Shown: positions 1 to 64,000 of the stretch, piece by piece | How positions within the stretch are numbered: the stretch's first letter is position 1 | Layout of the letters: each line of letters opens with the position of its first letter | Assembly (NCBI GenBank): GCA_022592445.1 | Contig: JABYQR010000113.1 | Coordinates: 1 to 64,000, forward strand | DNA: 64,000 nucleotides | Source of the DNA: Cytidiella melzeri | Lineage: Eukaryota > Basidiomycota > Agaricomycetes > Polyporales > Irpicaceae | Direction: 5' to 3' | Position numbers and translations under genes: made by a program | The notes under the pieces: model-generated | Told to the model about the DNA's origin: nothing | Database searches by the model: none | The model's input: only the letters and a program-made list of their open reading frames with translations

Positions 1-172
1 TCACAGACGACCACTTTCAAGCCAACAAAGGATCATTCTACAAGTGTGATAACCAACCGTGCCCTAATCAATTAAATCAGTTAGACCCCACTGAAGCCAT
101 CAAACACGAGTACTACACCGAGACCTACCAACCGCCTTCCGAAGAAACCGTCGTCTCATCACCAAAGAAGAC

Positions 173-1423
173 ATGGATCAGAACCAGCAGAACGTTGCTC
201 CCGACACCGCCCCAGCTGCCGCTGCCAACCTGAGTGCTCAGGACATCCTCCACATGTTCGGGGTCCTGACACAAAGAATGGTGGACCTCACCAATCAGGT
301 GGCTGCCTTGGCAGCTGTTCAGGCACCAGCCATTGTTGCGGCCACGCACACGTCCCGAGAACGGAGTATTGTCGAGAAGCCGGTCTCTTTCAAGGGAAAG
401 ACGTCGTCAGAAGCAAGGCTTTTCCGGCATGCTTTCATTGTCTGAGCCCAGAACCAGGGCAAAGCGTTCTTCCAACAGGGCGCGCAAGGCCAGGTCCGGG
501 TGGACAACAACGGTGCGAGGATCTTCAATCCGCACAAACTCATCACCAGCGCCCTGTTGTTCATGCAGGACGACGCTGCTGACTGGGCTTGCTCTCATAT
601 TGAGGAGCTGGCCAGTAGCAAACCAGGTTTTGGCAATAGCTGGGATACGTTTATTGAGGCTTTCAAAGCCAAATTCAAACCTATAGACGCTGTCATGGAG
701 GCCAAGACAAAAATTGCCAACATGAAGCAAGGAAACAAAACCTTTGCCACCCACATCTCCGAGTTTGAGACATGGGCCCCTTGCACTGGCTGGAGCCAGC
801 AGGACCTCTTCGATCGTCTCAAGTCGAGCTTGAGCACCGAGTACTTGCAACGTGTCTCGTACTTTCAAACCCGTGCTGCTATCTATGATGCTCTCAGGGA
901 CCAGTGCAAGGCAGTCGACGCTCAGCTCGCCGATTTGCGAAACAGCACTGGCAAGGTTATAGTGGACAGTTCCTCAGAACACGGCAAGTCCCACCAGCAA
1001 GCGTTCCGCAATCCCAATGCGATGGAGATCGACGCATCCTGCTTCTCCACCTCGTTCGACTCGCTCTTTGCAGGTCTGGGCAAGCAGGAGATCTTCCAGA
1101 AATGGAAGAAGGAGATGAGCAAGCGCTTCTTGGTTTGTGGATCCAAAAACCACAAAAAGAGGGACTCGAAGCACCCTGATGACCCGGTCTGCAACCACTG
1201 CAGTGGCACCGGTCACTGGGGGGCAGTTTGCCTGAAACGGCTCCAAGGCGTCCCTAAGGGACAAAAAGTCGCTGCGACCTTGTCGACCTCGTTGACCGCT
1301 ACTACACCGAAGCAAGATGCATCCAATGACAAGGATGCTAAGATTGTGGCGCTCAAAGACATGTTGGACATCCAGAAGAAGCAGATGGATGAAATGGCTG
1401 CTAAGATCAACGCGGTTTTTTGA
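173..1423 (+). pseudogene. gag: gag of the Ty3/gypsy element, one internal stop
   Basis: Capsid-type protein of about 416 codons that would package the element RNA. It starts at the ATG at 173 and stays in one frame to 1423, except for a TGA at 443-445 in the context FIV-stop-AQNQ, most simply a Trp codon (TGG to TGA). The middle region (about 560-900) has the look of a retrotransposon gag capsid. A zinc knuckle of the form C-x2-C-x4-H-x4-C, reading CNHCSGTGHWGAVC, lies near 1191-1232. The frame ends in a run of six T (1416-1421) that overlaps the pol frame by a few bases in the -1 frame, so pol was probably made by -1 frameshifting. Confidence 0.82.
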
Positions 1424-4400
1424 AAAGGACTCGTGACAAAGCCGCAGCTGAGAGTCCCCCCGGTACCCCGTCCTTGTTTTCCTCATCTTCTACCTCGTCA
1501 TCTTTGTGTACCATAGCAACTCCGTGCCTGTTGTCTACTGTCTCTGCTTGTACTATATCGTCTCTAGACCGGTTATTGTCTCATTTCCGAATACATGTAC
1601 TAGTAAAAGGTCTGAATAGAAGCATTCGCGTTCCTGCCATGATCGATTCAAGAGCTACAGCTTTATTCATCAGTCATCAGTTTGTCAAAAAGCATAAGAT
1701 TATTCAGCACCTGCTCGAAAGGGTTATCTCATTGCATAATATCGACGGAACTAAGAATACAGCTGGCAGATTAGCACACTTTGTTCGCCTTACACTTACA
1801 GTCGGATATCACACGGAAAAGGCAGAGTTTCTCGTCACGGACTTAGGTCCAGAAGACGTCATTCTTGGGCTACCATGGCTCAAGCGCGTAAACCCTACCG
1901 TCAACTGGGAAAAAGGAGGAATGACAATTCCGAGCGGCTCGGAAGAATCTCCAGACGAACCTTTCCAGAAGGTTGACGGTAATCACAAAGAACGTAGGCA
2001 GTGGGTCAAAGCCGGGATTATCCAAGACACCACTGACAAAGACTGGTGTATGGCCGGCTTCACCTACTCTACCAAGCTAGCTGCCGAAGCAAACAAAGCT
2101 AAAGCCCAGCACTCCTTCGAAGACATTGTTCCATCAGAGTATCACAGACATGCCAAAGTCTTCTCTGAGGAAGAGTCTAATCGGCTACCCCAGCATCAGC
2201 CCTGGGACCATTCGATTGATCTCAAACCAGACGCTCCTGAGACGATCAAATCAAAAGTTTATCCTATGCCCCTGAACGAACAAGCCGAACTTCACAAGTT
2301 CATTCAGGAGAACCTGTCAAAAGGTTACATCACGCCTTTTAAGTCTCCAATGGCTTCTCCAGTCTTCTTCATCAAAAAGAAGGACAACAAACTCCGACTT
2401 ATTCAGGACTACCACAAACTCAACGACATCACTGTAAAGAATTGTTGCCCACTACCGCTTGCTACCGACATTATCAACAAGCTCAAGGGTGCAAAGATCT
2501 TCACTAAATTCGATGTTCGTTGGGGATATCACAATGTTTGAATCAAAGAAGGAGACAAGTACAAAGTGGCGTTCGTTACCAACTGAGGACTCTTCGAACC
2601 CAAGGTCATGTTCTTCGGTCTCACGAACTCACCCGCTACCTTCCAAGCTCTGATGGACAACATCTTCGCCAACCTCGTCGCCGAGGGCAAGGTGGCTGTC
2701 TATCTAGATGACATCTTGATTTGGAGCAACAACCTGACGGAGCACCACAAGGTTGTACACAAAGTCCTCGAGCGACTTCAACAGCATGATCTCTACCTTC
2801 GGCCGGAAAAGTGCGAGTTTGAGGAATCTGAGATCGAGTACCTCGGGTTGATCATTTGCGCCGGCAAAGTAGCTATGGACCCTGTCAAAGTCCAAGCAGT
2901 TTCTACGCGGCCTACACCCAAGAACCTCAAAGAAGTTAGAGGGTTCATAGGGTTTGCCAATTTCTACCGCCGCTTCATTCAGGACTTCTCAAAGCACACA
3001 CAGCCTTTACACAACCTGACCAAGAAGGACGCACCGTTTGTCTGGGGTCCAGCACAGCAGACTGCCTTCACGTTGCTAAAGAAGGCCTTTACTACTAAGC
3101 CTATCTTGGCAGTCTGGGACCCTGAACTCCCTACACGTCTAGAAGTCGATGCTTCGGGCAATGCAACCGGTGGAATCATCTCCCAGAAATCAAAGGAAGA
3201 TGGATTCTACCACCCTATCGCCTACCGGTCCGCATCTATGACTGAAGCCAAGCGTAACTACAAAATCTTTGATCGGGAGATGTTAGCCATCACCGAAGCT
3301 CTCAAAGATTGGCGCCATTACCTTGAGGGGCTCAAGGAACCGTTTGAGATTTAGACAGATCACGCAAACCTGCAGTACTGGAAAACTGCACAACACCTCA
3401 CTCGACGTCAAGCACGTTGGTCATTACTCTTGGCTGACTTTAGCTTTGTGTTGGTTCACAAGCCTGGCAGTACTATAATACACGCTGATCCTCTTTCTTG
3501 TCTTCACTCACATGCTGTCACGGACGAAGAAGACAACAAGGATCAGGTGGTACTGAAACCGGAACATTTCCGGATCCTTGCTACCAGTGCACTTGTCACT
3601 GCTTCTCCACTTGAATCAAAGATCCGAGAATGCACGGAACAAGAAGCAGAAGTTGCACAAGCTCTCACTACCCTTCAAAAGAAGGGTCCTCCAAACTTGT
3701 TGGGGTTTACTCGAATGGGAAGAGAGTGACGGACTCATCTATTACAAGGGAAAACTCTACATCCCTAACAACAAGAGCTCCGTCACAAAATCATCAAATC
3801 TTCCCATGACACACCCGCGGCTGGTCATCCGGGCAAACACGGCACCATAGAGCTAGTCTCACAACACTATTGGTGGCCAAAGATGAATGCCTTCGTCGAG
3901 GTTTACGTACTAGGTTGTGATCGCTGTCAACGCTATAAGTCAGCTCCACACCCTAAAGCAGTACTACAGCCTCAGGAAACTCCGGCTGGACCTTGGGAAC
4001 ACGTCGGAGTAGATCTCATCACTCAGCTGCCACCCTCTAAGGGATTCAATTCCTCGCGGTCTACGTTGACCATTACTCCGATCAAACGCACATCATCACT
4101 ACTACCACTAAGGTTAACGCTGAGGGGATTGCCGATCTACACTACAGAGAAGTATTCCGACTTCATGGCATTCCCAAGAAGGTGTTCTCTGACCAAGGAC
4201 CCCAGCTTGCAGCACGCTTCATGCGTGCGCTCTATCACCGCCTAGGCATAGAGACTGGTTTTACGACCGCCTATCATCTGCAAGGAAATGGCAAAGTTGA
4301 ACGCAAAAACCGGGATATTGAACAGTATCTGCGTCTATTCTGTCAGCAACGACAAGACGGCTGGGTCGATCATCTGCCGGCAGCTGAGTTTGCACTCAAC

Positions 4401-5130
4401 TCGCAAGTACATGCGGGTAACTCTCAAACACCGTTTGAAGTCATCTACGGATATCGCTCCGACTTCACCATACCAGTTGGCAAGCGAAGCAATATCCCGT
4501 CGCTTGATGAACGCCTTGACAACATGGCTCGAGTATGTAAAGAGACCGAAGCAGCTCTTTGTCTAAGCAAAGAAAACATGAAGCAACTCTACGAATCTGA
4601 GAAGCGATCTCCACGCGTCTTCCAGGTGGGCAACATGGTTTGGCTGAACACTAAGAACGTCCAGATCCACCAGGCCACCCCTAAACTTGGTCCTCGACAA
4701 CTCGGCCTGTACAAGGTCATCGACGTATTGGTGATCTCGACTACAAACTTGATCTACCTAACTATCTTCAACTCCATTCCGTCTTCCACATCAACCGTCT
4801 AAGTCCCTGGCACTACAACAGCAAAAACGTACCTCCACCTCCTGATCCTATTGTCATAGAAGGTGAAGAACAGTACATTGTCAAAAAGGTGCTAGACAGC
4901 AGGCTATAAGGACGATGGAAGAAACTGCAATTCCTAGTCAAATGGGAAGGGTATTCAGACGGACACAATAGCTGGGAACCGGTTGAAAACCTCGAGAACA
5001 GTCAAGAAGCGATTGACAACTTCTACAAAGCAAACCCCGGAGCGCCCCGGGTCATCAAAGCTTCACTCTTTGCGGATCTCCGCTCGCACTTTCGGGAATT
5101 CAATACCCAGACCAACCTTGCATTCCTTTG
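1420..5130 (+). pseudogene. pol: pol of the Ty3/gypsy element: protease, RT, RNase H, integrase, chromodomain
   Basis: Polyprotein for reverse transcription and integration. The protease region carries IDSRAT near 1642-1660, where the usual D-S/T-G-A motif has Gly replaced by Arg. Reverse transcriptase runs from about 2150 to 2950, with the active-site YLDD at about 2701-2712. RNase H ends near 3420. Integrase shows a zinc-binding H/C region (about 3800-3930), a first Asp in GVDLIT (about 4006), a second in FSDQGP (about 4186) and a downstream GNGKVERKNR Glu. A chromodomain (FLVKWEGYSDG, near 4935) identifies a chromovirus. Stops at 2539-2541 and 2584-2586 fit CGA to TGA, and the one at 3352-3354 fits TGG to TAG. 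Frames also shift near 3.72, 3.88, 4.06, 4.2 and 4.8 kb. Confidence 0.86.
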
Positions 5131-5377
5131 CACGATCTATCCGTCTACATACAATCTTAGCTGGGATGAAGGCAAACACGTCGGTCTGGATATCTCAAGA
5201 ACATCACACTGACGGGTAATGTCGAGTCAACAACACCAGAAGGGGAGAAACTTCCTAGCATCCTTCTGACTAGACAATCAGGGCAATTCTGCTGAATCCC
5301 TGTAGACGGGTAGAAGACCTCTATCACCACAGCACAGTGATGCTTCGCGAGGACGCTCGATTTTAGGAGGGGGGTAA

Positions 5378-6100
5378 TGTCATGGATGGCCTGACTAGCC
5401 CTTAATTCTCGTAATTTACCTCTGGTTTTTATCTGTAAAACTCCGGGCTGCAACCCAGTTGCAACCTTCTCTGCATAAACTCCTTTGCACGTCTATTAAG
5501 CGCCCATATCACGTGGCTTAGACGCTCCACACGGTCACATTACTTGCTACTACGTCACACTGGCATGTGACTTAGCTTAAGTAAGACCACATGGCTACAA
5601 ACACATGGCTCAGCCCATAGCTAGGGTTTGACGTCATAGATACCGTTCACATGGGCTCCTTATTGTTCTTTCCCTATTGTTCTCTTTATGGAAGGATGTT
5701 CTCACAGGTGTGGGAATGGAATACAATAGTTGGTCTCCTTTTACTCACAAGTAGAGTTCTTGGCAAGGTCTAGACAATAGCTATTGTTCTCCTTTAGATA
5801 GTTCTTTTGTTCTTTGTTCACACGGCTTCTTGCAAAGCCTGCCCTCAACATGGTCTGTGCGCAGGTCCCTGAAGTCTATATAAGATACTGCATGTACGCT
5901 CCTAGCCCCCATCTCGGCCTCTTGGTCTTTACTGGGCTAGGTAAGCAAACCCCTCCTGTACTACATAGCTAGTAGTACCCAATACTAACTTGGTGTTTAC
6001 TGGGCTAGACATCTGGATAAGGTTTATAGCTGGTGAGAGTATTGAGCTTCACGCCTACCACCACCACTTTGTCGTCATCCACTTCGTGTCCCTGTTTGTC
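5378..6100 (+). repeat. Probable 3' LTR of the Ty3/gypsy element
   Basis: Begins TGTCATGG directly after the polypurine tract. A TATA-like CTATATAAG at about 5876-5884 would be the LTR promoter, followed by a CT-rich segment typical of R/U5. The end is not fixed, because neither a matching LTR nor a target duplication is visible. Its TGTCA start matches the two solo LTRs in this window, which suggests related LTR families. Confidence 0.55.
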
Positions 6101-6932
6101 ACGTCAAGCCTTGTCTCCGTGTCAGATCAGATTTCACATAGTCACACAGTTGGATCATATCAGCATGCGATGAATTTAAACTTTTGAAAGGGTACGACAT
6201 GGTGTAAAAGACAGGGAGCCAGAGCGGAGAAACAACAGTATGTACATGCAAGCACGAGCACAAAGACGAGTAGAGAACAAGCGCAACAACGAGAGGACAA
6301 AAAGTGTGACAACGAGAGGACAAGGAGGACAACGTGAACAAGCGCTGAGACACTGAGTCACGCTTCAAACTAAGAACAACCTTAAAGACAACACAACCAA
6401 CCACGAAGTGGCAATAGAAGTGTAAAGGTGTGGAAGCGCGGAAGTGTTAAAGTAATGCGAGGTGGTCTAAGAGTCCTAGTTTTACCTGTGCTAACAGAGC
6501 GCCAAGGTTTTTGTGATATAGTTTATATGGAGGGAGCTAGACGGGAAACTACCACGCCTATCGCGGGAAAAAGGGCAAGTCGACGCGGTGAAAGCGAAGG
6601 AGTTATGGCGCGGCTCAAAGAGAACGCGCGGGAGATGTCGCAACTTGTAGGAAAACGGCGCGTGGAGAGACGCAGAAGATAAACGCAGGCGCAATATGAA
6701 TCTCGAACACAAAACGCGGTCGCTGGTGAAGATGAAGTAGTCGCTGTAAAACGCGGGCGCAGTGAAAGTGAACGCAGTAAGCTCGATGCAGTGAAGGTGA
6801 AACGCAACCCAGTAACGCAGTAAAATAACGCAGTTAAAAAGCAAACGCAGTATAACGAAGCCGAAAGGAAACGTCAGAGAAAGATAAGCAAATGGCGCGC
6901 GAGTCGCAGCGGAAGGCTATGTGAGATTGCAG
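6101..6932. other. No gene seen; short iterated AACGCAG motifs
   Basis: No convincing coding region. Between about 6680 and 6865 the sequence repeatedly uses AACGCAGTAA-like words in a degenerate array. Reading frames here are short and of biased composition on both strands. Confidence 0.4.
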
Positions 6933-7460
6933 TCAATTGGACTCGACAGACTGCGCGCGGGGGCGGTAGTGTAGAACAACACCTCCCGAGCGGCGATGCG
7001 TATTACAGGCGAATGCGTGGCCAACGACGACATTGGTAGAGTTGGTAAGATTGAACTGCACTAGTTTGCACTCGTGATCCTCGCCTGCAAAGTCTGGAGA
7101 TAGCCAGCAATCTGGGTGCGGCGTGCGCGGGCGATCGCAGTCGAGCGGGACGAAAGGTCCTGAACGTAGGGGAATTGGGTGGTCGCTCTGAGTGTCGCAA
7201 TAGGAGCAGTTATCAAGCGAGTCTGCGACGGAGGCAACGGACAACGCTGGCGAGGGTGATTTAGGAGTTGATCTCTCAGGGGAGACCGTAGGCGCGGCTG
7301 AGGGTTCTAGCGGCGGCGTGGGCGCGGGGATGATGGGATAACGGCGTAAAACCTCGCACGGGCGCGGACGGTAAGGGCAGCGACCGCTGGGTAAGTGGGG
7401 AACAGTGGGACAGTAGCGGCAGACTCGAGGCGGGTTGTTGTTGTTAGACGCAGCGGACAT
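6933..7460 (-). CDS. Hypothetical Cys/His-rich protein, 175 aa
   Basis: Single open frame from an ATG at 7460 to a stop at 6933. I do not recognise the family. The N-terminus has CRYC followed by a His and further Cys residues (residues about 14-37), then a Pro/Ser-rich linker, then a second Cys/His cluster (YCDTQSDHPIP, a HPDC motif and HECKL) in the C-terminal half. The spacing suggests zinc binding, which is inference. A TATA-like element lies about 150 bp upstream (7611-7619), consistent with minus-strand transcription. It sits between two transposon regions and could be carried by one of them. It has no introns, unlike the host genes nearby. Confidence 0.42.
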   Translation of the reverse strand: MSAASNNNNPPRVCRYCPTVPHLPSGRCPYRPRPCEVLRRYPIIPAPTPPLEPSAAPTVSPERSTPKSPSPALSVASVADSLDNCSYCDTQSDHPIPLRSGPFVPLDCDRPRTPHPDCWLSPDFAGEDHECKLVQFNLTNSTNVVVGHAFACNTHRRSGGVVLHYRPRAQSVESN

Positions 7461-7608
7461 AAACGTGGAAGAGGTCGCAATGAGGCAACACAGAAGAAGC
7501 TACAGCTATGGACACGAAGAGACTCCCTCGATGCAAACGCAAAGCGTAAAGTGTACTCTGGAAACTGGGGTGGGCATTTATTCCTTTTTACGCAGTACAA
7601 ACAACACC

Positions 7609-7620
7609 TTTATATATATC
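7609..7620 (-). promoter_or_regulatory. TATA-like box upstream of the 175-aa ORF
   Basis: The alternating TATATATAT at 7611-7619 reads GATATATATAAAG on the minus strand. It stands about 150 bp before the ATG at 7460, a plausible core-promoter distance. No experimental support. Confidence 0.35.
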
Positions 7621-8367
7621 CTAAAGACCCTCTCCTAAACCTTTCCTTCTATGTCCTAAACCCAAACGCAAGAGCGAGGAAACGGGGTGGCAGAATACTT
7701 CCGTCTGCGGAGGCAAAATGCCCAGCGAGTCGACGCCCGGCGGGACACAGCGTTGGTCAACTCGGAGTAGCGGTGCGCGCGCTTGCGCTGAAGAGGCGCC
7801 AACCGTCGCGAGCAGGTGATGAGGCGCCGTCCAAGAGTTGCACAGCGTGGCGTGATAGGAGCCTTCCTGAAACAGGGTTCGCGCGTCAAGTTTCTTCTAC
7901 CTTTGGTCCGACCCGCATCCGAAACTCTTGGTGGCTGGCCGGCCCATGCTCCGATGCAAAAGGGGCATGTCTGTGAGTCAGATTTCGGTGCGATTCCTTG
8001 GCCTCGGATGTTTCCGGCGCATTGCTCCTTGTCAAGTCCTCGGATCCTCGGCGGACTCCTCGTGACCTCGGTGAACTCCTCGTGCCCGTGACGCTGGGAA
8101 AGTGGAGGGACTTGCCGCTCAGGATGACGCGGACCGCACAAATGGCGGGCTGCTGCCGGGTCTCCGCGCCTAGCCAATTTCCGGGCGTATCAGCGCGACA
8201 ACCACGATTAGATAACAACGCTGTGCATGAACTTCTTGACAGCCCGCTGAACAGAAAGGAGATCAGCGGGGCCCATGAGCAGCACTCTGTCGCAGATGGG
8301 GAACATGTACAAGTCGGCTTCGAGGCAGTTGTTGAAGTACCTGTTGAATTGTTAAGTAACGGTGCCG
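7621..8367. other. No gene seen
   Basis: GC-rich sequence with overlapping short frames on both strands and no recognisable domain, intron pattern or repeat boundary. A TCCTCGG / ACTCCTCGTGA motif is iterated around 8030-8095. Confidence 0.4.
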
Positions 8368-9470
8368 CTAAGATTCAGCAACGACCCACTCTTTGAGAAG
8401 CGTTGCGGCCTGCACATCGGATGCCAACTTGGCCTTGAGCTTGACGTTCGCCTTCTGAAGCTCGTCGACGACGTACTTCCAGTAGGTGTCATCCTTCTTT
8501 GAAGGCCCAGCAGCGCTGCTTGCGCCTTTGGCAGCGGTGTTGGCTTGAAGTTCTCGGTGCTTGAGATAGCACTGACGCTGCAGATTGAGGTTAGCAGGGC
8601 AAACTTCCCTCGAGAGCAACAGGACTTACAAGAAAAGCAAAGCGAACGTAGTGCGAGCAGTCTGTGCTGATGTATTCAGGCACAATGTTGCTGACCAGGG
8701 CCATTATATCTTGTGCCCCTTTGCGCGGCTTATTTTTGTTGGTGCTTGAGACGAGGGACACGGCGATCTGTAGGGCAAGACCAGTGACCATTGAGCCATG
8801 TCAATAGAATATCGCGACTCACCGTGGCCTTGATATCCGATTGATGGCGGGTCATGGCATTGCTTACAATGGTCCGTATTGTCCTCCACTTCTCCATGGA
8901 GTGCAAGGTGACGCAATCGAGCTTGAATCATTCCGGGGACTCCTTGACGAAGGTCTGCGAATGTTTGGAAGTTAGCACATATGACACGCATGCTCTAGAG
9001 CGCACTTACCATGACCGTGTCGACTGCATTCTTGAGGTAGGCAGGAATTGACGGACACATCAAGCACACCAGAACCTGGTTGGTAACATGGGCCTTGTAA
9101 GACTTGGACAGCAAAGTCTCGTCCCTCTTCGCCAAGAGCTGGGCCTTGAGGAGGATGAAGGTCTCGATGCTGCGTTGGTCGGAATCAAGCTGTGGCAGTG
9201 ATGTCAGCAAGTGGGAGGACGGAACAGTGCTACTTACCTGGCTGAAGTGGTTAGCCGCGGTCTCGTTGAGATGGTACTCCAAGCATCTGCTGCGCGCAAA
9301 TGCAAGTGATTGCTTCTTCCTCTCAGGTCCCAGCTCGGGGGAACTATCACGGCGACAACAACAAATGGACCCAACAGGCTGAACGCCAGTGCTGATGGAG
9401 GCAATGGATTTGGTGCCGTCTGATCAGGAAAGTTGCAGGACGTTGTTCAGGCCGGTGTCATCCTCGCTGG
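8368..9470 (-). pseudogene. Companion gene of the DNA transposon, decayed copy
   Basis: Relative of the intact 433-aa gene at 49823-51451. Minus-strand exons: upstream to 9238, 9189-9010, 8954-8823, 8767-8630 and 8577-8368, all joined in phase 0 by 48-55 bp introns. Three splice points fall at the same places in the paralogue: before the exon that begins TFVKESPE here and ETIARHPS there; after DIKAT here and DIKKM there; after VRFAFL here and ARFAYL there. Shared residues include DIMALV against DIVALV. A TGA in the 8954-8823 exon (after KESPE) and an unclear 5' end indicate decay. Function unknown. It lies downstream of the decayed transposase on the same strand, whereas the intact pair is divergent. 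Confidence 0.68.
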
Positions 9471-9474
9471 TGCT

Positions 9475-9491
9475 GGGGGGGGGGGGGGGGG
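9475..9491 (+). repeat. Poly-G tract, 17 bases
   Basis: Uninterrupted run of G at the upstream edge of the decayed companion gene. Similar runs occur at 22276-22293 and 32354-32365. Confidence 0.9.
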
Positions 9492-11379
9492 TAGAAAGAA
9501 GAGGAAGAAGGAAATTGAAGGTTTGAGGCCACAGCTTTGTGCGACGAGGGCATGTTGCCACAATAAAGGTTGTCGAAGAGACTCATGAGAGAGGAAAGGG
9601 TGGTGAACAACCAGTGTGACCTGGAGAAAGGTCAGAAGCGCCCTGCATCAATATAAACGCACTGTGTTTATCTTTGTTTGGTCAACAATGAGGCCACATG
9701 AATTGACCACAACAAGTGAGCATGTTGTACTATTAAAAAGCGAGGCACTAGTTTACATGTGCGAAGAGTCATTTTTGGGCCCAAATGGCGTTGCGCGGGT
9801 CCAGCACAAGAATCGATTGAAAGATTGAGGAGGCACGGCTGAGGGGTGTGGTGGATCGCAATCTGCAACAGGCATGTTGATTGTGTGGGATGGGGGCGGC
9901 GGCGGAATTCATGATTGCATGTTCATTGCATGTGTCGGGTGTGGGGGGAATGGTGGAAGGAACTGCGGCGGTGCAAATGGAGGTGGAAAGAATGGCCCAG
10001 ACTCAGGAATGTGAGGACCTGGCTGTGCTGCTGGCCAAGAAAATGAACGCTGCCATTGTGAATCAGCAAATGCAGCGCCAGTGTTGCTCTCGCGATTTTG
10101 AGATTGAGAGCTGGAAGCAATTGGATTGGTTTGGAAACCTCTGCCTGCTTCCTTCTGCCCACAGAAAATGAGCACATGCGCAATAATTGCAGGAACTGAT
10201 ACTCACATCCATTTCTGTTACCTTGCGCTTTGCACCTTGCTTGACCGAGCTCCGTTGAGGTGTTTCAAATGGTTGTGCAGTCACAGCCCTGCTGTCTGCA
10301 TGTGATGAACATGATCATTAGTGTGTGTGCGGATATACCCTTCATACACAGGGGCTTACCTGGTAAAGGCTGTGTCATGACATTGGACACATTGAACGTT
10401 GTTGGAGTGAGATCTCTCCCAGTGATCGGTGTTGTCATCCTTGTGGTGCTGGAAGGTGGAAGTGCAGCTTTTGATGCAGCTTTTTGAGCTCCCATGTGCT
10501 TCACAGCTGCTTTGCGCACTTCCAAAATTGCTGTGTCAGGGACCACTGGCTCAGCCTGTCGTAGCAATGAAGGAAGAGCTTTAGCAATCTGCTCGTAGTT
10601 GTGAATTGAGTAGATATTGAGTAAGAAATGAGGTGTCTCTGCATGCTGAGCAAGTTGTTTGGTACAATGCTCAGTGAAGGTGTGTTCTTGCCGAGTAGGA
10701 TGCAATGTCACTCCTATGCATTGGGAGTCCGAGTCCCTGCAATTGTGCTGGGTATTGACTGCACATATGATGTCCTGCAATCATCCCTGACTGAGCACAT
10801 ACAGCTGTACAATTGAGTTTAACATACCTGGAGTGTGAGAAGGGCAGTGTCTTGTGTCAAGGTCAGTCGAGGGACTCGAAGCTTCTCATGTCGTGTGTCC
10901 TCTATCTTGAACAGCTGAACAGAGATGTGAGAAACTTGGGAGACATTTTCCAGTGGCACCAGCATCTCAATAACACGTGCAAACATGTACTAAGAGCAGG
11001 AGAAGATTCAATGATAGTGAAACATTTACCAAAACTAAGATAGCTCACCTGATTATCACCATACTTAACAAGAATATCTTTCCCAGTGACAGCTTTATCG
11101 CTGTTGACGAGAGTCATAGACTCAACCTTGAAATAGTGTTGTGTGTCCAGTCCATAGGCAGCAAGTTGAGCTGAGGGTGAGCTGCTAGTGACCGTTGAGG
11201 AGTAGGTTTGTGCCCATGTAACAGACATGGAATGTCTCTGCTGTGACTTGGGTAGGTGTGCAGATCCTAGCATAATTATCAGTACAGTCACAGAGATATT
11301 GTAGCATCTTCAGAATCATACCAGAAATGACAGGCTTGGTTTCTTTATAACCCAGGTGTGCTTTCTCTTCTGGATGATC

Positions 11380-12126
11380 GGTAACAGTTAAGGTTACTAC
11401 TCACCAGATAAGTTGATAAACTGGGGGGAGTTGATGGAGATAGAGAGTTAGAGTGGTGGTGAGCGAAGTACTGGTGGGTACTGAGTAGTCCTGGTTCAAC
11501 AGAGTGGATAAGACTGAGGGGATATGCCCTCAGGAGTGCCTCTATATATACATGAAGGGGAGGACCCCAGGTACTACCCTAAGACCCCTAATACCTACAT
11601 GAGTAAGCGAAGTAATCTACCTTACTAAGCATGCCCTATGCCCTAGTGGTGCCACTTCAATAATCAACCAATAGCAATTGTCCCCATGACCTGACGCCAT
11701 GACCCAGTCCCAAGGCTAGACTTGTTCTAGCTTGTTCTAAGACAAGGCTAGACTTTTCCAGAAGGTTCTAAGAACTATGACATCATCTAATGGAATGTTC
11801 TATACTATGACATCATAGTTCCAGCATGTTCCACAAGGTTCAGAGAGTTCTATCATGTGATACACAGATAAGGAAAGGAGCGCATCAGCGCATCAGAGAC
11901 AGGAGGTGCATCAGCGCATCAATTGATAGGCACTGAGAATAAGCGCCGGAATAAGCGCCTGATAAGCGCCAGATAAGTGCCTGATAAGCGCCAGATAAGC
12001 GCTGGATAAGCGCCTAAATAGACGCCAGATAAGCGCTGGATAAGCGCTTGACAAGCGCTTAAATATTCCCAATAATACCGTTGCCTGGTAAGGCAAGTCT
12101 TGTAGAAACATTGAAAATCTGTGACA
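11380..12126 (-). mobile_element. Solo LTR inserted in the transposase gene, 5-bp target duplication
   Basis: On the minus strand it begins TGTCACAG and ends CTGTTACC, imperfect inverted termini. The word TGATC stands immediately on both sides (11375-11379 and 12127-12131), a 5-bp target duplication. A TATA-like TATATATA sits at about 11543-11550 and the AGCGC-rich iterations lie near the 5' end. With the LTR and one TGATC left out, the flanking reading frame runs straight on and matches the paralogue, which independently fixes both borders. Confidence 0.85.
11935..12062 (-). repeat. Degenerate 10-11 bp minisatellite inside the solo LTR
   Basis: About ten imperfect units of ATAAGCGCCAG / ATAAGCGCTGG. 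Many contain the palindromic core AGCGCT. A related GCGCATCA iteration lies just outside (11880-11925). It occupies the U3-like part of the LTR. Confidence 0.8.
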
Positions 12127-15100
12127 TGATCCCTCATGTAGTCTCAAACTCCTTAACCTGCAGATCTCCAAGTCTTCTTCTCGGCATCGTACCAGAATTC
12201 ACCAAGGGCCACATGCTTTACAGTGTCCTGTGCAGCAAATGTCTTACATGAGTCGTGACTGGGTGATTGCCAATTGCTGTGGATGCATGAAAGCCGGAAT
12301 ACGTGGTTGAAGCTCTCATATTGTTCTGTCGAAAAGAGAATGGCAGGGCCAAAACGGCGAATGTATGCTGGAAGATGGACTAGGAAGTAAAATTTTGGCT
12401 TGGTGATGAGAATGCTTGGTGCACATTTTGCAGTAATATTGAGAAGGTCTTGAATGGTCCTAGATAGATGGGCCTACAGCAGCAATGAGAGAGTGCAACA
12501 CCATAAAGGAAAATGAAAAATGCCAAGTATACTTCTTGGTCCTCAATACTGGTATGCCAGAGAAGAACAACCAGTTCTCCAATCACATTCCATCCATCAA
12601 GTACATCCTGAGGAACTAGGTCATGAATGAGGAATGGCATTACTTGAGCAAGGCTCTTGAAATGCTTCCTATTAAGACCCCCACGGTAATGGCAGATGTA
12701 TGCTGGAACAAACGCAGGGAGATTGAGGCCATGCACCGCGAGTGACTCCATTCGTGCTTCAAGTAAAGCAAGCGACTTTGCTTTTTTGATGACATGAACA
12801 GTCTGGCCCCAGAAGTACTTGACAACACCTAGCAGCACTGTGTGTAGTATCTCAGTAGGTGTATCCATGTGAATGTTAACTCCTTGAATGATATATGAGA
12901 TCAATGGTAACATGAATATTGTGGAAACTGACCGGCTAGTCCAAGCAATGGGTTAATCCAGTCATCCACGGAATGTGGCTGAAGTAGGCGATCTAGCTCT
13001 GTCTCAAGCTGCTTTCGCATTGCATCCTCAGATGCCTGGGAATTGTCTGGCCGTGCCTTCCGAAGCTGTTTACCCATCTCAATCAAGGTATGAATGATGC
13101 TGTGAAATCCTGAGTCCCAAACACCAGTGGCCTGACGTGCGCTGTCAACCTTGCTCTGAGCTCCAGGGAGAACAGACATGCTGAGCTGTCTTCGAATTTC
13201 TGCCTCTGTTTCATGTGGTGTTCGAAGTGGGCCTTCCTACAGTACACAAAAAATCGGATTCCCAACCTTGACTTTTGAAAAAGAAAATAGAAAGAAACAT
13301 ACAGAGAATAGCTCAAGAAAGCCTTCTTCTGAGGCTTTATGAGCTTTGGTACCACCAACTTTGCAAGTTTGGCAAAAGAAATTACAACCAAGCCCTTTGT
13401 GACTGCATTCCTCTGCTTGCATTGGATTGTCGCCACCCAAAAGGAAGCCATATGGAAGCAACAAAACCTCTTCGTCATACTTGCAGTCCCAGGCCTCAAC
13501 ACCATTCTGAGCTGCTGAACTATTTGAGAAGTGAGTAAAAAGTACCAGTATAATTTTTCTGCAGCAGAATTCAGGACTGTACTTACTTTATGGAGTCACA
13601 GACAGCCTTTGCAAGCTCTATTGGAGACGCATGTGGTGACAATGAGACAAACTTGACCGAGAATTCCTTTTCTATCATCTCCCGTGGCAAGTTTGCGTTA
13701 GAGGCGTAGACAACATGATGCTTGTTCCACTGCTTTGAAACATTGCCAGAAACATCATCGATGAACATGATGACTGGGACAGCGTAGCACATCCTGCCCT
13801 TGGCAAGTTGTCGAATGGGATTTGGCATTTTTTTGGCGTATTTCCAAGACTCATCTGTGCAAATTAAGTTAAGTGAGAAAGTCACTAAGTGGGTTTATTG
13901 AGACATACCAGAGAACAGCTGGACATGTTCAGGATATGACCCATACAATTTGTCGAAGGGAACCTTGAAGGTAGCCACAGGACATAGCATCTGTCAGTTG
14001 CTCACAACAAAACCACGCTATATTTAATCAACCAGTGAGAAAGAATACATCCAATTCAAGATGTACCTTACCTCAGTCCAAGAAACGCTACGGACTAATG
14101 CTGTAATTGTCTCTGGTGTGCCTCCAGCAGTTTGGATTGAGTCTCGTTGTGAACTGCAACAATCTAAAAAGAACTGCTCCGATATAAAATAGGATGCGTC
14201 GGATTACTGAAGCAGCTCCTGAGTGAAAAAGATCTTCCCTTCAACCCTTACAGCAGGGGTGACAATGCCTTCAGGGCCATCGCAAAGCATCTTGAAACCA
14301 TGCTGTGCTTCAGACATATGCCCTCCACGGTCTTCAAAAAAAGTCGAACATTGCAAATCAAGTCAAAGGATTTGCATAATCCTAAAACAGGTTCAGATTG
14401 AGATTTGATTACAAGATATACAATCTGTACCTTTGCAACCGCAGCCCCAATATCATTGATGTAGAAGATATTGCCGCTAGGACTTACAACTTTCTTTGTG
14501 GGATCTCCAACCAGACAACGGAGGTCCTGGCGCATTTTCTTGATAGCATACAAGGTTGGAATGTCACGTGCATGTAATGCCTTGGCCCATTTGAGCATTG
14601 CACTGATTTGTGCATCCGGGAACCGCAGACGTGGAGACGTTAGCAAGAGGTCTGTGAGAAAGAGCCGAAAGAGCCGATGAAGATAAGTAGCTATCTGACT
14701 GTAGGACCCTACTTATACTTACTGACTTGGACGGCCATGGAGAGAACAATGAATCCTGAGCAGATGGCTGACTGGAGTGTGAGAACTCTGGTATACCTAT
14801 GATAGATTGTTAGCGGGACTTTTAACTCATGCAATGCTTCATACCCAGGTAGGACAACTCACCTATGCCTATGGTATCCTGCTCAGGATGCTCATCTTGC
14901 ATGTCATCCTCGAACAGCTCATACTCTGGATCCAACATCTCATTGCGCTCGGCATTTTTGGCAGCATACTCCTCCTCCTCTTTATCAACCTCTAATACCC
15001 CCACACTGTGCTCACAATCCTGGAGTTGCCAGAGCTCACTGAATGGAACTGGATCATGAGATATGTCCACCAGAGGCGCTTCATCCTGAGATGTGTCTGG

Positions 15101-15787
15101 AGACTCTTCAATGCCTTGCATTTCTTGCCTCTGCACTTCTGCTTCTTGCAGCTTGGAGAGCTCAATGTTGGCCTCTTGTAGCTGCCAACGGTACTGGAGG
15201 CGCTGCTTATGCCGAGCTGTAGATTCGTGGCCCTGAGCGTAGCGGCGTGCAATTGTGAGTGGAAGACCAGAAGTCAAGCTTGGACACAACAAGCATGTCA
15301 GTTGGTCCTTATCGCCTAAAGACCACACTGCATAGAAGGTGTTAGCGTACATAGAGAACCAGAGCAATCCCTATGTACGTACCTGCAGGGTCTAAGCTGT
15401 AAGCTGAAGTTTTTGCATACATGCTGATTGGTGGGTGTGCAAAGGTAGTACAAGAATGATACTGCGGCTGTAAACAGCCTCAGTCAAGTTAGATTGCACA
15501 ATACAAGACAAGAACTGTCTTGCTCACCTTTTTCCAATCTTTCTCAAGCTTCGCGCGCATGTCATAGAGAAAGGAGAAGAGTTTGCGAGCCCATCGATGT
15601 GTTTGAGGTTGCTGATCTCAACGAGGGAGACGCACACGTGACTGTGTGAACTTCCTCGGCGTCTGCCAGAGGCATTGGCATTGGGTTTCTCCCCTTCAGC
15701 GTTGTTGTCAGTGTCGCCAGTCCTTCCACAACATCCTCCCTCTTGCAACATCGCCTGCAACTTCCCTCGACCATATCGACTGTCTTT

Positions 15788-16528
15788 ATGGTCAATCCCG
15801 GACAGCAACAACACGGCAAAGAGGTTGACAGCTGCTGTCGTGTTCCCTTATGGATTGAGATCTACGGCTTATCACACACATTGGACGCAGTGGTAAGCTA
15901 ATTCGCCATCTTCTCAAGCACTCAAGTTGCTAACATTTCATAGCCCCTCACAGTCACAGTCGCAGTGCCTCCCAAGGCTGCTGGTTTCCTCACGGCGACA
16001 GTGCGCCCCGCAAAGGTGAAAGGCGAAGAGGCTGATTATGACTTTGTGGTCACCCTCCCACCAGTAAGTCCATCGCGCCTTGCGTTGAGCAACATGCACC
16101 TCACATGTTCAGCACAGGAGACCGACCACCCGCTTACGTTTGCAACCACCCTCAAGCATTTCAATTGCGAGTCGTTTGCATCCTGGGAATTGCTCCTCAA
16201 CGGCATCGAGCATTGGCTCCTCACAACCATCTTAGACCGGACACATCCCCAGTGGTCGTGGGGTGTTTCGCTGTACTGGATGGTGTTTGTCGGCACCTAT
16301 CCCGAGTTTCCTGCTGGTGACAACTGGCCTGATTGGAACACCGGCATTCCTTTCAAAGGCAGTTTCCTTGACTCCTGGATGGCGTGCTTCAAGCTGAAGT
16401 GTGCCCCTGGCCCAGCACAGAAGCTCCTACCTGAACCTGTAGCTGCACGTACGCGCGAGGAGATTTGCAGCGATATTTGGACGGAAATTCAGGGGCAGCT
16501 CATGTTGTATCATTGTACTTTGATTTAG
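15788..16528 (+). CDS. Hypothetical protein, 211 aa, three exons
   Basis: Exons 15788-15892, 15944-16063 and 16118-16528 join in phase 0 through 51- and 54-bp GT-AG introns. The second intron is also free of stops, so it could be retained. The ATG at 15788 is the first in the continuous frame. I do not recognise a family. The C-terminal exon is rich in Trp (WSWGVSLYW, DNWPDWN) and ends in a short acidic/basic segment. No membrane helix or signal peptide is obvious. It is transcribed away from the decayed transposase at 9990-15400, so it may be a passenger of that element or a host gene at its border; the sequence does not decide. Confidence 0.5.
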
Positions 16529-16969
16529 CTGTATCTACATGTTGTTGTTGTTTCGAATATGTCAATTGCTCGTTCCACGCTGTCCATTCCAGCTTAAGTA
16601 AAGAGGGATCATATGTCTACTATATTGCCCGAGTCTCTCGCGGCTTCTGCTCGCACTGTGCATGTTCAATCACACATAACATAGTGGTCAGATAGTTGAA
16701 CTGTGCATATAATGATTATTATGTACACTCGATGTCCATTATTGCTGGTCTAGATATACTGGCTATAGACAAAATATATGATGGGCTGGTTGTTGGAGCG
16801 ACGTTTCACACCCATCTCAGTGATATTTTCTTTTGTCGCACGCCCATCCCTCAAACCGCCACATTCCCTTCTTTCGTTGCCGCGACTACATACCCCGCGC
16901 TCATATCCGCCCGACATTGCATTCGCTTGGGAGTGTACCGCAGCTGGTGTCGAGGCACTGCAATATTAG
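16529..16969. other. No gene seen between the 211-aa gene and the repeat field
   Basis: AT-rich sequence with short frames only. No recognisable domain, splice pattern or transposon terminus. Confidence 0.4.
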
Positions 16970-17332
16970 TAATAAAAGTTGTAAACTGCAACAAAATCAC
17001 TGTTGAAAGTGAGTAATGCAAGCTCATTAGTGGCGAAGGTTGTTACCAATAACAAAATTACCTATCAAGGTAAGTATTCTGGCCAAGTTAATAATGAAAG
17101 CTGTTACCTGTCACCAAAGTACTTGTGACAGTGAGTGATTTAAGGACATTGGTAACAAAAGCCATTACTGGTAACAAAGATGCTTATGAAAGTGGGTAAT
17201 GCAGCCACATTAGTAACAAATGTTGTTACCACTAATAACATTACCTATCAAATTGAAAGTTGCTAGTGAAAGGTGTTACCAGTAACATCAAAGTGAGTAG
17301 TGCAGGCACATCAATAACAAAAGTGGGTACTA
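16970..17332. repeat. Degenerate tandem-repeat field (unit about 55-65 bp)
   Basis: The words GTTACCAGTAACAAA, ATTACCTATCAAG and AAAGTGAGTAATGCA recur in order at roughly 55-65 bp steps, five or six times, with much drift. Several units contain the short palindrome GTTACCNRTAAC. It stops where the copia LTR begins. Confidence 0.65.
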
Positions 17333-17336
17333 GTTA

Positions 17337-17622
17337 TTGTATCTCATGATGCGCCTCAACCACGATATACGGAAGACCCGACGTACTGACTGCTTCCACT
17401 ACTCCCGCGTATATTTTCATCTATTCTGTTCTCATTCCAATTCGCTTTGACTGTATTTGTAATATCCTTCTCCACTTCTATCCGCGCATCTGTCCATTTC
17501 TTTCTTTCTTATTTTATCTTATCCTCTTCTTGATACTTATAAAAACTCTGTAATTGGTTGTTTTAATGATTATCATTCACATTTGCTGTCTCTCGTGCGC
17601 TTTAACACCTCTTGCAACAACA
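17337..17622 (+). repeat. Probable 5' LTR of the truncated copia element
   Basis: The right end is firm: ...CAACAACA is followed at once by a primer-binding site. A TATA-like TTATAAAAA stands at about 17537-17545. The left end (TGTATCTC near 17337-17339) is a guess from the TG start and the edge of the repeat field, since no second LTR exists for comparison. Confidence 0.5.
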
Positions 17623-17640
17623 GGTTATGAGCCCCGCGCT
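17623..17640 (+). promoter_or_regulatory. Primer-binding site, initiator tRNA-Met anticodon-loop type
   Basis: GGTTATGAGCCCCG is the complement of the anticodon stem-loop of initiator tRNA-Met (GGGCUCAUAACC in yeast). It follows the LTR directly. Two other copia elements in the window carry the same site. Confidence 0.75.
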
Positions 17641-17770
17641 CTAACTACACAAGAAATCTTTATCTATCAAGCTCTATACTTGAACTCTATTGATCTAGGC
17701 AACAGTACGTCGGTATTGCGCCCGTAGGCCATCATTACCTCTATCCTGTGATCTTGTGATTAGATCTACT

Positions 17771-19137
17771 ATGGCGACAACTACTGCTGCAGCTTCTGAA
17801 ATGTTGGGCAGCTATTGTATTGAACCACTGAAGGGTGCCGAGAATTATATTACTTGGCGCGTCCAGATCACAGACATTCTCACGGACATGGGGCTGTGGG
17901 AATACACCTCAGGTGACAACCCCAAACCCGCTGATGCAATCCAAGCTGCCGAGTGGACTAAGAAAGATTGGAAGGCGTTGACAACCATCCGACTCTGCGT
18001 TTCAAATTCAATGATGGCGCATGTGATTTCCGCCAGTACTCTGAAGGATGCCTTTGATACCCTTTCTAATGTTTTCAACAATGAAGGTGCTGTCACTCTT
18101 ATTGTTTTATGTTGCTGTTTTCTTCGTTACCAGATCACTGAGGAGGGCAATCTTGGTGAAGAACTGCACAAGATTAAAGGACTTTGGCAGGAGATCAATT
18201 TGGTACAGATGCCAAAGATCTCCGACAACGACTTAGCTTATGTCATTCTCATGGCGCTACCGCACTCTTGGGACCCTCTGATCTCATCAATTTCTCTTGA
18301 CAACACTCTGACATCAGCCAATATCATCGATCATATTCTACAGGAAGACAATTGCTGTAAGAAACACACTACAGCCAAGACTAGTCTATATGCGTATACC
18401 CGCCAAAAATCAAAGTTTTGCGCTGGATTATTCTGCCATGGCTGCGGAAAAGAAGGTCACATCAAACCTGAATGTAGAAGTGGGGGAAAGAATGAGGAAG
18501 ACGGTAAGAAGGAAGGGCAAGGATAGGAACAAATCAAAGAGGATGTACGCTTACATTGCTGAAGGACAAGAAAACAGTGATAGCAACAACGAGCCCGAGG
18601 AATACGCTTTCCTGGCTATAGAGAATGCTTCCGCTGCGCCTACCGGTACTTGGCTTGGCGACTCCGGAACTTCTTCCCACATCATCAATGATAGATCTCT
18701 ATTCATTACTTTTTTCCCATGTCAAAGGTTCTATTTATGGTGTTGGTGATTGCCCAAGCCTCGGACACGGCGATGTACAAATTGTGTTCATTACCAAACA
18801 AGGAACCGTTCCAGTCATACTCAAGGACACGTTGTACACGCCAACAATGAGATTTAATCTTATTTCCCTTGGCAGACTCACTAGCGCAGGCCTCTCATAC
18901 GAAGGCAAAGGGACGGAACTTTTCATCAAAAACGGAGATAAAGTGATTGGACATGGAAACAAATTCAGCAACCTTTACCAAATGGCCAGTAAATCTGTCG
19001 ACACAATCTTAATGATCGCCCGCTTCAATTGCTCCTGGTATGAATGGCATTGCGCCCTGGGTCACATCAACAAGGGACAACTGAAGGAAATGCATCGTGA
19101 TAGTTTAGTATCAAGTATGAAAGTTGATACTACATGA
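17771..19137 (+). pseudogene. Truncated Ty1/copia gag-pol fragment
   Basis: Gag of the copia (UBN2) type from the ATG at 17771 has YITWRVQITDIL, then MALPHSWDPLI, then a zinc knuckle CHGCGKEGHIKPEC (about 18439-18480). After a stop near 18526 and frame changes comes the protease (WLGDSGTSSHI, D-S-G at about 18660) and a pre-integrase segment ending near WHCALGHINKGQL (about 19045-19080). Everything beyond, meaning integrase, reverse transcriptase, RNase H and the 3' LTR, is absent. The first part reads through LIVLCCCFLRYQ, which looks like a retained intron or local insertion. Confidence 0.75.
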
Positions 19138-19144
19138 TTCATCA

Positions 19145-19327
19145 GTTGCTCTGTAAAGAGGAGTTACAATCAGAGCACGGCCTGTGGCAGTTCTAGTGGG
19201 GCTGATTCTGGTTGCATCACCATAGAGCACTGCCTTTGATTCTTCCATACAGTTTTACAGCCACTGGTTGCTCTATAAGCAGGAGTTAAAATCAGAACCC
19301 AGCCTGTGGCAGCTCCAACAGGGGTGA
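19145..19327. repeat. Imperfect direct repeat, about 60 bp, two copies
   Basis: A segment beginning GTTGCTCTGTAAAGAGGAGT (about 19145-19203) is repeated as GTTGCTCTATAAGCAGGAGT (about 19267-19327). Both copies also contain CCTGTGGCAG. The copies are about 120 bp apart and lie between the broken end of the copia fragment and the next solo LTR. Confidence 0.75.
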
Positions 19328-19350
19328 GGCAGTGCAGACATCAACAGGAC

Positions 19351-19828
19351 TGTCACGAACATGCATACTTTTTCCTTTGATCTTATCTTATTGATGGCAC
19401 ATGACTACTGCATGTGATCAAGTGCATGTGACAGACTGGTCACATGATCATAGAAGGTGCTGGAACATTGTGGAACATTGTAGAACATTGCACCATAGCA
19501 CACCATATGTTCCCACAGCAGTGTTAGGAGTACAGACCCGGTACCAGGGGTCCTTGTCTGAGATGTATATAAATCCACCATGTAGCTCCCTAAAGACCTC
19601 AGATTCTACCTCCTGGTCTTTAGGTGACGTCCACCTTGTACCTAGTTCCTCACTGTACTAATATAACCTGGTCTTTAGCTCGTTATCAGCTGCTCCCTCA
19701 TCGTTGTCTCTCCCCCTTTCATCATCATCATTTCCCCTGTTGTCATCGTCCACGCGGGCTCGCTCGTTGTTCCTCCTTCCCCATTGTTGCTTCCTCACTT
19801 GTCATAGAGTTTGATTGTATTCTTGACA
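19351..19828 (+). mobile_element. Solo LTR, 478 bp, with 5-bp target duplication
   Basis: Begins TGTCACG and ends CTTGACA, giving TGTCA...TGACA inverted termini. It is bounded by AGGAC on the left (19346-19350) and AGGAC on the right (19829-19833). A TATA-like GTATATAAAT lies at about 19564-19573. No internal retrotransposon sequence remains, so it arose by LTR-LTR recombination. Its TGTCAC start matches the solo LTR at 11380-12126. Confidence 0.85.
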
Positions 19829-19833
19829 AGGAC

Positions 19834-21943
19834 ACATGTAACATGTTCCAGCAATTGATTCAATGAGACACCCTCAAGCTCTTCATTCTTGAAGCAATTA
19901 ATTTTCTAGAACCAGCAGTGAGCACTGCACAAGATTAATGACAAGATAGATAAGGCCACTTGCTACCATTGGTGACTACCTTCATTGATGTATGGCTCCT
20001 TTTCCCGCAACCAAACTTATCAACTGCAGTACAGTCACTTTATCCCAGATCAAGTTGCCTATCAAAGGTGTCACCAATAGCAAATGCCTACAATACAGAC
20101 AATATTCATGACCAGATGGCTTGGCAAGATCCTTACCAGAAACAGAGTTGTTTACTGAGGTTCTTTTTGTTAACGAATTCACAGGTGCAATTAACCATTT
20201 TATGCTATATGATTTATTCAATTTGCTATCATTAACATAATCCCCTGTAACCCACTCCTGCAGTTTACCAAAATTTATCTATATCATTCAACATAGTTCA
20301 GCACCATTAAGAAGACACATGTCAAACAATCTTTATCTCCATGCTCTACTCCACAAACTTGGTTCAATTCTGTACTCACACCCATTGTTGCACCTCAAAC
20401 AATACAGCACAGTCCCCCTTTTTTCATGAATGATTTTATGCTCCAGTGAAGACAAACCACCAACTTACTATACATTACTCATTGAAGAAGCTATCTCCAA
20501 CAACATTACTTGTCCAGGCTGCTACCAGCACCAAGTTCACTTACAAATCTGGCTAACAAGATAATATCTCATTGAATCATCAGGAATTGTCCTTGCCGCT
20601 TGCCAGCCTTGCTAAGGCTAGTTATACAGCCTGGATCTCGAGCTTGTCTCTGGCTCAGCCCTTGTGCCTTGTATGAGCACTCAAGCTTGTGCTCCCTCGA
20701 GTTATGGTTCGAGTTCTTGCGCGAGTTCTTGTCCATGTCTCTCGTGAGTTTTGGGCAGCCTCAAGCACATTTGGCACTTTCCCTTGCCACCCTTGATTTC
20801 CTTGTGGCCTCCTTGCTCACTCGCTCCCTTGGATCTTGCAGCTCTTCTCATGGATAGGGAAACCTCGAGCAGCCTCTCTCTCTCTTCATCAATCCCCTCA
20901 AGCTCCTCACTACCAGGATTTGTTTCCATTGCACTGCCTTCTTCTCTCCTGTGTGGCCTCGAGTCACCAAGCCTTTGTTTGATTGGATGTTTGTGGTTTA
21001 GCTGCACAAGAAGCAGTGTACTCCTTGTTCTTGTGACAGGTTTTGTGTTTGCCCCTTGTTTCACCTCACACTGCCCTCTCTCACTGCCTTGTTCTCACAC
21101 GGACCTTTAATCTGATATGGACTTTTTGCAGTAGTAGTTATACACGGCGTGTTTATACCTTGAATAACTCAGAATACAACACCCCTGTGTTTTCCCGTAC
21201 GAGTTTGCCTCTGCAAGCCTTGCATCTCGTGTCTCGAGCCTCCTTGCGCCTTGCATCTCGCATATCAAGCCTACTTACAGTGTGGATATCTCATTTGTGT
21301 TGCATTCTTGAGCCCTTTTGTGTTCCTCACTGTGTTTATTCTACTGCATTATTTCACTGTGTCGTGTTCCTCTTCCACTGCATCCTCCTTTCAAGCCATT
21401 GTTCACCTTCTCTTGGCCACTGCGTGTTTATTGTGTTCCTTTCACTGCCTTGCATTTCTTAGCCACATTTCTCTTTCACCTGGCAACTGAGATTCACCGC
21501 CTTCTCTCCTTTCCTCTCACTCCTCGCAACCTTTTGCCATTGTTTCACTTAACCTTTGAGCATCCCCCACCATTACCCTCTTTGGTTCTTGTATGGGTTT
21601 TGCCACTTGTATATCAATTCTCGTGCTTGTTATTACCACATTGTCTGCTGCAAAACTGCTTGACTGATGAAAGCTGGCTCAAGCCGACACAAGCCAAAAC
21701 TGAGTTTGAAGCACTGTGCTTAGAATTATCTGAGTTTAAATTGGTCATATTCTGGTGCCACAGAACAAGGGAAGCCTGAAAACACTGAAGCGCCAACTTT
21801 CTGTAACTGGCTACTGGCTAGCTGAGCCGCGGCAACACTAGTGCGAGGTGTGGAGGTCAGGCCATGAATGGACTATAAGGACACTCATACACAAAGGGGA
21901 GGCTTCTGAGGAGCAGAGGTGCAACCCAATATTGAAATTGAAG
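19834..21943. other. No gene supported
   Basis: About 2.1 kb of AT- and CT-rich sequence. From about 20600 to 21500 it is built of loosely repeated words such as CTTGCATCTCG, CTCGAG and CACTGTGTT, which keeps long frames open on both strands without any recognisable domain. It may be old transposon debris. Confidence 0.4.
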
Positions 21944-22439
21944 ATGCCAAAGGAGAAACATATTCCAGCAGATGATCACCATGCCAAGGCAGCAGCTGAG
22001 GCCAAAGCTAGGTCAGAGGAAGACCAAGCAAAGTTTGTCAAGTGGATCTTCAAAAAATCTAACAGACAAATTGAAATTCCAATCTCCATACTCCAGTTGG
22101 TGGGGGCTGCAGAGGGAGCGGCAATACCTTCCTAATGGAAGGCCAGTGGATGCACTGGATTTCAAAGAGAATGAGTTTTGCCTTCCTGCAGCAAACTGTG
22201 ATTTCAATTTGAAATACATTGGTCATCATGAGGAAGGTAGCGAGGTTGATACCTTATTGTCAGAATCTATGCAGTGGGGGGGGGGGGGGGGGGTGAACCC
22301 TAGTCAGGCAGGACGCTTGGACTGGGAGGAACTCACAGATGCAGGTTGGGGGACGCTCTACCCTGTCTCTGCCAAAGAAACCTTGGTTTCAGAGATTGAA
22401 AGGGTTTTGAGTTCCATGACCTGGCACGTTGGTGAAAAG
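21944..22439 (+). pseudogene. Degenerate ORF fragment at the copia insertion site
   Basis: Reads MPKEKHIPADDHHAKAAAEA and continues as a charged, lysine-rich segment; after a frame change it reads NEFCLPAANCDFNLKYIGHH and later RLDWEELTDAGWGTLYPV. A poly-G run (22276-22293) falls inside it. The frame entering the insertion site (...WHVGEK) continues for about 20 residues on the far side of the two copia elements, from 32342. Family not recognised. Confidence 0.3.
22276..22293 (+). repeat. Poly-G tract, 18 bases
   Basis: Uninterrupted G run within the degenerate ORF just left of the copia pair. Confidence 0.9.
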
Positions 22440-22444
22440 TGTGT

Positions 22445-22604
22445 TGTTTCACTATTTTGTCTTTGTACTTAGCGCCGTAGTTACCGTATATAAGACTTAC
22501 TTTGATCAATGCACAGCTATTGCTTTTGATCCCCAACTCTCTGTCTGACCACCACCTCAGTCTTCTCCCTCAATGCTCTAAACTCCACTGATACCTTGTT
22601 AAAA
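22445..22604 (+). repeat. 5' LTR of copia element A
   Basis: 160 bp from TGTTTCAC to TTGTTAAAA, matched by the 3' LTR. TATA-like GTATATAAGA at about 22486-22495. Confidence 0.92.
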
Positions 22605-22620
22605 GGTCATGAGCCCCGCC
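22605..22620 (+). promoter_or_regulatory. Primer-binding site of copia A
   Basis: GGTCATGAGCCCCGCC follows the LTR directly. It equals the initiator tRNA-Met anticodon-loop site found in the other copia elements, except for one T to C change. Confidence 0.7.
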
Positions 22621-22672
22621 TAAGCTCATTCTCCTCACTCTACTACACTTCTGCACCTACTCCTCTCTGTTG

Positions 22673-24383
22673 ATGAGCTCTGATCTCACTGATCGAGCTC
22701 AACTTTGTCGCTCCACTAGAGAGCGCCACCAAACCAACTTCCTCAGGGGCACCAGAGCTCAACCCTGCCAAAGAACAACCACTCGCAGGACAACTCCCAC
22801 TTTCACTCCTACTACCTCTCCTGCTCCTACTACACCACCTCCCGCGATGTCTTCCACCACTATCACAAAGACTGATGCTCCCTCAGCTGGACCATCCACC
22901 TCTAATGTCCCAGACATCGACCCCCAACCTAGTAACAATGACAACCACTCATCTAGCTCTGAGGATCATGAAACGATCCCAGGTGCTCACCATGTCTCTG
23001 CTCCTCCAGCTGATCGCCGTTGCACCCCCTTCAATACTCTTTGCACTGACAATCGCCGTTGTCACCCTCATGGAGGAGACAATGACAGTGATGACAACCG
23101 TATGGATGAGGATGAGAGGCCTAGATGACGACGCGAGAAGCATCCTGCTTGCCAACCGACGACTTCCCCTCCTCCGGGTAGCTCTCCTGGTGGCTCACCG
23201 CCACCGCCTCCGCCTAGCTCCATAGGCACTAGGTCGACATGCGAAGTGTCGCAACTTCTGTCCATGCCACCTGGCCATGACAACAACTTTACTATGTTGC
23301 TCAGCGACATTAACAAAGCCTTCTCTGATGTTGGCAAACTTACTGGGGCTGACACCTGGCCAATGTGGAAATTCCGCGTCAAGACCGCCATGTCAACTAT
23401 ACTGGAGTTCCACACACTCCGAGGTGGCCTGACCATTCCTCAAGAGGTTACGCGGGCTGTCTTCAACGTCCTGACCGGTCATATCTCTGACACGGTCATG
23501 GCCAACTATCTCAACAAGTACAAGCCCCACGTACTCATGGATAAGCTGCATGAACGTTACAATCCGAAGACAACCGTGTCTGACGCAAACAAAATTTACC
23601 AGCTGTTCCACCTTCATCGTCCTATCTACAAGATGGACAAGCTGCTTGACGATGCCACCAATATCCGCAGCAAGCTTGTTGCTGCTGGCGTCGACATCCC
23701 CGGCCATATCTTATATGCTGCCATCGTTGGGATTATCCCTCCTGCCTACGCTGCCACATGCCAGAACTATGAGGTCGGCGTGCGTTCTTCCACTTTGGCT
23801 GGAGAGAAGTTCCGCTACAGGCCTAACGCGCTCATTGCTGAGCTTTATCGCGAGTTCACCAACTGGCAACTCACGCACCCCCCAAAGACTTCCAAGTCTA
23901 AGGGGCCTACCACTTTTGTCCCAAAGGACAAGGCTCACGCTCCTTCGGATTTGCACGCCAAGGGCAAGGCCATGGTCAAATGCTCGACCAAAACCACTTC
24001 TACTGCTTGTGCGGCCGCAGCTCCCTACTCGTCGAGCAAGTCCTCCACTTCTGGTCAGGGCAACTGCTTCAACTGTGGTCAGCCTGGCCACATGACGCCG
24101 ACTTGCCCTCTGCCCTGGATTGAGAAGTCCAAAGCTGCAATGAAAAAGAAGGGCATCACTCGCAAATCCACTGCCACCGCCGCTCAAGGCAAGAAGAAAG
24201 AGTCCGCCGCTGCCAGCTTTTCAACTGCTACTGGCCTCATGGCCAACGTCACCGCCACTGCTGACTTGGACGACGAGGTCCTCGAGCACCCTCACTCCGT
24301 GCCCGTCTTCAACTACGCCACAGGCAGTGGCTTCACTGGTCAGAGCGCGTGGGTTAAGTCTCTTTCCAACTCAGACGTCATGA
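22673..24383 (+). pseudogene. gag: gag of copia element A, one TGA stop
   Basis: Starts at an ATG at 22673 and keeps one frame across a TGA at 23126-23128 (CGA to TGA is the simplest origin, in a run of Arg codons). A long Pro/Ser/Thr-rich N-terminus is followed by the copia capsid region (DTWPMWKFRVKTAM near 23350, then a Tyr- and Lys-rich helical part) and a zinc knuckle CFNCGQPGHMTPTC near 24065-24106. The frame continues to about 24383 (DVMMH) before the protease begins in another frame. The element would use this protein to build particles; this copy makes at most a truncated one. Confidence 0.8.
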
Positions 24384-24426
24384 TGCACGTAAGTCCTCTT
24401 CTACTTTACTCCCACTGTTTGCGACT

Positions 24427-27027
24427 TTGTCGTCTGACAAGTGTGTTCATGTCATCGATACTGGTGCTACTATACACTGTATGCCATATCGTGACTTACT
24501 TTTCAACGTTCACTCTGTACCAACTATCTTACTCACTGTCACCAACTCAGAACAAATAAGTCTCAAACTTGCTGGCAACATGGTACTCGAGGTAGAACAA
24601 GAAAATGGTACACATAATCATCTCATGCTAAAGAATGTCTACTACAACTCACAACTACCCTTCACGCTTATCAGTGTTTCAAAATTGGACTGTGATTATC
24701 CCTTCACTTTCTTTTAAAATACTTGTACTAGATATGACTCGAACGTGTCTTGTGTAGCTGTGATACAAAAAATACACGATTTGTATTCACTCAACTCTAC
24801 TCGTGTGACTTCTTTAGCAAGCGTGCATAAGTCTGGTATAACAATGCTTGAACTTCATAAAAACTTGGTCACATCAGTTATTTCCAGATAAATAAACTAC
24901 TTGAAATGTCCAAGCTTATCATTACTACTCATATCACTTACCGCACAGAAACTCCGTGCGAGGACTGTATCTTGAATAATATTCATCGTACTCCAGTCCC
25001 CAAAGCTCGTACTTCGCCGTTGGCTACTTCCTTCGGTGATCACTTTCATATTGACATCTTTGGGCCACTACCCACTGCGTCAATTACTGGTCATTATCTG
25101 TACTGGTTGACTATTGTCGACAACTCAACTCGATGGTTAACACTTGCGCCATTAAAAACAAAAGATGATGCCTTCACTCAATGGGTTATCTTCTCTACTG
25201 AGCTTCCTACGCAATACAATATTTGCGTTAAGATCCTTCAATCTGACAACAATGGCGTATTCACTGGTGCAAATATGACAGACTACTTGAAGTCACAAGG
25301 TACTATACCCCGGCTTACTGTGCACGATACTCCTGCACAAAATGGTGTTGCTGAGCGCACACACCAGACTATTATGAACTTGGTTTGTGTAAACCTGCAT
25401 ACAGCTGCTTTACTGAACAGGTTATGGTGGTACGCTGCGCTTCATGCGGTTTATCTCTCCAATCGCACTCCTCATGCTCCTCTTCAATATAAGACTCCTT
25501 ACTTCAAACGCTATGGTATTGAAGCAAACCTTGATGCGCTTCAAAAGTTTGGTCAACCATGTATTGTATACAACAAACATCACTGGTTTGCGCTTTGTCT
25601 ACAAAACAAAATACAAACATGGCAAAGTCACTAAACTTAAGTCAAGACTTGTTGCGCAAGGACACTCCCAGCGTGATGGCATTGATTACTACTCGAATGA
25701 CTTATTCGCACCGGTTGCATGTATGAGTTCATTACAATTTGTACTTACTCTTGCGGCTTCACTACACTTTGAAATCACTCAGCTCGATATCAAGTCCGCA
25801 TACTCATACAGTAACATCCACGACGATGAAGACCTTTATCTTTGTCCACCTCCTGGGGACTTACTTCCGAACCTGCCACCTGGCTGGGTACTTAAACTTC
25901 GGAAAGCTATCTACGGCCTTAAGCAAGCTGGATGTTGTTGGTATAAAGTACTATGCAACATACTCTTTGCACTTGGACTAAAGCGTTGTGAATTCGACAA
26001 TGCAGTCTTCTACCTCTATCGAGGTGATAAACTTATACTTCTACTTGCTGTCCATGTTGACAACATTACTCTTGGCACTATCACTACTACTGTTGCCGAA
26101 AAATTTGAGATTGCACTCAGACAACATGTTGAACTTACTAACGGTGGAACTATCCACTGGATGCTTGGCATGGAAGTTGCTTATGATAAAGCTGCAGGCA
26201 TTATCAAGCTTCGTCAAAAGGATTATATCCTGAACATACTTAAGTGATTCAACTTTGACCACAAACATTCACGCCGTACACTAATGGTACACGAGCACAA
26301 CTTAGCCCCCTGTGCTGTGACCGAACCATGTCAGGACGCTGATACCATTACACACTACATGTCTCTTGTTGATGGCTTACGCTACGTCGCCAACAGTACT
26401 CGGCCAGACATTGCTTATTGCACTGGTCAACTAGCACGATACTTATCTGACCCTGCTAAGGAACACTACGCTGCAGCTAAACAGTGTTACCTTTACCTCA
26501 AGGGAACGTACGACTACTGGCTTGTCCTAGGAAACCAAGCCAACCCTACTTCTACTTCACTTGTAGGTTATGCCGACTCTGATGGTATGACTACGTACGG
26601 CAATAAACCAATAATGGGCTATACCTTCACATACAACAACTCGCTTATCTCTTGGTCAAGTAAGCGCGGTTCACTTGTAACTTTATCGGTCACCGAAGCC
26701 AAACTGTACGCACTCGCTCATGCGTCCACAGAGGCCATCTATTTGAAGAGCCTCATAGATGAAATACTTAACTGCACTATGGACCCTGTCAAGATCTACA
26801 CCGACAGCGCGTCAACTCTTGCGATTGTTCATTCCCCCGAGGAACAACACTCTCAACGTACTAAACACTTCACCATTTGCAAGAACTTCATCAGCAATCG
26901 TGTAACTAAAGGGTACATCACTGTGCACCACGTACCTTCTGCCAATCAACGTGCTGATACTCTTACTAAAGCACTACCTCTCGAAAAACTCAAGCACTTC
27001 AATGAACTACTTCATGTTAAGGCTTGA
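24427..27027 (+). pseudogene. pol: pol of copia element A, deleted and mutated
   Basis: Protease with VIDTGATIHCMP (D-T-G at about 24460). After a broken stretch comes the integrase zinc region (GHISYFQ...CEDC near 24880-24965), then the catalytic core with Asp in HIDIFGPL, Asp in LQSDNNGVF and Glu in NGVAERTHQ. The integrase C-terminus jumps into reverse transcriptase near 25.6 kb, so the usual linker is missing. RT has DIKSAYS and GLKQAG, but the catalytic V-D-D is HVDN (about 26056-26067), a loss of the second Asp. A TGA at 26245-26247 interrupts the RT-RNase H frame. RNase H ends with NQRADTLTKALP just before the purine tract. Confidence 0.86.
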
Positions 27028-27034
27028 AGGGGAG

Positions 27035-27205
27035 TGTTTCACTATTTTGTCTTTGTACTTAGCACGTGCTTAGCGCCGTAGTTACCGTATATAAGACTTA
27101 CTTTAATCAATGCACAGCTATTGCTTTTGATCCCCAACTCTCTGTCTGACCACCACCTCAGTCTTCTCTCTCAACGCTCTAAACTCCACTGATACCTTGT
27201 TAAAA
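27035..27205 (+). repeat. 3' LTR of copia element A
   Basis: 171 bp, identical to the 5' LTR apart from three transitions and an 11-bp insertion around the palindrome AGCACGTGCT. Directly preceded by a purine tract. Confidence 0.92.
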
Positions 27206-27210
27206 TGTGT

Positions 27211-27423
27211 TGTCAAACAGACAAACTGGCACGGAGTGAGCAACCGACAGAACATTCCATAGGACACATACATACCTGGCACGGAGTGAGCAACCGACAG
27301 GTTGCCCCTGTGCCAGGCCGCGATCTTTCATACATGGCGGGCATTCCGTACATAGTACCCTGGCGCACCAGCGCCCCGTCCCTCATTCCTCATTTGTCTC
27401 TAGCAGCGGGTCACTCTCTGACA
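27211..27423 (-). repeat. 3' LTR of copia element B
   Basis: 213 bp from TGTCAAAC to CTCTGACA on the plus strand, matched by 32124-32336 with about six transitions. The TATA-like sequence present in the other LTR is altered here (TATGAAAG). The C-run just right of it (27424-27430) is the polypurine tract of the minus-strand element. Confidence 0.93.
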
Positions 27424-30315
27424 CCCCCCCTTGACCCGCAAGTAGCCCCAACATTTCCATCCCTCGTGTATGTAGAACCCGCGGTAGTGCTTTTGTGAAT
27501 ATATCGGCCATGTTTTGCTTTCCGGATACGCGTGTGACATTAATCAGTCCGTCGTTTACGCAGTTTCGAATGAAATGCGCCTTGATGTCTATGTGCTTCA
27601 TTCGTGTATGACTGTGGGGATCGTGCGTACACGCTATGGTACCGTTGTTGTCACAGAAAAGGGTAGTCGGTGTGGACTGTGGAATGCCAAGTTCTCCGAG
27701 TAGTTGTCGTAGCCATATGACTTGACAAGCGGCGTGTGAGCAGGCAAGGTATTCGGCCTCACAAGAGGATAGTGCAACGACAGGTTGTTGTTTGGAACTC
27801 CATGCGACCGGTGACCCATAAACGACCATGATGTACCCAGAAATGGATTTCCTTCCCTCTCCAGATCCCCAGTCGGAGTCCGTGAATCCGTGAAACAGGG
27901 GATACGCTGCGTCGAGGTTTCCTAAAGTAAGACCTAAGGACCGAGTGCCTTGGAGATATCTCAGTAGGTGCTTGGCTGCCGTCCAGTGCGTATGACCATA
28001 GCACAACATGTACTTTGCGAGTTCTCGCACTGCGTACACAATATCGGGTCGTGTCGTAGTCGCGAGATACATAACTTTACCGACGAGGGTGCAGTACGGG
28101 AGTGCTTTGATTTCAGCGCGTTCGGTGTCGGACTTTGCAGTGTCTTCTCGCACGAGAGGTGTCTTGGGTGGTAGAGGTGTTGAAACGGAGTTGCAGAATT
28201 CCATATCAAATTGTCGAAGGATCAATAGCGTATAGGCTTCTTGTGACAGGAAGATGTTTCTTTGTTTGCGATTTCTGGTCACCTTGCATCCGAGCAGCCA
28301 CTCGACCTGTCCATTGTCCGTGATCTCGAACATACCCCTTATCCCTTCTGTCACCGAGTCTGACTCAGCCTCCAAAGTTGTGGCCAACAATATGTCGTCG
28401 ACGCTGGTGGCTGACATTGCCTTGACATTGTCCTTGTCGCGGACATGGACGCTCCAATCAGATTCGCACCTGTGAAATCCAAGCGTCTGGTATTTGCCGT
28501 TGAACTTGAGGTACCAGGACCTCCCAGCCTGTTTCAACCCGTACAGGCCCTTTCGCAAACGCCAGTATCCTTTTCCCAGGATTGGCGGTTTTGTCATGTA
28601 GATTTCCTCCGCGAGCAGTCCGTTCAGGAACACCGTTTTGATGTCGATATGGCAGAGGTGAAGATCTTCGTGTGCCGATATAGCCAGGATTGTCCGTATT
28701 GAGTCCCAGTGAGCGACTGGAGCGAATGTGAACGTAAAATCTTGGCCCGGGATTTGTGTGAAGCCTTTCGCCACTAATCGCACCTTGAATCTCGAGATGT
28801 GCCCATCCGCATTGCGTTTGATGTGTAAGACCCACTTGGAGTCAACGGGTTTCCTTCCTGGGGGAACACTCTCGACATCTTCGTAGACACCCTTCTCGTA
28901 GAGGGCGTGGAGTTCCTCGTGTATCGCCGCTAACCACTGATCCCAGTATTTTCCGTGTTCCGCTTCTGAAACTGAGAGTGGGTCCTTGGCATCAGCATTG
29001 TCGATTGGAGTTGGTAGGGCGTTTGTCGAAGATGTTGAAATCTGAGACAGTGAGACGTCGTGTGTGAGAGCGGAAAGAACAAGGTCCCATTGGGCTGGCA
29101 ACCCCCCCTCGTCCGAATACACGGCGTTGTCAGTTTTGTACCTGATCGGCAAAGTACGTTGTCGACCTCTGAGAACGTTTGCCTCATCCGGAGGCATAGC
29201 GTTTAGGAGGTCTTCTCTTGTCTCTTCCGGAGACAAGTTGTTGTGCCCAACCGGGGCGCGCACGTTTGGTTCAACTGGAACCAGCCCATCCGGGGCCTGA
29301 TTGGCTGACGTTGGTTCTCTACTGGAGAATTCGTCAGCCATTGATTCTTTTGTGGTACCAGAAGGTACATACCGGTATGGCGCATCGGTGGTGTCGTTGA
29401 AGCGGACGTCGTTGGGCATGATTACGTCGTCCCATAGCGGCGATGAGGGCGAGGAGGATTGAGGTGTGGGGAAAGCATCATCGAGAAACACAACATCTCG
29501 ACGTACACGTACAGCTCGCGAGTTTGGAAACCAAATTAGATAGCCTTTGGCATCTTGTGCGTATCCAACGAAGCGTCCCTCCTCGCCTTGTGCCTGGATT
29601 TTGTTTAATGAGTCGGCGTCCATTCGCCTCGAGATGACGCAAGTACCAAAAACTCGGAAATGCGAAATATCCGGATGACGATTGTACCAGACGTAGTAAG
29701 GCGTGTGGTTGTGTGGAAGGGCGGTGGTGGAGATTCGGTTCAAGATATGTGCCGCGCATTGGATGGCTAGGGGCCAGAAGAAGTCGGTGAGTCCGCTGTC
29801 GATGAGCATAGCTCGCGCCATGGAAGCCAGTGTCCAGTTTGTCCTTTCGGCCACGCCGTTCTGTGGTGAGGCGTCAGGAACAATTTTCTCTAGTGTGATC
29901 CCCTCGTTGTCGCAGTAGGCACAGAAATCGCCCATGATGAGTTCTGGAGCGTTGTCGACCCTGAGTACAGCCACCTTCTGTCCTGTGAAGTGTTCCACTG
30001 CCGTTTTGTATTTGATGAATTCTTGTAGCGCGTCTGACCGCGATTTGAGGAATAAGGCGACACACCACCTGGAGTGGCAGTCAACGCACGGCATGAAATA
30101 TTTGATGCCACCGTAACCGATAGGTAAAGGACCACAGATGTTGATATGAATGCGGAAGAGTAGGCGATCGGCCCTGAGATTCGAGGATTTGGGAAAAGGT
30201 AGGCACTTCATGTTTGCGCGCGCGCATGTTTCACAAGTGTGTTGGGCTTGAGGATCCGTAATGATTTTTATCCCATCAGTTGAGTGGGATAGCCCTTTTA
30301 CGCCTAGATGGCCTA
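27383..30315 (-). pseudogene. pol: pol of copia element B: integrase, RT, RNase H
   Basis: A single open frame of about 975 codons. The zinc region (HRLLGHLG...CETC near 30310-30215) is followed by the integrase core, in which the first catalytic Asp is Asn (HINICGPL near 30145-30125), the second Asp lies in RVDNAPE and the Glu in NGVAERTNWT. RT contains KWVLHIKRN, HIDIKTVFLNG, GLYGLKQAG and an intact SVDDILL. RNase H has FTDSDWG, SSKQQPVVALSSCEAEY and CDNNGT, and the C-terminus reads NMADIFTKALP. The frame runs a few codons into the 3' LTR. It starts in a different frame from the upstream gag-protease, so a single-base shift near 30315 separates them. Confidence 0.85.
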
Positions 30316-32009
30316 GTAGGCGGTGTAAAAACCTGGGGTTGCTGCGCGAATGTTTGTAGCCAAGATGTGTGGTTCGGAGATGCGGTCAATGAGCGAGGAA
30401 GTACTGACGCGTGTGGAAAGATCTCGGGACAGTGTGGTGACGTTTAACTTGTAAAGATCATTGTCGTCAAGATGTCCAGCCATAATTGTGTCGCCATTGA
30501 AGTCCAAGGCGATGCGTCCGGCCTTTGTCATAGATCCTACGCCCCTCCGCTCGAGACATCCCTGCGAGACCAAGTTCATGCGCGCAGAGGGGACGTGTAA
30601 GACATCAGTGAGTTTGACAGTGTGCGTGGAACCGTTCACAGTTGCGTGTAGATACACATCACCTACACCGATCGCGGAGGTGGTCAGGGCAGATCCAAAG
30701 CCGCGAACATTGAGAGGTTGTATGGGTTGATACCCCTCAAATACGGCGCAATCAAAAAAGATGTGCCTGTTAGCTCCAGAATCGTGATAGACTGAAGAAT
30801 TCTTGGTGTAATCGCGTGAGAGGGCGGCGTTACTGCAGTTGATGGCGTTGCCGGGATCTGCGAGCGTCATGGCATTGAACGAGTACACTGTGTCTTGGGA
30901 CAAAATCGACGCGGAGTTGACATCTACGTTTGGAGGTTTAGGAATCTCCGTGGCGATGTTGGCGTTGGGTTCTTTGTCCTTTTCGACGTTAAACTTCTTT
31001 GAGACATTCTTCAACTTACGCCGTTGTGAGCGTGGTAGGTGGATGTCCTTTCTTTCCCTCCACCATTCGGGATACTGTCCGCACTTTCCTCCTCCATACG
31101 CGAAACATTCATCTATTGTGTGTCCGCGCGGTCTATTGCAATCCACGTTTGAGCACCATTTTGTTTGCCGCTTAGCGCCAGGGCTGTCTGCATGGCTGAT
31201 GGTTGTGACGGATACAGTGGGAGCGGAGCGCTTACGGAAAAGGTTGTCGGTCTCGTAGATCTGCGCAATCACATCGGTATCGTTCTTCGTCTGAGCCCAA
31301 TCCTCCTCCTTGATTAATTCAATGACTCTCAATGAGGACATTGGATTCCCGGACCCATGTGCTACGCTCATTTCCTGGTGCAGCGTGCGGGAGAACATTC
31401 TCCAACTGTTGTCGGTGGGGATGAGATCAGCAAGGGTCGTCGCGAAGTTGATGTCCGAGAGTCGATTTGGATCTTGATTGCATAGCTCAGCGTAGAGAGC
31501 GCGCATTCTGTCTGCCCATTTGCTGACGATCATATTCTCTTGACATGTGAAGCTCATCAATTTCTGATGGAGTGACGATGCCCTGAGATTGTTGATGGGG
31601 CGATACTCGGAATGGAGAATTTCCCAGGCGACTTTGGCAGCTTTCGTCCGTCCGACAAGATGGATTTTGGAGCGAGGAATGGCTTCAAGTAAGAGAGCTA
31701 TTGCGTCATATTTGCTTCATACCAAGGTTCAGCATCCTTAGTGGCTTTCTCAACTAGATCCTCGTTTCCCTTCTTGATGCCCTTGTATACATTCCCGGTG
31801 ATGGGATCTTGGACTTCGTCGTTGTAGGTCTCCTTTAGAGTGGGAATAGTGGGAGGTACGAACTCAGACCCTTCAAAGTATTTCCATAGGTGAATAGACC
31901 TCAGTTTTGCTTCAACCTGTATGATCCATGTACCATAGGAATTGCTGTCGCCGTCGTCTTCGAGTTTCGGTAACGTATTCTTCGAAGAGTCTTTGATGAG
32001 ATTCGACAT
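30313..32009 (-). pseudogene. gag: gag-protease of copia element B, frameshifted
   Basis: Starts at the ATG at 32009 (MSNLIKDSSKNTLPKLE), with a copia-type N-terminal gag domain (YGTWIIQVEAKLRS). A frame change near 31695 moves the reading to the frame that continues with AIALLLEAIPRSKIHLVGRT and runs to 30313. A Cys/His cluster (CSNVDCNRPRGHTIDEC near 31150-31100) is an atypical zinc knuckle. The protease shows VYHDSGANRHIF (D-S-G near 30780). A pre-integrase segment with LHVPSARMNLVS follows, and the frame stops just before the integrase zinc region. Confidence 0.82.
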
Positions 32010-32104
32010 GGCAATTTATGTATAGATAGGGGTACAATTGGATGAGACAGCAACAATGCTGGTAGCGATGGAAAGTTCGTCTGGAATCTGATGGGTAGCT
32101 CTTA

Positions 32105-32123
32105 GAGCACGGGGCTCATAACC
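32105..32123 (-). promoter_or_regulatory. Primer-binding site of copia element B
   Basis: GGTTATGAGCCCCGTGCTC on the minus strand, directly inside the 5' LTR. Complementary to the initiator tRNA-Met anticodon stem-loop. Confidence 0.8.
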
Positions 32124-32336
32124 TGTCAAACAGACGAACCGGCACGGAGTGAGCAACCGACAGAACATTCCATAGGACACATACATACCTGGCACGGAGT
32201 GAGCAACCGACAGGTTGCCCCTGTGCCAGGCCGTGATCTTTTATACATGGTGGGCATTCCGTATATAGTACCCTGGCGCACCAGCGCCCCGTCCCTCATT
32301 CCTCATTTGTCTCTAGCAGCGGGTCACTCTCTGACA
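32124..32336 (-). repeat. 5' LTR of copia element B
   Basis: 213 bp, matches 27211-27423. Keeps a TATA-like TATAAAAGAT (about 32239-32248 on the minus strand), as expected of the promoter LTR. Confidence 0.93.
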
Positions 32337-32341
32337 TGTGT

Positions 32342-33016
32342 TTCTCAAATGGAGGGGGGGGGGGGTTCTTTCCTCTTTCTGTGTAGTAGCAACAACGTGC
32401 TTAGACGGGGCTAATTCATCAGGCCTAGGACATACCACATTCATCCGTCCTGGAAAAACTGTTAGAAAGTAGCAGTTGCAGCAGGCACCCGCAGCTGCAG
32501 GCCGCCACGGGGCCGGGGGTCTATGTCTTTCCCTCCCTTTCTGTCTCTGCCAAGTACAGGTTGTGGCACTTGGGCGGTGCTTGAACACCACTGCCACGCT
32601 GTCCGGTCCACACCACTCATCCGAGGACTGTATAAAACAATTCACAATCGAGGCGGGCGCTGGCAGCCGCTTCATGATTTCGGATTATGGTCTCACATGA
32701 AACTATATTACGCACGGACCTTTATGAACTTAGATATATATATAAATAAAATAAAATAAAAAGTCATCCCCCAACGGGTCCACTGTTGTCGTGCACTCCC
32801 CACTCCGCGAGCAATCTATTCTTTCTTGCTGTATAGAAAAGAGGGCGTTGCAGTGTCTACAAAGGCACTGTAAGACTCATTTCAGGCTGTTTCTCCGACA
32901 GTGCTTCTTTGGCTCAGATATAAGATGGCTAGGGTTCACGACGGATGGTTTGCTGCCCGACACCTATCTCAAGCCCCATCCAACCTTGCACCCACAAGCT
33001 GCCACCAGAAGTGACA
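32342..33016. other. Right flank of the copia insertion; no gene supported
   Basis: Contains a G run (32354-32365) in the frame that may continue the broken ORF from 22439, then mixed sequence and an A/T-rich TATATATAAATAAAATAAAA stretch near 32735-32760. No domain is recognisable. Confidence 0.4.
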
Positions 33017-33692
33017 ATGTACGAAGGTTCCGACGCTAGTGACGAAACGGAAGTGGTTATGTTTGAAGCCACTCAAAGGATCCAACAGGTTGACGACGAG
33101 TATACCTGGGCAGTTCGCGAAGGATTCTGGGGAATCTTAGAGCCATTAGATGGTGTCTCACCCATCATCCTGCTGCGACACAAGATCTACCACATTGGTC
33201 GTTCGAAGCCGCGCTTGCCTCATGAATGCATCATCGTTGAACATTCCGCCGTCAGTGAGTCTCTGTAGCCAAAGTCTTCTTTAGACGTGATTGCACTATA
33301 TTCCCACCACTTAGGTCGGAGTCATTGCACCATCGAGTGGAACGGCAGAGACGACTCGGCGTATGAAGTGGTCGTCAAAGACATAGGTTCGACTTACGGC
33401 ACATTCGTACGTTCTTAATACGTCAAACGTTGCGCTCTGGTATATCTTACAGGACCACGTTATGAGATTAATAATGAGGAGCTTTCGTATGAGAGCAACG
33501 ACGGCATACGCATGGGAAGGCTATGCCACGGCAATATCATCTCCTTTGGCACGGAATCCAAGGTCCCCCCGCTGGGTCAAAAACAAGATAACAGTATGTC
33601 ATTTGTATACTCGGCGGGTGGCTTGTGATTTGAATCTTTCGCAGGGTATAGATATGTTCACATTGCTCAATCTATGAACGTCTCTCTGCCAC
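33017..33692 (+). pseudogene. FHA-domain fragment, likely truncated paralogue of the adjacent Cds1/Chk2 gene
   Basis: Exon 33017-33254 ends in an FHA start (YHIGRSK), the intron is 33255-33314, and exon 33315 to about 33408 reads SHCTIEWNG and KDIGSTYGTF. A third exon gives GPRYEINNEELSYESNDGI and IISFG, the end of an FHA fold, but it joins one base out of frame with any GT-AG choice I can make at 33408-33460. Introns fall at the two positions used in the FHA domain of the neighbouring kinase (before the H of S-x-HC/HAV and after GTF). No kinase domain follows. FHA domains bind phosphothreonine. I infer a partial tandem duplication that has lost function; a short FHA-only protein with an unusual splice is the alternative. 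Confidence 0.62.
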
Positions 33693-34308
33693 GGATCCAT
33701 TAACATTAAAATCTTCGTCTACCTGCGCCTTGTCAATGTACCCAACAGCAATGAACTCAGATTACAACTGCTCCCAGCCAAAGTATGTGAGCTGTGGTCA
33801 TTCGCATGGCCAACATGCAGGTGTGGCCGTGGTTTTATTCCGAGGTACGAGGAACTAGAGGCTGGACACGAGCCTAGCCGTGGTACTACGCCCGATGAAT
33901 CGGGAAACAATAAATACCACGTGTATAATCGTCCATCACTGCCACTCGCGAGTCGCGACTCTGCACTCGACGACGTCCTCAACATCCACCACGTTGTACC
34001 ACCAGTCGACTCGTCGCTGCTTTCGATACCCGTCGCCGTTCTTGCTTTGCATTTGCTGTCTTTTGTCCACTCTGTATACGCGCTTGTTTCTTGTCTTTGA
34101 TCTTGGTCTGCTCTTCCCAGTGGCCCTTGTCTTTAGACTCTGCTATCGACTTTGGCATTTGTTGTTCCAGCCTCCTGGCCACAGGCTGATTGTGGCCGTC
34201 TCGGACGCGTCATTCTACCTAGAAACTGGATATAAAGGCCTTTCGCCAACAATTTTGCGCCCATTCTCCTCACTCATCTTACCTTCCTCCCTGCCACAGC
34301 ATTTCGCG
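33693..34308. other. Intergenic region upstream of the checkpoint kinase
   Basis: No coding evidence of its own. A long frame reads through into the kinase exon from 33880, but it lacks any conserved segment before the ATG at 34309. CT-rich stretches at 34080-34290 resemble fungal promoter sequence. Confidence 0.4.
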
Positions 34309-36819
34309 ATGGCGGCTATGCTACCCCCAATGATCATTCCAGACAGCGACGGGATGCCTCTGGACAACGGTGGCGTGACACAATCCACCCAACAGACACA
34401 GCAAGCCACACAACTCGCGTCTCAGGAGCAACAAGTCTCCATGGACTCGCATCTATGGGGGTTCCTCATCCCATGTAGCCCAGAAATGATGCGCGTTGAC
34501 TTCTCAAGAGTGAGGCCAACGTACAAAGTCGGTAGAAACCATAACCCTACGTTTGGCAACGACCTCATCTTGCCCGGTATGAAGATTAGTGAGTACAGTT
34601 CATTCAGTGTAATGTGGCGGCGCTCCTTGTCTCGACACTGTGAATGGTTGCTCACTCACACATACGTTGACTCATCCATTCAGGCAATCAACATGCTGTC
34701 ATCTCTTGGGACGGTCAGGACAAAAGGACTGCTGCAGTCTCGGTTTTGGATATGTCGAGCAATGGCACCTTCGTGAGTTCCTGCGCACTATTTGCCAAGA
34801 ATTAACGTCAATTCTTTTGCATTCCCGTAGATCAATGGGGAGAAGATTGGCAAGGGTCGTTACGGCGTGTTGAGAGAAGGAAACGAGATTGCGTTCGGCA
34901 CGCCACAGCCACAGCCTGGGTCCGCTGAAGACTACCGTCAGTAACTCATTGATGGCCTCCTACCAACTTGTCTAACTAGAAGGTGAAATTACAGGTTTTA
35001 TCTATCGCCACTTGGCAGCTGGTCCTCCTACCGAAGGCCTCTACGCGCATTATGAGGTCACAGAAGAGCTCGGCAAAGGGTCGTTTGCCACCGTCATGAA
35101 GGCCATGAGCAAAGAAACCGGGCAATGGTACGCAGTGAAGATGATACAAATAAATCACGTGAGGGCCGCCGCCAGTATGAACCAAGTCGACACGAGCGGT
35201 ACGAAATCCAAACCCGATCCTGCGTCCACTCTGCACAAGGAAGTCAAGATTCTTGAACGACTGAAGCATCCCAATATATGCCAGCTCAAGGAGGTCTTCT
35301 ACGAAGAACAGTACATAAGTACGTCCTATCGGTGTTTTGCGTGCTTAATTGACTTCACTCCGGCGACGTATAGACATTGTTCTTGAATGGGTTCCGGGCG
35401 GTGATTTGCTGGAATATATACTCGCCAGGAATGGCCTCTGTGCGTTTTCGGTTTCGAAACACTGTGTCTGCAGGTTCTAACGATGTTTAGCTGAGGACGC
35501 GTCTCGCCACATCACCTATCAACTTTGCGATGCACTGGCGGTGAGATTGACACTCTCCCCTGTTACTGCAGCTGCGCTTAACGAAATCCAGTATATCCAC
35601 AGCCAAGGCATTGCCCATCGGGACTTGAAACCAGAGAACGTGCTTTTGACAAAGGACGATCCTCCCCAGGTCAAAGTAGCGGATTTTGGGCTTGCCAAAG
35701 CCGTCGACAGTTTGACCATGCTTCGCGTCAGTTTGTAAACCTACTAACTGCAATATCTGCTAAGTTCTAAGACACAGACCATGTGCGGTACACCGAGCTA
35801 CTTAGCACCAGAAGTTGTTCAACAGAACGGCAACGAAGGATATCACCAGGTCGTCGATAGCTGGAGTGTGGGAGTGATAGTATTCTCCATGTAAGTCATT
35901 CGTGGAAATTTCCCAAGTTGCATAATGATCTTAGCTGGTGCAGGATGACGAGTTCAAGTCCATTCGTTGAGCCCAGCTACACCACCGACGTCAAAATCAA
36001 GATTCTGGAGCGCACAATTGAGTGGGATCCTCTCGTCGGAATGGGCGTGAGCGAAGAAGGTCTGTTAGGTGGTTCCTTCCAAGTTCATCTACTGATTCCA
36101 TTGTAGGTCTACACTTTGTCAAGTGCCTTCTCGAAGAAAATCCCGAGGTTCGCATGACCCTGACCGACGCTCTCAATCACCCGTGGCTCGCTAGATTCAG
36201 ACCAGCCGGTGCCGCAATATCTCTAGCCCGTCAAGAGGAGATCGCTTCCACAGCATCGAGCATAATGCGTGATGTCTCCATGCGGGAACCTCTCTCTGAC
36301 AGTATGTCCATGAACTTGGACCCACCTAGTTCGTCCGCTCCACTTCATATCCCAGGTGCCTTCCCAAGTGGATCCCAGCCCATCCAACGTCGTCGGAAGG
36401 TCATCGACGAAGCTCGCGAGAAAGGCGAAGCGCTTGAGCCGACGCCTGAAATGATCGAGATAGCGCGACTCGAACAGCAACGACAGGATGAAGAACTTTT
36501 CAACCACGCTAGCCGTCCACTTAAGCGTAAAGCAGAATCAGAGGTTGAGTCGTCGCTGTCAGATGTGGAAGAAGAGGATGACGATGAAGAGATGGTGGGT
36601 GTCGCCTCGTCTCGGCCGGTCAGGACAGCCAGGAAAGGGAGGAATGTCGCAGGTGTGCCGGAGACTCCGGCGAGAACTCAGAGAGGACGGGGCGGCCGCG
36701 CGCGTGGCGGTAAGACGAATCCACAGGTTCCGGATGAGCTGGAGGATACTGATGGAGCATCAAGGGTGAGGCGATCCAGTCGTCTGCAATCCCCTACGAA
36801 AATTGGCCGGAGAGCGTGA
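34309..36819 (+). CDS. cds1: Cds1/Chk2/Rad53-type checkpoint kinase (FHA + Ser/Thr kinase), 663 aa
   Basis: DNA-damage and replication checkpoint effector kinase acting in the nucleus. Ten exons join in frame: 34309-34588, 34684-34772, 34831-34936, 34995-35318, 35374-35439, 35491-35540, 35592-35726, 35778-35890, 35944-36059, 36107-36819. A Gln/Thr-rich N-terminus contains TQ/SQ-like pairs (STQQTQQ), the usual sites for ATR/ATM-class kinases. The FHA domain (about residues 70-145) has KVGR, NQHAVIS and SSNGTFING. The kinase domain follows with [24 protein letters not shown] and GTPSYLAPE, all catalytic residues present. The C-terminal tail has an acidic stretch and Arg-rich basic motifs suited to nuclear import. 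Family from FHA plus kinase order; start at the first ATG of the frame. Confidence 0.93.
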
Positions 36820-37079
36820 AGGAGAACCTGTTCGTGGGGCTGGGGGTTCATGTTTGGTTTTTCTTTTCTTCGGTCGTATTCTCTCATCATTATGACTGTG
36901 TTTCGGTTCAAAATGAACTCATGTAATTTACAGACCACTGATTATATAGTGTTTTTCTAGTATGAATCTCGCGTTCCACACTATCGAGTCATGTATTAAC
37001 GATCTCGGCGAGCAAGTGGCCAACAAGAAATTACTATGGTCATAGTGGCCAGGTTGACAAGAAAACAGGAGTACGCGCA
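36820..37079. other. Convergent intergenic region
   Basis: Short spacer between the 3' ends of the kinase gene and the minus-strand regulator. T-rich after the kinase stop; no gene. Confidence 0.45.
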
Positions 37080-37729
37080 TCACGTACTGGGCGCTGCAAC
37101 ATGTAGATGGGCCTCTGTAGTCGGAGACGCTGCGGAGAGTGTTTGTTCGTTGGAGCCAGGTAAATATGTCGAGCCGTTGTTCATGTATCGTCTTCGTTCA
37201 TTGATGCCCCGGAAGGACCGAACAGGGAACGTGCAGCTAGGTTGGTTATAGTGCACGCACGATCTGTTGGGCTTATAAGTATGTGTTTCATCAAGCGAGC
37301 AACGAACTTACTTGCACACCCCACACAACTCAGCCTGAGGACCGCCACACCGTATTTTGCGTCGCCGGCAAAATTGGCAGGCGACTATAGTGATTTTCCT
37401 ATTCGCCTTCCTCTCTAACTGTACGCCTATCTCGTTGTTCTGGGGCAAGTTGAAGGTATTTTGTTCGAGCTTCATCGTCAAGCTGCTTTGCCCGGCGACA
37501 GGCTCGTCGTAGAACGACAGGGTCGGTCTTGGATGCAAACACTGGCTTGAACTAGCGGATTCTGGCCCGAAGATAGCACCATCTTGTGGCGCAGGGTATA
37601 CTGATTGCATGGATTCTGGAGCTCGGGCTGTGCTTAGTAGGCGCAGATAACTGGGACATAGGCAAGGCACTGCTTCGGCTCACCAGGTGTGTTGTAATGA
37701 CTGATCGGTACGTCTGTGCTCGAGCTCAT
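37080..37729 (-). CDS. Small Zn(II)2Cys6 DNA-binding protein, 181 aa
   Basis: Fungal binuclear zinc-cluster protein, expected to bind DNA as a nuclear regulator. Minus-strand exons 37729-37684, 37627-37312 and 37263-37080 join in frame through 56- and 48-bp introns. The zinc cluster is near the C-terminus: ACQFCRRRKIRCGG, then CGVCKSC across the second intron, then a final Cys in PSCTF followed by the basic FRGINERRR. Preceding it is ERKANRKITIV, a lead-in I associate with short agaricomycete members of this class. The N-terminal half is low in structure (Pro/Ser/Gln). No separate activation or middle homology domain is present, so the partner or target cannot be inferred. Confidence 0.75.
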
Positions 37730-38303
37730 GGTTGTGCAGGAAAGGTCAAATGGTAATAAGATTCCTTCGTCTACGCCAGAGAAAATCTAGGAGCGGATTG
37801 GATGTCAGCTTTTGAGTTGTGCAACGTACAGCTCCGTTGTGTGTGACAAACCTCATTGTAAGTGCTCGAATCCAGAGTCTGCATGGGCGGGTTCAACAAG
37901 TTTGTGTAGCCTATGTTTCCATGAGCTGGAAAAGAAGTTCGCTGATTCGGTGGTTAGCCACCACTCTCTGTCGTCGTAAAATGCTCCATGCTAGCTCTCG
38001 TGGTCAAAGGTACTACAACTTGGATTAAAGCAGACTCGGAAGCTCTTGCCTCTCATGTTATAGGCCCCTGGAAACTCGCGGCCTCTGTCAAATACAGCGT
38101 AGCAACAGAATTGAATTATCCAGCTCTGAAACGCAGCGAGATTTAAGAACATCTAGCAATGTTACGCGATCTTTACTACTACTATGGAATAGCCTCGGCA
38201 GACGCGCTCTAGATCTCGCGCACGATCACGTGGACGCGTTTTGGCGTTTAATGTGCAAGCGGAGTGTTCAACGTTTCCTGCAACTGCCACGACCACTCCC
38301 ACA
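37730..38303. other. Divergent intergenic region
   Basis: Lies between the start of the zinc-cluster gene (minus) and the securin gene (plus). Contains only short frames and is presumed to hold both promoters. Confidence 0.45.
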
Positions 38304-39761
38304 ATGCTGAGCACCCGTCCGGTAACACTTAGTGACGATGGACCGTCTCATCACGCGTACTCTTGGACACCTGCTGAGGCCCTACTGAAGAGCCGTGGAG
38401 CACTTCAAGAGAACACTATTCGTCGCGGGTCAAAGACTGTCAACGGCAAAAGCAGGGCGGTGTTGTTACGTACGCCCCAGAATCCTACTTCGTGTGAGTT
38501 GATTATTGTTGTCATTGTAATCTGCTGACCAGTATTATAGTGCGCAAGAAAGGTTTGCAGTCCGCAAAACCAACTTTGGTGATCACTCGGCCACTCGGAG
38601 ACAAGACTCCATTTCCCAACCGCCAGGCCCAGGCGTTGCAGACACCCGCACCGCAGGCAGCGAAGATTGCAAAGCTTTCTTTGCTAGATGACGCACTGGC
38701 GAAGACCCCCGGCAATTTGCTCTTGCCGTCTGCACGACGGAAGAGCATGCGTCTTCCTCGGAGCGCAAGCCAGAAATTTAAAACGCCTCGCGCCCAAGGT
38801 CATCACTGGGATGTGAGCGATGGAGATGTTGAGGCTAGCGTTGGCGAGGAAAATGAGGGTGCTGAGATTGAAGAAGCTGACTACGACGAGATCGAGTATA
38901 TGCCGCCAAAAGTACCAGGTGAGTTCTCGTTTTGTATTCTAGATTGTGTGTTAACAGCTCTATAGAACAACCTTTTGAACCGCTCTTTGAGCTCCCAGAT
39001 TATGAATTGGTCGGAAAGACTCTTCTCACTCTGATATATTCCGGGCCATATGACGCCAGTACAGAACGGCATTATGCTGCAGATGTCGAGGCCGTCATCG
39101 ACACGACGAAAATCCTTCAGGAAAGCGGCGGACTCTCAACATACCACCTTGATTTATCTGATTTATGTACGTGCTTGTCAGATCAAGGACTAGTCGAGTC
39201 AAGTACAAATTCTGATAGTCTACAGCCGATGACGACCCATTGCGCCGCTCACCAACACCACCTGCACGGGCGCAATCAAGAGCTACGTCTACGCGATCAG
39301 ACTCACGGATAGCTGGTAGCAAAGTGAACTCTCCTCGTGTTGGCACCTCTCGCGTCATACCGCCGTCCGCAAGGCCAACACCACCCGTCACACGCTCATT
39401 AGCCAAAGTCGGGTCCACCGCTAACAAGAACACTACTATGCAGACTCGTGCCAGTAAGGCGGCCGCGGCCCACGTCGCTGGGACATCGTCCCGTCCTGAA
39501 CCAGCTCGCCAGTCCACGACTCCGCGAGCTGCCACTGCTATAGTCAAGCGCCCTGCGACCAGCATCGGGACACGTTCTGCCACAGCTCATCAGACTGTCA
39601 AGTCATCGGCCCGCCCAACTTCCGCTACTGGAATCCGTCTCGCTGCCAAGTCTGTCACTCATGCGGTTCGTGTTGTTGTCAACCGTGAAGATCATGACGA
39701 CAGGTTGCAATTTGATCTGGACGAATTTCCCCTCCCAGAAGACTTTTTGTTCGTGGTGTGA
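38304..39761 (+). CDS. PDS1: Securin homologue (separase inhibitor), 434 aa
   Basis: Inhibitor and chaperone of separase that guards sister-chromatid cohesion until APC/C destroys it. Exons 38304-38493, 38541-38918, 38966-39166 and 39226-39761 join in frame. The N-terminus is basic and disordered, with RPLGDKTPFPNR, which I read as the D-box/securin signature region. The acidic segment EEADYDEIEYMPPKVP continues into PFEPLFELPDY; EIEY corresponds to the securin pseudosubstrate segment (EIEKFF in human, EIEY in yeast) that occupies the separase active site. A Ser/Thr/Arg/Pro-rich basic tail of about 175 residues follows, longer than I would expect. Assignment rests on motif order, since securins diverge strongly. 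Confidence 0.72.
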
Positions 39762-40273
39762 GCCATTTTGTGTATTGTATAGTGTTTGTTTCCCAAAATT
39801 CGCTTTGTAACGTAACAGTACGGCACACTTTACTATGGAACCCAACCATCTGCTGGTTGAACGTCGGTACCCATGGGTGTGTGTTCACACAGGCAAGCTC
39901 AATATTGTGTAAGCGAACTCTGCAAGTGTATAACTTGCGGGACTGGAATTTCTTGCAGGGCCGTCTCTTTGCTGATGACTAATTGCAGTAACAATACAGG
40001 CCAACAATTTGCTACTCACCCCGTCTTGCCGCGCTTCGTCCCGACTGCTCTAGGGCCATGCCGCGCTCTGATCACATCTTGATTTGTTGCTCCGACGGCG
40101 GCAATACGCTTCGTACCCTACGCCTATATACGCTCGCATGGCGTACTTATATTTGAGCGAGGTATAATTGAGCGAGGTATCAAAACTTCCCTCCAACCAG
40201 TGATCCGAGCTCAGTAAGTGGTCGTCCTGGTTGGTCCGCTTGATCTAAACTATACTATCATAGGTTGAGCAAG
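39762..40273. other. Intergenic, no gene seen
   Basis: Short frames only. A local direct repeat ATTTGAGCGAGGTAT / ATTGAGCGAGGTAT occurs near 40150-40180. Confidence 0.4.
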
Positions 40274-41730
40274 ATGAGTACTGAGACTAATCATCGACTA
40301 TTTGATACGGACAGTCAGGCACTGTTGCTCTGTGGAGAAGCAAACAGACACGACATTCACAGGTCAGAAGCCTCTTCTGTGTCTCAATCCGTTGGTACTT
40401 ATGGTTGATCAGCCAGAAAGCAGTTGAACTGGCCAGTTCCTCACGTAATTGTATCCCACAAAAATTGCAAGTCTACATGGGGTCGTCATGGACTAAAACT
40501 CAGCGGAGACAAGGTATGTCACCCGAAATCGACCAGGCTGCGAACAAATCTTGACAGTCCCTGGCTGATAGCCTTGCAAAAGGCTGTTTACCAAGGCCTT
40601 CATCTACAATGAGTCTCTGCACGGCAAGAACTGGAAGAAATTCTTGAAAGAGAACAGCTCGAAGACCCGGATGTATGCCAAATTTTACAGACAGTATGGG
40701 GGTGAACTCGATGAGGGTTGAAATTATCTGCAACCCGTGGGCTGGTCTGAAATGATCGCGAACGTCGTGGAGATTCGAATCACATACGATGACGAGACCG
40801 GTGCGACCTCTTCTTCACCTTTCTTATATTGGCTGACTAGGAACACAGCGCCGACATGAAAGAGTGGCAAAGTAAGCTCAAGCGAGCTGTGACAATGTAC
40901 CGTGCCGCACCATTGTCATGACCAGGTTAGCATTGTCAGTCGCGGGAACCGTAGCTACGCGCGGTCACCTGTTGATACCAGCGCTTTATCGTGACCTCAA
41001 CGTACACGCGTGAGAGGTGCGTATCTGCCGATGAGCATTGATAAAGCACACGCATATGTAGAAGCACTCACGAATGTATGATCAGAGCTCGAGCCGCCTG
41101 ACCCACTTCGAGGTAAGACGAACCTATCTCTCATATAGTATCTGGTATTACTACAAAACCCAGCTCACAATAGTTCGCAGATGAATGACGATTGTGAGAC
41201 ATTCTGTCCACCCGACAAGGACTCGCTCGTTCCTTCGCCAGGTATGTTCACTCATTGGCACTCTAGCTAGCAGCGAGCATTCAGCGAATTCATGATCAGG
41301 AAACGTGCCTCGATGCCATTGACCTGTCCCGCATATCATTGTGGACTACCCTCAGGATTCAGGTACGACACTTGCGTATGCATGGGCCCGAGCAAGTCAA
41401 GAGAAGCGGGTTTAAGGTGCGTTTTCAACTCCCCGAGCATACCGCTGCGCCCTCGACGACCACACATGCCCATGATCTGGCGGATTCTGGCCCAACGACA
41501 GGAAACTCGCAAAAGCTTTTGCAAATCGTGCGTCTACAGGAACGCACGACCGAACTGGAAGAAATATCAACACGCACGCCGATAAACTAGTGCTCCATGC
41601 CAAATTCCATAATCAATACGAACTCGGCCTCGATGAAGTCTGGGTGAAGCTGCAGCCCATAGGTTGGGCGGAGTTGTTGGATAACGTTGTACAGATTTAA
41701 ATAGTCTATGATGAGACTAGGTTGCTAGGT
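40274..41730 (+). pseudogene. Decayed, tandemly duplicated gene of unknown function
   Basis: Two stretches resemble each other in translation. Near 40655-40795: MYAKFYRQYGGELDE, a TGA, then LQPVGWSEMIANVVEI and TYDDET. Near 41595-41715: LHAKFHNQYELGLDE, LQPIGWAELLDNVVQI, a TAA, then VYDET. Each is preceded by an NWKK segment. Around them lie possible short exons, e.g. from the ATG at 40274 (MSTETNHRLFDTDSQALLLC), but no continuous model can be built. The family is not recognised. The duplicated C-terminal part, the stop codon in each copy and the frame changes point to a dead tandem duplication. Confidence 0.5.
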
Positions 41731-41976
41731 TCGTAGTACAATGGCTACCTGCCAACCTGTGTATATTGCAAGCTCGACCAGACATTCCTTACGAGAACCA
41801 CCTTTCAACCCTTGTGCTCTTGCAACTTCTCGAAAAACGTTCCTTACAGTCACGAGAAGCTAAAATCGCAGGTTACGATGCTAATTTGCTGATGGATGTG
41901 ATGGGAGGGATGGGAGGAGTACGTGTGGCTGATTTTCAGAGAGGCCATGGTTCTTGACAAGACTGACTATCACGAT

Positions 41977-44056
41977 TTACCAGAAAGCGTCCTTCACCTG
42001 TCGGTCGGTAACACTGGCTGTAATCGTTCCAGTGACCAGCTTGTCCGCGTGGTGCTCCTGGCGAGCAGCCAAAGGTATGCGCCTCCCAAGCACATCTGCA
42101 AGGTCGGATGATGAAGCACAATGAGAGCCAAGTCTACTTAACCAAACTACTGTGATCCACACACCTTGTAGCGGCATATGGGAAAAATCAACGACGCTTA
42201 TACGACCCTCGTTCGCGAACAGCGCCCTGCCGACCGTTTCGTCCCATGCAAAAGTATATATCTTCGTATCATCGTGGAAGACGACAGGAAGAGCTTTGAG
42301 ACCTAGAGCCACCTGCGTAAATGGTATATTCTGCGGGGCACACTGGCCCTCTAGCTTGTACATGGCGCTGATGGGAGGCATATCTGTGATAGACTTGTTT
42401 GGTATTGTGAGTACCAGCGTCCGCAAGGAGCCAGACAGCAAACGAAGCTGGGTATGACGAGGTGCCTTGAGCAATCGCCTGTGAGCGGCGTGAGCCAGGA
42501 GATATCGATGGTGATGGTTGGGTGAAGAACGCTGCAGTGCGACGCTACGCGGCGGGGGAGAGCTGACGCACTGTGGGGAGATGACAATGTGCTCTAGCCC
42601 TGGTTTCGAGCCGGTAGTGCAGACAAAGATACTCAGAGGGAGTGCCTGTTCTCCCTGCTCTGGAAACAGAACAGACTTCCCTGCAGAGGTTTCATGGTCG
42701 GTGATGAATATCTGATCCCAAGTCCGTCCATGGATGTAACGGCTACCGTGAGGTGTCAACATAACGGAGAGCGGTTCTGACGTTGCGTTGGTAGGGATAT
42801 CATGCATCTCGAGTGACATCGTCGGGTGAGGTTCACGTCCTAGACGACGAATCACAAGAACCTGATTCTGTTGGGGTAACGGTCGAATCACCTCGATACT
42901 ATGTTGCTAAGACGCCACATCAGTTAGAGTGCAGAATTTATCACAGACACATAGATTCACCGTAAACCTATATGCCGGATTAGGCAGCAGATCAAGAGTC
43001 ATCGCAGGGCCGTCGTTTAGCGGTTTGAATATAATGGTGTTTGGATATTTGACCAGAGACATATACGGTTCTCCGGCGAGGTGATCCAAAACAAGAGGGC
43101 CTAGTCTCTGTGAACGAGAGCGAACCATGCACAGCTGTTGGAAGGGAGCAGCCAAATCCTGAGCCCTTTTGATATACTGCTGGGATCCCGGAACTAGCAA
43201 CGGGTCGTTGAGGGCTTCGATGGAGTCTAGCGTGACGTGGTAGACCAAGCATTCATGCTTGACGGGATAAGGTGTATCAATTACATGTTCGCCGCTGAAG
43301 TCAGAGATGTTCACGCTGAGAATATATGACTGTCAGTCGATTTTCAGAAGTGACAATTGTTTTTGGACAGACCCTTTCTTCCCATCTTTCCTGTGCACCC
43401 AGTCCCGTCGTACAAACGCAATAGTGACTCCGGGCACGCCTTTGACCGTAAGATAGCGCGCCCGTAGGCCAAACGCCTTTGTTTTGGTGGATGTTCTTGC
43501 AATAGGAATAACTCCATAGCGGGAATCAAGAACACAGAGCATAAGATCCCATTTTGTTCTTGTGAAATCGGAGATAGAGGCGACCATGTAACGGCAACCC
43601 GGAAGGACCGTCATTTCCGCTACACGATATTCGAATGCAAATGACCATGTCTCAGGACTTGAATAGTTTTTGCTCCAGTTTCGATCCAATGACTGTGCTC
43701 GTACAAGGAGTGCCTCAGCTTCGATTGCTGTCAGGTTTTCGAATGTGTGACGAGAGGTGGGGGGTAGCGGAGGTAACGATAGAGGCGATGAACGCAGCAG
43801 TCGCTTCCATACTACGGCGTGGTGAGTCAAGTGGTAGAACCACTTGCAAACCTAACACCGTTTAGCCTTGAAGCCGACCCCCGGCTACAGAAAAGAAGCG
43901 CACCTTACGGAGGCTTAAAATGTCGAGCAAGTCGAGATAAGGGAATAACACATTGAGGAGAATCTCGTCAGGGAGCTTGCTAATTGATGACTCCTTGCTT
44001 GACGCAAGAAACCGGAAGACAGACTGTACAGACCAAGGTAGAAGACGCTTGAGCAT
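41977..44056 (-). CDS. F-box protein, 638 aa (paralogue 1)
   Basis: Probable substrate-recognition subunit of an SCF ubiquitin ligase. Minus-strand exons 44056-43904, 43851-43373, 43315-42961 and 42906-41977 give one frame. The F-box is at residues about 28-60 (KLPDEILLNVLFPYLDLLDI...LRKV), then FYHLTHHAVVWKRLL. The rest is a long region shared with the plus-strand paralogue: PLPPTSRHTFENLTAIEAEALL, SISDFTRTKWDLMLCVLDSR, ARYLTVKG and FAWDETVGRALFA. No WD40 or leucine-rich repeats are apparent; the conserved beta-rich body resembles other uncharacterised agaricomycete F-box proteins. The last intron of the paralogue is not needed here, since the frame reads through. Confidence 0.8.
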
Positions 44057-44832
44057 GTTCAAGCTGTATTCTGGGGGCAGGAGTGGAAGCGGTCAGCGGG
44101 GCGTCGTGACAGGGTTTCACTTTATGGCTACATACCTGACATTCCTTCTGAAATCGCCATCGAGAATGTGAAGGATGTTGCGGCGAGAAGTCCATGGCGA
44201 CCTTATCCTCCGTGAAGTAACCCTTGTATTCGATGCAGGAAGCTGTTGTAGTCCGTCAGGCGCGTCGCCGCAGAAGAACAACTTGGAACTAACAAACCAT
44301 ACCAATTTGGTCTGACATCCGCGCAAACGCCTCTCATCTTTACCCAACCTACTGTTGTGCAGGGACCACTGAGATCGTCTACTACAGTATGTAGAGAGAC
44401 GTATTCGAGGATTTCGACCCCCCTTGAAGTGCGAGCCGCTAAAGAGTCGCCTCTCCCGTCTCTGATGGCTGAGAATACTGCTGGCTTTGAGGTGCGCGTA
44501 CGTCCATTGTATGGTTGGGTCACGGTCGTCGAAGTCGATGGAGACCACTCACTGGCAGTTTGCCCTAAGCTGGGCGTTAGTTATGGTCTGACCAGGAGTC
44601 CCAATATGGCAACTTTTGTCTTTCGCATTACAAGGGCACACCGTCGGCACACCTACATCGACCCTCACAGCGAGCTCGGTTGAAAAGGACGAGCCATGGC
44701 GAGTCGCAACTCACATACCTATCGCCAACTTCCTTACCACCCTCCAGAATTACGTGCTGGTCACACCCGTCTATTATACATATTTACACTCTCCTGATCG
44801 TTTTCACGCACTCCTAATCACCCCCGTTCGCT
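44057..44832. other. Spacer between divergent F-box genes, with a minus-strand ORF of unclear status
   Basis: The 776-bp interval must hold both promoters. Minus-strand frames at 44548-44117 and 44523-44203 are open (e.g. VEILEYVSLHTVVDDLSGP), but show no domain, no matching paralogue and no splice support. They may be a relic of a gene or chance. Confidence 0.4.
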
Positions 44833-46923
44833 ATGCAGCTCCCACTTTCACCGATCTCTCGTTTCTTCGGTGGACTTCTGACTTCCAACAAGGGTCGTCT
44901 GGACTCGCTACCGAATGACATCCTCGTCGACTGTGTCTTCGCACACCTCAATGTACAGGATATTTTGCGTTTGCGCCGGGTGAGTCCACACTCAGGTGTT
45001 GGCAGTCGACGTACTGACACCTCTGCCCAGGTCAGCAAGCTATACTATCATCTCACGCACCATACGGCTATTTGGAAAAGACTTCTTCGCCAGGCGGAAA
45101 TTCTTCTTCCTCCCCTACCCCCGACGTCTCGTCACTCTCTCCAGAATCTTACCGGCCTCGAGGCTGAACGCTTGCTGACTCGTGCATACTCCTTGGACAA
45201 GATATGGCGCTGGCGCACACCAGAATTGTACGAAAAGTGGGGCTTCGACGCTTACCATCACGTTGCGCACATGGTTTTACTGCCTGGCAGCCAGTATCTC
45301 GTCGCCTCCGTGTCAGACTTTACCAGGCAAGATTGGGCGCTAGTGATTTACGCGCTAGACAGTCGCTACAACGTTATTTCTATCGCAAAAACGGGGACGG
45401 TGACAAAGGGGTATAACCTGCAAGCGAAGTATCTCACCGTCAATGGTGAACACGGGATCACAATTTCCTACGTCCGCAGAGATTGGAGGAGACGGGGGCA
45501 CGGAAAGCGAGGGTGAGCACACCTGCTGAGATTCGACGACTGAAGCTGATACTAATGCTTTATAGCATCAATGTCTCAGAGTACAGCGGTGAACATGAGA
45601 TAGATGCACCGTATCCACTCAAGTATGAATGCGTCACGTTCCACGTTTCTCTGAAGGCCTTGGAAGACCTTTGTGATCCTCGCTTTGTGCCTGGCTCGAA
45701 GGCTTCCATCGAGCATGCGATAAAGCAGCCGCCCCCATTCACGCGAATATGTCTTATACGCTCCACTAGGCAGCTCGGTACACTGTCTCTCGATGATTTC
45801 GCAGGGCAGCCACATCTTACCCTTGTCCGATATCCTAACGATGTTATGCTTAAACCTCTTAACGGCGGCCCAGTAACCGTCGTCAAACTTTTGCCTTACC
45901 CGGACTTTGCGGCATATGTGCGTATGGTACAATGTTGCATTTTTATGTCCATTCAGCTAAAGTCCATTCGAAAAGCCACACCGCATCAAAGCGATACGTC
46001 CACTCCCTCAACAGCAACAGATTCTTGTTGTCCGCGAAGTAAATGCACCGTATGAGCGCAATCCGCGCCCCATCACTGCCATGGAGCTGCAGGATATCCC
46101 TGTAAACAGAACCGGCAATCACATCGACGTCGAACGCTCTTCAGAGGACTCTGTGTTTATGTACGACGATCAATTCACTGATATCTACATCAGCGATCAC
46201 GGCTCTCCCAACTGGATAGACGACTCAGTCCATGCAACGCTACAACGAGGCGACAAGTCATTCAAGCCGCGGCCCGTCAGCGTGTTCTGCAAGACTGTCC
46301 TACCCTCGGTCGGACTCCTCCGTATCACGTTCTACCCACAACGGTACGAAAACTCGTCCTTAACGGCGCCTAATCCCACCTTAAGGCTTCCACTGGCCCA
46401 CCAATTCCGGTACACACTGTCATACTGCTCTCCAGTCCGTTTCGTCGAGTGTCACTCCAACTGTCAGTACCGTGTTCTCCCTGGATCATACCGCACACTG
46501 CTGTACACGGTCCCATGGGACGACATTACCGACACACCTAGTGTTCTTGGGTTCTTCAGGTATCACGACGACGAGCTCTTCGCAGATGAGCCTGAGGACC
46601 TCCACGACGAGAACATGGAAGTTAACGTGATGCGGAGACCAATTCGTCGACTGCCATTTAGTCACGAAGGGGTCAGGTTCTCTTGCATTGCGTGGGATGA
46701 GACGGTGGGGAGGATATGTTTTGCCAAACCTGATTCCACGCAGCTGGTCGTCATGGATTTCTCGAAGAGGCCGAGAGAAGGTGCGATCGCCTCAGTCCTT
46801 ATTTTGAGGCACGGTATGGCAAGTCGCTGACAACCGTCGGTTCTCTCTCTTCTAGATTTTTTGGGGAGGCGGATGCCCATGCCTGTGCAGCAAGACCATG
46901 ATGTTCCAATGTATCTGGACTAG
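44833..46923 (+). CDS. F-box protein, 628 aa (paralogue 2)
   Basis: Paralogue of the minus-strand gene at 41977-44056 and likely also an SCF adaptor. Exons 44833-44979, 45031-45512, 45566-45917, 45976-46813 and 46856-46923 join in frame; the third intron (45918-45975, acceptor AAAAG) is chosen because the nearer TTCAG acceptor puts a stop or the wrong frame next, and it restores IRPLPQQ shared with the paralogue. F-box: SLPNDILVDCVFAHLNVQDI...LRRV, then YYHLTHHTAIWKRLL. Shared downstream segments include SVSDFTRQDWALVIYALDSR, YSGEHEIDAPYPLKYEC, AMELQDIP and CIAWDETVGRICFA. A Glu/Asp-rich insert (HDDELFADEPEDLHDEN) is specific to this copy. Confidence 0.82.
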
Positions 46924-47303
46924 GTGGATGCAACACACTGCCTACCCGCTACGTATACTCCGAAAACAAGTATACATCTTTGTAGTACCTTGTTGTTCAA
47001 TTGGCTGCGTTTCGGCCTAACTCCGAGCTTATATTCAAAGGTGCCTCGGCCAACTATAAGTGGCAGAAGCGTTCTCTCTCAAAAAACCACCGACAAGGTC
47101 ACGGTTCAAGTCAGACATTCCTGTGCAGTCGCTATCGATCGCGACTTGCGTGATTTGGAGCCCGCATCATAACCACTTGCTCTGCGACTTTCATGAGGCA
47201 TGCGTAAACGAGACGGGTCGGCCTTTGGTCGTGCTCATACTGACGCTCGCATGCCTATAACGCATTTGGGCCGCCTCATTGTCGCCGCGGCCGGCCTGGC
47301 GAC
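46924..47303. other. Intergenic, no gene seen
   Basis: Nothing beyond short frames after the F-box gene stop. Confidence 0.4.
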
Positions 47304-47840
47304 ATGTTGCGGCGGTTGAGCTTCAATACAGCCTCAACGAATCGCCTTCCGTCGCTTCTAACTGCCGTCGTCCTGAACCTGTTCAATCTTTCCAGAAAAC
47401 AGGGTGGTAACCCTTGCAATGCGCATGGTAATGAATTCCAGACGGTCACTGGCAACCCTCCTGGAAAACTGCGCTGTCAGATACTTGGGAAAATAATCCG
47501 TTTCGGACTCAATGCGGATGTCCCATCTATGACATGGATGATATGGTCGCTTACAATGAATACAAATTCAGTGCCAATTGAAGCTGGCTCATGTGTAGGT
47601 CGTGAGCACGCCCAGGGCATGATGCTTGGCTTTCATCTGAACGACGTCCGAAACTTCATCAATATTTCGAAGTCACAAGCTACGAGGCGGCATGTATCGA
47701 AGATTGATATTCCAGGTATTACGAGCTATCACGATCGCTCCTACGCTTCGGAGTCTGCATTTACAGAGTCTTCATTGCTAAATATTGTGAAATCAGCAAC
47801 GCCGCTATCGATGTCATCCACTCTGCCTTGCTCTTGCTGA
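47304..47840 (+). CDS. Doubtful hypothetical ORF, 178 aa
   Basis: Open from an ATG at 47304 to a stop at 47840. I see no family motif, no intron and no signal peptide; composition is ordinary. It lies just downstream of RPF2 (whose stop is at 47939) in the convergent orientation. It could be a small species-specific gene, an untranslated region or chance. Confidence 0.22.
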   Translation: MLRRLSFNTASTNRLPSLLTAVVLNLFNLSRKQGGNPCNAHGNEFQTVTGNPPGKLRCQILGKIIRFGLNADVPSMTWMIWSLTMNTNSVPIEAGSCVGREHAQGMMLGFHLNDVRNFINISKSQATRRHVSKIDIPGITSYHDRSYASESAFTESSLLNIVKSATPLSMSSTLPCSC

Positions 47841-47938
47841 GAATGACGGGTGAAGACTTCTTCCGAGTGCTAAGGGTGAAGCTCAGCACGTCAGTAAGTA
47901 TGATCTCAAACTTCAAAGAAGGTCATCACTTTGCTATC

Positions 47939-49097
47939 CTAAATTCGTCTCCTCTTCCTCCTCTCATTTTCCATACCTTCAGCTATATCACCCCCGTCAA
48001 CCGCGTCGGACTCGTCTCTGGCAGCTTTCAGTCCCTTCATCTTCCTCGTCTGCAGCTTGCCCAAGTCCTGTCTCGCAATATGTACCCGGCCTCTCAGGTC
48101 GCCCATCTCATCTACCTCCATGTTCTTCGTTTCCTTCTTGTTACCTAGTCCCTTCTCGATATCCTGTTTCTTGAGCTTTGGTCGTTTCAAGGCCTGTTTC
48201 ATGAGTTCTGGGTCGGGGTCTTGATGTCGGCGAAGTACAAGGTCCACTGAGGGGCCCATAGGAGTCAGTTCAACTCTGGGTATGCGAGTACCGGAGGAAA
48301 GGAAACGGGTAGTATATGCGCGCACATGCACTTTGGGTAGTTCGGTTGAGGTCGAGGGTGAATCGGGAAGAGGACCGGCTGTGATGCTAACAACGGATTC
48401 AAGGCCATTGAGGCATATTGATTCGATGACTTCGCCATTGAAGAAGTCCATTAGGATAGATTTTAGTTGTTGGAAGCGGGGATGTGTGTCAAAAACATCC
48501 GAGGCGAAGTGCATAAGTGGCTTGTGTCCAGGTGTGGCTTTCGGTGTCTAGATGCATAGTAATACCAGATGAGGCTAGCAGAGCGTAATGGAAATTTGAG
48601 TGACGCACTTTGAATTCCTGCATACTCCTCCACCCTTCCACCCCGACCTCGCACATGTCCAGGACACGGTTATCATACATTCTTACGAATGTCATACCAT
48701 CTGGTCTTTTTTTGTTGCTCTGGCCGACTACGAACATGCTCGAGTCATTTTTCTGTGCCCAAAACTCCAGGGAAGCCGCATCTTCAAATGGTCTCACAGC
48801 ATTTTTCTTCGAAAATGAGATCACGTGCGGTCGCTTCAGAGCTATCTACGAGCACAAAAGTGTAAGAGTTGCACGCAGTACGGCAGAAACTGACCATACA
48901 AGTTCTTTCATGACATGGTTCACCCTTTCGCCGGCATGAGTCCCTTTTACAAAAATGGTTGTCCGAGGGTGTTCGACCTCCTTTGGTTCTCTAGCGTGCA
49001 AGGCTCGTTTCGAGCGCGCATTTTTGGGTTTTCTAAGTAGTTACAATCAGTTACGCTCAAGTGGGCAATTATAAGAGGCGTACACAGTTCTCAACAT
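47939..49097 (-). CDS. RPF2: Ribosome biogenesis factor Rpf2 (Brix domain), 330 aa
   Basis: Nucleolar 60S assembly factor that, with Rrs1, brings the 5S RNP into pre-ribosomes. Minus-strand exons 49097-49084, 49032-48900, 48845-48609 and 48547-47939 join in frame. The tiny first exon gives MLRTV, giving the expected start MLRTVKPKNARSKRAL. Then come RTTIFVKGTHAGERVN, SFSKKNAVRPFEDAASLEFW, HKPLMHFASDVFDTHPRF and, at the C-terminal side, IPRVELTPMGPSVDL, the hallmark of the Brix/Rpf2 fold. The tail has GRVHIARQDLGKLQTRKMKGLK and ends in a basic run (RRKRRRI), typical of nucleolar factors. Length is close to the yeast protein (344 aa). All parts intact. Confidence 0.93.
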
Positions 49098-49822
49098 TAA
49101 GAAGTCAGATGGGAGTACGGAGGGTAAAATAAGTGCGGTCAGGCGCTGGTGCGGAATGGACTACGTAAGCAACGGAATTTCGTCGGGAGGTCAAACCATG
49201 GCATCACTGTAGTCTCGGTCCCAGACGTGAGGGACGCAACCCTACACCGCCAACTTGATCTCAGGTGGTTACCGCCCTGATCGTGAATAATGCTCGCCGC
49301 GCGCTTGGCGACTGAGGTCTCTGGTATTGTCCCCTGAAATCCATCAGAAACGTGAAGAAAAATTTCTACAATATCACTCCTTCCTCTGAATAGCTCGAGA
49401 CCCACCGCGTGAGCACTATAGGTTTGTCACTGTCCTCTCAGAAGATGCGAACGAATGTAATACACATGTAATGCAGGCAGGCATCTCAATTCTTGCCGCA
49501 TGATATCTTTCAAATTTTCATCGCAGTGACTGCAGCTGTGCGCGGGGTTCCTCGACGAAGATCAATGCGATTTGAGCTCCCGACCCAGCACCCAGCAGCG
49601 GCTGCTCTCCGCTCATTCAAATCATAGCACGGTCATTGAGTAAACAAGGCTTATCATTATAATGAAAGATCTAGTAGCTATATGTGGAAACACGCATTAA
49701 GAGATCAAAATATCAATCAGAGTCAACAAAGGTAAGAAGAACAAGGCTGAATAGAATGAGAATAAGCACAAAAGGAGCGAGCATGACCGTGACTTGGAAC
49801 CTTAGAGTCAGTGAAGACCAGT
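49098..49822. other. Intergenic between RPF2 and the companion gene
   Basis: No domain-bearing frame. It should contain the RPF2 promoter and the left border of the transposon-like gene pair, but I found no terminal inverted repeat matching the region right of 56207. Confidence 0.4.
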
Positions 49823-51451
49823 TCATCCCTTGTCTTCGTTGTCATGATCTTCGCTACCGTCCTCGTCGTCATAGTCTTGTTCCGACGGCGGAAGAATTGG
49901 GGCAGCCAGTGCGGTCTCTTCAATTTCGCGTTGAATCGCGGTGCCTGATGTGTTCGTGTATCCTTTCGGGTCTGATGGGTGGCCGTAGATACGCAGATCG
50001 TCGTGGAGAATATCAAGAAAAACCCTGTCACTCATAGTCAATATACGCGGCATATCAATACACGAGATGAAAGAACAAACTTCGCGATGTCCTCTTTCTC
50101 AGTCGGAGTTCCTTTGAATGCTTCGCGGATAGCTTGAAGTCCTTCGTCGACATTAGGCCAGAAATCCCCTCCACCTCCGGCTTGACAGAAAACTTGACGC
50201 TGTCATCATCGTGTCAGACGTCGTTAAGCAGCTGAAATCATATCAGGCACATACCAGATATGCGAAACGAGCACACATTGGCGCTGTAACAATGACATCC
50301 TTCTTGCTGTTGCCGATGCAATTCTTGACAAGGGCAACGATGTCGACAGCCTTCACACGCTCTCCGTCAGGGTTTTGAGGGTTGGACTCTCCGATAGACA
50401 GCTTGATCTACGCATGTTATCATCAGAAATATTAGCACAAAACGTAATCCAGAACGTACCATCTTTTTGATGTCTTTACGAGCCTCTGTACATCGGCGCC
50501 TCACGTATGTATCCACGACCTTGCGCTTGGGAGGAGAGTTGTAAATTGCGGCCGTAACTCCCCACGACGGATGTCGAGCAATGGTTTCCTGAAGTAAAAG
50601 ATATAAGTGAGGTTGCATCATGCTAGCACGAGAATGATAATACGCACCAGTAACAAGCGAGGAACATCATCCATGTAGCCAGGTGAGTTCGGGGAAGTCA
50701 TGATGACGGTTTTGTATTTTTCGATCTGCATCTATAGAAAAGTGAGGACTGGTCTCGGAGTCACCATGAAATGACAGGCAGAGAATACCTTCAGCTCGCC
50801 ATTATTTTTGATGACAAACGGAGCGTCAGCAGGCTGTATGATATCTAGTCGCTCGTGTAACTTCAAAGTGTCAGCGTGAGCTTGGAACCGCTGTTCTAAC
50901 GCCGACATCTAGGTGACGAGGTCAGTCGTTGAAGTCAGAACATACAGTGACATTACCTTGGTGAATGCAACGAAAGCTTCCTTGTTTTTTCCCGAAAGGC
51001 TTGTCCTTTGCATTACTTGCCGCGCCATGATTTCGTTACTGTCTGTAGGGGGGTTTCGTCGCTTTTGGCCGGTGCTGGGCCGAACCACAATAGGCCCAAC
51101 AAACTCAGGCGAGCTTGAGCTATGAGACTCGGTAGAAGACTCGGCCTCTCGAGACTCGCTAGAGGAGTCTCCAGTCCCGTCGCTGGTAGAATCACCGGAA
51201 GTCCCGTCGCTGGTAGAATCACCGGAAGTCCCGTCGCTGGTAGAATTACCAGACAATGGTGCGGCTGCGGCACGCCGGGCACGGTACTCAGCCTGAGCTG
51301 GGGACGAGAGTGAGAAGGATTGCTGGTATCCTGACAATGACCACCCTGGTGACGGTGTTCGGGTTTGTGACCTCGACTCAGCGTGAGACTCCGATGCCCG
51401 TGCAAGGCGAGATCTCAGCGCAGCCATATATGCAACCTGATTTGCAGGCAT
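49823..51451 (-). CDS. Companion protein of the DNA-transposon gene pair, 433 aa
   Basis: Intact seven-exon gene on the minus strand: 51451-50957, 50908-50789, 50731-50648, 50588-50460, 50407-50255, 50199-50081, 50024-49823. The first five introns lie in phase 0. The N-terminal 150 residues are Ser/Thr/Gly-rich with a three-fold TSDGTSGDS repeat. The middle is helical and conserved with the decayed copy at 8368-9470 (VTAAIYNSPPKRK...ARKDIKKM; DIVALVKNCI...MCARFAYLRQ). The C-terminus is acidic (PSEQDYDDEDGSEDHDNED). Function unknown; no catalytic motif seen. It shares a 199-bp spacer with the divergent transposase-like gene, which suggests joint expression and a role in the same element, for example an accessory DNA-binding or regulatory protein (inference). 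Confidence 0.72.
51173..51250 (-). repeat. 27-bp tandem repeat, about three units, in the companion gene
   Basis: Units at 51173-51199, 51200-51226 and a partial 51227-51250 are nearly identical and encode nine-residue Ser/Thr/Asp/Gly repeats. A 27-bp unit keeps frame, so copy number can vary without breaking the gene. Confidence 0.9.
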
Positions 51452-51650
51452 AATAGCGAGATGAGTGAGGTGAACAGAGAGAAGGCAAAAAGTTACAAGT
51501 GGTCGATGGTGGTGCCAGCGCAACAAGAAATCCGGCAAGTTGAATTTTGCGAGCTGAAAGAGGCCGCAGCATCAGCGGATCAAAATTCCTGGCACAACTT
51601 GCACCCACCTGAGTACGCAAAAAAGGCTTGAGCGTACTTATTCAATAAAC
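51452..51650. promoter_or_regulatory. Bidirectional promoter region of the two-gene unit
   Basis: 199 bp between the two divergent ATGs. No TATA consensus is clear; the plus side has ATTCAATAAAC just before its ATG. Shared promoter is inferred from the spacing alone. Confidence 0.5.
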
Positions 51651-54600
51651 ATGGATATGCCTCGTGCAGGAAAACGCAGGAAACTGCCCGAAAGTGAGTT
51701 CCTTCATTTATCTCATATAAAGATGACTAAATAAGAACGCAGATTTTGAAGAGATCTCTGAAACCAGTACTCACGTTCAATGCACGCCTTGCACGAAACA
51801 TCTTGGCACAGTACAGCACATTCGCCGGTCAGGCATTTCCGGGCACGCTAAGGCTGCAAAGCATCTAGCTGCATTGTTATGGTGTCAAACTCAGCTTCGC
51901 AGTAGCAACAACAAGGCCAAAGAACGTACGACTGCCGGAGCCTCAGCAATTATTTCTTCTCTTCCAACTATCCATATTGAAGCCGTGCAGCCTGCACAAT
52001 CCACGTCAGCGCAGCAAGTAAACTGCTTGGAGATGCTCGACATCGATGAAGACGGACTACTCACAGATCAATACGGAACATTTATCCCTTTGAATGCTGG
52101 CATAGAACAGGAGCATGAGTCTTTGTCGGATGTACAGCTGCGAGACGAGATGTGGGACTTTTGCACCTACGGACACTTGAACCCGCAGGGTTTTGCTTTC
52201 GCGAACAACGCCGAAGATCTTGAGAACATGTACACCATGAATGAAGACACCAACTTTCCGGATTTTACTGCAGACATGGAAGCAACGGGTGAGCCAACTC
52301 TCACGGTTATAACGATACGATGAAAGTACTAACAGATATGATATCAACATCAGGATTCTATGACATCGAGTCCGATGATGGTGATGATTGTGCGGAGAGC
52401 CTGAATGATCATCACACTGCAGCGGATGACGATAGTGAATGGGCTCCATATGAAACAAAGACCGTAAGTCAATAGCAGAAATACTCACGAGTCGCCAAGA
52501 ACACTAATAAAATCATATTCTATAGATGTTCTTCGTAGCGTTTCTCGATAGCCTCCCTCGGCTTCGCCTTTCCAATGATCATCTAAAAACAATATTATGG
52601 GTGATGCGACAATGCGGTACACCAAACGTACCATCATTTTCTGCTCTTCGAGCGAATCAAGCAAGACTAAAGGCAACAATTGGCCCTACCAGTACGCGAC
52701 ATGTCTCGACCTTGGGTAATGAGTTCCATATGAATAGTGCTTCAAAGCTAATCAGTCTTGTGAGTGTATAATGAATGCGAGAGAATTAAATCTAACCTGC
52801 AAAATGATAGGACTTTGCGAACCCACTCGTTCGGCCACATATTCACCCCTATGTCGAAATCTCGTCGTCACTGTCTGAATTCTATCAGGCAGAACGTTTA
52901 AGGAATGAGAACGTTGACTTACTACAATTGATGTGGGCAGACTTCAAAAGATCGCCAGATCAGCATTTCTATATCAAAGAAATTGCGCAGACGAACAATG
53001 GTACCTTTGTAATACCAATGAGATGGGTACGTCTCATTGGAGCGCACGGAAACGAGGTGGACTGTGCAGATGTATACGAAGTGGACTATGATGGAATGGT
53101 AAGAATTGCGCTGTTATCAATTAAGAGATGACTCACCGACCGCATCGTTCTCAGACTTGCAAGGCAGTTATTAGAGTCGATGAAGCGCTAACTCGTCTTG
53201 AAACTAGCCAACTAAAGCATACGTACCTTGACCTTGTTGGTGAAGGCTATAGCTTTGTTTTTGAACGTAAGTGCAGCAACTTCTAAAAATTTTGACGTAT
53301 GCATTAAAAGGTTAAACCGTACCATGGTAGAGAGCGCTCCGGAATGGTGCAGGGTCATGCCACACCCAATACGATTATTGGCTCAGGGAAGACCTACATT
53401 CACAATCAGTATAATGTCCTGGAAGGACGACGTGTCAGGAAACCGATCAAAGCAATACAACGCGCACACTAATAATTACCTTGCAAACCTAAACCTTCCT
53501 CACGCTCTTCTTCAGCAGGAATACAACATCCGCTTTAGTGCAACTTCCCCTCACGCATCTGCGCTTGAATTAGCAGACGGACTTTCCCAAGACATCGGAG
53601 CCAACAAATGGCATGATGGCTATGACTGTGCTCTTCAAGAGGAGATCCTGTTTCGACTCATCTGCCGCATTGAGCCTGCAGATAACCCCCAACAGTCAGA
53701 GCTGTGCTCACATATCGGAATGCAAGGAAGCAGCTTCTGCCGGCGCTGTAAGGCTGGAGGGTCACTTGATGAAGTTACGAGCGAGGCAGGATACAAAGCG
53801 CTATTTCGGGTGCGTTTTAATGATGCCTGTCAAATTTGCCAGTAACAAGCCACTCACATGCGTACTGTAGCCCACTATCCCTCGTACGGTACCGGAGACA
53901 ATTGCAGAGATCAAGGCGCAGCTTGTGGCAGCAACTCACGGAATCGCAAAGACCGTTGAGTCCATGCAGACAAAATCCGGTATCAAAGATCCAATTGCAC
54001 AGCACTGGATTGACAAATTAATCGCAAAGAGCCGTTTGATACACGAAGAACGAACGACAAATCCACTCACTCAGGATCCTCGTCTCAAGAATCGACGACT
54101 AACAGGAGCTGCGCGCCAAGCTGTTCAAAGTGAGATTGAAAACGAGATAGAGCAAGAGCTGTTGCGGTGGCTCACAGAGCAGCCCATGCACCGTTATCAG
54201 AATATTCCTGTAGATTCAGGTGAGCATATATCCATGATTGTTGTCGAAGGGCTTTGACGTACTGAATACACACTGTCACTGGCAGAGCGACGAAGTCAGA
54301 TTCGCGCTGGTGACCATTTCAATATCTTACTTACCCTTGATGGTACGTGGCCAGGTTCATGACCTATCAAAGCGCAGCTTATCCTGTAATGTTCCAACGT
54401 TAGGCCTCAATGTTCATCGAGACACTCTCGTTGAAATTCTTCATACTTGGGGTCTTGGTCAAGGAAAGTACGCTTGGCATAAAAGCACCACAACGTGGAA
54501 TGATCAACAGCTCACCTGCTTAGCCATTCGGCTGCAGTCTTCTTCGATTGATGGTCTGTCCACGTCCACATTCCCAATCCGTGGACACTATTTCATCAAG

Positions 54601-56207
54601 TATCGGAATGGATTAGTCGGAAAGCATTTCAAAGCCATTCAACAGGTGATGGTATTTCACCTGTATACTGAGCTCGAAAACCCGCTCTTACTCGCACTGT
54701 GGAGGGCAACTGGTGAAGTCGGAGCGTTGCTGCACTATTCAACAATTGACGACTTGGAATCTTACCTTGTATGTCGTCTTATCTCTTTCTGTTTGCACGG
54801 TGTATTCACACGGCCGCATGTAAAGGAGGACCTCGAAATCCTCATCGATAACGTGCTAGATATTTGGGCAGAGCTTGATCCGCTGCGCATCATAGAAAAG
54901 GGTAAGCTCCATGTGCTTACCCATCTTATTCAAGATATTCGCAATGCAGGTCCCGCTATTGTTTACTCGACCGAGATTTTCGAGTGCTGGAACGCAATCT
55001 TTCGGACATGCAGCATTCTCTCGAACCATCAATCTCCTAGCCACGACATTGCGGAGGCACTTGGAGAGTTGGAGTGTTTCAAACACCTGGTCAGCGGTGG
55101 CTGGTGGAAAACAAAGGCAGGAAAGTACGTACAAGCTGGCAAGGGAGTACGGAACATGTTTCTTACATATCCGGATATTCAACGACGACTTGGATGGGTG
55201 GAACGGCGGATACTTGTTCCTGGTAAGCAACTCATTAGCATTGATGCGATCTATGTTTCTAACGGTGGACCTTAATAACTTTGAAAGGATCAGTAAAGCA
55301 GAAGAGTCGCAAGAAACGCACGAGCGCACGCTGGTCTTCAATCCGTCAAGCCGAACACTTAACAATAGATACGCTGGAGCCAGGGAACTTGAGCGGTCGC
55401 TCTGAAGGCGAATGGGAGTACGGATCTCATGTTGTATCCCAAGTGCATGACATTTGCCGTGAAGGCTCTTGGGTTTTTTATGATTTGAAATCAGACGATG
55501 ATCAGGTGCGACACAGAGCACGGCATTCTGTTCAAGTCCAGATCTCTGACCACCCTATAAAGACTTACACCTCACATGCTGGTCGGATTCGTCGTGTGCT
55601 AATATCAAAGTTGTCAACTTTGCACGCCTTCATAGTAATTGACGAGTTCAACATCCTTGAGCAGTTAGACGAACGTACACGCATGCCAGTTCTCGTTCGC
55701 GGAAAATCTGCTAACATGTGCCATTTTGTGGAACCTATGGTACGCACGGATGTGTTTCATAAAGCTCTGTTCTCATTCTACCATTTTCCATTATAGCATG
55801 TCAAGTTCATATTCAACGCTCAACACAACTGCCTTCTTGCGGAGTGTAGCATCAAAGACTCGGGCTCCGACCTGCAGGAACGCCAAGCTACGACGCTTCC
55901 CCGTAAAGTTGTTATGCATGAGGCTCGGGAATGCTATCTCCTAAACCTGCACGGACTTCATAATGCCTCCCTCATCCGCCAAGCACTACCGCGACACCTG
56001 ACGAAGCCAGTGCCCTACCTTCAAGATAGAGCGAGCAAGCATCGAGAATTTGCAGCGGCTGCACGCCAATTGCTGATAACCAAGCGTTCAGATGCAGTAG
56101 CAAAGGCAAAGGCGACTCGCGCACGGAACTCGAAGGCAGCCCCAAAAGATGTGCAGCCTCAGGCGGCCGGAACAACGGAATCGACTTCACGAATTGATAA
56201 TGCATAG
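51651..56207 (+). CDS. Large transposase-like protein of a fungal DNA transposon, intact, 1299 aa
   Basis: Twelve exons give one uninterrupted frame: 51651-51693, 51743-52288, 52354-52463, 52526-52759, 52811-53098, 53155-53266, 53331-53809, 53871-54219, 54286-54342, 54404-55222, 55288-55739, 55797-56207. Domains in order: a C-x2-C-x17-H-x5-H finger (CTPC...GHAKAAKH) near residue 27; an acidic linker; a core with DDVSGN-x-SKQYNAH, SPHASALELADGL, ADNPQQSELCSH and FCRRCKAGG; DTLVEILHTWGLG; FSTEIFECWNAIF-like YSTEIFECW with NHQSPSHDIAEAL; and a C-terminal NAQHNC...YLLNLH block ending in a Lys/Arg-rich tail. All blocks recur in the decayed copy at 9990-15400. Likely moves or excises its element in the nucleus; exact superfamily (KDZ/Plavaka or CACTA-like) and catalytic residues not proven. 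Confidence 0.74.
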
Positions 56208-56744
56208 CTTTGTACGCCACATATGCACCCCCTTGCCTACATGAACACTCACATTCTCCGCAGATTCTAGCACTGGTACCTCTTCGATCCACTGTCACGG
56301 CCTGTCACCTACCGTGACTCAGATAGAAATGTAATGCAGCTCACCATCCCTTTGTTATTTTATCTGTTCAGGATTTCTGTAGGTAGACACTATGTATAGC
56401 ATATGTTTCCTGCAAATTTTGAGTGCGTAGCGTGAAAATTCACCGAAGTGTTATTCATTTACACTTCGCACTTGAGGCACCTAATATTGCGTGACGTCAC
56501 GCGTATCGTGCGATTGAAACCGCGCATTCTGCCTCAGGCTTTCCTTCTCTCTTTATGACAGCGACCACTCCGATACTCCTGTTTGCATCTTTGCCCACCA
56601 AGACGAAGTCCTCCTCCAACCCCCTCGGCTCAAGCAGCGCTGTTGCTCCAATTCAAAGCCGTGGTTGCAAACATCCATGCCAAATGCGAGTAAGTATCGG
56701 ACCAGGGGTCGACTTCGCCAAACACGCTCATTGACTGATTCACC
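56208..56744. other. Spacer with short inverted repeats; possible transposon border
   Basis: Holds CGAAGTGT / ACACTTCG arms (56444-56451 and 56461-56468, 9-base loop), a GTCACGG / CCGTGAC pair near 56301-56321 and the palindrome CGTGACGTCACG near 56492-56503. None matches the left side well enough to be called a terminal repeat. Confidence 0.5.
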
Positions 56745-58488
<1,744 letters not shown>

Positions 58489-61339
58489 ATGCCTCGCGCA
58501 CGTGTTCCACGCCAGTACTTTGAAGGTGCCGACCTCGAGGACGAAGACGACTCGGACTCTGGTGACGAGTCTGAGCCCAGCCCTGCCAGAGGACCGCTTG
58601 GTAGGACAACACGGTGCGCGAGCCGCCTTGAGACCACCTCGCATCGACGGATTGCCGCGAGGTTGAGATGCACCATCAACTTCATGGCGCTACAGGGTCT
58701 GGACGTTGCCACGCTTCTGTATTATCTCACCTGGAACCTGGACAACGAGGAAGACGAGCAACTCGATGCAGATGACCGAGACAACCTATTCACGCATACA
58801 TCGAACCTCGGTGTAATCAAGTACGCACGCACCGCCCTCACGCACTACGACAAACTGCCTCAGATCCTAGATAATTTGCGGTGCCCCCCGCGCGAACACG
58901 GTAGAGGAATTCGATCGCAGGGTGCTCGCGACGCCATGGACGCCTGGTCACTCGACAATGTGAAGATGCTCGTTTCGAAGGACTTGCACGCCCTCTCTGC
59001 CATGATGACCTGCCCCCCTTCCAATTTGACAGAGGAGCATCTGCTGTCAATCAACCTCGTCGACTCAGTTCGAGAGGCCCGAGCTCTCGCGCCAACTCTC
59101 TGGGATCTGTTACTCTCGGCGACATGTACTCCACGACAGCTCAAAAAGAATACGTACAAGGATCCTTCAGAGGTACGCTGTATGTGTGCGTAGCGATTGA
59201 ACCCACTCAAATTACTGCGCAGGTCATTTTCATAATTATGTGCCAGCTGTCCTTCTCGCGCTCGAGCAAACGCTGCAAGTACCAGCAGCTGATGAGCATC
59301 TACTTCAAGTCCTGCGGAGTATCAGGCAAGGCCGCCGATACGCTCTATCTCTGGAAGATCTGCATGAACCAGAAATGGATTTACGGCATGCTCGAGCGCA
59401 TTGGCGATAGAAACCACCAACAAATGCTCAACGACATTCATGTCCTTGGCCTACCTGTCGCTGGTGGTCACGACAACCTCGATCTCGGTTTCAAGACATA
59501 CAAACAACGCACCGACAACAAGAGCCATTTTGACAGCGGCTGCGCCGCCACTATTTACACCTTCACTGACGCGAGCTGTGTTGCCCCCGATGCAAAGGCC
59601 TTCCAGCAGAAGTGGCACAAAGGTGCCAAGGACCCTATCTCCTCCCTCGATATCTTCGACGCAGAGACTTCTGGAGCCGAGCGCTTGTTCCAGGAGAACA
59701 AGTATACCGTGCTCAAGATCTTGATGATGAGCACGGAGTTCTCCTTCGAGACGTACACCCAACGTTCGCACTCTGTTTTTGCGCGGCCGCCTGCTGTATT
59801 GCAGCTCCCCATAGGTCGGGAGCATGCCACTCGCCAGTATATGGTCGAGACCGTACACAAGGAGGAAACCTCTCTAGACGGCAATGACAAATGCATGCAA
59901 GAGTGGTTCTTGCAGGCAAGTGCTCTGCTCTCAGACTCTCAGATCAGAACATGTACTGAATTGGCTACCCTCCGCAGATACGACTCAATGACGATGAAAC
60001 CAGGCAGAGTCTCACGCAGAACAAGATCATCCCGTGGATTGGAGATCAACTCACTGTCTGTCGCCTTCGCACTCTGAAGAAACTACGCAGCTGGGACCTC
60101 AACTGGTGGAACCGCATGGAGGAGATCCTCGAGCTATTCGGATGGTTCCACACGCAGATATACCAAGAACACTCGATCATCAAGCAGCACTACACTACGA
60201 CAAAAGGTATGGGCCTCAAGATGGCCTTCGATGTGCTAGAACGCAAGGGGCTTGGGGCACCGTCGGTCCAGGGGAACTACCATCAGATTGCACGAGAGGC
60301 TCTCAAGCACGTAACGATGGCTCACGTTTGAGACCTTTGGCAGCTCGTTGGCAATGCTCAAGATCTCACTGAGTTACACGCCAAGACTCCCGAAGATCTC
60401 AATGCTATTGCTGAGAAGATTGTGACTGACTACGCCTCGACAAACGCACTCACAAAGCTGGACGCTTTGCCGCGAGAGGAGCAAGATGATCTATTCAAGA
60501 ATGCCGTGATGTACTGTCGCGATGGCCTCGACTACTAGAACCTCGACGACGCAATGCTCTCAGGGGATGTCAGCCGCATGGAGCTTTTGCTCCCGCGACT
60601 GCTCTATCGGTACCACGGCGGGAACAATTGCAAGTACACCATCGAGTTTCTTGAGTTATTTCAGTCCATCCTCCGAGAGTGGCCAGAGGATTTGAAGTAC
60701 GTCTTGCGCTCATACCCGCGTAATCGTCACTAATACTGCTCTAGGGAATTTGTGATGTGTCACTGCTGGCTTGCGAACACAACGGGAGATAAGGACACAT
60801 TTCTCGCGTACGACATGGTGCAAGAACATAACATCCGGGACATCAAGGTAAGCTGTTCAGCTCTTATAGACGAAGGCAAAACTCATATTCACGCGAAGTA
60901 CACCTTCATGGTGCTCGGGCCTTTCGCAACATGGGATTATATTCACAAGATCTCGGCCTCTATTCCCACCCAGCGGAAGGTGAAGGACCATGTCGAGGCA
61001 AACTTCAACCACTTCCGACGCGGCAAGTCTCACACCACTCCCGAGGCTGAGAAAGACATCAAGAACCTACAAGATGCGTATCAAACCACAAGAGTGCATG
61101 TGCGCGTCCCCGGGCAACATCTCCTGGCAGTTGATCGTGCGAAGGACTTTGTCGCCCTCGGGAGTGATCAGCTCAAACTCAATGCCACAATCAAACGCTG
61201 GTCGGAAAGACACACCTCGTCTCGTGCTACCACAGAAGATTGGGAGCTTGAGCCTCCTATCCATACACACGCTGATTCTGACGACACAACACAAATGCAG
61301 GTAGGCATACGACGTGCAGATGGAAGTGCAAATTTGTAG
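58489..61339 (+). pseudogene. DUF6589 protein gene with two nonsense codons
   Basis: Member of the large agaricomycete DUF6589 family, function unknown and often found near mobile DNA. Exons 58489-59172, 59223-59915, 59978-60696 and 60745-61339 give a continuous frame of about 896 residues, apart from TGA at 60329-60331 and TAG at 60536-60538. Recognised segments: HVLGLPVAGGHDNLDLGFKT, QQHYTTTKG-like KQHYTTTKGMGLKMAFDVL, EDLNAIAEKIVTDYASTNAL, DVSRMELLLPRLLYRYHGG and QEHNIRDIKV near the end. The second intron starts with GC (CAG|GCAAGT) and ends in GCAG, a GC-AG intron. The N-terminal 60 residues are acidic. The stops make it a recent pseudogene, or two sequencing errors. Confidence 0.83.
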
Positions 61340-61388
61340 TACAAACACGTTGTAATCTAGTTATGCAATACATACACGCCTGCAACAC

Positions 61389-62378
61389 CTATAACTGTCC
61401 TTTCTTGATGGGTTTCCAACAAAGCTTCACAGGCGAGTTGCGAGGGGCATTACTGGGCTGAGGCTGAGGGTGAGCTTGCGCCGCCGACGGAGGAGTGGGT
61501 TGGAAGGAAAAAGGTGCTTGCATGGTGCTCGGAAAGGGGGTCTCGGATGACAGCGGGAACTGGGGCAGATCATAGAGGCAAGGCGAATTTGTGTCTGGAA
61601 GCAAGCCATAGTACGGGGTAAAAGACAGCAAGGGCGAGGCAAGAGACGACGAGGGCGAGACCAGAGACGACGAGGGCGAGGCAAGAGACGACAAGGACGA
61701 GGCAAGAGACGACGGGGGCGAGGCAAGAGATGAGAAGGGAAAGACGAGAGACGACGAGGGCGAGGCAAGATTCAACGGACTGGAAGGTGACGCGGAGGCA
61801 AGGAACGAGGAGCTGGAGGACTGAATAAGAGCAGCGTCCAACGCCGGAAGCAATTGGGACACCCTCTCCTGAGGGATTGGCACCAGAAGGGGATCTGTGC
61901 GTACAAAGCGTTTGCTGGATCCGTTGTACATGGCAAACAACGTTTGGCCGGGAGTAGTCTGCAGGGGCAAGTCCTTGTTTTGCTGGACAAGATCGAGCAG
62001 ATGTGCATTGCGGCTGTCCTCTAGGCGCGTTTTGTCTTGGATCACCTTATTTGCTTCCGTCTTCTGACGCTTTTGAGACGCAGTAGCAGCCAGCTGTGCA
62101 ATATGTTGCTCCTCAGCTCGAGCAACCACATTGAGAACTTCTTGACCGAGGCGAGTGGCGAATCTCCATTCAGGAATGAATAGCTGCAGCAGATCGAGAG
62201 TCGAGACATGGGCATTTGTTGCTATAAAGTTGAGGTACTTGTCCGCGAGCAGGGTTTGAGGGGGGAATGAGCACTTGCTATAGCTCTGCTGCCAACGCTC
62301 AATTCTCCAGCTATGCAAGGCTTGAAAGACAACTTCTCGACAATTTCCGCGCCGTTCTTCCCTGCGAATCTTCACCAT
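61389..62378 (-). CDS. C-terminal part of the RecQ-type helicase gene, out of frame with it
   Basis: Open frame of 329 codons from an ATG at 62378. It reads as the extension expected after the helicase (SWRIERWQQSYSKC, PQTLLADKYLNFIAT, DLLQLFIPEWRFATRLGQEVLNVV), followed by a coiled basic stretch (AEEQHIAQLAATASQKRQK) and a long Ser/Pro/Leu low-complexity tail built from 7-residue repeats. The upstream helicase frame stops at 62374-62372, four bases inside this ORF, so a frameshift or a missed intron separates the two. Ends 50 bp from the end of the convergent DUF6589 gene. Confidence 0.55.
   Translation of the reverse strand: MVKIRREERRGNCREVVFQALHSWRIERWQQSYSKCSFPPQTLLADKYLNFIATNAHVSTLDLLQLFIPEWRFATRLGQEVLNVVARAEEQHIAQLAATASQKRQKTEANKVIQDKTRLEDSRNAHLLDLVQQNKDLPLQTTPGQTLFAMYNGSSKRFVRTDPLLVPIPQERVSQLLPALDAALIQSSSSSFLASASPSSPLNLASPSSSLVFPFSSLASPPSSLASSLSSLASPSSSLVSPSSSLASPLLSFTPYYGLLPDTNSPCLYDLPQFPLSSETPFPSTMQAPFSFQPTPPSAAQAHPQPQPSNAPRNSPVKLCWKPIKKGQL
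61626..61772 (-). repeat. 21-bp tandem repeat (about seven units) in the helicase tail
   Basis: Units close to GAGGGCGAGGCAAGAGACGAC on the plus strand, encoding SSLASPS-like heptads on the minus strand. In-frame, imperfect. Confidence 0.85.
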
Positions 62379-64000
62379 GTCGGCTGTCGTTCGGTCCGAG
62401 GGAGAGGCTTTAATGCAAACTCAATCCGACTTATCAGTTCTAAGATCTTTATGTCATCCTCCGTATGAGGGACTTCAGCAGTACCTCGCTTTTTGATACA
62501 GTTGTGGCAGCATGTAACAGTGAGAGCTGAGAAGTGATCAAAGGTAAGTGTTCATGATCATTGATCAATGTGTACTTACAACAAACACGGGGCGGATTGT
62601 CAAAGAACGCATCAGATATCTCTTGCACGCAGGTTGATGTAATGCACAGCTCCCGCATCTCGGGGTCCATACGCTTGCGGTGTTGTAGCTCTCCATGGAC
62701 GTTGAAAGCTGCCTCTAGCTCATCGGGCTGTCCAGTGGCAGGTACATTTTGTCCGTGAGTGACGTCGGTGCCATCAGTGCTGGGACCCTGAAGAATTCCA
62801 GCGTGTTCCTGTGCCTGATGTTCCTGTGCCTGGTCCTCGTGACGCTTGCGCTTGAGCGCTGCCGGAGAATCAACTTCTTCCTGCTTGATACTCGACGATG
62901 CAGGAGGTTGGCTGCCCTCGGATGCAGACTGCTTGGCAGTAGGCTTTCTCTTCCTTGTCATTTGGTAAACTGATAGCTCGACAAGCAGAACTGATATTGC
63001 AGGATCTCCATTTTGACCTCCTCGGCCGAAATGCTGAGTGTAGTCACTGATAGAGTCAGGGACCATGAATTGCACTGTGATGGAACACCGCGGTATGTCC
63101 ATACCCTTGGAACCTTATGCGTCAAAAATTGCTGATGAGAAATTGTTTGGACATACCATTCCCATAGCGTCCGTGGCGTAAACAATGTCAATCTTCTCTT
63201 CCATGAATAACCGTACCACACGAGACTTGGTTCGACTCTCTCGCACGCTATTACAGAAGCCCAGCTTCAGACGGTATGTGTCGGGTATTTTCGAGGTTGC
63301 ATCTAGCCAGAGCTGCATGGCAAGCTCTCGCGTTTTGACATATACAATTGCACGCTCGAGAGGTTCTCCCCGGAAGGCTGGTGCTAAGAGGAAGTCGAGC
63401 GAGTCACAGCTTCGCGCTGCTGCTGGTAAGCAACATACAATTTGTGTAATGTTGTGACGTTGATTACCGAGATTGAGATGAAAGGTTGTTTGCTTAGAGA
63501 AGGATAGCTTCTTATACACCGTTTCAAGCATGCCAGGAGATAGCGTCGCAGAAGCAATCATCAAGGGTTTACGCGCTGTGAACGATCGGGCCTGCTCCAG
63601 GTCGGTGAACGCCTCACGGAAATCATCACCCCACTGCGCAACACAATGTGCCTCGTCCACAATAATTCCACCCACATTCTTCATCCAACTCGAGCTCCTC
63701 ATGAGCTTTGAGAACCGAGGATGCTTCAAGATCATTTCCGGAGAGGTGATGATGACACGGAAGTGATCAGCTTCGAGTTGCTGGAAACTAAGGTGAGTCT
63801 TTGTAATAACATGTGAATCGCGTGAGATATCACCTGGTGCAGCTTGTGCGAATAGTCCTCGCCATTGACAGCCACAGCGGTCAGCCCCATATCACGGAAC
63901 CGCGTAGCCTATCAGAGTGAGTGAGTGCATGGCGCATATAGTCAGCTTCGAGTACATTGACAATCCTTATCAGAAACTCACCTGGTCACGTTCGAGAGCA
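62372..64000 (-). CDS. RecQ-type DNA helicase, 5' end outside the window
   Basis: ATP-dependent 3'-5' DNA helicase of the RecQ class. Minus-strand exons: beyond 64000 to 63982, 63908-63834, 63780-63157, 63105-62580, 62526-62372. Motifs seen: VITSPEM-like VIITSPEMI, the Walker B box DEAHC (motif II), SATLS (motif III), VYVKTRE (motif IV), then YATDAMGMGMDIP across an intron (motif V) and QHFGRGGQNGDP (motif VI, with the usual Arg finger context GRGGR changed to GRGGQ). FDNPPRVC and CCHNC after it form a Cys cluster like the RecQ zinc-binding subdomain. Motif I is beyond the edge. A charged linker with RKRKPTAKQ follows the helicase core. Agaricomycetes carry many such genes, some linked to transposons. 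Confidence 0.85.

Follow-up and report, generated by a model that had tools for sequence, protein, structure and literature searches.

A complete two-gene transposon with a predicted RAG1-like transposase and a stably associated companion gene in the mushroom-forming fungus Cytidiella melzeri

Transib and RAG transposons have a 5-bp target-site duplication. RAG1 needs RAG2, a protein of kelch/PHD fold, and why some relatives of RAG1 and Transib work alone while others need a partner is debated. Plant En/Spm also encodes a second protein, as does the element described here. In fungi, DNA transposons repeatedly carry a TET/JBP gene that is thought to counter silencing, according to Kojima 2025 (PMC12730594). 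The same source describes the group closest to our element, ESTA (EnSpm-like transposons with TA target duplications), from TET/JBP-carrying families of Pucciniomycotina; here, the likeness is drawn from that description.

We analyzed a window of 64,000 nucleotides (the whole stretch of DNA studied, contig C17 in what follows), and the genome searched comprised 49.7 Mb in 731 contigs. The host, Cytidiella melzeri, to which the names of identical and near-identical proteins also point, is a wood-rot fungus. The original prediction described two head-to-head genes around a 199-bp spacer, one for a protein of 433 aa (7 exons) and the other for a transposase-like protein of 1299 aa (12 exons), both with open and complete frames. 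Splicing reproduced this layout and both frames, which are also open in a close copy on contig C126; in the spliced models, the introns of both genes are GT-AG and 48-66 nt long. The spacer presumably acts as a bidirectional promoter.

49823-51451, minus strand: companion gene, 433 aa, 7 exons (spliced model, copies)
51451-50957, 50908-50789, 50731-50648, 50588-50460, 50407-50255, 50199-50081, 50024-49823, minus strand: companion exons
51452-51650, no strand: spacer between the two start codons, 199 bp (sequence)
51651-56207, plus strand: transposase gene, 1299 aa, 12 exons (spliced model, homologues, predicted fold)
51651-51693, 51743-52288, 52354-52463, 52526-52759, 52811-53098, 53155-53266, plus strand: transposase exons 1-6
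53331-53809, 53871-54219, 54286-54342, 54404-55222, 55288-55739, 55797-56207, plus strand: transposase exons 7-12

The transposon proved to be longer than this two-gene unit (49823-56207). Searching the genome with the transposase DNA returned a 99% copy on C126, copies of 82-84% on C292, C233 and C28, and weaker matches, while a sixth copy, on C23, was recovered by searches with two end segments. The C126 copy is collinear with the window element at 99.6% over 9 kb, and the same collinearity, at 79-80%, holds for those on C292, C233 and C28 outside a stretch of approximately 1.5-1.6 kb that they lack. Alignment of several copies, which had been suggested as a way of finding terminal inverted repeats, yielded CACCGCC...GGCGGTG ends in 6/6 copies, and the termini TACACCGCC(A/G)ACTTG and CAAAAG(T/C)TGGCGGTGTA are common to five of them (window, C126, C292, C233 and C28). 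A target duplication longer than TA was ruled out, as no longer repeat abuts the ends in any of the six. Further, two empty sites with one TA each were located, and the element proper is therefore 49245-58233, flanked by TA on each side.

49245-58233, no strand: whole transposon, 8,989 bp, CACCGCC...GGCGGTG ends (alignment of copies and their ends)
49243-49244, no strand: left TA target-site duplication (TA at both borders in 6/6 copies; two empty sites with a single TA)
49245-49257, plus strand: left terminal inverted repeat, CACCGCCAACTTG (copy ends)
58219-58233, minus strand: right terminal inverted repeat, CAAAAGTTGGCGGTG end (copy ends)
58234-58235, no strand: right TA target-site duplication (copy borders and empty sites)
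32704-32705, no strand: empty site of the C292 copy, single TA (flank match to the window)
12089-12090, no strand: empty site of the C23 copy, single TA, within a decayed lineage-B transposase (flank match to the window)

A 15-base sequence, GTCTCGGTCCCAGAC, was present on both flanks of the window copy (49212-49226 and 58236-58250), 16 bases off the left end. No other long flank repeat occurs among the six copies, and this one, confined to the window copy, is no ordinary target duplication. A search for subterminal repeats within the element gave short pairs only. Beyond the element, a tandem repeat with a 21-bp period was observed at 61589-61791 of the window.

The companion gene, whole or partial, lies inside the terminal repeats in 6/6 close copies. 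Between the window and C126 copies, dS was 0.0065 for the companion and 0.0080 for the transposase, with dN/dS values, based on few changes, of 0.46 and 0.13, respectively. Against C292 and C233 (dS 0.51-0.75), the companion had a dN/dS of 0.25-0.26 and the transposase one of 0.15, whereas the recent C292-C233 pair, again with few changes, gave 0.76 and 0.63. The values against C292 and C233, together with the low dS between the window and C126 copies, point to long-term purifying selection on both genes and to recent transposition; the element is complete and recently active. Protein identity of the window copy to C292 and C233 was 71-72% for the companion vs. 85-86% for the transposase. Both genes of the C28 copy carry stops. 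No stops were found in the C292 and C233 copies, yet modelling their transposases took one and three additional introns, and these transposases may therefore be damaged. The copy at C23:88586-92490 is an internal-deletion derivative without the transposase and the central part of the companion, inserted into sequence related to the lineage-B transposase at 12 kb of the window; its two ends and most of the insert described below are kept.

This insert is limited to one sub-lineage and contains a captured fragment of tubulin, which we read as alpha-tubulin.

56289-57885, no strand: sub-lineage-specific insert with the captured, putative alpha-tubulin fragment (copy comparison)

An open reading frame at 56735-57232 encodes a Tubulin domain (PF00091, E 1.8e-20). 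The insert is present in C126 and mostly in C23; C292 and C233 lack it, as does C28 up to 57790. Outside these copies, the strongest match of the tubulin piece was at C113:181657-183107 (72-96% by stretch), and the 5' part of the insert resembles a repeat found elsewhere in the genome.

Relatives of both genes had also been predicted to co-occur at 8.4-15.4 kb of the window. Their joint presence held up, with the qualification that both are decayed and lie on the same strand (minus), the companion downstream.

8434-9407, minus strand: decayed lineage-B companion, downstream of its transposase (spliced alignment)
10529-14664, minus strand: decayed lineage-B transposase (search matches)

The spliced companion score at 8.43-9.41 kb was 79 with the best of seven queries and 48-79 over all seven, one of which matched another place, away from this interval; by comparison with the score of 79, 60 random pieces of the window, run with two of these seven queries, reached 49 at most.

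We then compared by script 76 transposase core loci with 24 lineage-A companions and 35 lineage-B companions, the latter found from the window relative at 8.4-9.4 kb. When several transposases lay nearby, the script favoured the expected orientation; applying the nearest-neighbour rule alone changes one locus, C642. The search counts for both genes are lower bounds. In this genome, a family transposase lies within 6 kb of 51 of the 66 companion loci, and within 12 kb of 53, vs. at most 2% of the genome located within 6 kb of a transposase core locus. The remaining 13 comprise four loci with the core expected off the contig, one with the transposase deleted (C23) and eight orphans, all of lineage B.

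Lineage A companions were within 6 kb of a transposase core at 18 of 24 loci and within 12 kb at two more (C499 and C60), all 20 in head-to-head orientation. At C632 and C361, transposase sequence without a core match stands head-to-head alongside, running to the contig end at the former and, at the latter, found just as its N-terminal part. The last two lineage-A loci are C23 and C666, which is at a contig start. In lineage B, 25 of 35 companions lie within 6 kb downstream of a same-strand transposase; C394 and C644, both at contig starts, and the eight orphans make up the other ten. Lineage C was first seen upstream of the C196 transposase (spliced score of 95 vs. a maximum of 53 in 24 random pieces) and numbers five loci. 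At four, the companion is head-to-head with a core 3.65-3.73 kb away; at the fifth, C304, the core would lie beyond the contig end. The two decayed loci of lineage D (C569 and C6), recognized through weak matches (E 0.002-0.003), show the head-to-head orientation at a distance of 3.73-3.84 kb. Considered from the transposase side, 45/76 core loci have a companion within 6 kb, or 49/76 counting four later finds, and none was found for 27. No clear companion was detected in the stretches examined at C46 and C203; a weak upstream minus-strand score of 59 at C46 (null maximum 53), which resembles a retrotransposon gag by eye, was left out of account.

As the copies are related by descent, these pairings are not independent events, and the telling evidence is the occurrence of lineages with diverged sequences and two gene orders, head-to-head in three and same-strand in the fourth (lineage B). 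The pairing at 51 of 66 loci against the small genomic share, and the head-to-head arrangement in three lineages, support the companion as part of the element, in line with the original prediction, to which its place inside the terminal repeats and the signs of purifying selection also conform. Companions standing mostly alone, which would have spoken for the opposite, were looked for in this one genome, where orphans numbered eight.

The predicted structure of the transposase matches RAG1, RAG-like and Transib transposases, and the order of the catalytic and zinc motifs of these proteins is kept.

51781-51864, plus strand: N-terminal C-x2-C ... H-x5-H motif, BED-like zinc finger by eye (sequence; same motif in P0020)
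52844-53344, plus strand: embedded BAH-like domain region, aa 323-449, introns included (predicted structure)
53426-53431, plus strand: candidate first catalytic Asp, D477/D478, in DDVSGN (invariant, 25/25 aligned homologues)
53681-53683, plus strand: candidate second catalytic Asp, D562, in PADNP (invariant, 25/25)
53738-53749, plus strand: C(2)C motif, C581 and C584 (first Cys 24/25)
54910-54924, plus strand: H(3)H motif, H909 and H913 (invariant, 25/25)
54982-54984, plus strand: candidate catalytic Glu, E933 (invariant, 25/25; E930 likewise invariant)

At the second C(2)C position, the 25 aligned homologues have Cys in 13, Asp in 11 and Val in one, so the second Cys is often replaced. In P0004 numbering, D303, H626, H630 and E650 are found in 25/25, C322 in 24/25, and C325 is Cys in 13/25 and Asp in 11/25. 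A public protein search returned 371 homologous proteins of the transposase family at E <= 1e-3, and the 120 listed come from mushroom-forming fungi, judging by protein names. The Pfam scan gave no match for the transposase, its N-terminal C-x2-C ... H-x5-H motif included, and no convincing match for any of 34 family proteins scanned (the window protein and sets of 25 and 8 others). A sequence-profile search of the PDB with the transposase also returned nothing convincing.

The N-terminus of the companion is acidic and rich in Ser, its middle is basic (pI 9.4) and its tail acidic; a basic core of this kind would be compatible with nucleic-acid binding. The Ser-rich N-terminus, encoded by exon 1, contains an in-frame 27-bp repeat three times over (nine residues each, STSDGTSGD-like; 51173-51246, minus strand), and P0003, the annotated protein of the C23 copy, shows it twice. 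Against Pfam and NCBIfam, the companion gave no significant match (best Pfam family, E 0.2), a PDB sequence-profile search produced nothing convincing, and structure prediction gave a low-confidence model (pLDDT 34). The public-protein search with the companion returned C. melzeri proteins only; because candidates had to share exact 5-residue words and the 7,992 best of them were scored, this result does not imply absence from other species. In the open-access literature searched, including passages of PMC12730594 and PMC10799480, with Repbase outside its scope, we found no description of the companion. Eight distant copies were spliced (C401, C97, C283, C731, C368, C489, C730 and C632): five models have six introns, as the window gene does, and three partial ones have four or five; that of C97 carries a stop. 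Four aligned distant companions are 29-33% identical to the window protein. Profile comparisons gave 98.4% (E 9.6e-15) for lineage A against C and 98.0% (E 2e-13) for A against B, which supports homology of the companions of these three lineages.

Taken together, these results make it probable that the element is an autonomous cut-and-paste transposon of the EnSpm/Transib/RAG1 (CMCT) type, in which an accessory protein acts alongside a DDE transposase. The large protein would be this transposase: it probably binds the CACCGCC ends, would cut by a RAG1/Transib-type reaction and then probably inserts at TA, while its BAH-like domain may recognise nucleosomes or histones, whether of the target or of the donor. 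The small gene would be expressed from the shared spacer, and its product would be a nuclear protein that works together with the transposase. It would serve as a DNA-binding partner in assembly or stability, comparable to RAG2 or TnpA, or as a factor that regulates the element or counters its silencing. Most likely, then, the companion is an accessory transposition or regulatory protein, and its association with the transposase and the selection on it argue that the element needs it.

A serious, though less favoured, rival reading is that the companion is anti-silencing or regulatory, keeping the element expressed in a methylating fungus, and dispensable for the transposition chemistry. Its faster divergence and its shifting place relative to the transposase between lineages would agree with this, as does the role proposed for TET/JBP enzymes in other fungal transposons (PMC12730594); the companion, however, has no significant Pfam or NCBIfam match and therefore no TET/JBP or other enzyme signature by sequence. 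That it is a captured host gene and passive cargo, like the tubulin fragment, is very unlikely: the same element does capture host sequence and eight lineage-B companions lack a transposase, but the companion is under purifying selection, has a similar intron pattern in distant copies and is present in four transposase lineages, whereas the tubulin insert is a broken fragment limited to one sub-lineage. Chance adjacency of two unrelated genes is refuted by their shared terminal repeats in close copies and by the genome-wide pairing.

Mushrooms might, as we suggest with reserve, carry a large, undescribed group of two-component RAG1-like transposons, with a BAH-domain transposase and an obligatory, fast-evolving partner. 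Such a group would stand as an independent parallel to RAG1-RAG2 in which the transposase, and not its partner, reads chromatin. For the need of a partner, a fungal relative with two genes, intact and recently moved, offers a separate test case, and the BAH-like insert makes chromatin-guided insertion testable. Given the Pfam result for the 34 proteins scanned, defining the transposase family would improve repeat annotation.

Among known systems, Plavaka and KDZ elements are likewise basidiomycete transposons, some with a second gene, TET/JBP, but they differ in ends and duplications (PMC12730594), and our proteins have no Pfam match to either. The ends here are CACCGCC..GGCGGTG rather than the TGT..ACA or CATCA..TGATG of Plavaka, and the duplication is TA only rather than the 7-8 bp of KDZ; a TET/JBP companion of a KDZ or Plavaka element was dropped on account of these ends and the lack of a significant Pfam match. 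Fungal EnSpm/CACTA elements share CAC..GTG ends and the CMCT motif order, but have a 3-bp duplication (PMC12730594) vs. the 2-bp TA here, and the window transposase, in contrast to theirs, has no Pfam transposase match. RAG1/RAG2 and ProtoRAG (BbRAGL) resemble our element in the RAG1-like core fold, predicted here, and in pairing the transposase gene with a second gene. Their duplication, as in Transib, is 5 bp, whereas ours is TA only, and the head-to-head genes and the BAH-like insert in the transposase belong to this element. With the CMCT clade at large (EnSpm-Mirage-Chapaev-Transib and relatives), it shares a duplication in the 2-5 bp range, the RAG1/Transib-like fold, as predicted for the transposase, and CA..TG ends, given for most of the clade in PMC12730594. 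ESTA elements, as described there, belong to Pucciniomycotina and carry a TET/JBP gene, whereas ours is agaricomycete and carries another companion; the two have in common the TA duplication and a RAG1-like transposase with C(2)C and H(3-4)H motifs.
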